A DNA stretch of 54,191 nt from Actinomycetes bacterium. Its GTDB lineage: Bacteria > Actinomycetota > Acidimicrobiia > Acidimicrobiales > SZUA-35. The stretch spans positions 1 to 54,191 of the forward strand of contig JAJRQY010000154.1 in assembly GCA_024280015.1 (NCBI GenBank), in the 5' to 3' direction. Positions 1 to 54,191 of the stretch are shown here, piece by piece. Position 1 is the stretch's first letter, and each line of letters opens with the position of its first letter. The translations under genes were made by a program, and so were the position numbers. The notes under the pieces were generated by a model. That model was not told the DNA's origin and searched no databases. It saw nothing but the letters and a program-made list of their open reading frames with translations.

Positions 1-67
1 GGGGGATCAGGTCCTCGGTGCTCAGCGACGACAGCATCGACAACTGTTTTTCAGGGGTTCCACGCAT
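1..67 (-). CDS. IS5/IS1182-like transposase, N-terminal fragment
   Basis: Reading the minus strand from an ATG at 67, the first residues are MRGTPEKQLSMLSSLSTEDL, then IP at the window edge. This has the form of the N-terminus of IS5/IS1182-group transposases, which typically open with MRG, a Gln/Ser/Met-rich turn, and a segment ending in (I/V)PADHP just before the catalytic domain. Only 22 codons are visible, so no DDE residues can be seen and intactness cannot be judged. The assignment rests on recognition of this opening pattern alone. A short chance reading frame is the alternative. Confidence 0.5.
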   Translation of the reverse strand, partial: MRGTPEKQLSMLSSLSTEDLIP

Positions 68-125
68 GAGTCCAGCATGACGGAATCCGGTGCGAATCGC
101 GAGCCCTTTTTCAGCACCCTGCTAG
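1..125. mobile_element. End of an insertion sequence (partial)
   Basis: The window opens inside what looks like an insertion sequence. A transposase-like start codon lies at position 67 on the minus strand. Between it and the xylulokinase stop is a non-coding stretch containing CTTTTTCAGCACCCTGCTAG (about 106-125), which resembles IS terminal repeats. The inferred outer end lies about 8 bases from the xylB stop codon. The other end of the element is outside the window, so neither the terminal repeat nor a target duplication can be confirmed. Confidence 0.45.
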
Positions 126-132
126 TGGGTCC

Positions 133-1596
133 TCAACTGCAGTATCTTTGGCTGCCGGACTCGTTGGCGGTCAGGTAAGCGCTTCGAACGGCGGAAGCAT
201 CCGCCATGGGGTCAACGATGGTGCCCGAGCCAAGCTTCCACTCCTTGGCTAGTTCAGCCGCCGAGGCCTGGTCTAGGACCATGGCGGCTTGCACGGCGGC
301 TCCAGTGGCGACGGTTTCATTAGTTGAGGGAACCATGACAGGCGAGCCCATCAGATCAGCCAAGCGTTGCCGATAGGCGACTGAGCGAGAACCACCACCA
401 ATCAGATTTACGCGACCTGAAGCCGAAGCTCCTGCGGCGATCAGAGTATCAAGACCATCAAGCAGGCCACACAGCACCCCGTCATGGGCTGCGAGAGCCA
501 ACTGTTCCCGAGTAGTCGAAGTGGTAAGCCCAAGAATTGTTCCCGTGGCATCAGGCAGATTCGGTGTGCGCTCACCATCAAAATAAGGGATGAGCACTGG
601 GCCCCCGTCAGACTGGGGTACCCGCATAGCCAGGTCGGCCAGGCCCGGGGCATCAGTCCCCAACCAGCGGGCAACAGCATCGGTTACCTTGGTGGCATTC
701 AGGGTTGCCACCAGAGGAAGGAAGCCACCGTTGGCATCAGCAAACCCGGCAACTGCACCGCTCTGATCCTCCGTCGGTGTGGCAGACACCGCATAGACGG
801 TTCCCGATGTGCCAAGCGACATGGCAATGTCACCAGGTCCCAAGCCAAGCCCGAGGGCAGCCGCCATATTGTCACCGGTGCCTGGACCAACAACGACACC
901 GCTGGCCAAGCCCAACGCAGCCGCCGCTTCCGACGTGAGGGTGCCTGCAGCTTCGCCAGGTCCGAGCACTGTTGGCAGGAGTGCGAGCCAGTCCTGTTCG
1001 CTTCGGCCATCAGCGACTGCCGCTGTTATCAACTGAGGCTGATACGAATCATGACGAGGTGAGTACCAACCAGTACCAGAAGCGTCGCCGCGATCGGTCA
1101 CATGTTGGCCGCACAACCGCCAGGTGAGGTAGTCATGGGGCAGCATGATTCTGGCCACCACGGCCAAGGACTCCGGCTCATTCTCTGCCAACCATGCAAG
1201 CTTGGTCACCGTGAAAGACGCGACGGGCACACTGCCAGTCGCCGCCGTCCAAGCTTGGACCCCCAGAGCCTGGACAAGATCAGCGGCCTGAGGCGCTGAT
1301 GTGGTGTCATTCCAGAGTTTGGCTGGCCGGATGGACTCACCCTTGGCGTCGAGGACCACAAATCCGTGCTGTTGTCCGGTCACCGACATGGCAACAACCT
1401 CAGATCGAACGTCACCCAACTGGGCACAGGCATCGACCAGCGCTATCCACCAGGCCTCTGGCTCTTGCTCAGACGAGGGCGGTGTGGTTACCGGGTGTCG
1501 AGCCGAACCGGTGCTAATGACCTTGCCAGTTTCCAGGTCTCGAACTTCGACCTTGGTTGACTGGGTCGAGGAGTCGACTCCTAGGACTAACGCCAT
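133..1596 (-). CDS. xylB: Xylulokinase
   Basis: This FGGY-family sugar kinase of 487 residues is the usual length for xylulokinase, which phosphorylates D-xylulose with ATP to feed the pentose phosphate pathway. The N-terminus LGVDSSTQSTK is the first phosphate-binding loop. MSVTGQQHG (about residue 68) and the GTGDN and SLGTSGT segments (about 240-265) are family motifs, and LIGGGSRS near residue 400 is the second nucleotide-binding motif. It lies 36 bases downstream of xylA in the same direction with a GAAGG ribosome site, so the two form a xylAB operon. Its stop codon is about 8 bases from the inferred end of an insertion sequence, but the protein looks full length. Confidence 0.95.
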   Translation of the reverse strand: MALVLGVDSSTQSTKVEVRDLETGKVISTGSARHPVTTPPSSEQEPEAWWIALVDACAQLGDVRSEVVAMSVTGQQHGFVVLDAKGESIRPAKLWNDTTSAPQAADLVQALGVQAWTAATGSVPVASFTVTKLAWLAENEPESLAVVARIMLPHDYLTWRLCGQHVTDRGDASGTGWYSPRHDSYQPQLITAAVADGRSEQDWLALLPTVLGPGEAAGTLTSEAAAALGLASGVVVGPGTGDNMAAALGLGLGPGDIAMSLGTSGTVYAVSATPTEDQSGAVAGFADANGGFLPLVATLNATKVTDAVARWLGTDAPGLADLAMRVPQSDGGPVLIPYFDGERTPNLPDATGTILGLTTSTTREQLALAAHDGVLCGLLDGLDTLIAAGASASGRVNLIGGGSRSVAYRQRLADLMGSPVMVPSTNETVATGAAVQAAMVLDQASAAELAKEWKLGSGTIVDPMADASAVRSAYLTANESGSQRYCS

Positions 1597-1632
1597 GGCA
1601 CGAGCCTTCGTTCGGGTGTTGTGGCAGTCGGA

Positions 1633-2970
1633 CTAACGGATGCGCTCAATGTGCCGAGCAACGATGTTTTCCAACGCTTCTTGGTGCCCGGAGACACGGA
1701 CTGGTTCTGCAGCAGTCATAGATCGGGAATGTAGACCGGCCAGCGTTGTGTCACCAGTCAAGATTGACCTCCCGAATTCGGTTGTCCATCCCAAATAGCG
1801 AGCATCGCGTGAATTGTCCAGGTCTCCAGAGTTCAGGATTGATGACGCAGCCAAGAGTGCTCGTGCCATGGTGTCCATGCCTCCAATGTGGGCGTGGAAC
1901 AGATCATCTCGTTCGGTGGACTGACGACGCAGCTTGGCGTCAAAGTTCAGGCCCCCGGAGGTGAAGCCCCCACCTCGAAGAATCTCGACCATGCCCAAGG
2001 TCATCTCTTCAACCGACACCGGAAAGCGATCGACGTCCCAGCCAAGGCGAGGGTCACCAGCATTGGCATCAACGGAGCCGAAGATGCCAGCACTGAAGGC
2101 CACGGCGATCTCGTGAGCAAAATCATGACCGGAGAGGGTGGCGTGGTTGACTTCGATATTGACTGCTATCTCGTCTTGCAATCCGTACTTCTGAAGGAAG
2201 GCATGGACGGCAGCAACGTCATAGTCGTATTGATGCTTGGTCGGCTCAAACGGTTTGGGTTCAAGAAGGATCAGCCCCTCAAAGCCAATCTTGTACTTGT
2301 GTTCAACCACCATGTGCAGGAAACGGGCCATCTGATCAAGCTCACGACCCAGGTCGGTATTCAGCAGTGTCTCATATCCTTCACGACCGCCCCACAGAAC
2401 ATAGTTCTGGCCACCAAGCTTGTTGGTCGCTTCAAGGCAATGGGCCACCTGACCAGCCGCATTGGCGAACACCTCTGGGTCAGGGTTGGTTGCCGCACCC
2501 GCCTGGAAACGCGCATTGCTGAAGAGGTTCGCTGTGCCCCACAGGAGTTTCAGTCCGGAGTCTGCTTGATACTGTCCAGCAAGATCTACCATCTCATCAA
2601 CCATGCGAGCGGTCTCGGCGAAGGAGTCTCCCTCCGGCGCGATGTCTCGATCGTGGAAGCACCAGAAGGCAATTCCAAGCTTGTCAAAGAACTCGAAGGC
2701 GGCAGCCATCTTGAGCTTGGCCTGGGCCATTGGATCGCCAAGCGACGATTGACCATCGGCCCAAGGACGATCCATGGTCCCGTCACCAAAGATGTCGAAA
2801 CCATCCCAGCAAAACGAGTGCCAGTAGCAAGCAGCCAGGCGCAGATGGTCGGCCATGGACTTGCCATCTACAAGACGATCCTTGTCGTACCAGCGAAACG
2901 CTAAGGCATTGTCGCTATCGGGCCCCTCGTATTGAATCTTGCTTGTAGTAGAGAAGAACTCAGTACTCAT
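1633..2970 (-). CDS. xylA: Xylose isomerase, class II type
   Basis: This enzyme isomerises D-xylose to D-xylulose. It aligns by eye along its whole length with the Escherichia coli-type (class II) enzyme: [16 protein letters not shown], then [11 protein letters not shown] (catalytic His/Asp), [52 protein letters not shown] and [14 protein letters not shown], which carry the metal ligands. The start was set at 2970 (445 residues, MSTEFFSTT...) because this matches the family N-terminus and has GAGG upstream; an earlier in-frame start at 3087 would add 39 unrelated residues. Actinobacteria such as Streptomyces carry the shorter class I enzyme, so a class II enzyme here is notable. The promoter region is shared with the divergent ROK regulator. 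Confidence 0.96.
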
Positions 2971-3071
2971 TTGGTGTTGTGATCCTCGAGATGGTGGTCG
3001 GATGGCTAGGCCTACGAACCTTGGGGATTGGCGGTTTGCACATGCTCCTCGACCGGGAGCACTACACTCCA

Positions 3072-3140
3072 TTGACGTTGCTGTCAACTGTCAGACTGAC
3101 CAAGCCGAAGTTTTGTTGAAACCTAATACAAATATTTGTC
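3072..3140. promoter_or_regulatory. xylA/ROK divergent operator region
   Basis: The 184-base gap between xylA and the divergent ROK gene holds an operator-like element at 3109-3140. It reads AGTTTTGTT, then CTAATACAAA and TATTTGTC, with the inverted pair TTTTG-N13-CAAAT and the short palindrome ACAAATATTTGT. The same sequence with the same N13 spacing recurs before xylF at 4491-4524. A second inverted repeat, TTGAC-N6-GTCAA, is at 3072-3087. AT-rich TTTG/CAAA dyads are what ROK/XylR repressors bind. The element ends 15 bases before the ROK start codon, so occupancy would plausibly repress both the ROK gene and xylAB. Confidence 0.65.
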
Positions 3141-3154
3141 GAAGGAAATAGCGA

Positions 3155-4408
3155 ATGTTTGAGCATGCCATGAGCGGCTCCGCAACCAACTCCGGTCTCA
3201 AGACATCACTCAGGCATGTCTCTGCTGGCGGCGTTCGCAGCGAGTCGGTCCGTACCGCCAACTTGAGCACCTTGTTGCAATGCCTACACTTCGCTGGGCC
3301 TGCAACACGGTCAGAACTCGTGGAGGAGACCGGCTTGACTCGCAGCTCAGTGGCTGCCCTTGTCGGTGAACTTGAGGAGGCGGGACTCGTTGTCGAGCAC
3401 GCTGGGTCGCCGGACGGAAGCCCAGGCCGGCCATCTCCTACGGTAAGCGCAAACTCGTCCCAGAACCTCGTTCTCGCCATCGAGATCGCCGTCGACGATC
3501 TTGCCGTCGCCATTGTCGGACTCGGCGGGAAGGTCCTACATCGGATCCGCGTCGACCACCCGCGGGATCTCTCAACCATCGACGAGACCATCGCAGACGT
3601 AGCGGAGCTTGTCGCCAAGGTCCGTTCGGCTACCAAGAACACTCCGCTCCTTGGTGTGGGAGTTGCCATCGTCGGGCTCGTTCACCGAACGACAAACACG
3701 GTAGTCGTCGCTCCAAACCTACGTTGGAACGAGGTACCGCTTGGCAATCTGATTCGAGATGCATGCTCGCTTTCCGTTCCGATCACCGTCGCCAACGACG
3801 GCAATGCCGGTGTGTTAGCCGAGTCTCGTCGCGGTGCTGCCGTTGGTCAGAAGAATGTGATCTTCCTGAGTGGAGAGGTCGGAGTCGGTGGCGGCATCAT
3901 CGTCGATGGGCAGGTCATCAATGGGCAAGGTGGATTCGCTGGCGAGATTGGCCATATGCCTGTAAACCCCGAGGGCCTCGATTGCGGCTGTGGCGCCCGA
4001 GGATGCTGGGAGACCGAAATTGGTGAGGGCGCACTTCTTCGTCGAACCGGACGAATGGCCGATGGCGGTCGTGCTGCCCTCAATAGTGTTCTCGACTCCG
4101 CCGCGGCTGAAGACCCCAATGTGTTGCGGGCGCTGGCCCGACAGGGAGAATGGATCGGGATCGGCTTGGCTGGCCTCATCAATCTTTTTGATCCCGGAAT
4201 GGTTGTGCTTGGCGGAACCCTTCGAAGGGTTTACCCGTACGTCATCGATTCCGTCAATGAAGTCGTCGTTGGTCGACGGTTGAGCGGACGAGAGGCCAGA
4301 ATGAGCATTGTGGCATCCACAGTCGGCGAGGATGCATCGTTACTTGGGGCAGCAGAACTTGCATTCCAATCGCTTCTCGCCAACCCCCTGACCGTCCACC
4401 GGGCGTAG
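3155..4408 (+). CDS. ROK-family transcriptional regulator (XylR-like)
   Basis: A 417-residue DNA-binding sugar-sensing repressor. A winged helix-turn-helix lies at about residues 30-90 (LLQCLHFAGPATRSELVEE, then LTRSSVAALVGELEEAGLV). It is followed by a ROK sugar-kinase-like domain with GEVGVGGGIIVDG, GFAGEIGHMPV and the zinc-binding cysteine cluster CGCGARGCWE. GAAGGAAATAGCG gives a good ribosome site for the ATG at 3155. It sits divergently from xylA and directly upstream of the xylose ABC transporter. Both flanking promoters carry the same TTTTG-N13-CAAAW dyad, so it is very likely the xylose-responsive repressor of this module. The inducer is inferred from context only. Confidence 0.9.
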   Translation: MFEHAMSGSATNSGLKTSLRHVSAGGVRSESVRTANLSTLLQCLHFAGPATRSELVEETGLTRSSVAALVGELEEAGLVVEHAGSPDGSPGRPSPTVSANSSQNLVLAIEIAVDDLAVAIVGLGGKVLHRIRVDHPRDLSTIDETIADVAELVAKVRSATKNTPLLGVGVAIVGLVHRTTNTVVVAPNLRWNEVPLGNLIRDACSLSVPITVANDGNAGVLAESRRGAAVGQKNVIFLSGEVGVGGGIIVDGQVINGQGGFAGEIGHMPVNPEGLDCGCGARGCWETEIGEGALLRRTGRMADGGRAALNSVLDSAAAEDPNVLRALARQGEWIGIGLAGLINLFDPGMVVLGGTLRRVYPYVIDSVNEVVVGRRLSGREARMSIVASTVGEDASLLGAAELAFQSLLANPLTVHRA

Positions 4409-4490
4409 CCATTTCTTCCAATTTGGTCACTCTTTGCGAGATTATTTGGACTACTTCTCTCCGATTTCATTTACCACTTGACGGCGCCTG

Positions 4491-4587
4491 AGTTTTGTTT
4501 CAGGCTGATGCAAAATAATTTGTCAATGCTGCGGACAAACATCCGTCCTGCTTGGCAGAAAGTTAACCGTTGACGGAGAACGTCAAC
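4491..4587 (+). promoter_or_regulatory. xylF promoter operator, second copy
   Basis: Positions 4491-4524 repeat the element found before the ROK gene. AGTTTTGTT, then CTGATGCAAAA and AATTTGTC, align base for base apart from the central spacer and one inserted A, again with TTTTG-N13-CAAAA. A separate perfect inverted repeat, GTTGACG-GAGAA-CGTCAAC, lies at 4569-4587, 22 bases before the xylF start and just ahead of its AGGGAGAG ribosome site. The first element is the better candidate for the ROK binding site; the second could be a different regulator's site or a leader hairpin. Confidence 0.6.
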
Positions 4588-4609
4588 GACTAGATCAGGG
4601 AGAGAATCA

Positions 4610-5695
4610 ATGACCAAGCGATTTAGAGGCATGCTCGCCATGCTCTTCGCCCTCGCACTGGTGGCTGCCGCCTGCGGTTCCGACAGTTCCGGGAGCGACG
4701 GCGGATCCGAAGATGCATCCGGCGGCGGTGAAGGCGGCGGCAAGGCTGGTTTCATCCTGCCCGACTCAGCCTCCTCAGCCCGCTGGGAAGCCTTCGACCG
4801 CCCACTCATCGAAGCTGCGTGCTCCGATGCTGGCATCGAGTGCATCATCCAAAACGCTGAAGGCGACAAGGACAATATGGCAACCATCGCCGATCAGATG
4901 ATCGCCGACGGCATTGGTGTGCTCTCCATTGTCAACCTTGACTCCGCATCCGGAGCAGCCATCCAAGAAAAAGCAGCCGCAGCCGGCGTCAAAAACATTG
5001 ACTATGACCGCCTCACCCTCGGCGGATCCGCTGACGTCTATGTCTCCTTCGACAATGTCGCAGTAGGAACCGCCCAAGGCGAAGGCCTGATCGCATGCTT
5101 CGATGGCGACACCGAAGGCAAGAAGATCATCCAGCTTCACGGCTCCCCAACCGACAACAACGCCACCCTGTTTGCCCAGGGTTATCAGGCTGCCATTGAA
5201 GGCGCCGGGTTCGAGACTGTTGGAGAAGAAGCCGTACCAGACTGGGACAACGCTCAAGGCGGAGTCATCTTCGAACAGCTTCTCACCGCCGCTGGCGGCA
5301 ATGTCGATGGTGTGCTTGTTGCCAACGACGGCCTCTCACTAGCGGCTCAAGCCGTACTGTCCAACGCTGGTCTTTCTCTTCCAACCACTGGTCAGGACGC
5401 GACCGTTGATGGACTCCGAGCCATTTTGCAAGGCACCCAATGCATGACGGTCTACAAGCCAGTCGTTCAGGAGGCCAACGGGGCAGTTGCAGCCGCCGTT
5501 GCCCTACTCAATGGCGATGCTCCTGATGCCAATGCCACCATCAATAACGAGACTGGCGACATCCCATACGTCCAAGCCAAGGTCCAGCCACTGTTCATCG
5601 GCGATGTTCACATCCCGATCGATGACGGCTTCGTCTCTGCCGAGGATGTCTGCGCCGGAATCGAAGATCTCTGTAGCGAAAACGGCATCGGCTAG
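4610..5695 (+). CDS. xylF: Xylose ABC transporter substrate-binding lipoprotein
   Basis: A 361-residue periplasmic-binding-protein-type receptor of the ribose/xylose (Peripla_BP_4) class. A lipoprotein signal peptide ends at the lipobox LVAAAC (Cys about residue 23). A Ser/Gly/Glu-rich linker and a two-lobe domain follow: SARWEAFDRPLIEAAC, then DQMIADGIGVLSIVNLD and NIDYDRLTLGGSADVYVSFD, a pattern close to XylF. The GQDATVDGLRAILQGTQ segment is typical of the second lobe. It is first in the importer operon, behind a copy of the ROK operator, and separated from the ATPase gene by a strong hairpin. This fits the usual higher expression of the binding protein. Xylose specificity comes from both sequence and neighbours. 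Confidence 0.92.
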   Translation: MTKRFRGMLAMLFALALVAAACGSDSSGSDGGSEDASGGGEGGGKAGFILPDSASSARWEAFDRPLIEAACSDAGIECIIQNAEGDKDNMATIADQMIADGIGVLSIVNLDSASGAAIQEKAAAAGVKNIDYDRLTLGGSADVYVSFDNVAVGTAQGEGLIACFDGDTEGKKIIQLHGSPTDNNATLFAQGYQAAIEGAGFETVGEEAVPDWDNAQGGVIFEQLLTAAGGNVDGVLVANDGLSLAAQAVLSNAGLSLPTTGQDATVDGLRAILQGTQCMTVYKPVVQEANGAVAAAVALLNGDAPDANATINNETGDIPYVQAKVQPLFIGDVHIPIDDGFVSAEDVCAGIEDLCSENGIG

Positions 5696-5743
5696 TTCTC
5701 GCTTTACAGCATGAGTTCTGAGTTCCGATAATTGGAGATTCAA

Positions 5744-5776
5744 GCGGTGGCCGCTCCGTCAAGGGGCGGCCACCGC
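5744..5776 (+). terminator. Intercistronic hairpin after xylF
   Basis: GCGGTGGCCGCTCC, loop GTCAA, GGGGCGGCCACCGC form a 14-pair stem with a single T-G wobble, 48 bases after the xylF stop. There is no following T-run, so it is more likely a partial terminator or a 3'-end stabiliser. Such an element would make the binding protein more abundant than the downstream ATPase and permease. Confidence 0.7.
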
Positions 5777-5846
5777 TGGTTCTGGCTACTGTCTTGCAGC
5801 GGCCAGCAGGTATGAAGCAGCAACTCGGCAAGGGGAGCCAGCACAC

Positions 5847-6638
5847 GTGAGCAATGACAAACCGATTCTTGAGCTACAAGGAATCAATAAATCCTTTGGC
5901 CCGGTGCAGGTTTTGCGCGCCGTCGACTTCAATGTCTACGCCGGCAAGGTGACCGCGTTGATCGGCGACAACGGCGCTGGCAAATCAACACTGGTCAAGT
6001 GCATTGCCGGGGTTCACCCAACCGACTCCGGAGAGGTTCGATTCAACGGTCAATCCGTCTCAATACATGGCCCAAAGGATGCGTCCGAGCTCGGTATCGA
6101 GATTGTCTATCAAGACCTGGCCTTGTGTGAAAATCTTGATGTTGTGCAGAACATGTTCCTCGGACGAGAACGACTCAAGCACGGTTTGCTGGACGGGTCG
6201 AGCATGGAACAAGCAGCCAGGGACACGCTTGCATCCTTGTCCGTTCGTACCCTCAAGAGTGTGCGTCAACAGGTCATGTCCTTGTCTGGCGGGCAGCGCC
6301 AGACGGTTGCCATTGCCCGGGCTGTGTTGTGGAATTCCAAAGTCATCATTCTGGACGAGCCAACGGCTGCCCTCGGCGTCGCCCAGACTGCTCAGGTTCT
6401 AGAACTGGTTCGCAACCTTGCCAATCAAGGTGTTGGGGTTGTGCTCATCAGCCACAATATGAACGAAATTCTGCAGGTCGCCGACCGGGTGAGTGCCATG
6501 TATCTCGGCCAGGTTGCCGCCGACATCGAGGTCACCGAGTCCACCACACGAGAAACCTTGGTCGAGCTCATTACTTCGGGCCGCTCGGGAGATGTTGGAC
6601 TCATCACCAATGATGCCGAAGAGGAAGTCACCGCATGA
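5847..6638 (+). CDS. xylG: Xylose ABC transporter ATP-binding protein (single domain)
   Basis: A 263-residue ABC ATPase that powers sugar uptake. Walker A is GDNGAGKST (about residue 40), the signature is LSGGQRQTVAIARAV, Walker B is VIILDEPTAALG, and the switch histidine is in LISHNM. Proteobacterial XylG and other sugar ATPases of this class have two fused ABC domains (about 500 residues). This one has a single domain and presumably works as a homodimer, as in several actinobacterial sugar importers. The start is a GTG at 5847 behind AAGGGGAG. The stop overlaps the permease start (ATGA at 6635). Confidence 0.93.
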   Translation: MSNDKPILELQGINKSFGPVQVLRAVDFNVYAGKVTALIGDNGAGKSTLVKCIAGVHPTDSGEVRFNGQSVSIHGPKDASELGIEIVYQDLALCENLDVVQNMFLGRERLKHGLLDGSSMEQAARDTLASLSVRTLKSVRQQVMSLSGGQRQTVAIARAVLWNSKVIILDEPTAALGVAQTAQVLELVRNLANQGVGVVLISHNMNEILQVADRVSAMYLGQVAADIEVTESTTRETLVELITSGRSGDVGLITNDAEEEVTA

Positions 6639-7912
6639 CCGACACAACTACTGAAGTACTTGCCGACTTCGCCCTCGATACAACAGCCAAATCTCTTGGA
6701 GACGTAGTCTCTGACGCCAAGGCCCGATTCAAGTCGGGGAACTTGGGTTCGCTACCCTCTGTCCTGGCCATCATCACCCTGGTCGCCATCTTTGGCTACG
6801 CCAATCCCGATGCCTTCCTGACTACTTCCAACCTGGCCAACCTCATGGGTCAGGCTTCGGCCGTCATCGTCATCGCTATGGCCGTGACGTTCGTCTTACT
6901 CCTTGGCGAAATCGATCTTGCTGCCGGTTTCACCGCTGGTGTTGCAGCCACTGTCATGGCCACTCGGCTGGCTGACGGTTGGCCATTGTGGCAGGCCCTC
7001 GCCATTTCGGCTCTCGTCGCCATTGCTCTTGGCATGTTCACTGGCTACATGGTGGCCAAGGTCGGTATCCCATCCTTCGTCGTCACTCTGGCCAATTTCT
7101 TGTCCTTCCAGGGGATCTTGCTCTTGTTAGTCAAGGACAAGGGCACACTGCGAGTGCAAAGCACACCGGTCAAGGCTCTGGTTGGCGGCAACCTCAGCCC
7201 AACTCTCTCCTGGCTTCTCGTCGCTGTCGGTTTGACACTCTTCGCCTGGTCCCTGTGGCGCACGATGGCAAACTCCTACGGGGCAGTTCCGCGATCGCTC
7301 GTGCTGATCAAGCTCGGAGGAGCCGCCGCCGCCGCCATCATGGTCACCCTGCTCCTGAATGAGAACCGGGCCTTCGAGAAAGCGAAGGAGCAAGGCACCG
7401 TCATCGACGGAATTCCCTACGTCGTGCCAGCCATCATGGTCCTTCTGGTTCTGTTGACCTTCCTCCTGACTCGTACCCAATATGGTCGCCATCTCATGGC
7501 AGTCGGTGGCAACCCAGAAGCAGCCCGACGAGCGGGCATCAATGTGCAGCGCATACGCCTGACCGCCTTTGGCCTCTGTGGTTTGATCGCAGGAATAGGC
7601 GGTATCTTTCTGGCCTCCTTTGTCGACTCAGTCGACCCCAATACCGGTGCAAACGACACCCTGCTCTTGGCTGTTGGCGCCGCAGTTATTGGCGGTACCT
7701 CATTGTTCGGCGGTAAGGGCCGGGTCCTGAATGCCGTGCTCGGCGGCATCGTCTTGGCTCTGATTCCCAACGGCTTGCCGCTAGTCGGCCAACGCTCACC
7801 GTTCGGCATCATCGACATCGACTTCAGCAGCTCAGGTGTGAAGTTCATTTGTGCCGGCCTCGCTCTCCTGGCCGCCAGCTCAGTCGATGCTCTCAGCCGC
7901 AAGGGCGCCTAA
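6635..7912 (+). CDS. xylH: Xylose ABC transporter permease
   Basis: A 425-residue integral membrane protein of the BPD_transp_2 (RbsC/XylH) family. After a cytoplasmic N-terminus there are about 10 hydrophobic segments. Family features include LANLMGQASAVIVIAMAVTF, LLGEIDLAAG (the conserved GxIDLS-like segment), and the loop RTQYGRHLMAVGGNPEAARR followed by AGINVQRIR, which contacts the ATPase. Near the end, GGTSLFGGKGRV is the conserved C-terminal motif. It overlaps xylG by four bases and ends the importer operon before a symmetric hairpin. XylH proteins are often slightly shorter (about 390); the extra residues are at the N-terminus and in a loop near residue 215. Confidence 0.93.
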   Translation: MTDTTTEVLADFALDTTAKSLGDVVSDAKARFKSGNLGSLPSVLAIITLVAIFGYANPDAFLTTSNLANLMGQASAVIVIAMAVTFVLLLGEIDLAAGFTAGVAATVMATRLADGWPLWQALAISALVAIALGMFTGYMVAKVGIPSFVVTLANFLSFQGILLLLVKDKGTLRVQSTPVKALVGGNLSPTLSWLLVAVGLTLFAWSLWRTMANSYGAVPRSLVLIKLGGAAAAAIMVTLLLNENRAFEKAKEQGTVIDGIPYVVPAIMVLLVLLTFLLTRTQYGRHLMAVGGNPEAARRAGINVQRIRLTAFGLCGLIAGIGGIFLASFVDSVDPNTGANDTLLLAVGAAVIGGTSLFGGKGRVLNAVLGGIVLALIPNGLPLVGQRSPFGIIDIDFSSSGVKFICAGLALLAASSVDALSRKGA

Positions 7913-7947
7913 CCCTAACCAGTTTGGCCCCACTCTTCGCCTTCTGG

Positions 7948-7983
7948 CACCGGTAGAACACGCTGGTACATGCTCTACCGGTG
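7948..7983. terminator. Bidirectional terminator hairpin between xylH and aqpZ
   Basis: CACCGGTAGA and TCTACCGGTG form a perfect 10-pair stem around a 16-base loop, centred between two convergent genes. There is no long T-run on either side. Symmetry and position suggest it ends both transcripts. Confidence 0.65.
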
Positions 7984-8007
7984 TCGGTACGACAGGGTTC
8001 AGGGCCT

Positions 8008-8748
8008 CTACTTGACGGTGATGTCCTCGTCGTCCCCAAGCAGGGTCCGGTAGATCAGGGCACCAAGAATTGCGCCCAAGATCGGGGCAACCCAGAACAT
8101 CCACAACTGTTGGATCTGATCAGATCCGGCGAACAGCGCCTGGGAGGTTGAGCGGGCCGGGTTCACCGATGTATTGGTAACCGGGATCGAGATGAGGTGG
8201 ATCAGGGTCAAGGCAAGCCCGATAGTGAGACCACCCATAGCTGGTGCGGCCTTCTTGGCCGTCGCCCCAAGGATCACGATCAGGAAGATCGCAGTAAGGA
8301 CTGTCTCGATCAGGAACGCGGCGCCAAGGTTGTAGCCACCGGGCGAGAAGTCGCCGTAACCATTGGAAGCAAATGCTCCGGCACCCTCGCCGATTGTCCA
8401 ACCATCCTGGCCAGAGGCCACCAGATAGATCACGGCGGCAGCGAGTACCGCACCGACCACCTGAGCAATGATGTAGGCAACAGCCTTGGCGGCCTCGAAC
8501 CGGCCGCCAGCAACAAGGCCCAGCGTCACTGCTGGATTGAAATGGCCACCAGATATGTGACCAACTGCGTAGGCGCCAGTCACCACTGTCAGGCCGAAGG
8601 CAAAACTCACGCCGAGGAACCCCAGACCGAGGCTGGTTCCGTTACCACCGGTCCCGAAATCTGCGGCCAGCACAGCGGCGCCGCAGCCACCCAGAACCAG
8701 CCAGAACGTTCCGAGTACTTCAGCCGCCAAAGCCTTTGTATCTGTCAT
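8008..8748 (-). CDS. aqpZ: Aquaporin Z
   Basis: A 246-residue water channel of the MIP family with six membrane spans. Both pore motifs are present: [14 protein letters not shown] (first NPA, about residue 68) and [15 protein letters not shown] (second NPA, about 195). The segment [14 protein letters not shown] and [22 protein letters not shown] are close to E. coli AqpZ. The R after the second NPA marks a water-selective rather than glycerol channel. It is transcribed alone, convergent with xylH. A perfect hairpin lies in its presumed leader at 8768-8789. Confidence 0.95.
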
Positions 8749-8767
8749 GTCGCTCCATTCAGTTCTA

Positions 8768-8789
8768 GGTCAGCTTTATCAAGCTGACC
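8768..8789 (-). promoter_or_regulatory. Perfect inverted repeat in aqpZ leader
   Basis: GGTCAGCTT, loop TATC, AAGCTGACC: a perfect 9-pair inverted repeat beginning 20 bases upstream of the aqpZ start codon. It could be an operator dyad or an RNA hairpin masking initiation. The sequence does not decide between the two. Confidence 0.45.
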
Positions 8790-8935
8790 GAGGCCATCGT
8801 TGCAGAGGAGGGTCAGCAATGCCCAAGAAGTGAATGATCGGGAACAATTGCTCAACACCACGAATTGGCTGTTGTGGCTCCAGCGAGTCGCCCGCCGAAT
8901 TGGATGACTTCCGTAGGAGCTGTCAGAATTCCGCC

Positions 8936-9742
8936 ATGGCAGAAACCTCAGCGTCCACTTCGGTTGGATCCTCCGTTAGCGGAATTCGAGTCGAGTCTCG
9001 GGGGCTCGTTCGGATCGTGACTATTTCTCGGCCCGAGCGTCGCAACGCCGTGGACGTCGCGACCGCCGACGCCCTACGTCAAGCCTTTGAGGACTTCGAC
9101 GCCGACGACTCCGTCAGCGTGGCCATCCTTACTGGCGATGGTGGGTATTTCTGTGCGGGGGCCGATCTGCAAGCCCTGGCTGGCGGAGAGCCACGACCAT
9201 TCGGAGCGACTGGGCCTGGACCGATGGGCCCGACCCGACTTCGCTTGTCCAAGCCTGTCATTGCCGCCATTGAAGGGCCAGCGGTTGCCGGCGGGCTTGA
9301 GCTCGCTCTGTGGTGTGACCTTCGAGTGGCTGCATCTGATGCAACGCTCGGAGTATTCTGCCGGCGATTTGGCGTGCCTCTGGTCGATCTCGGGACAGTC
9401 CGACTACCCCGCCTCATAGGACACTCCCGGGCAATGGATCTGATCCTCACCGGTCGAGGTATTGATGGAGTCGAGGCCGAGCGAATCGGACTGGTCAACC
9501 GAGTCGCTGAGCCGGGCCATGCCCTAGCTGACGCCATTCAGTTGGCGGAATCCTTGGCCGCGCTCCCCCAACGGTGTATGCGCAATGATCGACTCTCAGC
9601 AATCGAACAGTGGGACCTCGATGAGGACTCAGCCATGCGAAACGAAATCTGGCGTGGACGAGACACCTCTGCTTCCGGAGAAACTCTGGAGGGCGCTACC
9701 CGGTTCCTTCACGGCGCGGGCCGCCACGGCCAGCCCGACTAG
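8936..9742 (+). CDS. Enoyl-CoA hydratase/isomerase family protein
   Basis: A crotonase-fold protein of 268 residues from the ATG at 8936. An in-frame start 102 bases earlier would add an unlikely 34-residue leader. RPERRNAVD is the substrate-loop motif near the N-terminus. GGYFCAGADLQALAGGE and IEGPAVAGGLELALWCDLRVAA contribute the oxyanion hole. The region where hydratases carry catalytic Glu reads CRRFGVPLVDLGTVRLPRLIG: the first Glu position is occupied by FGVPLVDLG, so isomerase or other CoA chemistry is possible. Nothing nearby indicates a pathway. Substrate unknown. Confidence 0.85.
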   Translation: MAETSASTSVGSSVSGIRVESRGLVRIVTISRPERRNAVDVATADALRQAFEDFDADDSVSVAILTGDGGYFCAGADLQALAGGEPRPFGATGPGPMGPTRLRLSKPVIAAIEGPAVAGGLELALWCDLRVAASDATLGVFCRRFGVPLVDLGTVRLPRLIGHSRAMDLILTGRGIDGVEAERIGLVNRVAEPGHALADAIQLAESLAALPQRCMRNDRLSAIEQWDLDEDSAMRNEIWRGRDTSASGETLEGATRFLHGAGRHGQPD

Positions 9743-9774
9743 CTCGTTGCCAGCGTGTTTGCAATCTGGACATT

Positions 9775-10428
9775 TCACGACAAACCCAGCTGGCAGGCCA
9801 CGTCATCCCACGCCTCCTCAGCCTTAGCGATATCAAACCAAACGGCGTCAAGACCTGCCCTGGTTCCTCCAGCCACGTTGCCGGGTTGGTCGTCAACGAA
9901 CAAGATTCGTTCCGGAAGCGTCCCAACCATGCCAATGGCTCGTTCATAGGACCTCGGATCTGGCTTCAGAATCCCCGTGTCCGAACAGTCAGCAATATGG
10001 TCAACGAGACCGAGAAAGTCGAGTCCCTTCTCCCAATCAGGTCCGTGGAAGGCTCGCATGTCATTGGTCAGGACGGACACTCCGATACCTGCCTCCAGTG
10101 CCAACTCCACTGTTCGAAGCGCTCCCGGACGAATCAGGTTTGCATCTGGGGGATCATAGATCAGCTTCATATAGTCCGTGAGAGACAGTTCACGGCCGGC
10201 TGCCTTACCTACATCTGATGCTCGCGATGCCCAATACTCGCGTTCGTTCATCCCCGTTCCATCCACCATTGCCTGCCAGCGACTGTCGGTAGAGGGATCG
10301 ATCGGACCCAACCAAGTGAAGGCGCCCGCCGGCAACCCGAGGACCGCCTCAAGCTTTCCATGAAGCTCGACCGGATTGAGCAGGCAGACACCGCCGAGGT
10401 CCAGCAGCAAGGTTTCATATTTCGGCAT
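9775..10428 (-). CDS. HAD-superfamily hydrolase
   Basis: A 217-residue haloacid-dehalogenase-type phosphatase. Motif I is LLLDLGGV (nucleophile Asp in the DxGG form, as in YihX-like members). Motif II is LTND, motif III is the Lys in ILKPDPRSY, and motif IV is LFVDDQPGN. A helical cap lies between motifs I and II. It is minus strand and convergent with the crotonase, downstream of the IclR gene. A shorter paralogue with the same motif set lies at 28721-29194, on the other side of the aromatic operon. It could dephosphorylate a sugar or metabolite; the substrate is unknown. Confidence 0.85.
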   Translation of the reverse strand: MPKYETLLLDLGGVCLLNPVELHGKLEAVLGLPAGAFTWLGPIDPSTDSRWQAMVDGTGMNEREYWASRASDVGKAAGRELSLTDYMKLIYDPPDANLIRPGALRTVELALEAGIGVSVLTNDMRAFHGPDWEKGLDFLGLVDHIADCSDTGILKPDPRSYERAIGMVGTLPERILFVDDQPGNVAGGTRAGLDAVWFDIAKAEEAWDDVACQLGLS

Positions 10429-10506
10429 CCAGCCAATCTAATACCACCGAGCCTACGCAAATGATCCGAACGGTGTTGTTCCCCTATGCGGGACAGAGAC
10501 AGGGAA

Positions 10507-11268
10507 CTACTTGTGGCCTAACCGTTTTGAGGCAACGGTCGCCATCTTTCTTACCGCCTCGGACATCCCTGACCAATTTCGATCCATACGCTCGACGGGG
10601 CCAGCGACACTCATCGAAGCAATCGTCACTCCACGAGCGTCTCGAATTGGTGCGGCCATCGAGCCAACGCCAACCTCCGACTCATGCCGATTCTCTGCGA
10701 AACCTTGTCGCCGAACGGCCGTCAGACCTGCCGACAGCTCAGAGGTCGAGACAATGGTGAACTCGGTCTTTGGTATGAGGTCCCAACCGTCAAGCAGCCG
10801 CTTCCTCTTTGTCGACGAGCTAAATGCCAGCAACACCTTTCCTGAAGCCGTGCAATGAGCATGGTTTCTTCGACCCAGTTCCGTGAAGAATCGAAGCGTG
10901 TTGGGACTGTCAAGCCGTTCGACATAGATAACGTGGCGCTCGTCGAGCACACCGACCTGGACGGTTTCACCCGTCGCTGCTCGAAGATCGCTCAAGGGCT
11001 GCAGCACCGCTTCGTGCAGACCTCGTTGGGAGGGAACGGCGGCAACCAGGTCAAACATAACCAGCCCGAGACGGTACTGGCTAGTCTGCGGAAGCTGTTC
11101 CAAAAGTCCCTCATCGGTCAAGGTGCTGAGTACACGGTGTGTGGTCGATTTGGAGATCCCGAGGTGATTGGACAACTCGGTGACCCCCCAACTGGGAGTC
11201 GAAGAAGTAAACGCTTTGAGAACTTGAACCGCAGTTCGCACAGACGAGAGACGGTTGTTGGCCACCAC
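10507..11268 (-). CDS. IclR-family transcriptional regulator
   Basis: A 253-residue regulator with an N-terminal winged helix (about 8-70: SVRTAVQVLKAF, then WGVTELSNHLGISKSTTHRV) and a C-terminal effector-binding GAF-like domain (YVERLDSPNTLRFFTELG, then HCTASGKVLLAF and the CxxG-like SEVGVGSMAAPIRD). IclR proteins often control aromatic catabolic operons (PcaR, PobR and CatR types). It is divergent from the first dioxygenase gene of a 17-gene aromatic operon, with an 87-base gap carrying a perfect 15-base dyad. It is therefore the likely pathway regulator; whether it activates or represses cannot be read from sequence. Confidence 0.92.
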   Translation of the reverse strand: MVANNRLSSVRTAVQVLKAFTSSTPSWGVTELSNHLGISKSTTHRVLSTLTDEGLLEQLPQTSQYRLGLVMFDLVAAVPSQRGLHEAVLQPLSDLRAATGETVQVGVLDERHVIYVERLDSPNTLRFFTELGRRNHAHCTASGKVLLAFSSSTKRKRLLDGWDLIPKTEFTIVSTSELSAGLTAVRRQGFAENRHESEVGVGSMAAPIRDARGVTIASMSVAGPVERMDRNWSGMSEAVRKMATVASKRLGHK

Positions 11269-11315
11269 AGAAGACTAGCTTCCAATTGATCGTCGCGTCC
11301 CGCTATACGGAATAC

Positions 11316-11330
11316 CACTTCGTAGAAGTG
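11316..11330. promoter_or_regulatory. Candidate IclR operator
   Basis: CACTTC-GTA-GAAGTG is a perfect 6-3-6 palindrome in the short divergent gap between the IclR gene and the aromatic operon. It overlaps a second imperfect dyad, TACGGAATACCACTTCGTA. The 15-base size and position suit an IclR-family operator. Confidence 0.55.
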
Positions 11331-11355
11331 ACCATCGTCACCTAGTGTCAGGTTC

Positions 11356-12264
11356 GTGGGGATCCTTCGCTTAAGTCATGTTGACATCACCGTCCCAGAT
11401 CTTGAGTTGGCCGCGGCCTATTACACCCAGGTCATGGGACTCGACATTTCGGACAGAACCGACGACAGGATCTTCTTCAAATGCTGGGACGAACGCGACC
11501 ACCACTGCCTTGCGGTTCGACAAGACACCCGGGTCGGACTCGACCGCTTCGCCTTCAAGGTCGATCAACCAGATGACCTTGCCAAGTTCGAAAAACGAAT
11601 AGAAGCCACCGGCCGAGATGTTCGCAGAATTTCTGCAGGGGAAGAGATTGGCCAGGGAGAATCCATCCGATTCGACCTGCCGTCGGGGCACGAAATGGAA
11701 CTGGTCTACCAGGTTGAGAAAGTCGGCGGCCGACTACCACTCCTCAATCCACCGCCCATCCCCTACGGCCTCGAAGGTATTGCTCCCCCTCGAATTGACC
11801 ATCTCCTGGTCCACGCCGAAGAGGTACCAGAAGCAGCACGCTTCTTCCAAGACATCCTCGACTTCCGACTAACGGAACAACTGCTGGATGGTGGAGGGCA
11901 TCAAACGATCGCATTCTTGGAACGATCAGCAAAGCCCCACGACATCGCCTTCGTGCAAGGACCCAACGGCGCTCTTCACCACTTCTCCTTCTGGCTGGAC
12001 GACTGGGACCATGTCCGCCGGGCTGCTGACATCCTGGCCTACAACGGTGTCACCATCGATGTTGGCCCAACACGCCACGGCCTGACCAGAGGCAACACCA
12101 TCTACTTCTTTGACCCGATGGGAACCCGCAACGAAGTGTTCTCCGGCGGCTACCGCCCCGACCCGGACTTCCCTACCATTACCTGGACCGATGACCGAGC
12201 CGGTCAAGCCGTTTTTTACTACGAGGGCGTTCTCAACCAACGCTTCGCCACCGTTCACACCTAG
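11356..12264 (+). CDS. dmpB: Catechol 2,3-dioxygenase (type I extradiol), first copy
   Basis: A 302-residue two-domain vicinal-oxygen-chelate enzyme that cleaves catechols next to the hydroxyls to give 2-hydroxymuconic semialdehydes. The Fe(II) ligands are in the C-terminal half: RIDHLLVH (His about 149), LHHFSFW (His about 208-209) and Glu about 260. The full type I extradiol signature is present at 239-260: TRH, then IYFFDPMGTRNE. The C-terminal half closely resembles XylE/DmpB. The start is a GTG at 11356. It is first in the aromatic operon, followed 11 bases later by a paralogue. Confidence 0.93.
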   Translation: MGILRLSHVDITVPDLELAAAYYTQVMGLDISDRTDDRIFFKCWDERDHHCLAVRQDTRVGLDRFAFKVDQPDDLAKFEKRIEATGRDVRRISAGEEIGQGESIRFDLPSGHEMELVYQVEKVGGRLPLLNPPPIPYGLEGIAPPRIDHLLVHAEEVPEAARFFQDILDFRLTEQLLDGGGHQTIAFLERSAKPHDIAFVQGPNGALHHFSFWLDDWDHVRRAADILAYNGVTIDVGPTRHGLTRGNTIYFFDPMGTRNEVFSGGYRPDPDFPTITWTDDRAGQAVFYYEGVLNQRFATVHT

Positions 12265-12275
12265 AGAGAATTGTC

Positions 12276-13190
12276 GTGTCTGGAATTCTTCGTCTTTCTT
12301 ACGCCGATGTGCGAGTGCCCGATCTTGAACTGGCGACCGCCTACTACGCCGAAGTGGTGGGACTTGTCGTGACCGGCGAGACATCGGAACGCTCCTACCT
12401 CAAGGCATGGGACGAACATCAGCACCATTCTCTCATCCTGTCTAAGGCGCCGACTTATGGCTTGAACTCGGTCGGTTTCAAGGTCGCTAGCGCCGCTGAC
12501 CTGGACCAACTCGCCGAACGGCTTAACGAAGCGGGAGTCGCGTTCGAACGGTTCGATGCTGGCGAACTTGCCCAGGCCTCGGGAGCAACCATCCGCTTCG
12601 TCGCCCCAAGCGGGCACACCATCGACCTTGAATTTGGAATGGGTCAAGTCGGCAACGGCTTGCCCTTGATCAACCCACCACCGGCGCCAGACAATCTCAT
12701 AGGAATACACCCCCCTCGACTCGATCACATCTTTCTGCTTTGCGAAGACGTCGATCAGATCACCACCTTCTTCCAAGACGTCTTGGAATTCCGGCTCACC
12801 GAACAGATCATGGCCGATGACGGACACCAGCTGGCCACCTTCCTAGAGCGAACCCACAGCCCCCACGACATCGCCTTCCTTACCGGTCCCGATGGAGGCT
12901 TTCACCATCTTGCCTTCTGGGTCGACGAATGGAACGACCTCCGTCATGCCGCCGACACTTGTGCCTACCACGGCGTCACAATTGACGCAGGTCCAACACG
13001 GCACGGAGCAACCCGTGGGTGCGGCCTGTACTTCTTCGATCCTGCCGGAAACAGGAACGAGATCTTCACCGGTGGTTACTGGTTCGACCCTGATGACCTT
13101 CCAACAACCTGGACTGAGGCCGAGATGGGGAGAGCAATTTTCACCTACAAAGGTCAGGTCGATCCCAAGTTCATGACGGTGCACTCATGA
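12276..13190 (+). CDS. Catechol 2,3-dioxygenase (type I extradiol), second copy
   Basis: A 304-residue paralogue of the preceding gene with the same two-domain layout. The metal ligands are in RLDHIFLL (His about 151), FHHLAFW (His about 210-211) and NRNEIF (Glu about 262), and the type I signature TRHGATRGCGLYFFDPAGNR, then NE, is intact. The N-terminal domain and substrate-pocket segments differ clearly from copy one (LSKAPTYGLNSVGFKV versus RQDTRVGLDRFAFKV). The two copies may therefore prefer different catechols, for example catechol and methylcatechol. The start is GTG behind AGAGAG. It overlaps the phosphatase gene by four bases (ATGA). Both copies look active. Confidence 0.92.
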   Translation: MSGILRLSYADVRVPDLELATAYYAEVVGLVVTGETSERSYLKAWDEHQHHSLILSKAPTYGLNSVGFKVASAADLDQLAERLNEAGVAFERFDAGELAQASGATIRFVAPSGHTIDLEFGMGQVGNGLPLINPPPAPDNLIGIHPPRLDHIFLLCEDVDQITTFFQDVLEFRLTEQIMADDGHQLATFLERTHSPHDIAFLTGPDGGFHHLAFWVDEWNDLRHAADTCAYHGVTIDAGPTRHGATRGCGLYFFDPAGNRNEIFTGGYWFDPDDLPTTWTEAEMGRAIFTYKGQVDPKFMTVHS

Positions 13191-14353
13191 CCTCAGCAAA
13201 GGACCAGAACAACTCAAATAGTGACAACGGATCAAGCGACAGCGACGCTGCGGACCGTGCGGCGACAACGGACCGGTTTAATGCCCCCATGTACCTGGCC
13301 CGCTATCGCCAGAAACAGACAGGCACGGCATCCCCCATTCTCTCTCCCACCCTCAACGGAAAGGGGGAAACCGAGAACGGAGTCGACACCGCCCTCTATC
13401 TCAAGCGATTCCGACAACGCTCCACCGGCGGTGCCACCGAAGCACCAACCACACCTCTCTGGCAACGGGCCGACCTCGGAACCCAACAAGCCCTCACCGA
13501 AGACAACCGAAACAAGGAGATCTCGCCACCATCAAATGCAGCGCGGCAGCTTCTCAACGACGTCTATCTGATTCGTCACGGCGAAACCCAGGGCTACTCC
13601 ACTGATTCGGGCCTTACCCCGCAAGGAGCATGGCAAGCCCACAGCTACGGTCGCACCCTGTCACGCAGAATCAAGAACGGCGAGACGGTCGTCTTTCGCC
13701 ATGCCGCCACCAACCGAGCAAGAGAAACCGCCGAACAAATCCATCGCGGCCTGATCGACGGACTGGTCCAGTACGAGAAGGAAATCACAATCGTTGAGCC
13801 CGAACCGGCCAATGAGTTTCGAAACTTCCAGTTCGTCGCTCCCGACGGACTGAAAGACGTGACCGCCGCATTCCGTCAATATCACGCCCTCCTCGAAGGA
13901 CACGAACGTACCGCCGCCGGCGACCGCCCCCTGTGGCTGGTCGAAATGGATCGATTCTGGAGAACCCAACAAGGAGGCGGAGACCCAATACAACACTGGC
14001 TGACCGTTCCGCTCATGCATTTCGAACCGCCCTCCATGACGGTTCGTCGGTTCTGGGCCGGCATCGTCCGACTCTCGGGAGAATTCCCGGGGGCACGTCT
14101 CGCAATTGCCACCCATTCGGGTTGCATTCGCGCCTTCGCCGTATCCGCCCTGGGTTATGACCCAGGTGAGCCCTACAACACCGAACATGTTCGGGTGAAG
14201 CTCCTCAGCGATCTCGAAGAAACGACTGGCGGACATGACGCCATGGTGACCTACCGAAATCGAGTGCAAGAGATCAAGGTTCCCGACATAGCCCAACTGC
14301 CAACCTGGTCAGTAAACGATGACTGGTCTGGCTTCGACAGTGAGGCCCAATGA
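13187..14353 (+). CDS. Histidine-phosphatase family protein with disordered N-terminal tail
   Basis: A 388-residue protein. Residues 1-120 are low in hydrophobics (Ser/Asn/Asp/Thr-rich) and look disordered. They carry two copies of a short motif: MYLARYRQKQTGTA (35-48) and LYLKRFRQRSTGGA (70-83). From about residue 124 the phosphoglycerate-mutase-like domain begins: YLIRHGETQG (phospho-accepting His), RARETAEQI (second catalytic Arg region) and IATHSGCIRAF (second catalytic His). The start overlaps the second dioxygenase stop by four bases, and the phenylphosphate-synthase-like pair follows. Context suggests it removes phosphate from an aryl phosphate, like the phosphohydrolase of the Corynebacterium cresol pathway. 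That role is inferred; the phosphatase fold is clear. Confidence 0.85.
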   Translation: MTSAKDQNNSNSDNGSSDSDAADRAATTDRFNAPMYLARYRQKQTGTASPILSPTLNGKGETENGVDTALYLKRFRQRSTGGATEAPTTPLWQRADLGTQQALTEDNRNKEISPPSNAARQLLNDVYLIRHGETQGYSTDSGLTPQGAWQAHSYGRTLSRRIKNGETVVFRHAATNRARETAEQIHRGLIDGLVQYEKEITIVEPEPANEFRNFQFVAPDGLKDVTAAFRQYHALLEGHERTAAGDRPLWLVEMDRFWRTQQGGGDPIQHWLTVPLMHFEPPSMTVRRFWAGIVRLSGEFPGARLAIATHSGCIRAFAVSALGYDPGEPYNTEHVRVKLLSDLEETTGGHDAMVTYRNRVQEIKVPDIAQLPTWSVNDDWSGFDSEAQ

Positions 14354-14519
14354 CACCAGACCGCCATTCCACCTCCCGGCGCCCTGTCTTCCAACTACCA
14401 GTGTCCCAAGCACCCGCGAAGAACGAGGGGATTCGATGTGTGAAGCATGCCCAATCATTGATTGGGCCAACGAGTTGCCAACCGTCCGTTCCTTTATTGC
14501 CCGAAGGGTTGATTCTGTC

Positions 14520-15602
14520 ATGACCGAGAACATCGTCTGGTTTGATCGCTATGACCGCGACCTCCACAAGCCTTACGTCGGAGGCAAGAACGCCAGCTTG
14601 GGCGAGATGATGATGGCCGAGCTGCCTGTCCCACCTGGATTCGCGGTAACAATCAACGCCTACGAGCAACTGTGGGAAAACAAGAGCTTAGTTGATGACA
14701 TTAATGAGCTCCTCCGCAGCATCGATCACGATGACTACGCCAAGAATCGAGCAATTTCAGCGGAGATTCGCCAGCTCATTGAGGCCGTTCCTGTTTCGGA
14801 CCAGGTAGCAGCGGACATCGCCGAGGCATATGCATCCCTTTGCCGCCACTGCGAGTCAGATGACATTCCCGTGGCTGTGCGATCTTCAGCCACCGCTGAG
14901 GACCTTCCCGACGCCTCATTCGCTGGCCAACAAGACACCTACTTGTGGATTCAAACCCCAGAATCGGTAGTCGATCATGTTCGACAATGCTGGTCCTCCA
15001 TCTTCACTGATCGGGCCATCGCTTACCGACACAGCATGGGTTACATGCATCAATCCATTGCTATGAGTGTCGGTGTGCAGAAAATGGTCGATCCAATCGC
15101 CTCTGGCGTGGCCTTTACTCTCAACCCCACCAATGGGGACCGGTCCCAGATAGCGGTCGATGCCTCGTGGGGTTTGGGTGAGGCTGTGGTTTCGGGCGAA
15201 GTCACTCCCGACAACTTCTTGATCGACAAGGTTCTGCGAGAGGTCGTCAAGCGAGAGATTTCCGACAAACACGTTGAGTACCGCCTCACCGACCGCGGGA
15301 TAGTGGAGAAGGTGCCGATCGAAGACGAACGCCGCAACCAGTCCTCGGTAACCGATGAAGATCTCATCGAGATTGCCCTTCTCGCCCGCAAGGCAGAAAA
15401 GCATTACGGCTGTCCTCAAGATGTCGAATGGGCAATCGACCGCCACCTCCCAACGGGAGCCAATGTGGTCATGCTTCAAAGTCGTCCCGAAACCGTGTGG
15501 TCACAGAAGGCCACCAAGTCCGTTTCCAAGGGCGGAGGAGATCAGATGTCGTCGATTGTTTCGACACTGCTCTCGCCAATGCACACCAAGAAAACCAACT
15601 GA
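14520..15602 (+). CDS. Phenylphosphate synthase-like ATP-grasp subunit (PpsB-like)
   Basis: 360 residues (about 40 kDa) that match only the N-terminal ATP-binding half of PEP synthase. Motifs are VGGKNASLGEM, then VAVRSSATAEDLPDASFAGQ, DASWGLGEAVVSGEVTPDNF and the closing VMLQSRPET. A stand-alone ATP-grasp half paired with a separate swivelling-His subunit is the architecture of phenylphosphate synthase (PpsB, 40 kDa, Thauera) and of cresol-phosphate synthase (Cre system). Role: transfer of the ATP beta-phosphoryl group to the partner's histidine. ATG 14520 gives the family N-terminus MTENIVWFD; an upstream ATG at 14436 has a better ribosome site (GAGGGG) and would add MCEACPIIDWANELPTVRSF and eight more residues, so the start is open. 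Confidence 0.85.
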   Translation: MTENIVWFDRYDRDLHKPYVGGKNASLGEMMMAELPVPPGFAVTINAYEQLWENKSLVDDINELLRSIDHDDYAKNRAISAEIRQLIEAVPVSDQVAADIAEAYASLCRHCESDDIPVAVRSSATAEDLPDASFAGQQDTYLWIQTPESVVDHVRQCWSSIFTDRAIAYRHSMGYMHQSIAMSVGVQKMVDPIASGVAFTLNPTNGDRSQIAVDASWGLGEAVVSGEVTPDNFLIDKVLREVVKREISDKHVEYRLTDRGIVEKVPIEDERRNQSSVTDEDLIEIALLARKAEKHYGCPQDVEWAIDRHLPTGANVVMLQSRPETVWSQKATKSVSKGGGDQMSSIVSTLLSPMHTKKTN

Positions 15603-15622
15603 TTCCAGGGGGAATTACCAAG

Positions 15623-17419
15623 ATGGCAGAGAACAGATTTCCGAGTCCTTTCGAGATCGAAGGGCCAGCTGATGTCGAAGGCTGGGAAGATCTTTATCCA
15701 TATTCGGTGAGTTTCGGTGAAGCCCGCAAGGAGTATGAGAATGATCGCTTCTGGTTCCACGACTCCATGCACTGGGGCCAGGCGCTAACCCCTTGGGATT
15801 CGACCTTCTTCGAGATGGCCATTGCGTCACTCAGCCAGATGAACAGCCGGCATTACCGCATTCCCCCAGCGGAAGGCATCGACTTTCGCGTTCTTTATGG
15901 ATACGCCTACCTGTCCCCCGTTGGAGTCGATCCAGAAAAGATCGAAGCCCGGGTCCCCCAGTTCATGGAACGGGCTGGTCACTACTTCGGCAACTGGGAC
16001 GACCTGTACACCAACTGGCTAGTGAAGGTGAAAGACACCATTGCCGAGATCGAGGCGTTGGACTTCTCTCCGCTGCCCGAGATTGAAGATCTCAGTATCG
16101 TGACCGAAGGCGTCGCGGTCGGAAGTGGCTACCAACTTCTTTCGCAGTACAACAAGTTCAAAGACCTGATCTTGAAGACTTGGAACTATCACTTTGAGTT
16201 CCTCAATCTTGGGTATGCCGCCTACTTGGACTTCTTTGGATTCTGCAAAGAAGCCTTCCCATCAATTCCCGACCTGGGCATCGCCAAAATGGTTGCCGGT
16301 GTCGAGGTCGACCTCTTCCGGCCAAACGAAGAACTCAAGGTCCTGGCACAAAAGGCTGTCGATCTTGGCATTGCCCGAGCCTTTGACGACCCGGCAAACG
16401 TTTCTCTCGATGGCGAGGCTGGCGCCCAATGGCAGGCAGCCTGGGATGAAGCAAAGGACCCGTGGTTCAACTTCACTTCCGGCAACGGCTTCTATCACTT
16501 TGACAAGATCTGGCGGGACTATCCCGAGATTCCTTATGCCTTTATCAAGGACTACATCACCAAGATCGAAGCTGGAGTCGACATCAGCCGACCAATCGAA
16601 GCCATCCGAGCCGAACGTGATCGTGTTGTGTCGGAATACCGAGAATTACTTGCCACTGACGAAGATCGTGAAGCGTTCGACGGAAAGCTCGGCCTGGCAC
16701 GAGTGGTGTTCCCCTACGTGGAGAACCACAACTTCTACATCGAGCATTGGACCATGTCGGTGGTGTGGCGAAAGATCAAGGAGTTGGGTGCGACCCTGGC
16801 CACCGACGGCCTCATGGCCAACGACGACGACATCTTGTTCCTACGTCGAGATGAAGTCAACGAGGTCCTCTGGGATTACTACTCCAACTGGGCAGTCAAC
16901 GCGCCGACCGCGGCCGCCCATCATTGGGGCCCAAAGATCATCAAGCGCCGCGAGATTCACGCCAAGCTCTTGGAGTGGGAAGCACCAAAGGCCTTGGGTG
17001 AGCCACCTGAGGTCATCACCGAACCATTCACCATCATGCTCTGGGGCATCACCAGTGACTCGGTAGAAAACTGGCTCGGAGCCGAAGACTCTGATGACGG
17101 GACGCTAACGGGAATGGCAGCCTCACCCGGCGCTGTTGAAGGAATAGCCCGGCTGGTGTTCTCTCCCGAGGATGTCGGTGACATCCAAGACGGCGAGATC
17201 TTGGTGGCTCCCATCACCGCTCCCAGCTGGGCCCCGATGTTCCCCAAGATTCAAGCCTGTGTCACCGATATCGGCGGCATGATGAGCCACGCGGCCATCG
17301 TGTGTCGTGAGTACGCCGTTCCTGCGGTTACTGGCACTGGCTTTGGGACGAAGAGAATCAAGACTGGCGACCGCCTCCGAGTCGACGGCTCGGCCGGGAC
17401 CGTCACCATTCTGGACTAG
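15623..17419 (+). CDS. Phenylphosphate synthase-like phosphohistidine subunit (PpsA-like)
   Basis: 598 residues (about 70 kDa), the size of the Thauera PpsA subunit. The first 490 residues have no motif I can name, but are rich in aromatic residues and acids and presumably form the phenol-binding part. The C-terminal 100 residues are the PEP-utilising swivelling domain, GMAASPGAVEGIARLV, then ITAPSWAPMF and GGMMSHAAIVCREYAVPAVT, with the phospho-carrying His at about 556. The PEP-binding barrel of true PEP synthase is absent, so this is not gluconeogenic PpsA. ATG 15623 follows GGGGGAA, 20 bases after the ATP-grasp gene. Together they should phosphorylate a phenolic hydroxyl; the substrate is inferred. 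Confidence 0.84.
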   Translation: MAENRFPSPFEIEGPADVEGWEDLYPYSVSFGEARKEYENDRFWFHDSMHWGQALTPWDSTFFEMAIASLSQMNSRHYRIPPAEGIDFRVLYGYAYLSPVGVDPEKIEARVPQFMERAGHYFGNWDDLYTNWLVKVKDTIAEIEALDFSPLPEIEDLSIVTEGVAVGSGYQLLSQYNKFKDLILKTWNYHFEFLNLGYAAYLDFFGFCKEAFPSIPDLGIAKMVAGVEVDLFRPNEELKVLAQKAVDLGIARAFDDPANVSLDGEAGAQWQAAWDEAKDPWFNFTSGNGFYHFDKIWRDYPEIPYAFIKDYITKIEAGVDISRPIEAIRAERDRVVSEYRELLATDEDREAFDGKLGLARVVFPYVENHNFYIEHWTMSVVWRKIKELGATLATDGLMANDDDILFLRRDEVNEVLWDYYSNWAVNAPTAAAHHWGPKIIKRREIHAKLLEWEAPKALGEPPEVITEPFTIMLWGITSDSVENWLGAEDSDDGTLTGMAASPGAVEGIARLVFSPEDVGDIQDGEILVAPITAPSWAPMFPKIQACVTDIGGMMSHAAIVCREYAVPAVTGTGFGTKRIKTGDRLRVDGSAGTVTILD

Positions 17420-17426
17420 CACTCAG

Positions 17427-17452
17427 GTTGGGCCCGCAGCGACGGGCCCAAC
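17427..17452 (+). terminator. Hairpin after the phenylphosphate-synthase-like genes
   Basis: GTTGGGCCCG, loop CAGCGA, CGGGCCCAAC: a perfect 10-pair GC-rich stem seven bases after the stop codon. There is no T-run. It marks a boundary inside the long aromatic gene run and may partly separate the Rieske-meta-tmo segment. Confidence 0.65.
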
Positions 17453-17464
17453 CGCACACCTCGC

Positions 17465-17513
17465 ATACTGAATACTCGATACTGACTACTGACTACTGAC
17501 TACTGACTACTGA
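17465..17513 (+). repeat. Seven-copy heptamer tandem repeat upstream of Rieske gene
   Basis: Seven contiguous 7-base units: ATACTGA, ATACTCG, ATACTGA, then four identical CTACTGA. They lie in the 143-base gap between the hairpin and the Rieske oxygenase start. The four perfect copies suggest recent slippage-type expansion. It is the only such array in the operon and sits where a promoter or leader would be. Confidence 0.9.
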
Positions 17514-17562
17514 CAAATCCACCCACCATGAACCCACCCGATCATGACAGGGAGCACGACAT

Positions 17563-18822
17563 ATGTTGACAAAAGAACAGAATGAAGAACTAACCCAGGT
17601 TGGCCCAGGCACGCCCATGGGGGAGGTTCTTCGCCACTATTGGTATCCGGTGGCCTTCACCCGTGAACTCGAAGAGTTCCCAGTCAAGAGCGCCCGGTTG
17701 CTGGGCGAAGACTGGGCGGTGTTTAAGACCGACTCCGGAAGCTACGGCATTGTCGATGAACGTTGCCCTCACCGTGGTGCCTCAATGGTCTATGGCATCA
17801 CCGACGAGGATGGGCTTCGTTGTGGTTACCACGGTTGGAAGTTCGACACAGAGGGAACGTGTGTCGAGATCCTGGCCGAACCCGACTCCTCCGACAAGTT
17901 CCGAGAGGGCTGCTCGATCCGCTCCGGCCAGGCCCAAGAACTTGGAGGTCTGATTTGGGCCTATGTCGGTAGTGGTCCGGCTCCAGTATTGCCTCGCTAT
18001 GAGGCCTACGTGATGGATGGGATCCGCGACATTGGGGCGACTGTCATTCCCTGCAACTGGCTCCAGATCATGGAGAACTCCGTTGATCCCTACCATGTCG
18101 AAGCTCTCCACGGGAACTACTTCGAGTTCATCGCCAAGCAGCAAGGAACGCCAATGCCCGGCTCCTTCGGTGGCAACAAGCACGAAAAGGTGTCCTTCGA
18201 ACCGTTTGACCATGGCATCATCAAGCGCAGGCTGCTGGTCGGCCAATCAGAGGAGAGCGACGACTGGAAGATCGGACACCCACTGGTGTTCCCATACAAG
18301 ATGTGGGTCGGCGGTAACGGCGTCTTCCAGATGCAGATTCGAGTTCCCGTCGATGACACGCACACCCATGTGATGTTCTACACCGTGCATGCTCCCGATG
18401 GGGCTCCTACTCCAACCGAGGAACGCTGCGTCGACTACGAAATCGAGTGGCTGGACGATGATGGCAAGTTCATTGTCGACTACATCGAAGGTCAAGACAT
18501 CATGGCCTGGGTAAGCCAGGGTGACGTTGCTGACCGAGTAAACGAGAAGATCACAAAAAGTGACCTCGGGGTCGTTGCCTGCCGCCGCATGTTCCGCGAG
18601 GCCATCGAAAGCGTCCAGGCTGGCAATGATCCGACCGCCGTGGTTCGCAAAGCGCACGACGTCATCAAGTTGCCACTGGAACGCTCCAAGTTTGGCCGAG
18701 GCTCGGCCTTTGCCACCGACTGGATTGATCATGGCTCGATGCGATACAGCCCAATCGCCGCAGAACTCAAACAGCTTCATCTCGATGCAGATGCGGCCCG
18801 CAAAGAACTCGAGGACGTCTAA
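17563..18822 (+). CDS. Rieske non-heme iron oxygenase, oxygenase component
   Basis: A 419-residue ring-hydroxylating or demethylating oxygenase alpha subunit. The Rieske [2Fe-2S] ligands are CPHRG (Cys68, His70) and CGYHGW (Cys87, His90). The mononuclear iron site starts in ENSVDPYHVEALH (bridging Asp175, His178, His183). No beta subunit, ferredoxin or reductase gene adjoins it, which fits the single-subunit (phthalate or vanillate oxygenase-like) class. Electrons may come from TmoF or a host reductase. It directly follows the phosphorylating pair and abuts the decarboxylase gene with no gap. I infer it oxygenates the phosphorylated phenol. O-demethylation of a methoxyphenol is an alternative. 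Confidence 0.9.
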   Translation: MLTKEQNEELTQVGPGTPMGEVLRHYWYPVAFTRELEEFPVKSARLLGEDWAVFKTDSGSYGIVDERCPHRGASMVYGITDEDGLRCGYHGWKFDTEGTCVEILAEPDSSDKFREGCSIRSGQAQELGGLIWAYVGSGPAPVLPRYEAYVMDGIRDIGATVIPCNWLQIMENSVDPYHVEALHGNYFEFIAKQQGTPMPGSFGGNKHEKVSFEPFDHGIIKRRLLVGQSEESDDWKIGHPLVFPYKMWVGGNGVFQMQIRVPVDDTHTHVMFYTVHAPDGAPTPTEERCVDYEIEWLDDDGKFIVDYIEGQDIMAWVSQGDVADRVNEKITKSDLGVVACRRMFREAIESVQAGNDPTAVVRKAHDVIKLPLERSKFGRGSAFATDWIDHGSMRYSPIAAELKQLHLDADAARKELEDV

Positions 18823-19599
18823 ATGGATCACCTTTCCTGGGCCACCTATCTCTTGGCCGGTGTGGATGAGCGGCGCGATCTCCAAGCCATAACCAAGCAG
18901 GTTGACGAACTCAGCATCGATGATGCCTATGCAATTCAAGCGGCACTTCTGGAATTGCAATTGGGTCGGGGAGACACGCTGGCTGGGGCAAAGCTCGGCC
19001 TAACGTCGGTAGCCAAGCAAGAACAGATGGGTGTTTCGGAACCGGTGTATGGCTGGGTTCCGGCCTCATCGGTCCTCAGTGATGATGGCGAGGTTCCACT
19101 TGGAGAACTCATCCACCCTCGTTGCGAGCCCGAACTCGTCTTCGTCTTGGCCCAGGATTTGGCTGGCCCAGGAGTGAGCGCCGATGATGTCCTCGACGCC
19201 ACCGAGAAGATCGTCGGCGGTATCGAGGTCATCGATTCTCGTTATGAGGCCTTCTCCTTTACCTTGCCCGATGTCATTGCCGACAACACCTCGGCGGCTC
19301 GGGTCGCTATTGGCAGTGACGGGGTCGGGCCACGCGATGTCGACCTAACCACGTTGGGCTGTGTCTTCTCCATCGACGGCGAAATCACGGGCACTGCCAC
19401 CGGCGCAGCCCTACTCGGTGATCCGGCAGCCTGTGTCGCCATGTTGGCCAACCATCTTGGCAAGCACGGCAAGAAGTTGGAGGCTGGCTGGCTGGTCATG
19501 GCTGGGGCCATGACCGATGCCAAACCTCTAGTGGCTGGCACTGATGCCCAAGCACGTTACGCCGGGCTTGGTTCGGTCTCCATCCGCGGGGTGGCATAG
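18823..19599 (+). CDS. dmpH: 4-oxalocrotonate decarboxylase
   Basis: A 258-residue member of the hydratase/decarboxylase (MhpD/DmpH) family, which converts 2-oxohex-3-enedioate to 2-hydroxypenta-2,4-dienoate. It resembles DmpH/XylI rather than the hydratase: GAKLGLTSVAKQEQMGV, then YGWVP, LIHPRCEPELVFVL, VIDSRYEAF and the C-terminal GLGSVSIRG. The conserved acidic residues for Mg2+ lie in HPRCEPE. The ATG begins immediately after the Rieske stop codon, so the two are translationally linked. The hydratase partner, with which DmpH normally forms a complex, is two genes downstream. Confidence 0.88.
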   Translation: MDHLSWATYLLAGVDERRDLQAITKQVDELSIDDAYAIQAALLELQLGRGDTLAGAKLGLTSVAKQEQMGVSEPVYGWVPASSVLSDDGEVPLGELIHPRCEPELVFVLAQDLAGPGVSADDVLDATEKIVGGIEVIDSRYEAFSFTLPDVIADNTSAARVAIGSDGVGPRDVDLTTLGCVFSIDGEITGTATGAALLGDPAACVAMLANHLGKHGKKLEAGWLVMAGAMTDAKPLVAGTDAQARYAGLGSVSIRGVA

Positions 19600-19603
19600 G
19601 GAG

Positions 19604-19852
19604 ATGCCTCTCGTCAATATCCACATGGCTCACGGCCGAACACCAGAACAGAAGCGGGCACTCATGGAGGCCATCACCGCGGCCATGATCGAGCACATCG
19701 GCGCCCCAGAAGCGTCGGTGCGTGTGTGGATCAACGAATTCACCAATACCGACTTCATGGCTGGCGGCGAGCTCTTGGCCGACAAGCAGCGGCGACTCGC
19801 CAACCAACAAAACAGTCCCACCCTCCCAACTAACGGAGGCGCAAGCCAATGA
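19604..19852 (+). CDS. dmpI: 4-oxalocrotonate tautomerase
   Basis: An 82-residue tautomerase-superfamily enzyme that ketonises 2-hydroxymuconate. The catalytic N-terminal proline follows the initiator Met (MPLVNIHMAHGRT). The rest fits the family: PEQKRALMEAITAAM, and VRVWINEF containing the active-site Arg. It is longer than the classic 62-residue enzyme because of a Gln/Asn-rich C-terminal tail. The start at 19604 is chosen because Pro must be residue 2; GGGAG lies just upstream. It overlaps the hydratase gene by four bases. Confidence 0.9.
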   Translation: MPLVNIHMAHGRTPEQKRALMEAITAAMIEHIGAPEASVRVWINEFTNTDFMAGGELLADKQRRLANQQNSPTLPTNGGASQ

Positions 19853-20646
19853 CCGATTCCTCCTTAATCGAACAGGCCGCAGCCCAGATCCGCAAGGCGG
19901 CCCAATCCGGTTCTCCGTGCGCTCCAGTGCGAGACATCCTGGGCACCGCAACCGATATCGATCTGGCTTATGCCGTCCAGGACATCAATACCGACCTGGA
20001 CATTGCCTCTGGCCGGCGAGTCAGCGGACGCAAGATCGGGATCACCTCCAAAGCGGTAATGGAACAGATTGGCGTTGACCAGCCCGATTTCGGCACCTTG
20101 TTCGCTGACATGGAGTACGGCGACGGCATCGAAATCGAGAGCGGACGACTACTCCAACCACGCGCAGAGGCCGAGGTCGCCCTAGTACTTGAGCATGACC
20201 TCGATCATGAGCGGCACACCTTCAACGACATCATTCGAGCTACCGCCTATGCCCTTCCGGCCATCGAGATTGTCGACAGCCGGATCGCTGAATGGAATAT
20301 TCGGATTGTCGACACCGTGGCCGACAATGCCAGCTGTGGGCTCTACGTGCTCGGCGGAGTGCCAGTACCACTCAAGAACGTCGACCTTCGACTGATACCG
20401 ATGACCATGAGTATCAACGATGTTGAGGCCGCCACTGGGAGCGGGGCCGCATGCCTCGGACACCCCTTCCACGCTGCCCGGTGGCTGGCCGACACCCTGG
20501 CTTCGCGAGGTATTCCCCTCCGAGCGGGCGACGTTGTAATGACTGGAGCTCTCGGCCCCATGAAACCCATCGGACCCGGAGACACCATCACCGCCAACTT
20601 TGGCGACCTGGGAACCGTGACCACCCACCTGGAGAAGCAATCGTGA
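19849..20646 (+). CDS. dmpE: 2-hydroxypenta-2,4-dienoate hydratase (2-oxopent-4-enoate hydratase)
   Basis: A 265-residue enzyme that adds water to 2-hydroxypenta-2,4-dienoate to make 4-hydroxy-2-oxovalerate. It matches DmpE/XylJ/Mhp[18 protein letters not shown], then [22 protein letters not shown] (metal-binding acids), [30 protein letters not shown] and the C-terminal [16 protein letters not shown]. It is a paralogue of the decarboxylase two genes upstream, as in Pseudomonas dmp and xyl operons. It starts within the tautomerase stop (ATGA). Confidence 0.93.
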
Positions 20647-20659
20647 CAGGACAAAGCTT

Positions 20660-21556
20660 GTGACAACCGCAGCAATTGTCGGTTCGGGCAATATCGGAAC
20701 CGACCTCATGTACAAACTCCTGCGTTCCTCGGAGATCGATCTGCAATGGGTCGTTGGAGTCGATCCAGAATCTGAAGGCCTCAAGCGAGCAAGGTCAGAA
20801 GGTTTGGAAGCTTCTCCAGAAGGAGTCGATTGGCTATTGAACCAGTCTGAACTTCCCGACATCGTCTTCGAAGCAACGTCGGCCTACGTGCATGTCCGCA
20901 ATGCTCCTCGCTATCGCGAGCATGGCATTCGAGCTGTGGATCTGACCCCGGCCGCTCGCGGACCCTTCGTAGTGCCGCCAGCAAACTTGACTGAACACAT
21001 TGCGGAGATGAACGTGAACATGGTTACCTGCGGCGGTCAAGCCACAATTCCCATGGTTTATGCCGTGTCGAGCGTGGTTCCCGTTGACTATGCCGAGATC
21101 GTGGCCACTGTTGCCTCCAAGTCCGCTGGCCCCGGGACCAGACAGAATATTGATGAGTTCACCCGCACCACCTCTCGGGCAGTGTCCGAAATCGGTGGGT
21201 CAACCGAGGGCAAGGCCATCATCATCCTCAACCCAGCGGAACCGCCACTGATGATGCGCGACACCATCTACTGCTCGATCCCGGCGGACGCTGACACCGA
21301 TGCCATCGCCCGCTCGATTCACAAGGTTGCGGCCGAAGTAGCTACCTATGTGCCCGGCTACCGCCTGATCGCCGAACCACAGTTTGATCGGCCACAAGCG
21401 GGCGAGACCACCGGTCGGGTAGCCATATTCGTTGAAGTCGAAGGTGCCGGTGACTTCCTACCTCCTTACGCCGGGAATCTTGACATCATGACCGCGGCGG
21501 CCACCAAGGTTGGCGAAGAAATCGCCTCAAGCCTCAAGGCCAAGGAAGCCGTCTGA
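20660..21556 (+). CDS. dmpF: Acetaldehyde dehydrogenase (acylating)
   Basis: A 298-residue NAD- and CoA-dependent enzyme that converts acetaldehyde to acetyl-CoA. The dinucleotide-binding loop is [14 protein letters not shown]. The catalytic cysteine is in [14 protein letters not shown] (Cys124). [20 protein letters not shown], then MTAAA, is the conserved C-terminal region that contacts the aldolase. The start is a GTG at 20660. Its TGA shares a base with the ATG of the aldolase gene, matching the obligate DmpFG complex through which acetaldehyde is channelled. Confidence 0.95.
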
Positions 21557-22617
21557 TGCCGTTCTCCTCCGATCTTGACGTTCGAGTGACCGACACCAGC
21601 CTTCGTGACGGTTCCCACGCCAAGCGTCATCAGTTCACCGAGCAGAACGTGCGAGACATCGTCCGAGCGTTGGACGATGCGGGCATGCCCGTCATCGAGG
21701 TGACCCACGGCGATGGGCTTGGGGGCTCGTCCTACAACTACGGCAAGAGCCTGGTGGACGAGCGGGTTCTGATGAAGGCCGCCGTCCAAGAAGCAGACCA
21801 AGCCAAAATCGCCGCCCTCATGTTGCCAGGACTCGGCACCAAGGACGACATCAAAGCCATCCACGAGATCGGGGTTTCTATCGTCAGGGTGGCCACCCAT
21901 TGCACCGAAGCCGATATTTCCGAACAGCACTTCGCTTTGGCCAGAGATATCGGCCTGGAAACTGCTGGATTCTTGATGATGGCTCACTCCATCAGCCCAG
22001 AGTTGCTGGCGAAACAGGCCCGAATCATGGCTGATGCTGGTTGCCAGTGTGTCTATGTTGTTGACTCCGCTGGTGCCATGATCCTCGAGGATGCCAGCGA
22101 ACGGGTCGAAGCCCTAGTGTCGGAGTTGGGATCTGATGCCCAGGTCGGCTTCCATGGCCATGAGAATCTCTCCTTGTCCCTAGCCAACACCATCGCGGCC
22201 ATTCGAGCCGGAGCGGTTCAGGTCGATGGCTCAACCCGTCGCTTTGGGGCTGGCTCTGGCAACACCAGCTGTGAGGCGCTAGCGGCCGTGGCCGAGCGTC
22301 TCGGCATCAAGACCGGACTTGACGTGCTCAAGATGATCGATGCCGCCGAGGACGTCGTGCGGCCGGTCATGGACGAGGAGTGCGTGCTGGACCGGCTCTC
22401 GTTGATCATGGGCTACGCCGGGGTCTATTCCAGCTTCCTCAAGCACGCCTACCGAGCCTCGGAACGATACGGCGTTCCCGGAGCAGACATCTTGATGGAA
22501 TGCGGCAACCGCAAGCTGGTCGGAGGACAAGAAGACCAGATCATCCAGATCGCCGCCACCTTGGCCAAGGACGCGGCCAAAGAAGTAGACGACAAAGCAG
22601 AAACGGCCTCGACATGA
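21556..22617 (+). CDS. dmpG: 4-hydroxy-2-oxovalerate aldolase
   Basis: A 353-residue HMG-CoA-lyase-fold aldolase that splits 4-hydroxy-2-oxovalerate into pyruvate and acetaldehyde. The N-terminal [17 protein letters not shown] has the metal-binding Asp and catalytic Arg. YVVDSAGAM and [15 protein letters not shown] carry the His metal ligands. The C-terminal communication domain, ending with LVGGQEDQI, pairs with acetaldehyde dehydrogenase. It overlaps that gene by one base and the next gene by four. Confidence 0.95.
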
Positions 22618-24038
22618 TTACTAACTGGATCAACGGAAAACCCAAGGAGGCCGCCTCTGGTGAGGTGTTCGACACCATTAACCCTTGGTCTCAAACCAGC
22701 CACGACACCGTGGCGCTATCCGGGCAAGAAGACATCGATGCGGCCCTTGATGCGGCCCGCGATGCTTTTGACTCCGGTCCATGGCCGCAGATGGGTTTCG
22801 GTGAACGAGGAGCCCTCCTGCATCGGCTCGCTGATCTCATCATGGAGAATGCCGACGAGCTTGCCGCTGCTGACTCCAAGGACATGGGCAAGCCACTCAG
22901 CGCAATGCTGGCCAAGGACGTTCCTCGGACGGCCCAGAACTTCCGATTCTTTGCCGACCATGCTCGACTCAGCGCCTCGGAGATGTACCCAACAGATAGT
23001 GGCCATCACGCCTTCAGTCGCTTCGAGCCAGCGGGTGTGGTCGCTGCCGTCGCCCCCTGGAACTTTCCACTCATGTTGGAGTCTTGGAAGATCGCTCCTG
23101 CCCTGGCCTGGGGCAACACAGTCGTATTGAAACCAGCCGAGGATACGCCCGGGTCCGCCACCATCATGGCTCGCCTGGCCACCGAGGCCGGATTTCCTGA
23201 CGGGGTGCTCAACGTTGTCCACGGGTTCGGGCCCGATAGTGCCGGCGAGATGCTGACCACGTCGGACAAGGTCGACCGCATCACCTTCACCGGAGAGTCC
23301 TCAACGGGCCGTGCTATTGCTGGAGCCGGAGCAGCCAATCTGGTTCCTGTCAGCCTCGAGTTGGGCGGCAAGGGGGCAAATATCGTTTTTGGCGACGCCG
23401 ACCTGGAGGAAGCAATCAAATGGTCCAACACCGCAATCTTCACCAACGCTGGTCAGGTTTGCCTCGCTGGTAGCAGGCTCTATGTCCAGCGTGAAATCTA
23501 TGACCGCTTCGTGGAGGGCTTTGTGGCCTCGGCCAAGAAGCTGGTGGTTGGGGCGCCAAACAGTCCAGACACGAATATCGGCCCACTCGCCAGTGAAACC
23601 CACTTCAAGAAGGTTTCCGGATTCTTTGACGACTTACCCGCTGAGGCCACCGTGCATTGTGGCGGTCCGGCCAAGGACGGTTCGTGGGGTGTGCATCCAA
23701 CCATCATCACCGACGCGCCACCCGATGCCCGAATCTGTCGAGAAGAGGTGTTCGGCCCCGTCGTGACCATCCAGCCGTTTGACACTGAAGATGAGGCGGT
23801 AGCGGCGGCCAATAGCTCGAAGTATGGCCTCAACGCCATGCTCTTTACCGAGAATCTTCGCAAGGCTCATCGTGTTGCCAACCGGCTACGAGCCGGCACC
23901 GTTTGGGTGAATTGCTTCTTTGTCCGCGACCTACGCGCTCCCTTCGGCGGAGTTGGTTGGTCTGGCATCGGACGAGAAGGCGGCACCTTTAGCCGGGAGT
24001 TTTTCACCGAACCCAAAGCTGTCGTTATCCAGCCATAG
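22614..24038 (+). CDS. dmpC: 2-hydroxymuconic semialdehyde dehydrogenase
   Basis: A 474-residue NAD-dependent aldehyde dehydrogenase. It feeds the oxidative branch of the meta pathway by oxidising 2-hydroxymuconic semialdehyde to 2-hydroxymuconate. NAD-binding and catalytic motifs are [35 protein letters not shown] (general-base Glu) and [13 protein letters not shown] (nucleophile Cys). It starts within the aldolase stop codon (ATGA at 22614). No hydrolytic-branch hydrolase (DmpD) was seen, so the operon is committed to the dehydrogenase, tautomerase and decarboxylase branch. The substrate is inferred from context. Confidence 0.9.
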
Positions 24039-24105
24039 CACCACATCAACACATCTGAACCATCAGACAACTGAACCACCAACAACTGAACAAGGGGACC
24101 ATTTC

Positions 24106-25605
24106 ATGGGAATTCTCGACCGATCCGAGTACTACGACCTGACGCGTACCACCAACTGGTCGCCGTCCTATGTGACAGAGGACGAGCTCTATCCAGAATC
24201 GATGTCGGGTTCCCGCGGCATCCCAATGGAGAAATGGGAAGCCTTCGATGAGCCATACAAGGTGGCTTACGGCGAATATGTCATGACCCAGCGCGAGAAG
24301 GACTCTGGGGCATACTCGGTCAAGGCCGCTCTGGAACGTTCCAACTTTGTTGAGAACGCCGACCCTGGTTGGGTGAGCACGCTCAAGGCACACTACGGAG
24401 CAATCGCAGTCCCCGAGTATGCAGCTATGACCGGCGAAGCTCGAATGGCCCGATTCTCCAAGGCACCAGGCAACCGCAATATGGCGGTTTATGGGATGAT
24501 GGACGAGACCCGCCACGGCCAGATACAGCTCTACTTTCCTCATGAGCACACCGACAAGAGTCGACAGTGGGACTGGGCTCACAAGGCCATGCACACCAAT
24601 GAATGGGGTGCGCTAGCGGCCCGCCACTTCTTTGATGACATGATGATGACTCGAGACGCCATCTCCGTCTCCATCATGCTGACGTTCGCCTTCGAAACCG
24701 GCTTTACCAACATGCAGTTTTTGGGTTTGGCTGCCGATGCGGCGGAAGCTGGCGATCACACCTTCGCCAATCTGATCTCCAGCATCCAAACCGATGAGGC
24801 ACGTCACGCTCAGCAGGGCGGACCCAACCTCAAGATCTTGCTGGAGAACGGAATGAAGGAGGACGCTCAACGCATGATTGATGTGTCGTTCTGGAGGTCA
24901 TGGAAACTGTTCTCGGTATTGACCGGACCAATGATGGACTATTACACACCGCTTGAACACCGAGCCCAGTCCTTCAAGGAATTCATGCAGGAGTGGATCA
25001 TCGGACAATTCGAGCGTCAGATTCACGATATTGGTCTGGACACCCCCTGGTATTGGGATGAGTTCGTACGCGCCCTCGACGAGACCCACCATGGCATGCA
25101 CCTTGGGGTTTGGTACTGGCGCCCAACCGTTTGGTGGAACCCAGCAGCTGGCGTGTCTCCCGACGAGCGGGACTGGCTGGAGGAGAAGTATCCCGGGTGG
25201 AATGACAGCTGGGGATCTTGCTGGGATGTCATTATCGACAACCTGGTTGATGGCAAGCCGGAACTGACTGGGCCGGCCACCCTCCCCATGATCTGCAATA
25301 TGAGCAATATCCCCATTGTTGGAACACCGGGACCCGGCTGGAACGTCAAGGACTACCCGCTGGAACACAACGGCCGTCTCTACCACTTCGGATCTGGACC
25401 AGACCGTTGGTGCTTTGAGCAGGAGCCAGAGCGCTACCAGGGACACCTGAGCTTTATTGATCGGTTCCTCGCTGGACAGATCCAGCCCATGGATCTGAAT
25501 GGCGGCTTGGCCTACATGGGGTTGTCACCCGGCGAGATGGGCGACGACGCGCATGACTACGCCTGGGTCGCTCACTATCAGACCGAACAGCGCGCTGCCA
25601 GCTGA
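24106..25605 (+). CDS. tmoA: Toluene-4-monooxygenase-type hydroxylase, alpha subunit
   Basis: A 499-residue diiron hydroxylase large subunit that inserts one oxygen atom into arenes or alkenes. It is strikingly like Pseudomonas T4MO TmoA, collinear in numbering with all six iron ligands: Glu104, Glu134, His137, Glu197, Glu231, His234. Thr201, Ile100, Phe176, Phe196 and Phe205 of the active-site pocket are also kept. Position 103, a known regiospecificity site that is Gly in T4MO, is Pro here (AVPEYAAM). The start at 24106 (AAGGGG upstream) reproduces the family N-terminus; an earlier frame start is spurious. A 67-base leader separates it from dmpC, and the rest of tmo follows. Confidence 0.96.
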   Translation: MGILDRSEYYDLTRTTNWSPSYVTEDELYPESMSGSRGIPMEKWEAFDEPYKVAYGEYVMTQREKDSGAYSVKAALERSNFVENADPGWVSTLKAHYGAIAVPEYAAMTGEARMARFSKAPGNRNMAVYGMMDETRHGQIQLYFPHEHTDKSRQWDWAHKAMHTNEWGALAARHFFDDMMMTRDAISVSIMLTFAFETGFTNMQFLGLAADAAEAGDHTFANLISSIQTDEARHAQQGGPNLKILLENGMKEDAQRMIDVSFWRSWKLFSVLTGPMMDYYTPLEHRAQSFKEFMQEWIIGQFERQIHDIGLDTPWYWDEFVRALDETHHGMHLGVWYWRPTVWWNPAAGVSPDERDWLEEKYPGWNDSWGSCWDVIIDNLVDGKPELTGPATLPMICNMSNIPIVGTPGPGWNVKDYPLEHNGRLYHFGSGPDRWCFEQEPERYQGHLSFIDRFLAGQIQPMDLNGGLAYMGLSPGEMGDDAHDYAWVAHYQTEQRAAS

Positions 25606-25626
25606 CCGGCGCGCTGCCAGCCGACC
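25591..25626 (+). repeat. 17-base direct duplication at the tmoA stop
   Basis: CGCGCTGCCAGCTGACC (25591-25607) is repeated as CGCGCTGCCAGCCGACC (25610-25626) with a period of 19 bases. The first copy encodes the last TmoA residues and the TGA stop. The second is just downstream and lost the stop by T-to-C. This looks like a local tandem duplication, possibly recent. Confidence 0.85.
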
Positions 25627-25666
25627 AACAAACCACGTTCAAGATTCAACAAGGAGTAAGAAGACG

Positions 25667-25921
25667 ATGGCACTTTTTCCACTGAGCTCAAACTTCGAAG
25701 GCGACTTCGTTCTGCAACTCGTACCAGTAGACGACGAGATCACCATGGATGAGGTGGCGGCGGCTTGCGCCGAGCATTCGGTCAATCGAAGAGTAAGACC
25801 ACAAGCAGGCAAGGTGATGAGAGTTCGTCGCCATACAGACGGCGAGATCTTTGCCCGCGACATGTTGGTGAAGGACTCAGGTTTGATGCCAACAGAGACC
25901 ATTGACATCATTTGGGAATAG
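25667..25921 (+). CDS. tmoB: Toluene monooxygenase hydroxylase, gamma subunit
   Basis: An 84-residue small subunit of the (alpha-beta-gamma)2 hydroxylase, the same length as TmoB of T4MO and with its ubiquitin-like pattern: ALFPLSSNFEGDFVLQLVPV, then MDEVAAACAEHSVNRRV, the conserved RP, and VRRHTDGEIFARDM. The start at 25667 has AAGGAG nine bases upstream. Its place directly after tmoA follows the canonical order. Confidence 0.93.
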   Translation: MALFPLSSNFEGDFVLQLVPVDDEITMDEVAAACAEHSVNRRVRPQAGKVMRVRRHTDGEIFARDMLVKDSGLMPTETIDIIWE

Positions 25922-25935
25922 GGCGAGCTTCAACA

Positions 25936-26274
25936 ATGGCAATGGAGAAACTCTGCACGCTCGACGATGTCTGGGAGGGTGACATGGACAGCTTTGAGGC
26001 CAACGATGGCCGAGAAGTTCTCGTCGTCTGTCTTGATGGAGGGGCCGTCAAAGCCTTCCAGGGAGTCTGTCCCCATCAAGAAATATCCCTGGTCGAGGGT
26101 GAACTCAAGGGGAATGTCCTGACCTGTCGAGCTCACCTTTGGCAATTCGATTGCACTACTGCCAAAGGGATCAACCCCGACGACTGCCAAATCGCTGAGT
26201 ACCCCGTCCAGGTCACTGGTGACGACGTGTATGTGGACGTGGCCAACGTTGAACCATTTACCTCACACTCATGA
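25936..26274 (+). CDS. tmoC: Toluene monooxygenase Rieske ferredoxin
   Basis: A 112-residue Rieske [2Fe-2S] ferredoxin, exactly the T4MOC length, that carries electrons from TmoF to the diiron hydroxylase. Cluster ligands are in GVCPHQEI and TCRAHLWQFD. GINPDDC and the closing YPVQVTGDDVYVD are shared with T4MOC. The start was taken as the ATG at 25936 (MAMEKLCTLDDVW), which matches the family N-terminus; an in-frame start 24 bases earlier is less likely. Confidence 0.95.
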   Translation: MAMEKLCTLDDVWEGDMDSFEANDGREVLVVCLDGGAVKAFQGVCPHQEISLVEGELKGNVLTCRAHLWQFDCTTAKGINPDDCQIAEYPVQVTGDDVYVDVANVEPFTSHS

Positions 26275-26308
26275 ATCCCTGCCCCACCTATGTAGAGAGA
26301 AGCACAAG

Positions 26309-26626
26309 ATGACCAACAACAAGTCCGTTGCCGACGGATACAAGAACAACAGGGTCGGGCCGATTCTCCGGTCCGGCGATGTCGCCAATGCCGCGGTCGA
26401 GGCGGTTGAGATTGACAATCCGGAGAAGGAAATCGAGATCCAAGACCGGAGTGCCTACATCCGAATCCAGTGCGAAGATGAGTGCATCCTCACTCGTCAG
26501 TCGATGGAGGAGATGCTCGGACGGCCTTTCGAGATGCGCGAGTTGGAGCTCAATCTCAGCTCCTTCGCTGGACAAATCGACACGACACCTGAGCAAGTCC
26601 GGTTCTACATGAACCAGCACATCTAA
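26309..26626 (+). CDS. tmoD: Toluene monooxygenase effector protein
   Basis: A 105-residue cofactor-free coupling protein (T4MOD is 103 residues) that docks on the hydroxylase and tunes the diiron site. Shared patterns are NRVGPILRSGDVANAAVEA, then IEIQDRSAYIRI, MEEMLGRPFEM and LELNLSSFAGQI. The ATG at 26309 follows AGAGAGAAG. The gap to the beta-subunit gene holds a hairpin. Confidence 0.94.
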   Translation: MTNNKSVADGYKNNRVGPILRSGDVANAAVEAVEIDNPEKEIEIQDRSAYIRIQCEDECILTRQSMEEMLGRPFEMRELELNLSSFAGQIDTTPEQVRFYMNQHI

Positions 26627-26635
26627 CTAGCCCAA

Positions 26636-26658
26636 CGCTGCTCGCCCGGCGGGCAGCG
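26636..26658 (+). terminator. Intercistronic hairpin between tmoD and tmoE
   Basis: CGCTGCTCGC, loop CCG, GCGGGCAGCG forms a 10-pair stem with one T-G wobble, nine bases after the tmoD stop. No T-run follows. A processing or stoichiometry-setting hairpin is more likely than a true terminator, because tmoE and tmoF must be co-expressed with tmoA-D. Confidence 0.55.
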
Positions 26659-26696
26659 AACAAGACACCGACCCCCCCTCGAGAAGGAAAACGTCC

Positions 26697-27686
26697 ATGA
26701 CTAGCGTCGAACCACTCAAACCACTACGAACCTGGAGTCACCTCGCCGACAAGCGGCGGCGCCCTACCGAGTACGAGATCGTCTCCACTAATCTCCACTA
26801 CCGCCAGAACAATCCAGACTCCCCGTGGGAGCTCGACCCCGACATCCACATGAACAAGTGGTACCGCCAGTATTGCAACGACAGCCCACTGCAGCACGAC
26901 GATTGGGATGCCTTCCGAGACCCGGACCAGCTGGTCTACCGGACCTACAACATTCTCCAGGATGGCCAAGAAACTCATGTCCGCAGCATCTTGGATCAGT
27001 TCAGTGACCGCGAACAGGACTCCGTTTTCTCACAAGAGTGGGTTGAAACGTTGGCTTCGCACTACGCGCCCGCCCGCTACGTTTTCCACACAGTGCAGAT
27101 GGTCTCGGCCTATCTTTCACAAATGGCCCCGGCCAGTACCATTTCAAACTGCACAACGTTTCAGGCTGCTGATTCGGTGCGCTGGTTAACCCATGCTGCC
27201 TACCGGACAGCTGAGCTAGCAAAGTCCCATGACTCGGTTGGTTTCGGAGAAAATGAGCGCCAGCGGTGGGAGAACGACGCCTGTTGGCAGGGCTTCCGAG
27301 AGCTGATGGAGAAGGGTCTCGTCGCTTGGGATTGGGCGGAGTCCTTCACCTTCCTCAACCTGGTAGCCAAGCCTGCCATCGAGGCCACCGTCCTAGGTGG
27401 CTTGTCAACCGTGGCTCAGCAGGAGGGAGATGTGCTGATGACCTTGATGTGTGAGACCCAGCTTCGTGATGCCGAACGGCACCGACGTTGGAGTAGCGCT
27501 CTGGTCGAGATGGCTCTCACCCAAGATGGGAACCTGGCCGTCTTCAACGACTGGCTCGACAAATGGCTCCCGTTGGCCGATGCCGCCATTGATGCGTATT
27601 GTCACGACCTCCCCGAAGGTTCAGATCTTGCACAGTCGGCGAAGAAGAAGGTCAAGGACTTTCACCGCCAACTTGGTCTCGGTTGA
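26697..27686 (+). CDS. tmoE: Toluene monooxygenase hydroxylase, beta subunit
   Basis: A 329-residue beta subunit of the diiron hydroxylase, built like the alpha subunit but lacking the metal ligands. Family features are LKPLRTWSHLADKRRRPTEY at the N-terminus, a helical region with SHYAPARYVFHTVQM, then ADSVRWLTHAAYRTAELAKS and the C-terminal LPLADAAIDAYC. The length agrees with TmoE. AAGGAAAACGTCC provides the ribosome site. The reductase gene begins one base after its stop. Confidence 0.94.
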   Translation: MTSVEPLKPLRTWSHLADKRRRPTEYEIVSTNLHYRQNNPDSPWELDPDIHMNKWYRQYCNDSPLQHDDWDAFRDPDQLVYRTYNILQDGQETHVRSILDQFSDREQDSVFSQEWVETLASHYAPARYVFHTVQMVSAYLSQMAPASTISNCTTFQAADSVRWLTHAAYRTAELAKSHDSVGFGENERQRWENDACWQGFRELMEKGLVAWDWAESFTFLNLVAKPAIEATVLGGLSTVAQQEGDVLMTLMCETQLRDAERHRRWSSALVEMALTQDGNLAVFNDWLDKWLPLADAAIDAYCHDLPEGSDLAQSAKKKVKDFHRQLGLG

Positions 27687-27687
27687 G

Positions 27688-28710
27688 GTGTCCACAGTCC
27701 ACCTGACATCATCAGACGGCACGTTCAACTTCACCCAATCTGACGATGACTACAGCATTCTTCAGGCAGCGCTGCGGAACCAGCTGCCCTTTCCCTATGA
27801 ATGCAATGCTGGCGGCTGCGGCTCATGTCGCTTCATTCCGATGTCTGGCGAGTATGAGACACTCATGGATAGTCCCCCCGGCTTGTCCAAGCGTGACATA
27901 CGGAAAGGGATGCAGTTGGCGTGCCAGACGCGCGCTACAAGCAATATGGAACTCAAAGTCCGTGCTGATGAGGAATGCAGGCCCTCGATCGTGCCTCGAT
28001 TGAGGACAGCAACCCTCGAGTCTTGCCAGACAATCACTCATGACATCGTTGCCATCGGTCTGCGGACAGCTACCGCTGCTCAGTTTCTACCGGGGCAATA
28101 TGCCATCCTCACCAATGGAGAGGGAGTTCGTCGCTGCTACTCAATGAGCAATACCCCGAATGAGGACGGTGCTTGGGAGTTTCAGATCAAGCGAGTGCCA
28201 GGCGGCGCGTTCAGTGACGGAATACTCGATCCGATAGTCGGCGATTCTTACACAATCGATGGGCCATACGGGATGGCCTTTCTGCGGACCGACTCGAATC
28301 GAGACATCTTGTGTGTTGCTGGAGGGTCAGGCCTCTCACCCATGGTTTCGATCATTCGCGGAGTGGCCGCGGAGATGCGCGACTCATCGCCACAGGTACA
28401 TCTCTTCTACGGCGGAAGAACCCCTCGAGATGTTGCCGGAAACAAGCTCACCGAACTCCTAGGGCTTGACTCACTTGACCGCCTGTGTGTGACCTCGGTG
28501 ATATCTGAACCCGAGGATGCGACAAGCCTTGGTTGGGATGGCGAGATCGGCTTCGTTCACGAGTCAGTTGAGAGGAATTTCAGCGTGTCGGTGACTGATA
28601 TGGAGATCTATTTCGCCGGCCCTCCGGCGATGACCGAGGCCCTGCAACGATTGCTCATGATCGATCTTCAGGTTCCCTTCGACCAGATTCACTTCGACCG
28701 GTTCTTCTAG
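27688..28710 (+). CDS. tmoF: Toluene monooxygenase NADH oxidoreductase
   Basis: A 340-residue reductase with an N-terminal plant-type [2Fe-2S] domain and a ferredoxin-NADP-reductase-like FAD/NAD domain. Cluster ligands are in YECNAGGCGSCRF and LACQT. The FAD motif is RRCYSMSN. NAD-binding segments are CVAGGSGLSPMVSIIRG and YFAGPPAM. TmoF of T4MO is 326 residues. The start at GTG 27688 gives MSTVHLTSSDG and sits one base after the tmoE stop; no better start was seen. It is the only flavin reductase in the aromatic operon, so it may also serve the orphan Rieske oxygenase. Confidence 0.92.
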   Translation: MSTVHLTSSDGTFNFTQSDDDYSILQAALRNQLPFPYECNAGGCGSCRFIPMSGEYETLMDSPPGLSKRDIRKGMQLACQTRATSNMELKVRADEECRPSIVPRLRTATLESCQTITHDIVAIGLRTATAAQFLPGQYAILTNGEGVRRCYSMSNTPNEDGAWEFQIKRVPGGAFSDGILDPIVGDSYTIDGPYGMAFLRTDSNRDILCVAGGSGLSPMVSIIRGVAAEMRDSSPQVHLFYGGRTPRDVAGNKLTELLGLDSLDRLCVTSVISEPEDATSLGWDGEIGFVHESVERNFSVSVTDMEIYFAGPPAMTEALQRLLMIDLQVPFDQIHFDRFF

Positions 28711-28720
28711 CACAACTCTG

Positions 28721-29194
28721 CTAACGCTGGCCCAGACCAAGCAGGTCCGCTATCTCGCGCCACGAAGCCTCAGGGTTGACCAGGTCGAACAACACGGTGG
28801 CTAGTCCTACTCCCATTGCTCCCGCAATGTTGTCGGGTTCGTCATCGACGAACAACGTTCTTGCGGCATCAACTCCGGTGGCCAGAAGCGCACGTTGATA
28901 GGCGCGCCGATCAGGTTTGAAAATTCGGTTGTCCGAGCAGGCAACAACATGGTCCACGGTCTGGAGAAACCTCCTAGATTCCGGCCATGACATATCAATT
29001 TCGTTGCTCAACACTGCAACCACAAGACCTTTCTCCCGGGCCTCCCCAACGATTCGGATGCACGCATCCCGAACATGCTGAAGTATCTCTAACCCAGATG
29101 CCGAGGCCTTCAGGTATTCGTCATGACTTGGGGTGCACACGCCTCCAAAATCCAAGAGGAGGAGATCGAAGTCCCCGGCAACACTCATCGCCAT
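28721..29194 (-). CDS. HAD-superfamily hydrolase (short paralogue)
   Basis: A 157-residue HAD protein with all four motifs: LLLDFGGVCTPS, then VLSNE, the motif III Lys in IFKPDRRAY, and LFVDDEPDNIAG. It shares the opening LLLD(L/F)GGVC and the ending (D/N)(I/V)AG...LFDL with the 217-residue HAD protein at 9775-10428 but lacks most of the cap domain. The two paralogues bracket the aromatic operon, both on the minus strand. Convergent with tmoF. Substrate unknown; two adjacent Met codons leave the start uncertain by two residues. Confidence 0.8.
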   Translation of the reverse strand: MAMSVAGDFDLLLLDFGGVCTPSHDEYLKASASGLEILQHVRDACIRIVGEAREKGLVVAVLSNEIDMSWPESRRFLQTVDHVVACSDNRIFKPDRRAYQRALLATGVDAARTLFVDDEPDNIAGAMGVGLATVLFDLVNPEASWREIADLLGLGQR

Positions 29195-29481
29195 AGTCCA
29201 TATCCTGGAGGAATCCGAAGGTCTTTGGCCATAGCCAAGTCTACCGGTGAAGCCCTACTGGATCTCCTGACCCCGGGCAGCTGTCGCGATGCCCTGTGAC
29301 TTTCTCTGGCTCACCGGTACCCAAGCAGCGGAATCTATGACTAGCCTCAGCAAACACGCTAGGAGAAAGAAATCGGTAGGGCAGACTTTGTGGCCAGCAC
29401 CAAGCAAGAAATGGAGCATGCGGGAATGTTCCCTTGTCCATGGCCACCAGCCTTTCTTGGCCAGGACATCCGAGTGTGACA

Positions 29482-30510
29482 ATGCAGGTGTTCCAAACCA
29501 GTTCCAACAGATTCGGCGAAATAGCTGGCCTGATGGCTTGTCTGATCTTGGTGACGAGCTGCACCTTGGGCCAAGCTGTTAGCGGACCCGACCATGCCGC
29601 CGCTCTTACTAACGGCGAGCAGCCGACCATCATGGTCACCATGGACATCTGGGCTGACGTTGTGGCCAATGTGGCCTGCCAGGATGACCCCGCAGCTGCC
29701 CAGCCAGATTCTGCAGTCCGTATTGAGACCCTTATCCCGCCAGGGTCTGATCCCCACGGATTCGAAGCCTCGCTTCGCGATCGGACCGACCTCGGGCAGG
29801 CCTCGCTGATTGTCAGCAACGGGCTGGGCCTTGAAGAGTCACTGGAACAAACCGTCGAATCAGCAGAGGCCGATGGTGTACCCGTCCTTCGAATTGGCGA
29901 CCACCTGGACCTCGCCGACCGTGGCGAACCAACCTCATCAGATCAGGAAGCCGAAGGTGCTGGCCACCATCACCACGAGGGTGCTGATCCACATATCTGG
30001 TTGGACCCCTCGCTTGTCGCCGCCGCCGTGCCAGAGATTGCTGAACACCTGATCACCCACGCGGGCCTGGATCCTGAGGCGGTGGAACAATGTGCTGAGG
30101 ACTACCGCCAAGAACTCATTGGATTGGATCACAACATCAGCAAGACCTTGGCCAAGATTCCAACCGAACAACGCAACCTGGTGACCAATCACGACTCGTT
30201 GGGCTACTTCGCCAAGAGGTATGACCTTAACGTCATTGGAACCGTTATTCCGTCGTCGTCATCACTGGCAGAAGCCAGTCCAGCGACCATCGAAAAACTG
30301 GCCAGACTCATCACCAAAACCGGCACCCCGGCAATCTTTAGTGAGGCTCAGCAGTCAAACCAAGATGCGGTATCCCTTTCTCAGAGACTCGGCGTCACCC
30401 TTGTACCGCTACAAACCTCATCGCTCGGCAATCCTGATTCGGCCTCTTCCACCTATCTCGGGTGGCTTCAACAACTGGCTGATCAGATCGTCCACGGACT
30501 CACGCAATAG
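29482..30510 (+). CDS. Zinc/manganese ABC transporter substrate-binding lipoprotein (ZnuA-like)
   Basis: A 342-residue cluster A-I metal-binding receptor from the ATG at 29482. The N-terminus MQVFQTSSNRF leads to a lipobox LILVTSC. The acidic His-rich loop GHHHHEGADPHIWLDP is the mark of zinc-binding members and supplies metal ligands. VTNHDSLGYFAKRY and GTPAIFSEAQQS are the remaining ligand regions. No cognate ATPase or permease gene adjoins it, so it is an orphan receptor that must work with components encoded elsewhere. The 287-base gap before it holds no gene I can support. It is followed 25 bases later by an EamA transporter. Confidence 0.88.
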   Translation: MQVFQTSSNRFGEIAGLMACLILVTSCTLGQAVSGPDHAAALTNGEQPTIMVTMDIWADVVANVACQDDPAAAQPDSAVRIETLIPPGSDPHGFEASLRDRTDLGQASLIVSNGLGLEESLEQTVESAEADGVPVLRIGDHLDLADRGEPTSSDQEAEGAGHHHHEGADPHIWLDPSLVAAAVPEIAEHLITHAGLDPEAVEQCAEDYRQELIGLDHNISKTLAKIPTEQRNLVTNHDSLGYFAKRYDLNVIGTVIPSSSSLAEASPATIEKLARLITKTGTPAIFSEAQQSNQDAVSLSQRLGVTLVPLQTSSLGNPDSASSTYLGWLQQLADQIVHGLTQ

Positions 30511-30535
30511 CCGTGCAACCAATGGATTCCAACTC

Positions 30536-31399
30536 GTGAATACTGCGATCGCCCTTTCCTTGCTGGCTGGCTGCGGCTGGGCCATCAACATTGTGCTCGT
30601 ACGTTGGTCCCTGGACCGCACCTCCGCTCCGCCATTGGTCGGTGCGTTGGTTGGTCTTGGCACAGCCGCAATCTTGGTCAGCATCGTTGCCTTGATCAGT
30701 TCTCAACCATTCCCCGATGCCACAACCATTGGCAAGTTTGCCCTGGTAGGAGCAATCGCCCCCGGCAGCTCTCAGGGCCTGTTTGTTTCTGCTATCGGAG
30801 CAATCGGAACCTCACGAAGCTCGGTCTTGGTTAGCACCAATCCCATGGTTTCGGTCTTGCTGGCCATGATTCTCCTCAACGAAGACTGGCAAGTCGTTGT
30901 TATTGTTGGAACGCTTCTGACTGTTGCCGGTGGTGCGCTCATCAGCTGGGAACCCGGGATCGGATTTCGCCAGATCGGTGTGGTATTGGCGCTGGCTACT
31001 GCCTTCACTTTTGGGGTTCGAGATGTGGTCGCTCGACAGTTCTCCACCACATCAGACGTGTCCTCCATCTGGTCCGCCGCCATTGTCCTGAGCACAGCTT
31101 CACTGGTCGTCGCCGGAATCGCTCTGGTTCAGCGGCGCCGAAAAATCGGCAACGACATCAAAACAGCCCTTCCCGAGTTTGCCCTTTCGGGTGTCGCCAT
31201 CGCCATTGCTCTCACATCCTTGTTCGGCGCCATCAACCGGGGGCAGATCAGCCTTGTCGCCCCCCTGTCCAATGCTGCTCAGAGCTTGGCCGTCGTCGCC
31301 CTTGGGACCGTAGTCTTTGGGGCAAGAGAGCGAACCAATCGAATCCTTATCGCCCTGGTCCTGGTTGTCATAGGTGGAGCCCTAATCACCACCGCGTGA
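30536..31399 (+). CDS. EamA-family (DMT) transporter
   Basis: A 287-residue membrane protein of the drug/metabolite transporter superfamily, with about ten hydrophobic segments forming two EamA halves: IALSLLAGCGWAINIVLVRW, and later GVVLALATAFTFGVRDVVAR. A GTG at 30536 is the only sensible start after the ZnuA stop. Substrate unknown. It is convergent with the ACT-domain gene, with only one base between the stops. Confidence 0.85.
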   Translation: MNTAIALSLLAGCGWAINIVLVRWSLDRTSAPPLVGALVGLGTAAILVSIVALISSQPFPDATTIGKFALVGAIAPGSSQGLFVSAIGAIGTSRSSVLVSTNPMVSVLLAMILLNEDWQVVVIVGTLLTVAGGALISWEPGIGFRQIGVVLALATAFTFGVRDVVARQFSTTSDVSSIWSAAIVLSTASLVVAGIALVQRRRKIGNDIKTALPEFALSGVAIAIALTSLFGAINRGQISLVAPLSNAAQSLAVVALGTVVFGARERTNRILIALVLVVIGGALITTA

Positions 31400-31400
31400 A

Positions 31401-31931
31401 CTACCCCGTAGGTTCGTCGGTGAGCTCGATATCCACCAACAACTCATCGGCCAGTTTATCCATTGTCTCATCCAGGTCTTGAAGCGTCAGTCCAATCGGA
31501 GCACGCAGCTTGGCGGTAGCCCGAAAGATTTGTCCCCCCGACATAGGGGCGCTGCTGGTTTCGGTGCTCAACTCCTCGATGCTCACCCCGCAGGCAGCAA
31601 GGGCGTGGGAAATATCGTGGATGATGCCGGGATGATCTGGTCCAACCAATTCGAGCGAAAGCACGGTTGATTCGTCCTCCGCTGGGCTAGAGCTTGCGTC
31701 GGATGCCGTGATGTCTAGGAGGCCCTGTTTCTTCAACGGCTCCAAGCTTTCAAGCAAGCCCGCGACCTTCTGGTCCGGTACCGAAATCAGTACAATTCCA
31801 GCGAACTTTCCTGCCAAGCGAGCCATCTGGCTGGTGTCCCAGTTGCCTTCATGGTCAGCGACAACGCCAGACAACGCATCGACCAGGCCCGACTGATCAT
31901 CACCAATCACCGTCAGCACAAGTTTAGCCAT
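31401..31931 (-). CDS. ACT-domain regulator (GcvR-like)
   Basis: A 176-residue protein made of two ACT domains: KLVLTVIGDDQSGLVDALSG (N-terminal half) and LSLELVGPDHPGIIHDISHA (from about residue 92). This is the GcvR-like layout, in which paired ACT domains sense amino acids and regulate without binding DNA directly. The start was set at 31931 (MAKLVLTV). An acidic, Ser-rich linker joins the two domains. The partner and effector are unknown here. Confidence 0.83.
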   Translation of the reverse strand: MAKLVLTVIGDDQSGLVDALSGVVADHEGNWDTSQMARLAGKFAGIVLISVPDQKVAGLLESLEPLKKQGLLDITASDASSSPAEDESTVLSLELVGPDHPGIIHDISHALAACGVSIEELSTETSSAPMSGGQIFRATAKLRAPIGLTLQDLDETMDKLADELLVDIELTDEPTG

Positions 31932-32060
31932 GGACCAGATGTTACAACATCGGCGGCCAAGCAACGGTCAAATGACTGGTGCCCTAGACGCAGCCAACCT
32001 CGGCAACGTGGAACGCCCCAAGGACTGCAGCTGCGGTCATCGCTGGCGATGCCTGACAGG

Positions 32061-32831
32061 CTACTTCTGCACAACTGCTGGAGGCATCTTCTTGATCTCC
32101 GCTTCTATCCATTCCTTCGCTTTGTCATTTACTTGACCAGGATCTAAGCCTGCCACGCTAAATGGTTCACCGATGCTCACCGTAATCGTGCCCGGGAACT
32201 TCACATAACTCTGGCGAGGCCAGCATTGCCCCGCGTTGTGCGCCACAGGGTAGATCAGATATTCCTCACCGTCTTCAGCGTTCTGCGCACAATGGTCGGC
32301 AAGCAAGGCGCCACCCATTCGATAGCGCTCTGTTTCCCCAGGATTCACCCGCGTTCCTTCGGGAAAAATCCCGACCCAACGACCATCATCCAAATGGATT
32401 TTCCCCTTAGTTTTGATTTGGTCAATTGCGGACCGTCCGCCTTTTCGGTCGATAGCTATTGGCTTTATGCTCGCCAAAGCCCAACCAAAGAAAGGTATCT
32501 TGAATAACTCTTCCTTCACCACCCAAGAAACAGATGGAAAAATGGTAGGGATGAACAAGGTTTCCCAATTTGATTGATGATTGATCAAGAGAATACCGTT
32601 GCGCGCCAGATCAACGTTGTCTTCCCCCCATACATCGTACTCAACACCACAACAAGTCTTAATCCACCAAATATTGAAGTATGTCCAAGGCAACAATACT
32701 TTGTAGCTAGTTTTGTGAGAAAGTGGTAGTAGAAATACAGACGTAATTCCAACTAAAAGTGTACTAATAGCGAACCCAACCCAGAACAGAGTTGCGCGTA
32801 CATAGAGCAGGGGTCTATTCACCGACTGCAC
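32061..32831 (-). CDS. plsC: 1-acyl-sn-glycerol-3-phosphate acyltransferase
   Basis: A 256-residue membrane acyltransferase that makes phosphatidic acid. An N-terminal membrane anchor is followed by NHQSNWET (HX4D motif with Glu in place of Asp), then KPIAIDRKG, IFPEGTR and YPVAHNAG. The sequence, including KEELFKIPFFGWALA, is typical of gammaproteobacterial PlsC. The 5' half is markedly AT-rich: about 35-37% G+C at 32641-32760, against GC-rich neighbours. Both points suggest acquisition from another lineage. It is followed closely by a methyltransferase-type gene upstream on the same strand. Confidence 0.9.
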   Translation of the reverse strand: MQSVNRPLLYVRATLFWVGFAISTLLVGITSVFLLPLSHKTSYKVLLPWTYFNIWWIKTCCGVEYDVWGEDNVDLARNGILLINHQSNWETLFIPTIFPSVSWVVKEELFKIPFFGWALASIKPIAIDRKGGRSAIDQIKTKGKIHLDDGRWVGIFPEGTRVNPGETERYRMGGALLADHCAQNAEDGEEYLIYPVAHNAGQCWPRQSYVKFPGTITVSIGEPFSVAGLDPGQVNDKAKEWIEAEIKKMPPAVVQK

Positions 32832-32839
32832 TTATCGGG

Positions 32840-33484
32840 CTAGGAATCATTCAACGAGCTTCCCGTCGATCCAGGATTGAGTGCACGGCCTACATGGATG
32901 TATGACCAAGGGCCTGGACCCTTGCCATACCCACTCTCGTGCCAGTCCATTTCGAACCCAGCTTGCCGAAGAAGCTCAGGATGGTTTCGACTGACGTGGC
33001 AGCCATCAAAGAGTCGCTTCTGAACCGGGTCGATCCGAAACTGCCAGCGTTGAGTTGAAGGATCTTCGGCCAAACCGTGTTCGGCAAAATGCAAGAAGCC
33101 ACCGGGCTTGATGACTCGGCGAAGCTCAGACAAAGCCATTGCGGCGTCCGGAATGGTGCACAGGCTGAAGGTCAACAGCCCGGCATCGCAAGAGTCATCA
33201 GGCAAGGGAATGGCTTGCCCATCCAGGCCAATGAAGTCGACCTCGATCGAGGAATTGGTCAAACGATCTACCGCCAACTTCTGCCCGAGCACAGCCGGAT
33301 CAACGGCATAGACCTTTGTAACCTCGGCCGGGTAGTAGGGCAGGTTCGCACCAGAACCAAATCCAGGCTCGACTACGACTCCGGCCAAGCCGGTCACCGC
33401 CTTCTTTCTCCACCGACCAACCGAAGCCGAGCTGCATGCCCGGTCAACGAGGCGAGGAAGAACCTGATCACGATAGATACCCAC
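32840..33484 (-). CDS. Class I SAM-dependent methyltransferase
   Basis: A 214-residue methyltransferase from a GTG at 33484 (MGIYRDQVLPRL), which matches the family N-terminus; a TTG at 33550 would add 22 basic residues but lacks support. The SAM-binding motif I is VVVEPGFGSGANLPYYP, followed by VYAVDP, SLCTIPDAAMALSELRRVIK and PGGFLHFAEHG. This is the METTL7/UbiE-like group. The substrate is unknown. It sits eight bases upstream of plsC in the same direction, so a lipid-related role is possible but unproven. Confidence 0.82.
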   Translation of the reverse strand: MGIYRDQVLPRLVDRACSSASVGRWRKKAVTGLAGVVVEPGFGSGANLPYYPAEVTKVYAVDPAVLGQKLAVDRLTNSSIEVDFIGLDGQAIPLPDDSCDAGLLTFSLCTIPDAAMALSELRRVIKPGGFLHFAEHGLAEDPSTQRWQFRIDPVQKRLFDGCHVSRNHPELLRQAGFEMDWHESGYGKGPGPWSYIHVGRALNPGSTGSSLNDS

Positions 33485-33566
33485 CAGGTGAGTCTGGCAG
33501 AACAAACACCAAAATGCTTTGTGCCTCCTCAATGCTCTGTGACTCCTCAACGGTCAGACGTATGGA

Positions 33567-34427
33567 TCAGCCAACGATGATGAAGGTCAACCCAATGATG
33601 GTTCCGAGGAGTCCAACCCCCTGCCACCACCGAACCCTGGTCCCGTCAATCAGATAGCCGGCGACAATGGCCACTGCCGCGTACTGGGAGCCAACCACCG
33701 AAACGGCGCTCAACGATCCACGCTGAGCAGCTAGGGCGAAGGTGATCAATCCGGCCGACCCGAACAGTCCGGCGGTTGCCGGCAACCGGCGAGCCCCACG
33801 AACTGGGAGTGCTCGTTGGCCGGTAAGACGAGCCATAGAGATCGCCACGATCAAGGAAACCAGCCGCTGAGGTAGAACTGGCCAGAGTCCTGACGCGCTG
33901 GATGTCTCGGCCAACAAGATCAGCATGGCGCCATAGCAAAGACCCGAGCCAGTAGCCAACATCACTCCCTTCAAGATCTCCCCCTTGAGATCAGGAGAGA
34001 ACGAGGTAAGCCCCAACGAGAGAATTCCGACCACCACTCCAACAATCAAGAGGCCGCTCACTACTGACCCATTAATCGCCAGATCAACAGCGACTGGCGC
34101 CACCACCGAAACCATTCCCGTGATGGGCAAGGCAATACCGACAGAGGACTCGGTGTAGGCGAGGTACAACAGGATGAGGGCAAAGCCATTGAACAATCCC
34201 GAGAGAGCACCGTAGACGACGTCGGCCTGATCCCATGTGCTGGGAATGAGCCCGGCAGCGAGTCCAAAAATGACGAGAACTAGGCCACTAGCGAAGTAGG
34301 CGACAGTGATTTCCACCGCTCTGGTTGATCGTGTTTCACGACCGGAAACGGTTTCGCCCAATCCAATGAAGAGGGATGTGAGAGCTGCCAGAGCGATAGC
34401 CACAACCGAGCGTATGCCGCCCGGCAA
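33567..34427 (-). CDS. EamA-family (DMT) transporter, second
   Basis: A 286-residue ten-span membrane protein of the drug/metabolite transporter superfamily. Repeated halves are visible: VVYGALSGLFNGFALILLYL, then AYTESSVGIALPITGM in the first, and LFGSAGLITFALAAQRGSL, then VVGSQYAAVAIVAGYLIDG in the second. It is divergent from the discoidin-like lipoprotein gene and only distantly similar to the EamA protein at 30536. Substrate unknown. Confidence 0.83.
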   Translation of the reverse strand: MPGGIRSVVAIALAALTSLFIGLGETVSGRETRSTRAVEITVAYFASGLVLVIFGLAAGLIPSTWDQADVVYGALSGLFNGFALILLYLAYTESSVGIALPITGMVSVVAPVAVDLAINGSVVSGLLIVGVVVGILSLGLTSFSPDLKGEILKGVMLATGSGLCYGAMLILLAETSSASGLWPVLPQRLVSLIVAISMARLTGQRALPVRGARRLPATAGLFGSAGLITFALAAQRGSLSAVSVVGSQYAAVAIVAGYLIDGTRVRWWQGVGLLGTIIGLTFIIVG

Positions 34428-34548
34428 GGAAACCCCAGGACAACTCTAAGCCGTTACCTCCCATGGCCTCTTGTGACCAATCCACTCACGAGTGTGTCAT
34501 ACCTCAATAACACCGCGAACATCCGTGACCCCGACAGGGAGACCCTTT

Positions 34549-35478
34549 ATGACCTTGACCTATGGCCAGCGCCAAAAAGCGACCGATGGCCAACCTAACC
34601 TGGCCCAACAATTCACATCTCGAGGGATGCCCAGCCGAGCTCTGAAGCTGATCGGCTTCCTCCTGGGAATCACCCTTCTAGCCGCCGCGTGTTCATCCGG
34701 CAGCGATGCCGCTGATAGTGCAGGATCCCTCGGCGAACTCCTGCCCTTCGCTGATGTCCAAGACACTGACTTCGTGTTCGAAGGAGACCCCACCAACCCA
34801 GGTCGAGGTATCTTCCGAATGAAAACCACTGAACCAATGATCTGCGCAATTGTCTGGGGTGAAACAGAAGACTTTGGAGACTTCAACAACAGTCTGTCGA
34901 TGAACGGGACAGGCATCATCGACCACGATGTGGTGCTTCCCGGCGCGGAGGCAGGAAAGACGTACTTCTTCCGTGTTCAGGGAACAACCGCCGATGGCAG
35001 CCAATACCGATCAGAGACCGGAACCTTCACCATTCCTGATCTTGGCGGTGGGTCCGAGGACGGCGCCATGGTCGATCATGGCGTCAACCTGGCTATGGAC
35101 GGAACAATCGTCGACTCAAGCTCCAGCTTCGGAAACGGCTGGGAAGCGGAGAACGCCGTTGATGGAGACCTCAATACCGAGTGGGCATCGGCCAGTGATG
35201 GCGACAACGGTTCAATCACCATCGACCTTGGTTCGGTTCAAGATGTTGCCGGAATCGAGTTTCTCACCCGCTCCATGTTGGATGGAACAGCAACAACCGA
35301 GACGTTCACCATCACCGTTGACTCCGGTGAGACCTTTGGCCCATTCCCCGCAGGCAATCCGGTGAATCCCAACTTTGCCGCCGCGGAGTTCTCTGGCCAA
35401 GCGATCCGCTTCGATGTCGCAACCTCAACTGGTGGCAATGTCGGCGCCATCGAAGTCCGAGTGTTCGCCGCCAGCTAA
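34549..35478 (+). CDS. Secreted lipoprotein with F5/8-type C (discoidin-like) domain
   Basis: A 309-residue exported protein. A lipobox LLAAAC precedes a Ser/Asp linker. Residues about 80-175 resemble a fibronectin type III-like strand pattern (MICAIVWGETEDFGD, then GAEAGKTYFFRVQGTTADGS). The C-terminal 140 residues fit a discoidin fold (AENAVDGDLNTEWAS, then SITIDLGSVQDVAGIEF), typically used to bind glycans or surfaces. The ATG at 34549 has AGGGAG at ideal spacing but gives a long n-region; an internal ATG at 34627 starts exactly before the signal peptide. Function unknown. Confidence 0.72.
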   Translation: MTLTYGQRQKATDGQPNLAQQFTSRGMPSRALKLIGFLLGITLLAAACSSGSDAADSAGSLGELLPFADVQDTDFVFEGDPTNPGRGIFRMKTTEPMICAIVWGETEDFGDFNNSLSMNGTGIIDHDVVLPGAEAGKTYFFRVQGTTADGSQYRSETGTFTIPDLGGGSEDGAMVDHGVNLAMDGTIVDSSSSFGNGWEAENAVDGDLNTEWASASDGDNGSITIDLGSVQDVAGIEFLTRSMLDGTATTETFTITVDSGETFGPFPAGNPVNPNFAAAEFSGQAIRFDVATSTGGNVGAIEVRVFAAS

Positions 35479-35539
35479 GAGGCAGCAACTGAACGGGCCA
35501 GCAGCTAGTAAATCATGCATCCAAGCTAGTGTCGCGTCC

Positions 35540-36547
35540 ATGCCCAACCCGTCCACCATTCACGACCTTCCGACGCCAAGTTTGCTAGTAGAGCGTTCGG
35601 TGTTTGACGCCAACGTGGCAGCCATGGCGAAGGTACATCCAGGTGCGTCACTACGGCCCCACGTCAAGGCGTTCAAGTCCAGTGCACTTGCCGCCCAACT
35701 GAAACTGGCTGGACACCACAGCTTTTGTGCCGCCACCATTCGAGAACTCGAGGGCATGGCCAAGGCAGGCCTCGGCACCGACCTCTTGCTGGCCAATGAA
35801 GTTTTGGATGCACGCCGGCTGGGCGCCCTGGTTGCTCAGGGTCATCGCATCACGGTGGCCGTCGATAGCACCGAGACCATTCATGCCGCTGCTGATGGCG
35901 GTGTGAAGGAAGTTTTGATCGACGTCGACATCGGACTGCCCCGGTGCGGTTGCGACCCGGCCGATGCCGGACGTCTCGCTGACCTGGCCCGAGCATCGGG
36001 TCTCGAAGTTCGTGGGGTGATGGGCTACGAAGGACATTTGATGATGGCGGCACCCGACACGAAAGCGGCGGCAGTAGAGCGGGCCATGGACGTACTACTC
36101 ACCGCTCATGCCGACGTCGGTGGTGACGTCATTTCGGCTGGCGGCACCGGTACCTACGCGGTCAACACGCGGGCTACGGAGATCCAGGCCGGCTCCTACT
36201 GCCTGCTTGATACCGACTACGCCACCTTGGAGAGTCCATTCGAAATCGCTGTCTCGATCCTCGCGACCATCGTCTCGATCAGCAGCAAGGGCTGGGCGGT
36301 GGCCAATTGTGGCCTGAAGGCCCTGGGTATGGATCACGGGAATCCAACCTGGCCCGAAGGTGAACTCATGTTCTGTTCAGATGAGCACACCACGCTGGTC
36401 GATCCGGACGCCAACTTAGGAGTCGGAGATCAGGTTCGTCTCCTCCCGGCACACCTGGATCCAACTGTTGCCCGCCATGAGCAATTCTGGGTGGTCGACG
36501 GCGAGCAAATTGTTGACCGATGGCCAATCGATCTGCGCCATTGGTGA
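35540..36547 (+). CDS. D-threonine aldolase-like PLP enzyme (alanine racemase fold)
   Basis: A 335-residue fold-type III pyridoxal-phosphate enzyme of the D-threonine aldolase/D-serine dehydratase group. LPTPSLLVERSVFDANV is the family N-terminus. RPHVKAFKS contains the PLP lysine (usually RPHxKTHK; here the Thr-His pair is Ala-Phe). VLIDVDIGLPRCGC and GVMGYEGHLM are barrel motifs. LLPAHLDPTV near the C-terminus is where the family binds its metal, usually HxC/D. The ATG at 35540 is favoured. The variant active-site lysine context suggests a non-classic substrate. Confidence 0.82.
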   Translation: MPNPSTIHDLPTPSLLVERSVFDANVAAMAKVHPGASLRPHVKAFKSSALAAQLKLAGHHSFCAATIRELEGMAKAGLGTDLLLANEVLDARRLGALVAQGHRITVAVDSTETIHAAADGGVKEVLIDVDIGLPRCGCDPADAGRLADLARASGLEVRGVMGYEGHLMMAAPDTKAAAVERAMDVLLTAHADVGGDVISAGGTGTYAVNTRATEIQAGSYCLLDTDYATLESPFEIAVSILATIVSISSKGWAVANCGLKALGMDHGNPTWPEGELMFCSDEHTTLVDPDANLGVGDQVRLLPAHLDPTVARHEQFWVVDGEQIVDRWPIDLRHW

Positions 36548-36568
36548 CCTGCCAGAACAACACTGCAC

Positions 36569-36628
36569 TGTCTGACCCGGTCTGGCTCTGTCTGGCTCGG
36601 TCTGACCCTGTCTGATCCTGTCTGACAC
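36569..36628. repeat. Six-copy 10-base tandem repeat
   Basis: Six contiguous decamers, consensus KGTCTGRCYC: TGTCTGACCC, GGTCTGGCTC, TGTCTGGCTC, GGTCTGACCC, TGTCTGATCC, TGTCTGACAC. They fill the gap between two convergent genes. There are no spacers, so it is not a CRISPR array. It may be a simple slippage product or serve in transcript termination. Confidence 0.85.
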
Positions 36629-36664
36629 AGTCAGTTCTTGGTCCGGAGATTCCCTGGCTAGTAC

Positions 36665-37549
36665 TCAGTCCTCTTGCACTGATCGAGGCCGAAGAGGTTC
36701 CGAACCGTGGGAGCTGAGCGTGGCTGCCCGTTCAAACCATGCCGCAACATTGTGGCCGTCAGCATTGGATACAACAGCATTGGATACAACCGTGCTCAGG
36801 TTTGGTCTCATAGCCAAAACTGCGGTCTTGAGTGATTGGGCCGCGCCAGACGGGTACGCAGCCACTTCAGCTGCCAATTCCTCAGCCCGCGTACGTACCT
36901 GGTCATCATCCACTACTTCGGTCGCGATGTTCATCCTCGACATCGTTTCGCCATCAAGACGATGACCTCGCAACACAATCTGGAGCACGGTCGCCAGCGG
37001 ATACCTGGCCGACAACCAGGCAATGTTCATGGGCGCCGCCATCCCTTGTCGAACCTCCCCTACCTGGAGCCAAGCATGGCGGCCGACAACAATCAGATCG
37101 CCAGCAAGAGCAAAGGCAGCCCCACCATTGATGGCGTAGCGTTCCAAGGAAACAACGACCGGGACTGGACAGCGGGCGAGGGCAATGTGGGCACGCCGAA
37201 TGGAATGAGCTGCGGTTCGGAGCCAGTCTGGGGGTGGTTGAGCGTTGTACTCCTTGAGATCTAGACCCGAGCAGAATGCTCCACCAGCTCCACAGAGCAG
37301 AAGGGCACCAACACCCGGCTCAGCGATCCCCGATTCAGGACCATCTGTTCCGGCAGTATTTGTTTCGGCACTAGTTCTTTCGGCCCTGGCTGCTGCCGCG
37401 TTTACTGCCTCTGCGTTCACTTCCTCAATATGGTCAGCCAGCTGGTCCATCAGCGGGCCGGTTAGGGCATTGCGACGCTCCGGTCGATTAAGTTCGACAA
37501 TTGCCACGCGCCCCCTGTCGATCCGTCGGACAAGTTCAGTATCAGTCAC
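36665..37549 (-). CDS. Enoyl-CoA hydratase/isomerase family protein, second
   Basis: A 294-residue crotonase-fold protein from GTG 37549 (MTDTELVRRIDRG). A longer frame would overlap the acyl-CoA dehydrogenase gene and was not used. VELNRPERRNALTG, then AFCSGLDLKEYN and YAINGGAAFALAGDLIV are the substrate loop and oxyanion-hole motifs. An Ala/Glu/Thr-rich insert (about residues 45-75) interrupts the first helix region. It is 88 bases downstream of the acyl-CoA dehydrogenase in the same direction. The two may act in successive beta-oxidation-like steps on an unknown acyl-CoA. Confidence 0.85.
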   Translation of the reverse strand: MTDTELVRRIDRGRVAIVELNRPERRNALTGPLMDQLADHIEEVNAEAVNAAAARAERTSAETNTAGTDGPESGIAEPGVGALLLCGAGGAFCSGLDLKEYNAQPPPDWLRTAAHSIRRAHIALARCPVPVVVSLERYAINGGAAFALAGDLIVVGRHAWLQVGEVRQGMAAPMNIAWLSARYPLATVLQIVLRGHRLDGETMSRMNIATEVVDDDQVRTRAEELAAEVAAYPSGAAQSLKTAVLAMRPNLSTVVSNAVVSNADGHNVAAWFERAATLSSHGSEPLRPRSVQED

Positions 37550-37637
37550 TTCTAACCACAGCTTTCTTCGTACTGGCTCCGCTGGAGCACGCTCCAAGAA
37601 CCAGATGCGTTCTGGCACCGCTGGAGCATGCTGGCGC

Positions 37638-38810
37638 TTAGTTGCGGAGGAGGTCACGAAACGGAGTGTCTCGATGGGCGCCAGGTTCCCGCGGTAGGCC
37701 AAGCACCCGCTCACCCAAGGTGTTCTTCTGAATCTCGTCGGTTCCCCCACCCAATGACATGCCACGACAATTCAGGACGTGGTAGGCCCAATAGTCAGCC
37801 TCATCATCATCGTCGGTCCAGGCCATGGCCGAGGTTCCGCCAATCAGGTGGGCGAGCTGAGCAGCCCGCCAGCCTTGAATAGTGCGCCAGAGCTTCCCAA
37901 CGGAAGGGTGCAGATCTCTGGCCGCTCCCCATGCGATCAGCTGCTCACCGCAATACACCCGGGCCAATTCTTGACGGATCTCAGGATCGGCCAATCGAGC
38001 CTGGTCCCTGGCTCGCTGAACCAGGCCATCAAACGGCAGCGGAGCCCGGCCAGTTTTTGCCTTCGCCTCATTTGAAGTCCGGACTCCTTGGCCCAGGCTC
38101 GTACGTTCGTGAGCCAACAGAGCCACCGCCAAGGGCCAGCCACCATTCACTTCGCCCAAGATCCAATCAACAGGAATTCGAGCCTCATCAAGGAACACCT
38201 CGTTGAATTCTGCCGCCCCCGTCATCTGCCTAAGGGGGCGTACGTTGACCCCTGGCTGATGCATGTTCAGCACAAGCATGGTGATGCCGCGATGCTTGGG
38301 CAACTCCGGATCGGTTCGAGCAAGCAGGATGGCCAGGTCTGCATGCTCCGCCACCGAGGTCCACACCTTTTGACCAGTGACAATCCACTCGTCCCCATCA
38401 CGGACGGCGCTGGTGGTAAGGCCAGCCAGGTCTGACCCGGCGCCGGGTTCAGAATACAACTGGCACCAGATCTCCTCTCCAGCCAGTCCTGTCGGGATGA
38501 AGCGTTGCTGGAGCTCCTCGCTGCCATACTCACCGATGGTTGACAATGCCATGTCAATACCAATAGTGAGCATGGCATCTTCGGGAGGCAGAAGATCAAG
38601 GCTGGCTTGGCGAAAAGCCAACTCGAAGTCGGGATCCAGACCTTGGCCGCCAACCGACCTGGGATAGGACAATCCAGCGAGTCCTGCTTGCATCAGGGCA
38701 CCGCGGTAGGCGCGGGCCCGATTAGCGGGACCCTCAATTCCCAGTAGTTCTTGCTCCATCCCCAGGTAAAAGCTCCGCACCCGGTCCTGGAACTGTTCAC
38801 GACTTTCCAC
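37638..38810 (-). CDS. Acyl-CoA dehydrogenase
   Basis: A 390-residue FAD-dependent dehydrogenase of acyl-CoA thioesters. The signature LYSEPGAGSDLAGL (about residue 120) and TGQKVWTSVAEHADLAILLA are the flavin- and substrate-binding strand motifs. The C-terminal GGGTDEIQKNTLGERVLGLP is the family signature near the end. YWAYHVLNCRGMSLGGGTDE lacks an obvious catalytic Glu at the usual short-chain position, so the chain-length class is unclear. The start is GTG. It is divergent from the MacAB-like operon. Confidence 0.92.
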   Translation of the reverse strand: MESREQFQDRVRSFYLGMEQELLGIEGPANRARAYRGALMQAGLAGLSYPRSVGGQGLDPDFELAFRQASLDLLPPEDAMLTIGIDMALSTIGEYGSEELQQRFIPTGLAGEEIWCQLYSEPGAGSDLAGLTTSAVRDGDEWIVTGQKVWTSVAEHADLAILLARTDPELPKHRGITMLVLNMHQPGVNVRPLRQMTGAAEFNEVFLDEARIPVDWILGEVNGGWPLAVALLAHERTSLGQGVRTSNEAKAKTGRAPLPFDGLVQRARDQARLADPEIRQELARVYCGEQLIAWGAARDLHPSVGKLWRTIQGWRAAQLAHLIGGTSAMAWTDDDDEADYWAYHVLNCRGMSLGGGTDEIQKNTLGERVLGLPREPGAHRDTPFRDLLRN

Positions 38811-38994
38811 TGGTCACACCCCCATTGTCCATGTGTCAAGCTAGATGACCCGCTCAAAACCAACCAAACCCCGCCCCGAGAATCACCTCAGGATTGAGAG
38901 CGAACTGGTCAACACGCCGATCTTGGCTACCCTAAGACGCTCCATGGCAACCATCCACACAGTCCCTCCCCTGACTACCTGTTCAGGACAACCC

Positions 38995-39660
38995 ATGACA
39001 ACCCTTGCGAGAACGATCAGCTCTCTTGGCGGGGTTCTGGCTGTCATCCTGCTTCTTGGCGCCTGTGGAGGCAAGGACGAAGCAGCACCAAGTGTGAACG
39101 TGCAGTCCGCCGACGAGGTCCAGATAGTTGATCCGGACGAGGCCGAGGATCTGTTGAAAGAAGGGGCGGACAAGGCAACCCCGCCGACCAGTGACCCATC
39201 GAACACGGCGGAGACCTCAACCACCCTGGCGGTGAACGAAGCCGGTCGATCCTTCCAGACCCGGCTTGGTACCGCGCTCACCGTCTTCAACACCTGCTTG
39301 GGTGATGTTGGCTACTCTTTTGTTGGCATACCTGGTCAAACCGAGGACCCGATAGCCGCCGAGCCCGAATACCTCACCGCCCTCATCGAATGCAACAACC
39401 AGAGCGGTATCGCCAACGTCTTGCAGGAGCAAGGCGTGCGACAACAAGACCTCACGGCGGATGAGAAGAAGGAAGCCAACGAATCGGGACGAGCAGTCTT
39501 TGGCTGCCTGATTGATCGTGGCTGGGATCTTGGCGAACTTGAACCGAACGACAATGGCATTCTTTCTCCCAGCCGCTTTCCTGCGGTTCCCCCCTCTCGA
39601 CAAGACGAGTTTCAACGTGACCTTGACGACTGCGGCTGGAACGATCTTGAACTTGGCTAG
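38995..39660 (+). CDS. Putative lipoprotein of unknown function
   Basis: A 221-residue exported protein: signal peptide, lipobox LLLGAC, an acidic Thr/Ser-rich linker, and a C-terminal region with four cysteines (FNTCLGDVGYSF, ALIECNNQSG, VFGCLIDRGWD, LDDCGWNDLEL) that could form two disulfides. I do not recognise a named family. It starts the operon and lies six bases ahead of the efflux adaptor gene, so it may be an accessory of that system. The ATG at 38995 is preferred, because the upstream frame start precedes the signal peptide by 50 residues. Confidence 0.65.
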   Translation: MTTLARTISSLGGVLAVILLLGACGGKDEAAPSVNVQSADEVQIVDPDEAEDLLKEGADKATPPTSDPSNTAETSTTLAVNEAGRSFQTRLGTALTVFNTCLGDVGYSFVGIPGQTEDPIAAEPEYLTALIECNNQSGIANVLQEQGVRQQDLTADEKKEANESGRAVFGCLIDRGWDLGELEPNDNGILSPSRFPAVPPSRQDEFQRDLDDCGWNDLELG

Positions 39661-39666
39661 CAAGCG

Positions 39667-40707
39667 ATGAAGCGATTCGGCTGGCTTCTCTTTGCCGTTT
39701 TGATCATCGCCGGCGTTGCCTACGGGGTGACCCAATTAACAGCAGATGAGACCGAAGGCCCGGCAGAGCAAACCATTGTCATTGACGAGGTCGGGCGAGC
39801 GACCCTGCAGGACACCGTGATCCTTCGGGGCCAGGTAGGCCGAGATGCGCGTTTTGAGATTGTTGCCTCATCCCCCAAGCTGGTGACATCGGTGAATGTT
39901 GCCGTCGATGAACTAATCGAACCGGGACACGAATTATTCAAGCTCGATGGTCGACCGATGCTGGCCATTGTTGGCGACACCCCCTATTGGCGCCCGCTGG
40001 ACCGCTTCAGCAGCGATGGTCCCGACATCGAAATGCTGGAAACATTCCTTGATCAGCAGGGCTATGGCCCCGGCACTATCAACCAGGACTTCAGCTCACT
40101 CACCCGCGATGCCCTGGAAGATTGGCAAGAAGACAACGGCTACCCGGTCGACGGCCACTTCTTGCCGACAGACCTAGCCATCCAACAATGGCCAGCCCGA
40201 GTGGGCGACGTCCATGTTGAAGTTGGCGATCCGGTTGCGGCCTCCCAACCCTTGCTGTCATTGGTCGAGAACGACCTTGCCGTCTCGGTCAAGGTTGACC
40301 CAACAGATCGGAGCCGCCTAAGAATCGGATTGCCGGCCATCATCACCGTGACCGCCAGCGATATTGAGGCCACTGGCTCCGTGTCCGAGCTTGCCGACGC
40401 CCCTGTTGTTGATGGCCAAGGAACCGAACGCTATGACGGCGATATCGCCATCATTGGCACTCTGGACCTGGTCGAGGGTGCAGCAGTTCGGGTCGAGGTT
40501 GTACTGGCCGAAGTCGTTGACGCCTTGGTGGTTCCGGTGGCATCAGTCTCTCTCAATGGCAGTGGAGATGAAGAGGTTCGCATCCTGACGGCAGATGGGA
40601 CAATCACCCGAGTGGCCGTGGTTACCGGTCTGACCGAGGGAGCCTTCGTTGAGATTGTTGAGGGACTCGATGGCTCCGAGCAGGTGGTCGTCGAGGTCCG
40701 ACAGTGA
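39667..40707 (+). CDS. Efflux adaptor with peptidoglycan-binding domain (MacA/HlyD-like)
   Basis: A 346-residue membrane-anchored adaptor. One N-terminal membrane segment (FGWLLFAVLIIAGVAYGV) is followed by a split lipoyl/barrel-like domain. A peptidoglycan_binding_1 insert (about 110-165: MLETFLDQQGYGPGTI, then TRDALEDWQEDNGYPVDG) and a C-terminal beta-barrel follow. This adaptor form is common in actinobacterial MacB-type ABC systems, where the insert would hold the adaptor to the cell wall. The gene overlaps the ATPase start by four bases. Confidence 0.82.
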   Translation: MKRFGWLLFAVLIIAGVAYGVTQLTADETEGPAEQTIVIDEVGRATLQDTVILRGQVGRDARFEIVASSPKLVTSVNVAVDELIEPGHELFKLDGRPMLAIVGDTPYWRPLDRFSSDGPDIEMLETFLDQQGYGPGTINQDFSSLTRDALEDWQEDNGYPVDGHFLPTDLAIQQWPARVGDVHVEVGDPVAASQPLLSLVENDLAVSVKVDPTDRSRLRIGLPAIITVTASDIEATGSVSELADAPVVDGQGTERYDGDIAIIGTLDLVEGAAVRVEVVLAEVVDALVVPVASVSLNGSGDEEVRILTADGTITRVAVVTGLTEGAFVEIVEGLDGSEQVVVEVRQ

Positions 40708-41465
40708 GCGAGCCTGTTGGTACCCTCATCGAGCTGAGCAAGGTCAACCGGACCTATGTTGGAGCCGAACTGGTTCATGCTGTTCGAGACGTCGACCTGA
40801 ACGTCGCAGCGGGAGAGTTTGTGTCGATCACCGGCCAGAGTGGTAGTGGCAAGTCAACACTCCTGGGGCTGCTCGGTCTCTTGGACCGCCCAACATCGGG
40901 AACCATCTCCTTGACTGGTATCGATGTCAGCAATGCCTCTGATGCCCGACGAACCTCTCTTCGTGGGCAGGTGCTCGGCTTTGTCTTCCAACAGTTCCAT
41001 CTTGTTCCTCACCTCACCGCGTCCGGAAATGTCGAGATGGCTCTGCTCTATCGCAACTTAAGGCCTCGAGAACGCCAAGCCAAGGCCCACGCCGCGTTGG
41101 AACGCATCGGGCTTGGTCACCGCTTCGGGCACAAGCCGACTGAACTCTCCGGAGGCGAGCAGCAACGAGTCGCCATCGCTCGTGCCATCGTGACTGATCC
41201 ACGAATTGTCTTGGCCGATGAGCCAACGGGAGCACTTGACAGTGCCAACGCGGAGAACATCATGGAAGTACTAACTGGACTTGTGGATGAACGAACTGCG
41301 GTCATCATGGTTACTCATGACCGGGAGCTCGCCGATCAAGCCGATCGTCGAATCCACATGAGTGACGGCTCAATCGTGAGCGACACAACTAGCAACACCG
41401 ACGCCAGCCACATGACAGGTAGCCATCAGGCCCCGAGCAACGAGAGCATGGATAGTCCAGCCTGA
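40704..41465 (+). CDS. MacB/LolD-type ABC transporter ATP-binding protein
   Basis: A 253-residue ABC ATPase. Walker A is [11 protein letters not shown], the signature [15 protein letters not shown] and Walker [26 protein letters not shown] is the Q-loop region of the MacB/LolD class. The start is a GTG (40704) overlapping the adaptor stop; the stop overlaps the permease ATG by one base. A Ser/Asp/His-rich C-terminal tail extends about 25 residues past the fold. Confidence 0.92.
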
Positions 41466-42664
41466 TGCGTTCCTTACTGGACCTCCTGGCGACCGCAGCA
41501 GCTGGGCTGTTCGCCCGCCCATCACGCACCATGCTGATCCTGCTGGGTCCAATCATTGGTGTTGGCGCCATCGTGGCCGCTATCGGTCTGACCGAGAGCG
41601 CCAAGGGCGATGTTCGAGCCACGCTGGAGGATCTGGGGACCGACTTGGTCACCGTGCAAGCATCTTCGGGATTCCAAGGAACCCAAGGCTTGCCTCGCTT
41701 GCCCGAAGAGGCCGATGCGCGACTCAAACGGATCTCCTTGTTGCGAGCGTCTGCCGTCGTCACCGAACTTCCGGGTCATCAAGTTCTCCCCCACAGCGAA
41801 GCGGCCGAGGCGTTCGAGGTCTTGCCAATCTCGGTTCGAGTTGCTGGCACCCAGCTTCCCGATGTGTTGGAAGTGGACATGCTGTGGGGACGCTGGCTCA
41901 ACACGTGGGACAATCAATCCGGGCACCGAACCGTTGTTCTTGGATCCGACACTGCCGAACAGTTTGCGGTCCTGCCGGGAGAAGTCCGCTCGATCCTCAT
42001 TGACGGACGGATCTATGGAGTCGCTGGAGTCCTGTCCGAAGTTGTCCTAGTCCCTAGTTACAACCTGTCGGTCTTCATTAGTCCGGTTGCTGCCGAAGAT
42101 GATTTCGCCAATGAGGGTGGGCCGACCGAGGCCATCTTGCGCATCGCCGACGGAGAGACACTGCGAGAAAGCGATTCCGCCTTCCTCAATACCGTGTTGA
42201 CCTATGGAGGGCCAGGCGGAATTGATCCGCCAACCGTTCCGACCGATGAGCTGGAGGCAACGGCCTCAGTAGATGAGACTCTGCGGACCGTTGTGCTCTT
42301 GATGGGCGGCTTGTCCTTGCTGGTTGGAGGCCTCGGTATCGCCAATGTGATGTCCATCAGTGTTTTGCAGCGCTCAGCCGAGATCGGTATCCGTCGGGCC
42401 GTTGGTCATACTCGTGCTCGAATTGCCGCCCAGTTCTTGAGTGAGGCCGCAGCCGTTGGTTTCCTTGGTGGTGTGCTCGGTGCCCTCCTAGGAGCCGGAG
42501 TCGTCGCTGTCGGAGCCGATTGGCGCAACTGGACCATGGTTCTGCCGATTGAGGTATTGATCGGGGCGGCAGTGCTCTCAGTCGTTGTTGCCATCGTCGC
42601 TGGCCTTATCCCGGCAGTGAAGGCTGCGCGCCTGGAGCCCTTACAGACTTTGCGCCTCGGCTAG
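41465..42664 (+). CDS. MacB-type ABC transporter permease
   Basis: A 399-residue permease with one N-terminal membrane helix (RPSRTMLILLGPIIGVGAIV), an extracytoplasmic MacB-PCD domain, and three C-terminal helices of the FtsX-like domain: VLLMGGLSLLVGGLGIANVM, then SAEIGIRRAVGHTRARIAAQ and VVAIVAGLIPAVKAARLEPL. MacB systems use mechanotransmission to expel peptides, macrolides or lipids. It is last of the four-gene operon. The substrate is unknown. Confidence 0.9.
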   Translation: MRSLLDLLATAAAGLFARPSRTMLILLGPIIGVGAIVAAIGLTESAKGDVRATLEDLGTDLVTVQASSGFQGTQGLPRLPEEADARLKRISLLRASAVVTELPGHQVLPHSEAAEAFEVLPISVRVAGTQLPDVLEVDMLWGRWLNTWDNQSGHRTVVLGSDTAEQFAVLPGEVRSILIDGRIYGVAGVLSEVVLVPSYNLSVFISPVAAEDDFANEGGPTEAILRIADGETLRESDSAFLNTVLTYGGPGGIDPPTVPTDELEATASVDETLRTVVLLMGGLSLLVGGLGIANVMSISVLQRSAEIGIRRAVGHTRARIAAQFLSEAAAVGFLGGVLGALLGAGVVAVGADWRNWTMVLPIEVLIGAAVLSVVVAIVAGLIPAVKAARLEPLQTLRLG

Positions 42665-42697
42665 CGGCCGATGGCCACCCCAGCGGGGCCCTACTCG

Positions 42698-44479
42698 CTA
42701 GGACTTGCTCGCCAGTTGCGCATCAACGGCATCAGCGGGACCGGCTCCACCAGTGTTGGAGCCGGTCTTGGCCAGACGCTCATCGATGCCTCGGCCCAGC
42801 TTGTCGTCGGGGGCTGGCTCGTTGAGGTTGATTGCTTGGACTGCCTCATGGCACGAGGCGTGGATTCGGTTGGCATTGGCGTCCCACAGTCCCGACAAGA
42901 TCAGAACATCGCGGACCGGGCCCTTCACATCGCTTAGGTGGAGTTCCACGCCCTGATCGGCAAGTTCTTCAAATACCGCGTCCAGCATCTCTACCCCAGT
43001 GACATCAATGTCATTGATGCCTCCAGCGTCGAGGATGAGAACCCGCGGGGCTTCAGTCACCAAGGCAGCCTGGTCAAGCAACAGGCGCTTCACATGGTTG
43101 GCGTTGGCAAAGGAGATGGCGGCGTCGAGACGAATGACCCGGACTCCCTCGCTGGTAACGGCTTCGGGGAAACGCTGCACATTGCGATAGTTGGTGGTTC
43201 CTTCGATAAGACCAAGGACGGCACTATGAGGCAGTGACATTCGGGCAAACACCACCAGCATCGAGGCAAGGACAGCGACGGCGATACCAAGTTCAATGCC
43301 TAGAATGAGGGTGGCGAAGAAGGCGACGAACAGACCGATCAGATCATTCTTCTTGACCTTGGCGATGTGGCGCATCTCCTTCACATCAACCAGACCGATT
43401 ACCGCGATCACGATGATCGCACCCAGCGCGGCGTTGGGAAGTGAGCTGAACAATGGGGTAAGGAAGGCAATACTGAGCAGGACAATGCCCGCCGTGATCA
43501 GTGAAGCCAAGCCGGTGCGAGCACCTGCGGTTGCGTTCACCGCAGTTCGAGAGAACCCTCCAGTGATTGGGTAGCCGCCAAAGAGACCCGAGGCAACGTT
43601 GGCCATGCCAAGGCCAACAAGTTCCTGGTTAGCTATGACCTCATATCGATTGCGTCGGGCGTAGACCTTCGCCACGGCGATGGATTCCATGAAGCCGACC
43701 ATCGTGATAACCAGGGCGATCGGAATGAGCTGACCAATGAGTGAGCCGTCACTGGGAACACTGAGGGTCGGAAGTGAATCCGGGACCTCGCCGACAACCT
43801 TGACGCCCTTACTTTCCAGATCAAAAAGTTCGACAGCAAGAATGGAGCCGATGACAACGATGAGAGCACCGGGCACTTTGGGGAGGAACTTCTTCAGGGT
43901 GTACAGCGTCACCAGGGCAACGAGTCCAAGAATCAGGGTTGCAGAATTGGTCTCACCCAGACCTCGACCAACTTCCAAGACCGTTTCGTAGAAATGCTCC
44001 TGGCGCGGAACACTGATTCCAAGCAGATGCTTCGCTTGACTGAACCCAATGATGATGGCGGCGGCAGCGGTGAATCCGACCAAGACCGAGTGCGACAAGA
44101 AGTTGACCAGGAAGCCGAGCCGTCCAATGCCGAGCACGATATGGATGAGCCCAACCATAAGGGCCAGCAAGGCTGCCGCTTTGAGGTAGGCCTCGGTTCC
44201 CTCCTCGACCAATGGCGCCAGGGCAGTTGCGGTGAGAAGGGAAACAATTGCTACTGGCCCGACGGCGAGTTGTCGAGACGTTCCGAAAACGGCGTAGATG
44301 AGAACCGGGATCGTTGCGGCATAGAGGCCGACCTCGGGAGGCAATCCGGCCAAGAGGGCGTAGGCCATTGCTTGGGGCACGAGCATGGCCCCAACGGTTA
44401 CACCGGCTGCCAGATCGCTCCGAAAGTTTGATCGCTCATAGTTTGGCAGCCACGTGAGCGCGGGGATCAGTCTCTTCAT
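42698..44479 (-). CDS. SulP-family anion transporter with STAS domain
   Basis: A 593-residue SLC26/SulP carrier, a probable sulfate or bicarbonate transporter. The membrane part opens with VGAMLVPQAMAYALLAGLPP and includes GLGMANVASGLFGGYPITGG. The cytoplasmic STAS domain (about 435-560: VIRLDAAISFANANHVKR, then VLILDAGGINDIDVTGVEML) is complete. The start is next to a CsoR/CstR-like palindrome. Given the sulfide and sulfite oxidation genes 6-10 kb away, sulfate movement is a reasonable guess; bicarbonate is the alternative for some SulPs. Convergent with the MacB permease. Confidence 0.92.
   Translation of the reverse strand: MKRLIPALTWLPNYERSNFRSDLAAGVTVGAMLVPQAMAYALLAGLPPEVGLYAATIPVLIYAVFGTSRQLAVGPVAIVSLLTATALAPLVEEGTEAYLKAAALLALMVGLIHIVLGIGRLGFLVNFLSHSVLVGFTAAAAIIIGFSQAKHLLGISVPRQEHFYETVLEVGRGLGETNSATLILGLVALVTLYTLKKFLPKVPGALIVVIGSILAVELFDLESKGVKVVGEVPDSLPTLSVPSDGSLIGQLIPIALVITMVGFMESIAVAKVYARRNRYEVIANQELVGLGMANVASGLFGGYPITGGFSRTAVNATAGARTGLASLITAGIVLLSIAFLTPLFSSLPNAALGAIIVIAVIGLVDVKEMRHIAKVKKNDLIGLFVAFFATLILGIELGIAVAVLASMLVVFARMSLPHSAVLGLIEGTTNYRNVQRFPEAVTSEGVRVIRLDAAISFANANHVKRLLLDQAALVTEAPRVLILDAGGINDIDVTGVEMLDAVFEELADQGVELHLSDVKGPVRDVLILSGLWDANANRIHASCHEAVQAINLNEPAPDDKLGRGIDERLAKTGSNTGGAGPADAVDAQLASKS
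42739..42767. terminator. Hairpin in the 3' coding end of the SulP gene
   Basis: GACCGGCTCCA, loop CCAGTGT, TGGAGCCGGTC: a perfect 11-pair stem lying 75 bases past the MacB permease stop but inside the last SulP codons. No separate intergenic terminator exists in the 33-base gap, so this hairpin may terminate the rightward transcript. Confidence 0.5.
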
Positions 44480-44481
44480 TC

Positions 44482-44552
44482 GCTAATTATACGGACATTA
44501 GCACATTTGTCAATATGTACCCCTGGGGGTACATATTGCTGGGGTACATATT
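44482..44552 (-). promoter_or_regulatory. CsoR/CstR-like operator upstream of SulP gene
   Basis: A perfect 28-base palindrome, CAATATGTACCCC-TG-GGGGTACATATTG, lies at 44511-44538, 32 bases before the SulP start. A third half-site GGGGTACATATT follows at 44541-44552. A separate dyad GCTAAT-N9-ATTAGC is at 44482-44502, between the palindrome and the gene. A/T-flanked C-run/G-run palindromes are typical binding sites of the CsoR/RcnR/CstR family (copper or persulfide sensors). The regulator gene itself is not in the window. Confidence 0.65.
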
Positions 44553-44707
44553 CCGCATCAGGAAGGCGCAATCGGCCGCGCACCGACATGGAGCGGATCG
44601 CGGGCTACACCAACCCAACACGTTTCGTTCCTTGCGACTGGACCACCCTCATCGATCATCCTCAGATTGTCGATGACTAAAGCGCCACACTTCCTGCCTA
44701 TTCGTCC

Positions 44708-45685
44708 ATGGTCATGGACGGTCAATCAAAAACCCCTCACACTGGCTGGATGACAACAACGGCACCACCAGCCCCGATCGGCGAGGCCCTGCGATTCGTA
44801 CAGATGTCTGGCATCTTCTATTGCCCGTCGAAGCTCACCGAACCTTGGGGTCTCGAGTTGCCGTCAATGCTGGATTGTGTCTGGTTTCATATGGTGACCT
44901 CGGGCGGTTGCACGATCGAGGTTGAGGGTGACACCCGGAGGCTTCGAGCTGGCGATCTCGTTTTGATACCACACGGACACGGCCACCGCGCATGGGGAGC
45001 CGAAGTCTCCGAGACACTTCCCGTACTCGACCTCCCCCACGAGTACGTGAGCGAGCAGTATTCGGTCCTACGTCATGGTGGAGGCGGCTCACCGACCAAC
45101 CTGGTTTGCGGCGGCATCCGGTTCGACCATCCAGCCAGCAGGCACCTCATCGACGCTCTACCTGCCATCATCCACATCGAGTCATCGTTCCTAAATCGTG
45201 GCGACTGGATCCAGGCCATTCTTGACCTGATGGCAGAAGAGACCCAGCTGATACGCCCGGGCAGCGACGCAGTGGTGAGCCGGCTTTGTGACATCTTGGT
45301 CATCCAAGCAATTCGAACGTGGATCGAACGTGATCCTGCAGCACAAACCGGCTGGCTTGGAGCACTAAACGACGAACAGATTGGCTCGACCATCGCACTC
45401 ATTCACACCAATCCGGCTCGCAATTGGTCAGTTGCTAGCTTGGCCAACGAAGCATCGATGTCACGCTCCGCCTTCGCTGCCAAGTTCACGGCGATGGTTG
45501 GAGAATCTGCCATGCGCTATGTCACCCGCTGGCGAATGTATGCAGCAATCGAACTACTGGACACCACCGACGCAACCATTGCCAGCATTGCCTCCCAGGT
45601 CGGGTACGACTCCGAGGCGGCCTTCAGCCGAGCCTTCAAGCGGGTTATCGGCTCAACACCACGACGTCGGCTTAGCGACGTGTAG
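44708..45685 (+). CDS. AraC-family transcriptional regulator with cupin domain
   Basis: A 325-residue regulator. The N-terminal cupin (about 20-130: FYCPSKLTEPWGLELP, then GGCTIEVEGDTRRLRAGDLV and IPHGHGHRAW) is the Cupin_6 type. The C-terminal double helix-turn-helix of AraC includes NWSVASLANEASMSRSAF and ATIASIASQVGYDSEAAFSR, then AFKRVIG. The first ATG at 44708 and in-frame Met codons at 44714 and 44750 leave the N-terminus uncertain. It is divergent from the SulP gene. The effector and targets are unknown. Confidence 0.9.
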   Translation: MVMDGQSKTPHTGWMTTTAPPAPIGEALRFVQMSGIFYCPSKLTEPWGLELPSMLDCVWFHMVTSGGCTIEVEGDTRRLRAGDLVLIPHGHGHRAWGAEVSETLPVLDLPHEYVSEQYSVLRHGGGGSPTNLVCGGIRFDHPASRHLIDALPAIIHIESSFLNRGDWIQAILDLMAEETQLIRPGSDAVVSRLCDILVIQAIRTWIERDPAAQTGWLGALNDEQIGSTIALIHTNPARNWSVASLANEASMSRSAFAAKFTAMVGESAMRYVTRWRMYAAIELLDTTDATIASIASQVGYDSEAAFSRAFKRVIGSTPRRRLSDV

Positions 45686-45714
45686 GACTGGTCCCAAGAT
45701 TGACCAGTCCTACA
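45681..45714. terminator. Bidirectional terminator between AraC and peroxiredoxin genes
   Basis: TGTAGGACTGGTC, loop CCAAGATT, GACCAGTCCTACA: a perfect 13-pair stem that includes the AraC stop codon. It lies between two convergent genes. There is no strong T-run, but the length and symmetry make termination likely. Confidence 0.75.
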
Positions 45715-45749
45715 CATCAATGATTCCCACTTACTGAACGACGAGGCAG

Positions 45750-46382
45750 TTACTTGGCCGGGTTGTCCGCCCAGCGCAGATACGGCTTGATCTCCTCGAC
45801 ATTGGAGAACTTGCTTCGAGCATCTTCGGTCGAAACGTCCGGCGGAACGATGACTCGGTCCCCTGGCTGCCAATCAACCGGGGTGGCGATTTCATACTGA
45901 TCAGCTATCTGCAGAGCATCAACAACTCGAAGGATTTCGTCGAAGTTCCGTCCAGTGGACTTCGGGTACGTCATGGTCATCCGGATCTTGTTGGCCGGGT
46001 CGATAAGGAAGACTGACCGGACCGTCGACGTATCGCCCTCGCCAGGATGAATCATGTCGTAAAGCTCAGCAACCTTGTGGTCTGGATCGGCGATGATGGG
46101 GAAGTTGAGGGCAGTTCCAAAGACCTCTCCAATATCGGGAGCCCAGCCATGATGATCCTCAATCGGGTCAATGGACAGGGCAAGAACCTTGGTATTTCGT
46201 TCATCAAAGCCACTCTTGAGTGCGGCGGTCCGGCCAAGTTCGGTCGTACAGACCGGGGTGTAGTCGGCGGGATGACTGAAGAGCACTGTCCACGAGTCAC
46301 CCTTCCAGTTGTAGAAATCAATCTCACCATCGGTGGTATCGGCAACAAAGTTTGGTGCAGCATCGCCAAGATGTAGTCCCAT
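45750..46382 (-). CDS. 1-Cys peroxiredoxin (Prx6-type)
   Basis: A 210-residue thiol peroxidase. The peroxidatic cysteine is in FSHPADYTPVCTTELG (Cys45), with the conserved Thr and Arg of the Prx active site (RTMTYP-like RMTMTYPKSTGRNFDE). The long C-terminal domain (DWQPGDRVIVPPDVST) and lack of a resolving Cys mark the Prx6 class. The start is set at 46382 (MGLHLGDAAPNF, AAGGA upstream), not at the in-frame start 36 bases earlier. It is divergent from a Fur-family gene, with paired palindromes between them. Confidence 0.92.
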   Translation of the reverse strand: MGLHLGDAAPNFVADTTDGEIDFYNWKGDSWTVLFSHPADYTPVCTTELGRTAALKSGFDERNTKVLALSIDPIEDHHGWAPDIGEVFGTALNFPIIADPDHKVAELYDMIHPGEGDTSTVRSVFLIDPANKIRMTMTYPKSTGRNFDEILRVVDALQIADQYEIATPVDWQPGDRVIVPPDVSTEDARSKFSNVEEIKPYLRWADNPAK

Positions 46383-46448
46383 TGAGTTTTCATCCTTCTG
46401 TCGTGGTCTCCCAGCCACCCGTCAAACCATCGGGGCGTCCGGAAAGTG

Positions 46449-46479
46449 AATGTACGTACATTATCTACTAAGACTTAGT
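46449..46479. promoter_or_regulatory. Paired palindromes between peroxiredoxin and Fur-family genes
   Basis: AATGTACGTACATT (46449-46462, perfect 14-base palindrome) is followed by ACTAAG-A-CTTAGT (46467-46479, perfect 6-1-6 dyad) in the 168-base divergent gap. Fur/PerR boxes have a 7-1-7 form with a central unpaired base, which the second element fits. It lies 68-97 bases from the two start codons and could control both genes. Confidence 0.6.
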
Positions 46480-46550
46480 CTCTGTCAAGATACCATATCA
46501 TTTAATACATAGTCCTAGACGAATGAACAACTCCGCTCTATCCTGGCCGA

Positions 46551-46967
46551 ATGGAAACTCTTCTGACTCGCCTCGGAGCATCGGGTGTACGGATCACCGC
46601 GCAACGACGCATCATCGCCGAATGCCTCGATGGCGCAAACCAGCACCTGACCGCCGACGAGATCCTGGGGGCGGCAAGAACGTCCCTACCGGAGATTGGA
46701 CGCGCCACCGTCTACAAAGCTCTCGCCGAGTTCGTCGATTCTGGAACAGTTCGAGAAGTCCAGTTTGGGGAGGGGCCCAAGCGATTCGATCCCAACGCAC
46801 ACATCGATCATCATCACCTCGTCTGCAATAGGTGTGAACAGGTTTGGGATCTGGACGCAACAGCCTGTGAAGTCAAGCCCGTCTACGATTCAGGGTTTGT
46901 TTTGAGTCATGCGGAGATCAGCCTCTTTGGCCAATGTGCTGCCTGTGCGGAGACCGCCATCGGTTAA
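46551..46967 (+). CDS. Fur-family regulator (PerR-like)
   Basis: A 138-residue metal-dependent repressor. A winged helix (VRITAQRRIIAECL, then EIGRATVYKALAEFVDSG) is followed by the metal-binding dimer domain: HIDHHHLVCNRCEQVWDL, with the structural-zinc CxxC, and the second pair CAAC near the end. Context next to a peroxiredoxin and separated by a Fur-like dyad suggests a peroxide-sensing PerR role. The regulatory-site His and Asp residues expected for PerR are present, but the Zur and Fur alternatives cannot be excluded. Its last 78 bases overlap the convergent YeeE gene. Confidence 0.9.
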   Translation: METLLTRLGASGVRITAQRRIIAECLDGANQHLTADEILGAARTSLPEIGRATVYKALAEFVDSGTVREVQFGEGPKRFDPNAHIDHHHLVCNRCEQVWDLDATACEVKPVYDSGFVLSHAEISLFGQCAACAETAIG

Positions 46968-47498
46968 ATCCAGAGTTAGAGGTGCCACATGGATCTCACG
47001 ATGCTCCCCATCTCCGCTCCCAACCTCGACCCGAAGCTGGCGCTCGGAATTATGCCGGAAGAGCCAGAGCCCAACAAAGATTCCAGGAATCGACACCAGG
47101 CCAAGGGTCGCTCCGGATGAAAGCATGACGAGGGCCGGAGCCGGGCAGGTTCCGGCAATTGCCCAACCGACACCAAAGAGCGCACCTCCCTTGAGGTGAT
47201 GAGCCTCAGGCATTGAGCGAGACAAGGAAAGTCGGCCCCCAAATGGTGTGTGCATTCCACCGCGTTCCAATAACCAGAGCAACGGAGCTGAGACTGCTAC
47301 CGCTGAAGCCATCAGGAGATAGACATCTGGTTCATCCAGGCGGAGCATGGCGTGAATGGTGTCGTACTCATGCAGTCGCACGCTGGCCAGAATCCCGCCG
47401 AACAACGTCCCGAACAGAAGGCCAACCATATTGAGCTTGGTCGTTTTAGGACTTTTTGCGCCAAGTCGTACTGGGCTGGGGCCTGCATGGGTGCTCAC
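46890..47498 (-). CDS. YeeE/YedE-family membrane protein, second of pair
   Basis: A 202-residue protein with four membrane segments: VGLLFGTLFGGILASV, then VYLLMASAVAVSAPLLWLL, HHLKGGALFGVGWAIAGTCPA and the following hydrophobic helix. GTCPAPALV contains the conserved Cys of the family, used in thiosulfate or sulfur-compound transport in YeeE. The C-terminal 55 residues are hydrophilic. The start is a GTG overlapping the partner's stop by four bases. Its 3' end runs 78 bases antisense into the Fur-family gene, unusual for compact convergent genes. Role inferred: sulfur-species uptake or export. Confidence 0.83.
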   Translation of the reverse strand: MSTHAGPSPVRLGAKSPKTTKLNMVGLLFGTLFGGILASVRLHEYDTIHAMLRLDEPDVYLLMASAVAVSAPLLWLLERGGMHTPFGGRLSLSRSMPEAHHLKGGALFGVGWAIAGTCPAPALVMLSSGATLGLVSIPGIFVGLWLFRHNSERQLRVEVGSGDGEHREIHVAPLTLDLTDGGLRTGSTLAKEADLRMTQNKP

Positions 47499-47974
47499 AG
47501 GGCCCCTCCGGTCAAGAGCCGAAGAATGAAGGTTGTGGCAATACCCGTGGCCATAAAGGTCACGGTGACGGCCACGCTAGCTGGGGAACGCTGAGCGGTT
47601 CCACACAAGCCATGCCCCGAGGTACAACCACCGGCCATCGCCGCGCCGTATCCGAGAATCACCGCACCCGCAAATACCAGTGGAACAGTGATCGACATCG
47701 GAAAGACGTCGACCAGCGCGTCGTATCCCGAGTGAATTCCTCTACCGCTCCGGAATACCTGGGTGACAAGCAGGCCACCAAAGAACATGCCAACGAAATA
47801 CCAGACCCGCCAGACGGCTACTTCAGATTTTCGTCGGACGAATCCAGACATCTGTACGTAGGCACCGCTGGCGCCAAGTGGCTGATTGGCCAACATGAAC
47901 AGGCCGACAATGAGCAAGCCCAAAGCAGGTCCAGCCACATACCAGGCCATTCGGTCGGGGAACGAATCAATCAT
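47495..47974 (-). CDS. YeeE/YedE-family membrane protein, first of pair
   Basis: A 159-residue membrane protein with the family motif GGCTSGHGLCGTAQRSPASV (two conserved cysteines) after a run of hydrophobic segments (AWYVAGPALGLLIVGLFMLA, YFVGMFFGGLLVTQVF). The start at 47974 has AAGGAG nine bases upstream and replaces an earlier in-frame start. Split YeeE halves like this pair act together as one transporter. It lies downstream of the SoeA-like gene on the same strand after a 208-base gap. Confidence 0.85.
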   Translation of the reverse strand: MIDSFPDRMAWYVAGPALGLLIVGLFMLANQPLGASGAYVQMSGFVRRKSEVAVWRVWYFVGMFFGGLLVTQVFRSGRGIHSGYDALVDVFPMSITVPLVFAGAVILGYGAAMAGGCTSGHGLCGTAQRSPASVAVTVTFMATGIATTFILRLLTGGAL

Positions 47975-48085
47975 GACTCGGCTCCTTCTTTTGTTGTCGC
48001 CACATCGGGTCAGCAGCGCGAGGGAATCAACGCAAAGCAATGACGCAAGGCCATGGCCAAGACGTTGGAGCTAGAGGGACTACGT

Positions 48086-48160
48086 GAAAGAAAGAAGAAT
48101 GAAGAAAAGAAGGATGGAGAGGAGAGAGGTAGAAGGGGTACGGAGGGATAGGAGGTGGGA
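48086..48160 (+). other. Polypurine tract
   Basis: On the plus strand 68 of 75 bases are purines (AAGAAAGAAGAATGAAG and then GGAGAGAGG and AGGAGGTGGG stretches). It occupies the gap between the SoeA-like stop and the YeeE start. It contains several Shine-Dalgarno-like runs but only on the strand opposite to the flanking genes. It could adopt a triplex structure or end transcription; no function is shown. Confidence 0.7.
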
Positions 48161-48182
48161 TCGACGGGTCTGTCCCCGGGAA

Positions 48183-51020
48183 CTACTCCGGGTCAGGGCT
48201 TCGGTAGGCGGTTGCCGCAGGCTTCACTGGACGGGCATACCAGAACGGTCGGCGTAGGCCATTGGTAGAGGGCCGAGTCTTGGTCAGCCAATCCAGATAG
48301 GCCTCGCGAGACTTACCGGTGTCAACTACAACATCGCCATACTCATCGCCAGATTCGGCTGGGGTGATACGGACTCGTTGGTGCCAGCACTGCATGCCCG
48401 AAATAGGATCGGGTTGGACACAGAACGAAGCGTTCTGATGCACGCCGGTGTCCTTCCACCAGATCCGCTCGGTGTCGTCATCGCTGGAGGTGTATGCCTC
48501 GTTGCCGTGCTTGCGCTGCAACTTCCACACCGAGCCACCGTCTTCGCCAGGCGTTGAAGAGATGTTCGCCATGCCAGTTCCCCAGGAACGGGCCTTCTCT
48601 TCTTCGAGACGCCAACGGCCCATATGGTGAGAAGCGGCGACAATACCGGGGCGGATGCCTTCAGTACGCCAGGAGCCAATGACAAAGTGCCCAATCTGGG
48701 TGGTGACCCGGACCAGGCCGTTCTCTTCAATACCGAGCTTCTCCGCGTCTTGGGGATGGAGCCAGAGCGGGTGCCGGTGGCTGATCTCGTTCAGCCACTT
48801 GGAGTTGGCTGAGCGGGTATGGATGAGAGTCGGAATTCGGAAGGTAGGCAACAGGATACGTTCGTTGCCTGCCATGTCCATGTCTTCCCAGTGAACATGG
48901 GAGGGAATCCATTTCGGGGTGGCGTACTCGGGCCAACCCCAATCGGCCAGCGTCTCTGAATAGAGCTCCAACTTCTTCGACGGAGTGGGAAAGCCCTCCT
49001 TCAACTCGCCGTCAATCTCGACTGCTGGTGAGCCATCACCCAGCGGCGCCAGGGTCAGATCTTCGAGATCGTCAAGGTCACCTGACCAGGTTCCTGGTGT
49101 TCCCGGCTTGCGGAATACGCCGGACTCATCCTTGATACACCCGTCGACATCTGACTCATCAACCGGACGCTCATAGGGCTCATACGGATCACCCGGCAGT
49201 TGGAAAGCGCCGCGATTACGCATGTACTCCAGTGGAGTTTCGCCCACCTCTTCGGCTGCTTCGGCCAAGCCGGGAACGTTCTCTTCAAACATGCCGGCGT
49301 AGTACTCATCCACTGTCATTGGCTTGCCGGGATGCTCGGTCGACTCAAACCACTGTCGGATACCCATCTTGCCGTCAGGGTCGATTCGCCAGCTCAGGTC
49401 AATCCAGAACTCGTTTTCTTCCCAGACCTCACCGGGGTTGTAGTCATAGCTCCGGGTATCCGGGCCCATCTTCTCGCCCTTGATTTCGGCGTAGCGGCGG
49501 AACACTGATTGACGGAACCCGATCCAACGGGCGGCGTGAGTTTCATAGCTGGTGACGTCATGGCGTTCCATAGAAACACCCATTGGCAGAACATAATCGG
49601 CAAACCAGGCAGTCTCAGACCAGGTTGGCGTCAGGGCAACGTGGCAGTTGACTTTGGACTCGTCCTTGAGTGCTTCCAGCCAGGTAAAACCATCTGGGTT
49701 GGTCCAGATTGGGTTGTATACCCGAGAGAAATAGGTGTCCAGCTTGCCTCTGCCCTCGTTGAGGAAGTGAGGCAACAAGATGGACATCTCGTGGTAAGCC
49801 AGTGGATATTCCGCTGGCCACTCCAACTCGTTCCAGGAGTTGATTCCTGGTGCGCCAACATTGGGTTTGGCCTTGAACTTGTTCATGCCGTTCCCGGCGG
49901 TGCCACCCTTGGTTGCCACTGACCCGGTCAAGACGTTGAGGAAAAACAAGCAGCGCGCAACCTGCCAGCCACCCATGTTCCCGGCCCCGGCAGATCGCCA
50001 GTTGTGGGAGGCGAACTTCGTTGGGTGCTCGCCAATCAGGTCGGCAATTTCTCGTAGAGTCTCGGCCTTGATCCCCGTCTTTTGCTCAGCCGCTTCGGGC
50101 GTGTATTCGGCGTACTCATCAAGAAGGGCTTCACGCATGGAATCCCACTCGACCGGTAGATCCGGGCGGGTGCGCTCCAGGTAGGTTGCCCAATTGACCC
50201 AGCGTTTCATGAACGTCTGGTTCCAGGTGTCGTTCTCGATCAGAAGCTTGGCAATGGCCAACAACATGAACGGCTCGGTGCCGGGCCAAGTCGGTAGCCA
50301 GAAATCGGCTTTGGCGCCGGTATTGGAAAGCCGCGGGTCACACACGATGACCTTCGCCCCCTTCTTCTGGGCCTCCATGATCCGTTGGGCGTGAGGGTTG
50401 AAGTAGTGGCCAGCTTCGAGGTGGGCCGAGATCAAAAAGATGACCTCGGCGTTGGCAAAGTCAGAAGACGGTCGATCATGACCCATCCAGGACTGATAGC
50501 CAATCCTGGCATTGCTGGAGCAGATATTGGTGTGAGAGTTATGCCCATCGACGCCCCAGGCCTTGAGGACCCGCTCGGTGTAACCGTCTTCACCCGGTCG
50601 ACCAACGTGATACATGATCTCGTTATGGCGGTCTTCTTCGAATGCGGTTCGCATCCGGCCACCAATTTCGTCCAGAGCCTGATCCCAGGTGATTCGTTCC
50701 CACTTACCCGAACCGCGCTCCCCCACCCGTTTCATTGGGTACAGGATCCGCTCTGGGTCATGGACCTGATTGAGGGTGGCTGGGCCCTTGGCACAGTTTC
50801 GGCCGCGACTGGCCGGATGCTCGGGGTTGCCTTCAATCTTGCACAGCTCGTCGGTTTCTTGATCGAAGTAAGCAGTCAAGCCACAAGCGGCCTCACAGTT
50901 GAAGCAGGTGGTCGGGACCAGGGTGTACTTGCGCTCAACCTTCTTCGGCCAGGCTTTTGCGTCAAGCTCGGTCCAGTCGTGCCAGCGGTCAAATGGTGGG
51001 TACTTCTCTAGATCAGTCAT
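48183..51020 (-). CDS. soeA: Molybdopterin oxidoreductase, SoeA/PsrA-like
   Basis: A 945-residue catalytic subunit of a complex iron-sulfur molybdoenzyme. The [4Fe-4S] ligands are Cys39, Cys42, Cys46 and Cys76 (CFNCEAACG and GRNCAKG). The likely Mo ligand is Cys167 in SHTNICSSNARIGY. MGHDRPSSDFANAEVIFLIS, then AHLEAGHYFNPHAQRI is typical of cytoplasmic sulfite dehydrogenase SoeA. No twin-arginine signal precedes it, so it should face the cytoplasm. It is followed in transcription by YeeE genes and preceded by the fused Fe-S/membrane subunit. Sulfite oxidation is the best guess; polysulfide or thiosulfate reduction is possible. Confidence 0.85.
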   Translation of the reverse strand: MTDLEKYPPFDRWHDWTELDAKAWPKKVERKYTLVPTTCFNCEAACGLTAYFDQETDELCKIEGNPEHPASRGRNCAKGPATLNQVHDPERILYPMKRVGERGSGKWERITWDQALDEIGGRMRTAFEEDRHNEIMYHVGRPGEDGYTERVLKAWGVDGHNSHTNICSSNARIGYQSWMGHDRPSSDFANAEVIFLISAHLEAGHYFNPHAQRIMEAQKKGAKVIVCDPRLSNTGAKADFWLPTWPGTEPFMLLAIAKLLIENDTWNQTFMKRWVNWATYLERTRPDLPVEWDSMREALLDEYAEYTPEAAEQKTGIKAETLREIADLIGEHPTKFASHNWRSAGAGNMGGWQVARCLFFLNVLTGSVATKGGTAGNGMNKFKAKPNVGAPGINSWNELEWPAEYPLAYHEMSILLPHFLNEGRGKLDTYFSRVYNPIWTNPDGFTWLEALKDESKVNCHVALTPTWSETAWFADYVLPMGVSMERHDVTSYETHAARWIGFRQSVFRRYAEIKGEKMGPDTRSYDYNPGEVWEENEFWIDLSWRIDPDGKMGIRQWFESTEHPGKPMTVDEYYAGMFEENVPGLAEAAEEVGETPLEYMRNRGAFQLPGDPYEPYERPVDESDVDGCIKDESGVFRKPGTPGTWSGDLDDLEDLTLAPLGDGSPAVEIDGELKEGFPTPSKKLELYSETLADWGWPEYATPKWIPSHVHWEDMDMAGNERILLPTFRIPTLIHTRSANSKWLNEISHRHPLWLHPQDAEKLGIEENGLVRVTTQIGHFVIGSWRTEGIRPGIVAASHHMGRWRLEEEKARSWGTGMANISSTPGEDGGSVWKLQRKHGNEAYTSSDDDTERIWWKDTGVHQNASFCVQPDPISGMQCWHQRVRITPAESGDEYGDVVVDTGKSREAYLDWLTKTRPSTNGLRRPFWYARPVKPAATAYRSPDPE

Positions 51021-51031
51021 GATCCTGGCTC

Positions 51032-52570
51032 CTAGGAAAGTGGTACCGATTGACCGGCACGAACAAATGAGTCCTCATAGGCGAACATGCCGACAAGGGC
51101 GCTGACACCAGCGATGGCGGCCAGCAGCGGATTGGAAGTATCGGTGGCGAGGGAAACAATCACCAGGGCGGCGGGGACAAGAAGGCCGAGGACAATGCCA
51201 CCCCACCAGAACTGCTTGGCGTAGCGACCCTTGGTCATGGTCTCGATCGCCAACTCGACATGGCGACTGCCTTTGGAGGTCAGCTCAACAGCGATAAGGG
51301 CACCAGTGGCGAGGACACCACCGAGAAGGACCCAGCGGACCGCCGTCACCTCGGGAACGTCGATGACCAGATCCATGATGGTGTAAACGGCGCCACCTGC
51401 GGTGACAGCCTGGGCCAACAAGACTGGCAACAAGAGTGGAGTCTGCCACAGGTCGCGACCTTCACATTGGCCGAACAAGAAGGCGGTATAGCCAGCAGTG
51501 CCGGCAGCGCCGAGGACAGCGGGGATGGCCAGGACTTTCAGTAGAGTCTCCGACTCCAGCAGCCCACCCAAGAACCAGAGGCCACAAACCGCGGTGAAGG
51601 CCATGAGGATGTACGCACCCTTCACCAACCAGGACGTCATATTGCCCTTGGTGATGAGATAGTGGAACCGCGTTGGTTGCTTGAGGTCAGTGATCAACAA
51701 GAGACCAGTTAGACCAAGGAATGCTCCGGCCACCATTGGCGGAATGATGCCCACGGCGGCTTGCTTGTCGGCATGACCAAGCAGGATCAGCAGGGCGGCA
51801 ACCAGCATGACACCAGCAGCGACAGCCTTGGTTACGAGGTAGCCAGAGACCTTCTCTTTCCAGGTCATCTTGTGGGCGGTGGTGTAGGTGGTTCGCCCGA
51901 TGACTCCGTCCTCATCGGTTGGGGTCTTGCCCAGGGTCACGGGAATCGTTGGATGGTCTGGGGTTGTTTCGGCCCAGATCAATCCATCATTGGCAATGGC
52001 GGTTCGGGTCGGATCAAGTGATGCCTGGTCAGCGCCTCGGTAGAAGACCTTGGGTTTGGTGTTCTGCTCTGGGGCTCGAACGGCGACATCGTCGCGGGCG
52101 ATGATGCGGCTGATCTCCGAGGCAGGATCGTCCAAATCGCCGATTTTGATCGCCTCGGTTGGGCACACAATCTGACAGGAAGGCTCGAGGCCGACCTCCA
52201 GCCGGTGGTTGCACATATTGCACTTGTGGGCCGTATTGGTTGCCGGGTTGATGTAGAGCGCATCGTAAGGACACGCATTCATGCAGCTCTTGCAACCAAT
52301 GCAATTGTCGTCATCAAAATCGACAACGCCATTATCGGTGCGATACAGCGCAGTGGTGGGGCATATCTTCATGCACGGTGCATCTTCACACTGGTTGCAA
52401 CGCATAACGCTGAACTTGCGAGCAACGTCGGGGAACGACCCCGTCTCGATGTACTTCACCCAGGTGCGGTTCACACCAAGGGGAACATCATGCTCGCTCT
52501 TACAGGCCACCGTGCAGGCGTGGCAGCCAATGCAGTTATCACTATCGAGCAAGAAACCCAGACGGGTCAT
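51032..52570 (-). CDS. Fused Fe-S electron-transfer and membrane-anchor subunit (SoeBC-like)
   Basis: A 512-residue fusion. Residues 1-180 carry four [4Fe-4S] cysteine sets: CIGCHACTVAC, CNQCEDAPCMKIC, CIGCKSCMNAC and CNMC...CQIVC. Then comes a hydrophilic linker to about 240. Residues about 245-500 contain roughly eight membrane helices of the NrfD/PsrC class (VMLVAALLILLGHAD, then AYILMAFTAVCGLWFLGG and the C-terminal LLVPAALVIVSLAT). Normally the B and C subunits are separate genes; one polypeptide here keeps them at fixed stoichiometry. It lies 11 bases upstream of the SoeA-like gene and passes electrons to the quinone pool. Confidence 0.88.
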   Translation of the reverse strand: MTRLGFLLDSDNCIGCHACTVACKSEHDVPLGVNRTWVKYIETGSFPDVARKFSVMRCNQCEDAPCMKICPTTALYRTDNGVVDFDDDNCIGCKSCMNACPYDALYINPATNTAHKCNMCNHRLEVGLEPSCQIVCPTEAIKIGDLDDPASEISRIIARDDVAVRAPEQNTKPKVFYRGADQASLDPTRTAIANDGLIWAETTPDHPTIPVTLGKTPTDEDGVIGRTTYTTAHKMTWKEKVSGYLVTKAVAAGVMLVAALLILLGHADKQAAVGIIPPMVAGAFLGLTGLLLITDLKQPTRFHYLITKGNMTSWLVKGAYILMAFTAVCGLWFLGGLLESETLLKVLAIPAVLGAAGTAGYTAFLFGQCEGRDLWQTPLLLPVLLAQAVTAGGAVYTIMDLVIDVPEVTAVRWVLLGGVLATGALIAVELTSKGSRHVELAIETMTKGRYAKQFWWGGIVLGLLVPAALVIVSLATDTSNPLLAAIAGVSALVGMFAYEDSFVRAGQSVPLS

Positions 52571-52680
52571 GCAATTTCTCCATCCATTGTTGCGTCAGTC
52601 AAGCCAGGACTCTCGTCACTGACGACTCCTTGTGAGCCTCAGGGCTCGACGTCCACGAACGATATTTAGGGGCGGTGCCC

Positions 52681-53883
52681 TCAGGCCCGGCCCTTCAACA
52701 AGAAATCCCAATAGAGAATTGGTAGGCCGTACTTCTTGAGCAGCCATGCATCACGGCGAGGCTTCTGGAAATTGAGAAGTGGGATCGACGGTGTTGGTTC
52801 CATGGTGTAGTCAAACTCGGCCAACAACATCTTGGACCGCGAGGTGGTCAGTGGACAAGAGGCGTAACCACCGTAACTTCCCTCAAGCTTGCGACCAGCA
52901 AGTTGGGCCAACACGTTGGCTTCAACGACCGGAGCCTGCTTACGAATAGCGGCTCCCGTTTTGGAGTTGGGAGTCGAACCAGCATCACCAAGGGCGAACA
53001 CGTTGGGATAGCGGACATGCTGGTGGCTGTGCTTGTCAACATCCACGTAGCCCAGCGGGGTGTCGTTGGCCAGCGGGCTTGACTTCACCCAGTCTGGGGC
53101 GGACTGATGGGGAACGACATGGAGCATGTCATAGGACAGGTCGAATCCCGGTCCACCCTCATCCATTGACTTAAAGGTCGCGGTCTTTCCGTCGGGGTCA
53201 ATGGAGGCCATATCGGCCATGAGATGGAGATTGATGCCGTAGTCGTCGACGACTTCGTCCAATGCGTCAGCAAAGACCGGGACACCAAAGGTCCGTGGGG
53301 TTGGAAGCACGAGGTGGACATCAATATTGTCCAACACGCCCTCGGAACGCCAATAGTCACAGGCCAGATAGGCGATCTTCTGGGGAGCGCCAGCACACTT
53401 GATTGGTCCGGCGGGCATGGTAAACACAGCCGAGCCGGACTTGGTGTTGCGAATGAAATCCCAGGTCTTTGGAGCGAGATCGACTCGATAGTTGGAAGAA
53501 ACACCGTTCTTGCCAAGGGTGTCAGTTACTCCGGGAATCTTGTCCCAGTCCAGCTGGATCCCCGGGCAAACAATGAGGATGTCGTAGCCAATAGTCTTAC
53601 CACCGGCAGTGTCGACGGAGTTGTTGTCTGGGTCAAAGGCACTCGCCGCATCCTTGATCCATGTCACCCCCTTCGGCATGACCGATGCTTCAGAACGCTC
53701 GGTCTTCTTGACGTCTACGCAGCCAGCACCGACCAGGGTGAACAGCGGCTGGTAGTGGTGCTTGTCCGACGGCTCGATGATGGCGATGTCGGTAATTTTC
53801 TTTCTCTTCAGGCGCGACGCCATAGAGATTCCGGCGGCACCGCCTCCAACGATGACAATTTTATGATGGGCAGAGGTGGCCAC
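52681..53883 (-). CDS. sqr: Sulfide:quinone oxidoreductase (type II-like)
   Basis: A 400-residue FAD enzyme that oxidises sulfide and reduces quinone. The N-terminal IVIVGGGAAGISMASRL binds FAD. HHYQPLFTLVGAG, then VCPGIQLDWDKIPGV, follow the SQR pattern. Cysteines at about 163 (GPIKCAGAPQK) and 343 (GYASCPLTTSRSK) are positioned as the two redox cysteines of type II/SQOR enzymes. VFALGDAGSTPNSKTGAAI is the C-terminal FAD-contact motif. It lies 110 bases upstream of the Soe-like genes, same strand. Together these give a sulfide-to-sulfite-to-sulfate route, but no persulfide dioxygenase is seen. Confidence 0.9.
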   Translation of the reverse strand: MATSAHHKIVIVGGGAAGISMASRLKRKKITDIAIIEPSDKHHYQPLFTLVGAGCVDVKKTERSEASVMPKGVTWIKDAASAFDPDNNSVDTAGGKTIGYDILIVCPGIQLDWDKIPGVTDTLGKNGVSSNYRVDLAPKTWDFIRNTKSGSAVFTMPAGPIKCAGAPQKIAYLACDYWRSEGVLDNIDVHLVLPTPRTFGVPVFADALDEVVDDYGINLHLMADMASIDPDGKTATFKSMDEGGPGFDLSYDMLHVVPHQSAPDWVKSSPLANDTPLGYVDVDKHSHQHVRYPNVFALGDAGSTPNSKTGAAIRKQAPVVEANVLAQLAGRKLEGSYGGYASCPLTTSRSKMLLAEFDYTMEPTPSIPLLNFQKPRRDAWLLKKYGLPILYWDFLLKGRA

Positions 53884-54127
53884 AATGATCCCCCTTGGAT
53901 CGAATAGGTGCGTTCATAGGTCCAGCAATCGTCTCCAGGTGCTCGTTCCCCCAACACCGCAGTCGACTGTGACCGGCGACACGCCGGCAGAGGAAAGGTA
54001 CGGCCTTTCGGAGTGCCGGTCAAATAGAACGGACAATTCTTTTGTCTAGGGTCGGGTGACTCGGGCCTCGGACACTCCAAACCGGTGGGCCTTATTGCCT
54101 TTTTATCCATACATCCGTACAATTACG
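53884..54127. promoter_or_regulatory. Upstream region of the sulfide:quinone oxidoreductase
   Basis: A non-coding stretch before sqr. It holds the perfect dyad CCGGCG-ACA-CGCCGG (53973-53987), about 90 bases ahead of the start, and an AT-rich patch around 54097-54127. On the minus strand that patch includes TAATTGTACGGATGTATGG. The segment TAATTRTACGGA also occurs on the plus strand at 44485-44496 before the SulP gene, hinting at a shared site. No gene was identified here. Confidence 0.4.
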
Positions 54128-54191
54128 ATGGCCTTGTCAGACCGCGACCGTTCTCAGACCAGTCCTTTCGAGAGACTTCTTTCGAGACAAC
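54128..54191 (+). CDS. Possible start of a divergent gene (partial)
   Basis: From an ATG at 54128 a frame stays open to the window end: MALSDRDRSQTSPFERLLSR and one more residue. There is no clear ribosome site, and the peptide has no recognisable family pattern. The position, divergent from sqr, suits a regulator or second operon, but a chance frame of 21 codons is equally possible. Confidence 0.25.
   Translation, partial: MALSDRDRSQTSPFERLLSRQ

Follow-up and report, generated by a model that had tools for sequence, protein, structure and literature searches.

The locus studied here raises the question why a phosphatase gene within an apparent aromatic degradation operon encodes a long N-terminal tail in which two similar short motifs stand out. 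It is located on a contig of 54,191 nucleotides (JAJRQY010000154.1, in the following "the window") from an actinomycete of the order Acidimicrobiales. A first-pass annotation had proposed that the two motifs form a docking or cargo-targeting element, which could tether the phosphatase to the synthase or the Rieske enzyme of the operon or direct it into a protein shell.

The phosphatase gene (13187..14353, forward strand) encodes a protein of 388 amino acids with a His_Phos_1 domain (PF00300, E 1.2e-12), which scored 48.3 bits in a Pfam profile search against a curated cut-off of 21.7 bits. Residues 1 to about 118 form the tail and are predicted to be disordered. R130, H131, R177 and H310, which comprise the catalytic histidine of the RHG motif, the second histidine and the arginines of the phosphate pocket, are invariant in an alignment of 43 sequences, and together with the PF00300 score they assign the predicted protein to branch 1 of the histidine phosphatase superfamily. 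The fold matches retrieved by Foldseek from the PDB are histidine phosphatases and phosphoglycerate mutases (TIGAR, PhoE, CobC and RosC), and a plasmid search found no homologues. Aryl phosphates are proposed as the substrate from the genomic context alone.

The start codon of the phosphatase gene overlaps the stop codon of the preceding gene in an ATGA at 13187-13190. This gene encodes Edo2 (12276..13190; TIGR03211, 340.1 bits), a paralogue of Edo1 (11356..12264; TIGR03211, 368.7 bits at a cut-off of 320.2), which is an extradiol dioxygenase of the catechol 2,3-dioxygenase type; these two are the docking partners that we propose below. Downstream of the phosphatase gene, and like the dioxygenase genes on the forward strand, follow the HpeI/PpsB-like ATP-grasp subunit of an aryl kinase (14520..15602; PPDK_N, 1.4e-113; the reading frame opens at 14319, with a probable start at 14520), its HpeH/PpsA-like phosphohistidine-swivel subunit (15623..17419; PEP-utilizers mobile domain, 2.8e-23; NF006150) and a LigXa/VanA-like Rieske oxygenase (17563..18822; PF00355, 1.4e-18, and PF19301, 1.2e-15). 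Genes for hydratase/decarboxylase-type enzymes, an acetaldehyde dehydrogenase and a 4-hydroxy-2-oxovalerate aldolase are found further downstream. The gene set would fit a series of kinase, oxygenase, phosphatase, ring cleavage and meta pathway, and from it we infer both substrate and reaction order: the two-component kinase would phosphorylate a phenolic compound, the Rieske oxygenase would oxidise the aryl phosphate, the phosphatase would strip off the phosphate to yield a catechol, and the extradiol dioxygenases would cut the catechol ring. Our literature search retrieved nothing specific on this operon type. Downstream of the meta-cleavage genes, the window also encodes two subunits of the Phenol_Hydrox type (soluble diiron monooxygenase) together with a reductase of the flavin/ferredoxin type (23920-28710), which perhaps supply the phenolic substrate.

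The proposed route is comparable to the hydroxyphenylethanone pathway with HpeHI and HpeD, where, according to PMC9618137 and PMC12167813, a kinase likewise acts first and the aryl phosphate is transformed before it is dephosphorylated. The closest characterised homologue of HpeD is NagD and not a histidine phosphatase, the middle step is a carboxylation instead of an oxygenation, and no docking tail is described for HpeD in the sections consulted. The phenylphosphate synthase PpsAB and the 4-methylbenzyl phosphate synthase CreHI, both cited in PMC12167813, are also two-component aryl kinases and share their domains with the proteins encoded at 14520-17419, but they belong to other pathways and have the kinase part alone in common with this operon.

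Within the 120-residue tail, the two 14-residue motifs lie 35 residues apart exactly as first described, MYLARYRQKQTGTA at residues 35-48 (13289-13330) and LYLKRFRQRSTGGA at residues 70-83 (13394-13435). They represent the top-scoring pair of 14-mers of the tail, with a BLOSUM62 score of 45 and 8 of 14 positions identical; none of 1000 shuffles reached this score, the highest being 37. Of the pattern originally derived from the two copies, (Y/F)L(A/K)R(Y/F)RQ(K/R)xTGxA, the core proved to be real, whereas the TGxA half is unconserved and missing even in the nearest relative; the resemblance of the two motifs in this half is evidently a matter of chance. Based on the conservation among orthologues, which centres on residues 30-43 and 69-78, motif 1 is defined as R-x3-P-[LM]-Y-L-A-[RK]-Y-x-E-R-Q (13274..13318, residues 30-44) with the core R-x3-P-[LM]-Y-L-A-[RK]-Y, and motif 2 as P-L-Y-L-[RKQ]-[RQ]-F-R-x-R (13391..13420, residues 69-78) with the core P-L-Y-L-[RKQ]-[RQ]-F-R. 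A proline precedes LYL in both motifs of the orthologues; the window carries an alanine at Pro69 of motif 2, the sole such case among 63. The motifs are separated by a variable linker (13325..13384, residues 47-66), which is acidic in many orthologues, and a second linker (13421..13453, residues 79-89) leads to a third block, PLWQRADLGTQQALTEDNRNKEISPPS (13454..13534, residues 90-116), that adjoins the catalytic domain. The suggestion that only the two motifs might be conserved in the tail was thus borne out in part: the motifs are kept and the linkers are free to vary, but the third block (PLWQRA..QQALTEDNRNKEISPP) is also conserved among orthologues.

To obtain these orthologues, genome contigs were scanned once, which yielded 49 relatives, nearly all from MAGs of Acidimicrobiia and Nitriliruptoria. 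The set was enlarged by searches of the order, the phylum, the class and one further family, and removal of duplicates left 64 distinct orthologues. All 63 orthologues with a complete tail carry motif 1, and 63 of the 64 carry motif 2. Gaps occur in L038, which lies at a contig start, and in L092/L093; motif-bearing orthologues reach down to ∼50% identity. R30, P34 and Y36 of motif 1 are each found in 63/63 sequences and A38 in 61/63, with Ser in the other two. In motif 2, Y71 and F75 are each present in 62/63 and R76 in 63/63. Position 73, which matches the Ala/Ser position 38 of motif 1, is occupied by Arg, Lys or Gln (Leu only in the decayed copy of L093), and the position matching F75, position 40 of motif 1, is mostly Tyr. 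The motifs do not interchange, which suggests two different binding sites and not two copies of one tag. The Pro-to-Pro spacing between the motifs ranges from 24 to 57 residues across the orthologues, and the KEI region conserved in the third block lies 34 to 43 residues (mostly 39) from motif 2.

We then compared pN/pS along the protein. It is 0.31 in motif 1 and 0.26 in motif 2, rises to 0.93 and 0.99 in the two linkers, and is 0.40 in the third block and 0.34 in the catalytic domain. These values were counted over all pairs at similar pS (0.58-0.63) and, with non-independent pairs and pS near saturation, are to be read as contrasts and not as precise rates; the contrast between motifs and linkers is large. 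In the most distant orthologues with both motifs (L066-L069, 49-53% identity), the third block has diverged and both motifs are kept. The first-pass annotation had named absence of the motifs from orthologues, or conservation no better than that of the rest of the tail, as grounds for giving up its proposal, and the motifs clearly withstood this comparison. They form conserved islands inside a neutrally evolving tail of variable length, which is the hallmark of short linear motifs, and they appear to be genuine and strongly selected ones. The genome holds a single copy of the strict pattern; no other operon protein shares the motif, either in the first 56 loci or on either strand of the window, and a search of known structures found none that carries it (best E 0.79, i.e., chance). 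Two side observations concern the collected loci. One phosphatase match (L116, G806:C90:5458-6459) has a single in-frame TGA, indicating a pseudogene or a sequencing error. The operon is also present on contigs labelled Acidobacteria/Acidobacteriota (L024, L036), whose Edo sequences cluster in the tree with those of actinobacteria, due to either misbinning or horizontal transfer.

The AF2 model of the window protein, based on 43 sequences, consists of a core predicted with confidence (pLDDT >80 for most of residues 124-370, the core mostly >85) and a tail in which blocks up to residue 90 have a pLDDT of 39-68. Both motifs are modelled as short helices (residues 35-44 and 70-80) with low confidence (block means 56-68). 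The third block forms helices at 91-94 and 97-109, with a block mean of 83 for residues 91-100. Motifs that become structured only when bound to a partner should give such low-confidence helices outside a confident core, and judged from pLDDT without coordinates, motifs 1 and 2 do not appear to be confidently packed on their own domain. In a read-through chain of Edo1, Edo2 and the phosphatase from locus L042 (36 rows), the motifs had a pLDDT of about 33-64 and no docking was seen; the quality of this model is low overall (pTM 0.42, with Edo1 covered by five rows), and it neither supports nor excludes docking.

Conservation of the motifs, their helix prediction with low confidence and the neutrally evolving linkers all support the proposed docking function, and we consider it probable that the motifs serve protein docking in general. 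As our main reading, to which we assign a probability of roughly one half, we propose that the tail is a bivalent docking arm tethering the phosphatase to enzymes of its own pathway, most likely Edo1 and Edo2. Two related, non-interchangeable short linear motifs would connect the aryl-phosphate phosphatase to these enzymes via neutral, variable linkers, probably folding into short helices upon binding, and such tethering would pass the catechol along and keep unoxidised aryl phosphate from being hydrolysed to no purpose. The specific assignment of Edo1/Edo2 as partners is tentative and derives from the genomic neighborhood.

An Edo gene is located upstream of the phosphatase gene in 56/56 loci with enough flank. 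The downstream genes were found in 47/51 (ATP-grasp subunit), 38/40 (swivel subunit) and 33/35 (Rieske) eligible loci. Both Edo searches gave a match in 43/43 loci with longer flanks; since one gene of L093 accounts for both matches there, two paralogues are present in 42/43 at most. This constant neighborhood partly reflects a single conserved operon. An unrelated 829-aa reading frame on the opposite strand lies between Edo2 and the phosphatase in L014 (5352-7841), the sole such interruption noticed.

Several loci differ in gene content. In a variant operon from an Ilumatobacteraceae MAG (L031:8010-10327; genome G570, L031/L094), the Rieske gene directly follows the phosphatase gene, and the genome contains only distant kinase paralogues of about 32% identity and no kinase orthologue; motif 1 deviates slightly (EEPSYVARYRQRE), whereas motif 2 is intact. 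Genome G1067 (L042) has unrelated reading frames after the kinase genes, no Rieske match and two intact motifs. In L012 (G1066), the Edo1-Edo2-phosphatase triad is followed by unrelated genes, and Rieske fragments of 72-82% are found elsewhere. L093 (G584) has a single Edo, which falls on the Edo1 side of the tree, although a long branch makes this placement unsure, and no Rieske orthologue was found. Its motif 1 is intact while motif 2 and the third block have decayed, i.e., the only single-dioxygenase locus is the one that keeps motif 1 only. This is one genome of about 41-44% identity in which the third block has diverged too, so the loss of motif 2 may be general divergence, and the loss of Rieske and the absence of Edo2 are confounded. 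Between the phosphatase and kinase genes, this locus encodes a Fer2_3 ferredoxin and a Haem_oxygenas_2 protein (L093:10262-12079), so the pathway may here have exchanged one type of oxygenase for another. His_Phos_1 relatives that lack the tail (L085/L086, about 30% identity) are found within about 6 kb of kinase-like genes and have no Edo match; the different arrangement around one of them (L085:10040-10762) possibly represents another aryl-phosphate pathway. Taken together, the constancy of Edo, the persistence of the motifs in the absence of kinase (G570) or Rieske (G1067), the G584 locus and the tail-less relatives favor the dioxygenases over kinase or Rieske oxygenase, a comparison drawn from few and partly incomplete genomes, where a gene absent from a MAG may be missing sequence.

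The same loci bear on a doubtful alternative, in which the docking partner of the motifs is the two-component aryl kinase, the Rieske oxygenase or both, so that only the oxidised aryl phosphate is hydrolysed. Both gene types come after the phosphatase gene in most loci, and ATP would be lost to an unattached phosphatase. HpeD of the Hpe pathway instead strongly prefers the transformed product (PMC9618137), and the related kinase HpeHI shows no stable complex, its interaction being thought of as transient and electrostatic (PMC12167813). The decay of motif 2 in L093, which has the ferredoxin and haem-oxygenase-like protein but no Rieske orthologue, would also agree with docking to the Rieske enzyme. 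But G570 keeps both motifs without a kinase orthologue and G1067 does so without a Rieske match; as general partners, the synthase and the Rieske enzyme originally suggested are therefore not supported, with the reservation that these MAGs may be incomplete. A division of labor suggested by L031 and L093, with motif 1 for the kinase and motif 2 for the Rieske enzyme, was rejected on two grounds: loci that do have kinase genes (L058, L063) likewise show variation at position 35 of motif 1, and G1067 has an intact motif 2 but no Rieske match.

We regard it as unlikely that the motifs act on the phosphatase itself, either by binding a groove on a neighboring subunit in a domain-swapped self-assembly or by regulating the active site. 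Their conservation whichever neighbor genes are lost would fit such a role, as would the third block, where PLW-x-R beside the catalytic domain resembles the start of the motifs and is modelled as a helix with higher confidence. However, the AF2 monomer (43 sequences) gives motifs 1 and 2 no confident placement, and their differing signatures are unlike simple repeats of one self-binding element. Attachment of the basic, aromatic motifs to membrane or nucleic acid is very improbable: their net charges of +3 and +4 combined with Tyr, Leu and Phe would suit it, but the hydrophobic moments are low (0.14-0.26), and binding by charge in general would not require signatures as exact and distinct as these. 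Cargo is known to be recruited into shells by short tags located in disordered tails, but we give targeting to an encapsulin or microcompartment next to no credence, as a search of the genome for the two families Linocin_M18 (PF04454) and BMC (PF00936) found neither, control genomes gave matches, and the strict motif is single in the genome.

For the bivalent docking arm, the best parallel may be the carbonic anhydrase CsoSCA of the α-carboxysome (PMC10614612), whose disordered N-terminal tail likewise holds a short linear motif that tethers this metabolic enzyme to a pathway partner, as we propose for the phosphatase. In CsoSCA, no motif is conserved between species, the partner is Rubisco and the enzyme resides in a shell (PMC10614612), whereas the phosphatase has two strictly conserved motifs and no shell gene was found in its genome by the search above. 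By analogy, the phosphatase would work like the Rubisco-binding tail of CsoSCA and, on the tests run, appears to be a member of no carboxysome or encapsulin system. The Rubisco-binding repeats of CsoS2 and EPYC1, described in PMC10614612, are likewise repeated short motifs in disordered proteins, but these proteins are scaffolds, while the phosphatase motifs belong to an enzyme and carry two distinct signatures. As a speculative and rather improbable extension, kinase, Rieske oxygenase, histidine phosphatase and paired extradiol dioxygenases might constitute a new aerobic aryl-phosphate route organized as a metabolon, whose phosphatase tail reads two partners with one motif version per dioxygenase paralogue.

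Dephosphorylating an aryl phosphate too early wastes ATP, so a route of this kind needs a phosphatase that is either choosy or tethered, and the strictly conserved two-motif tail suggests tethering. The motif definition makes operons of this type recognisable in uncultured Acidimicrobiia and Nitriliruptoria, and the tail provides a simple handle for asking whether bacterial aromatic catabolism has docking-motif metabolons beyond carboxysomes and pyrenoids.
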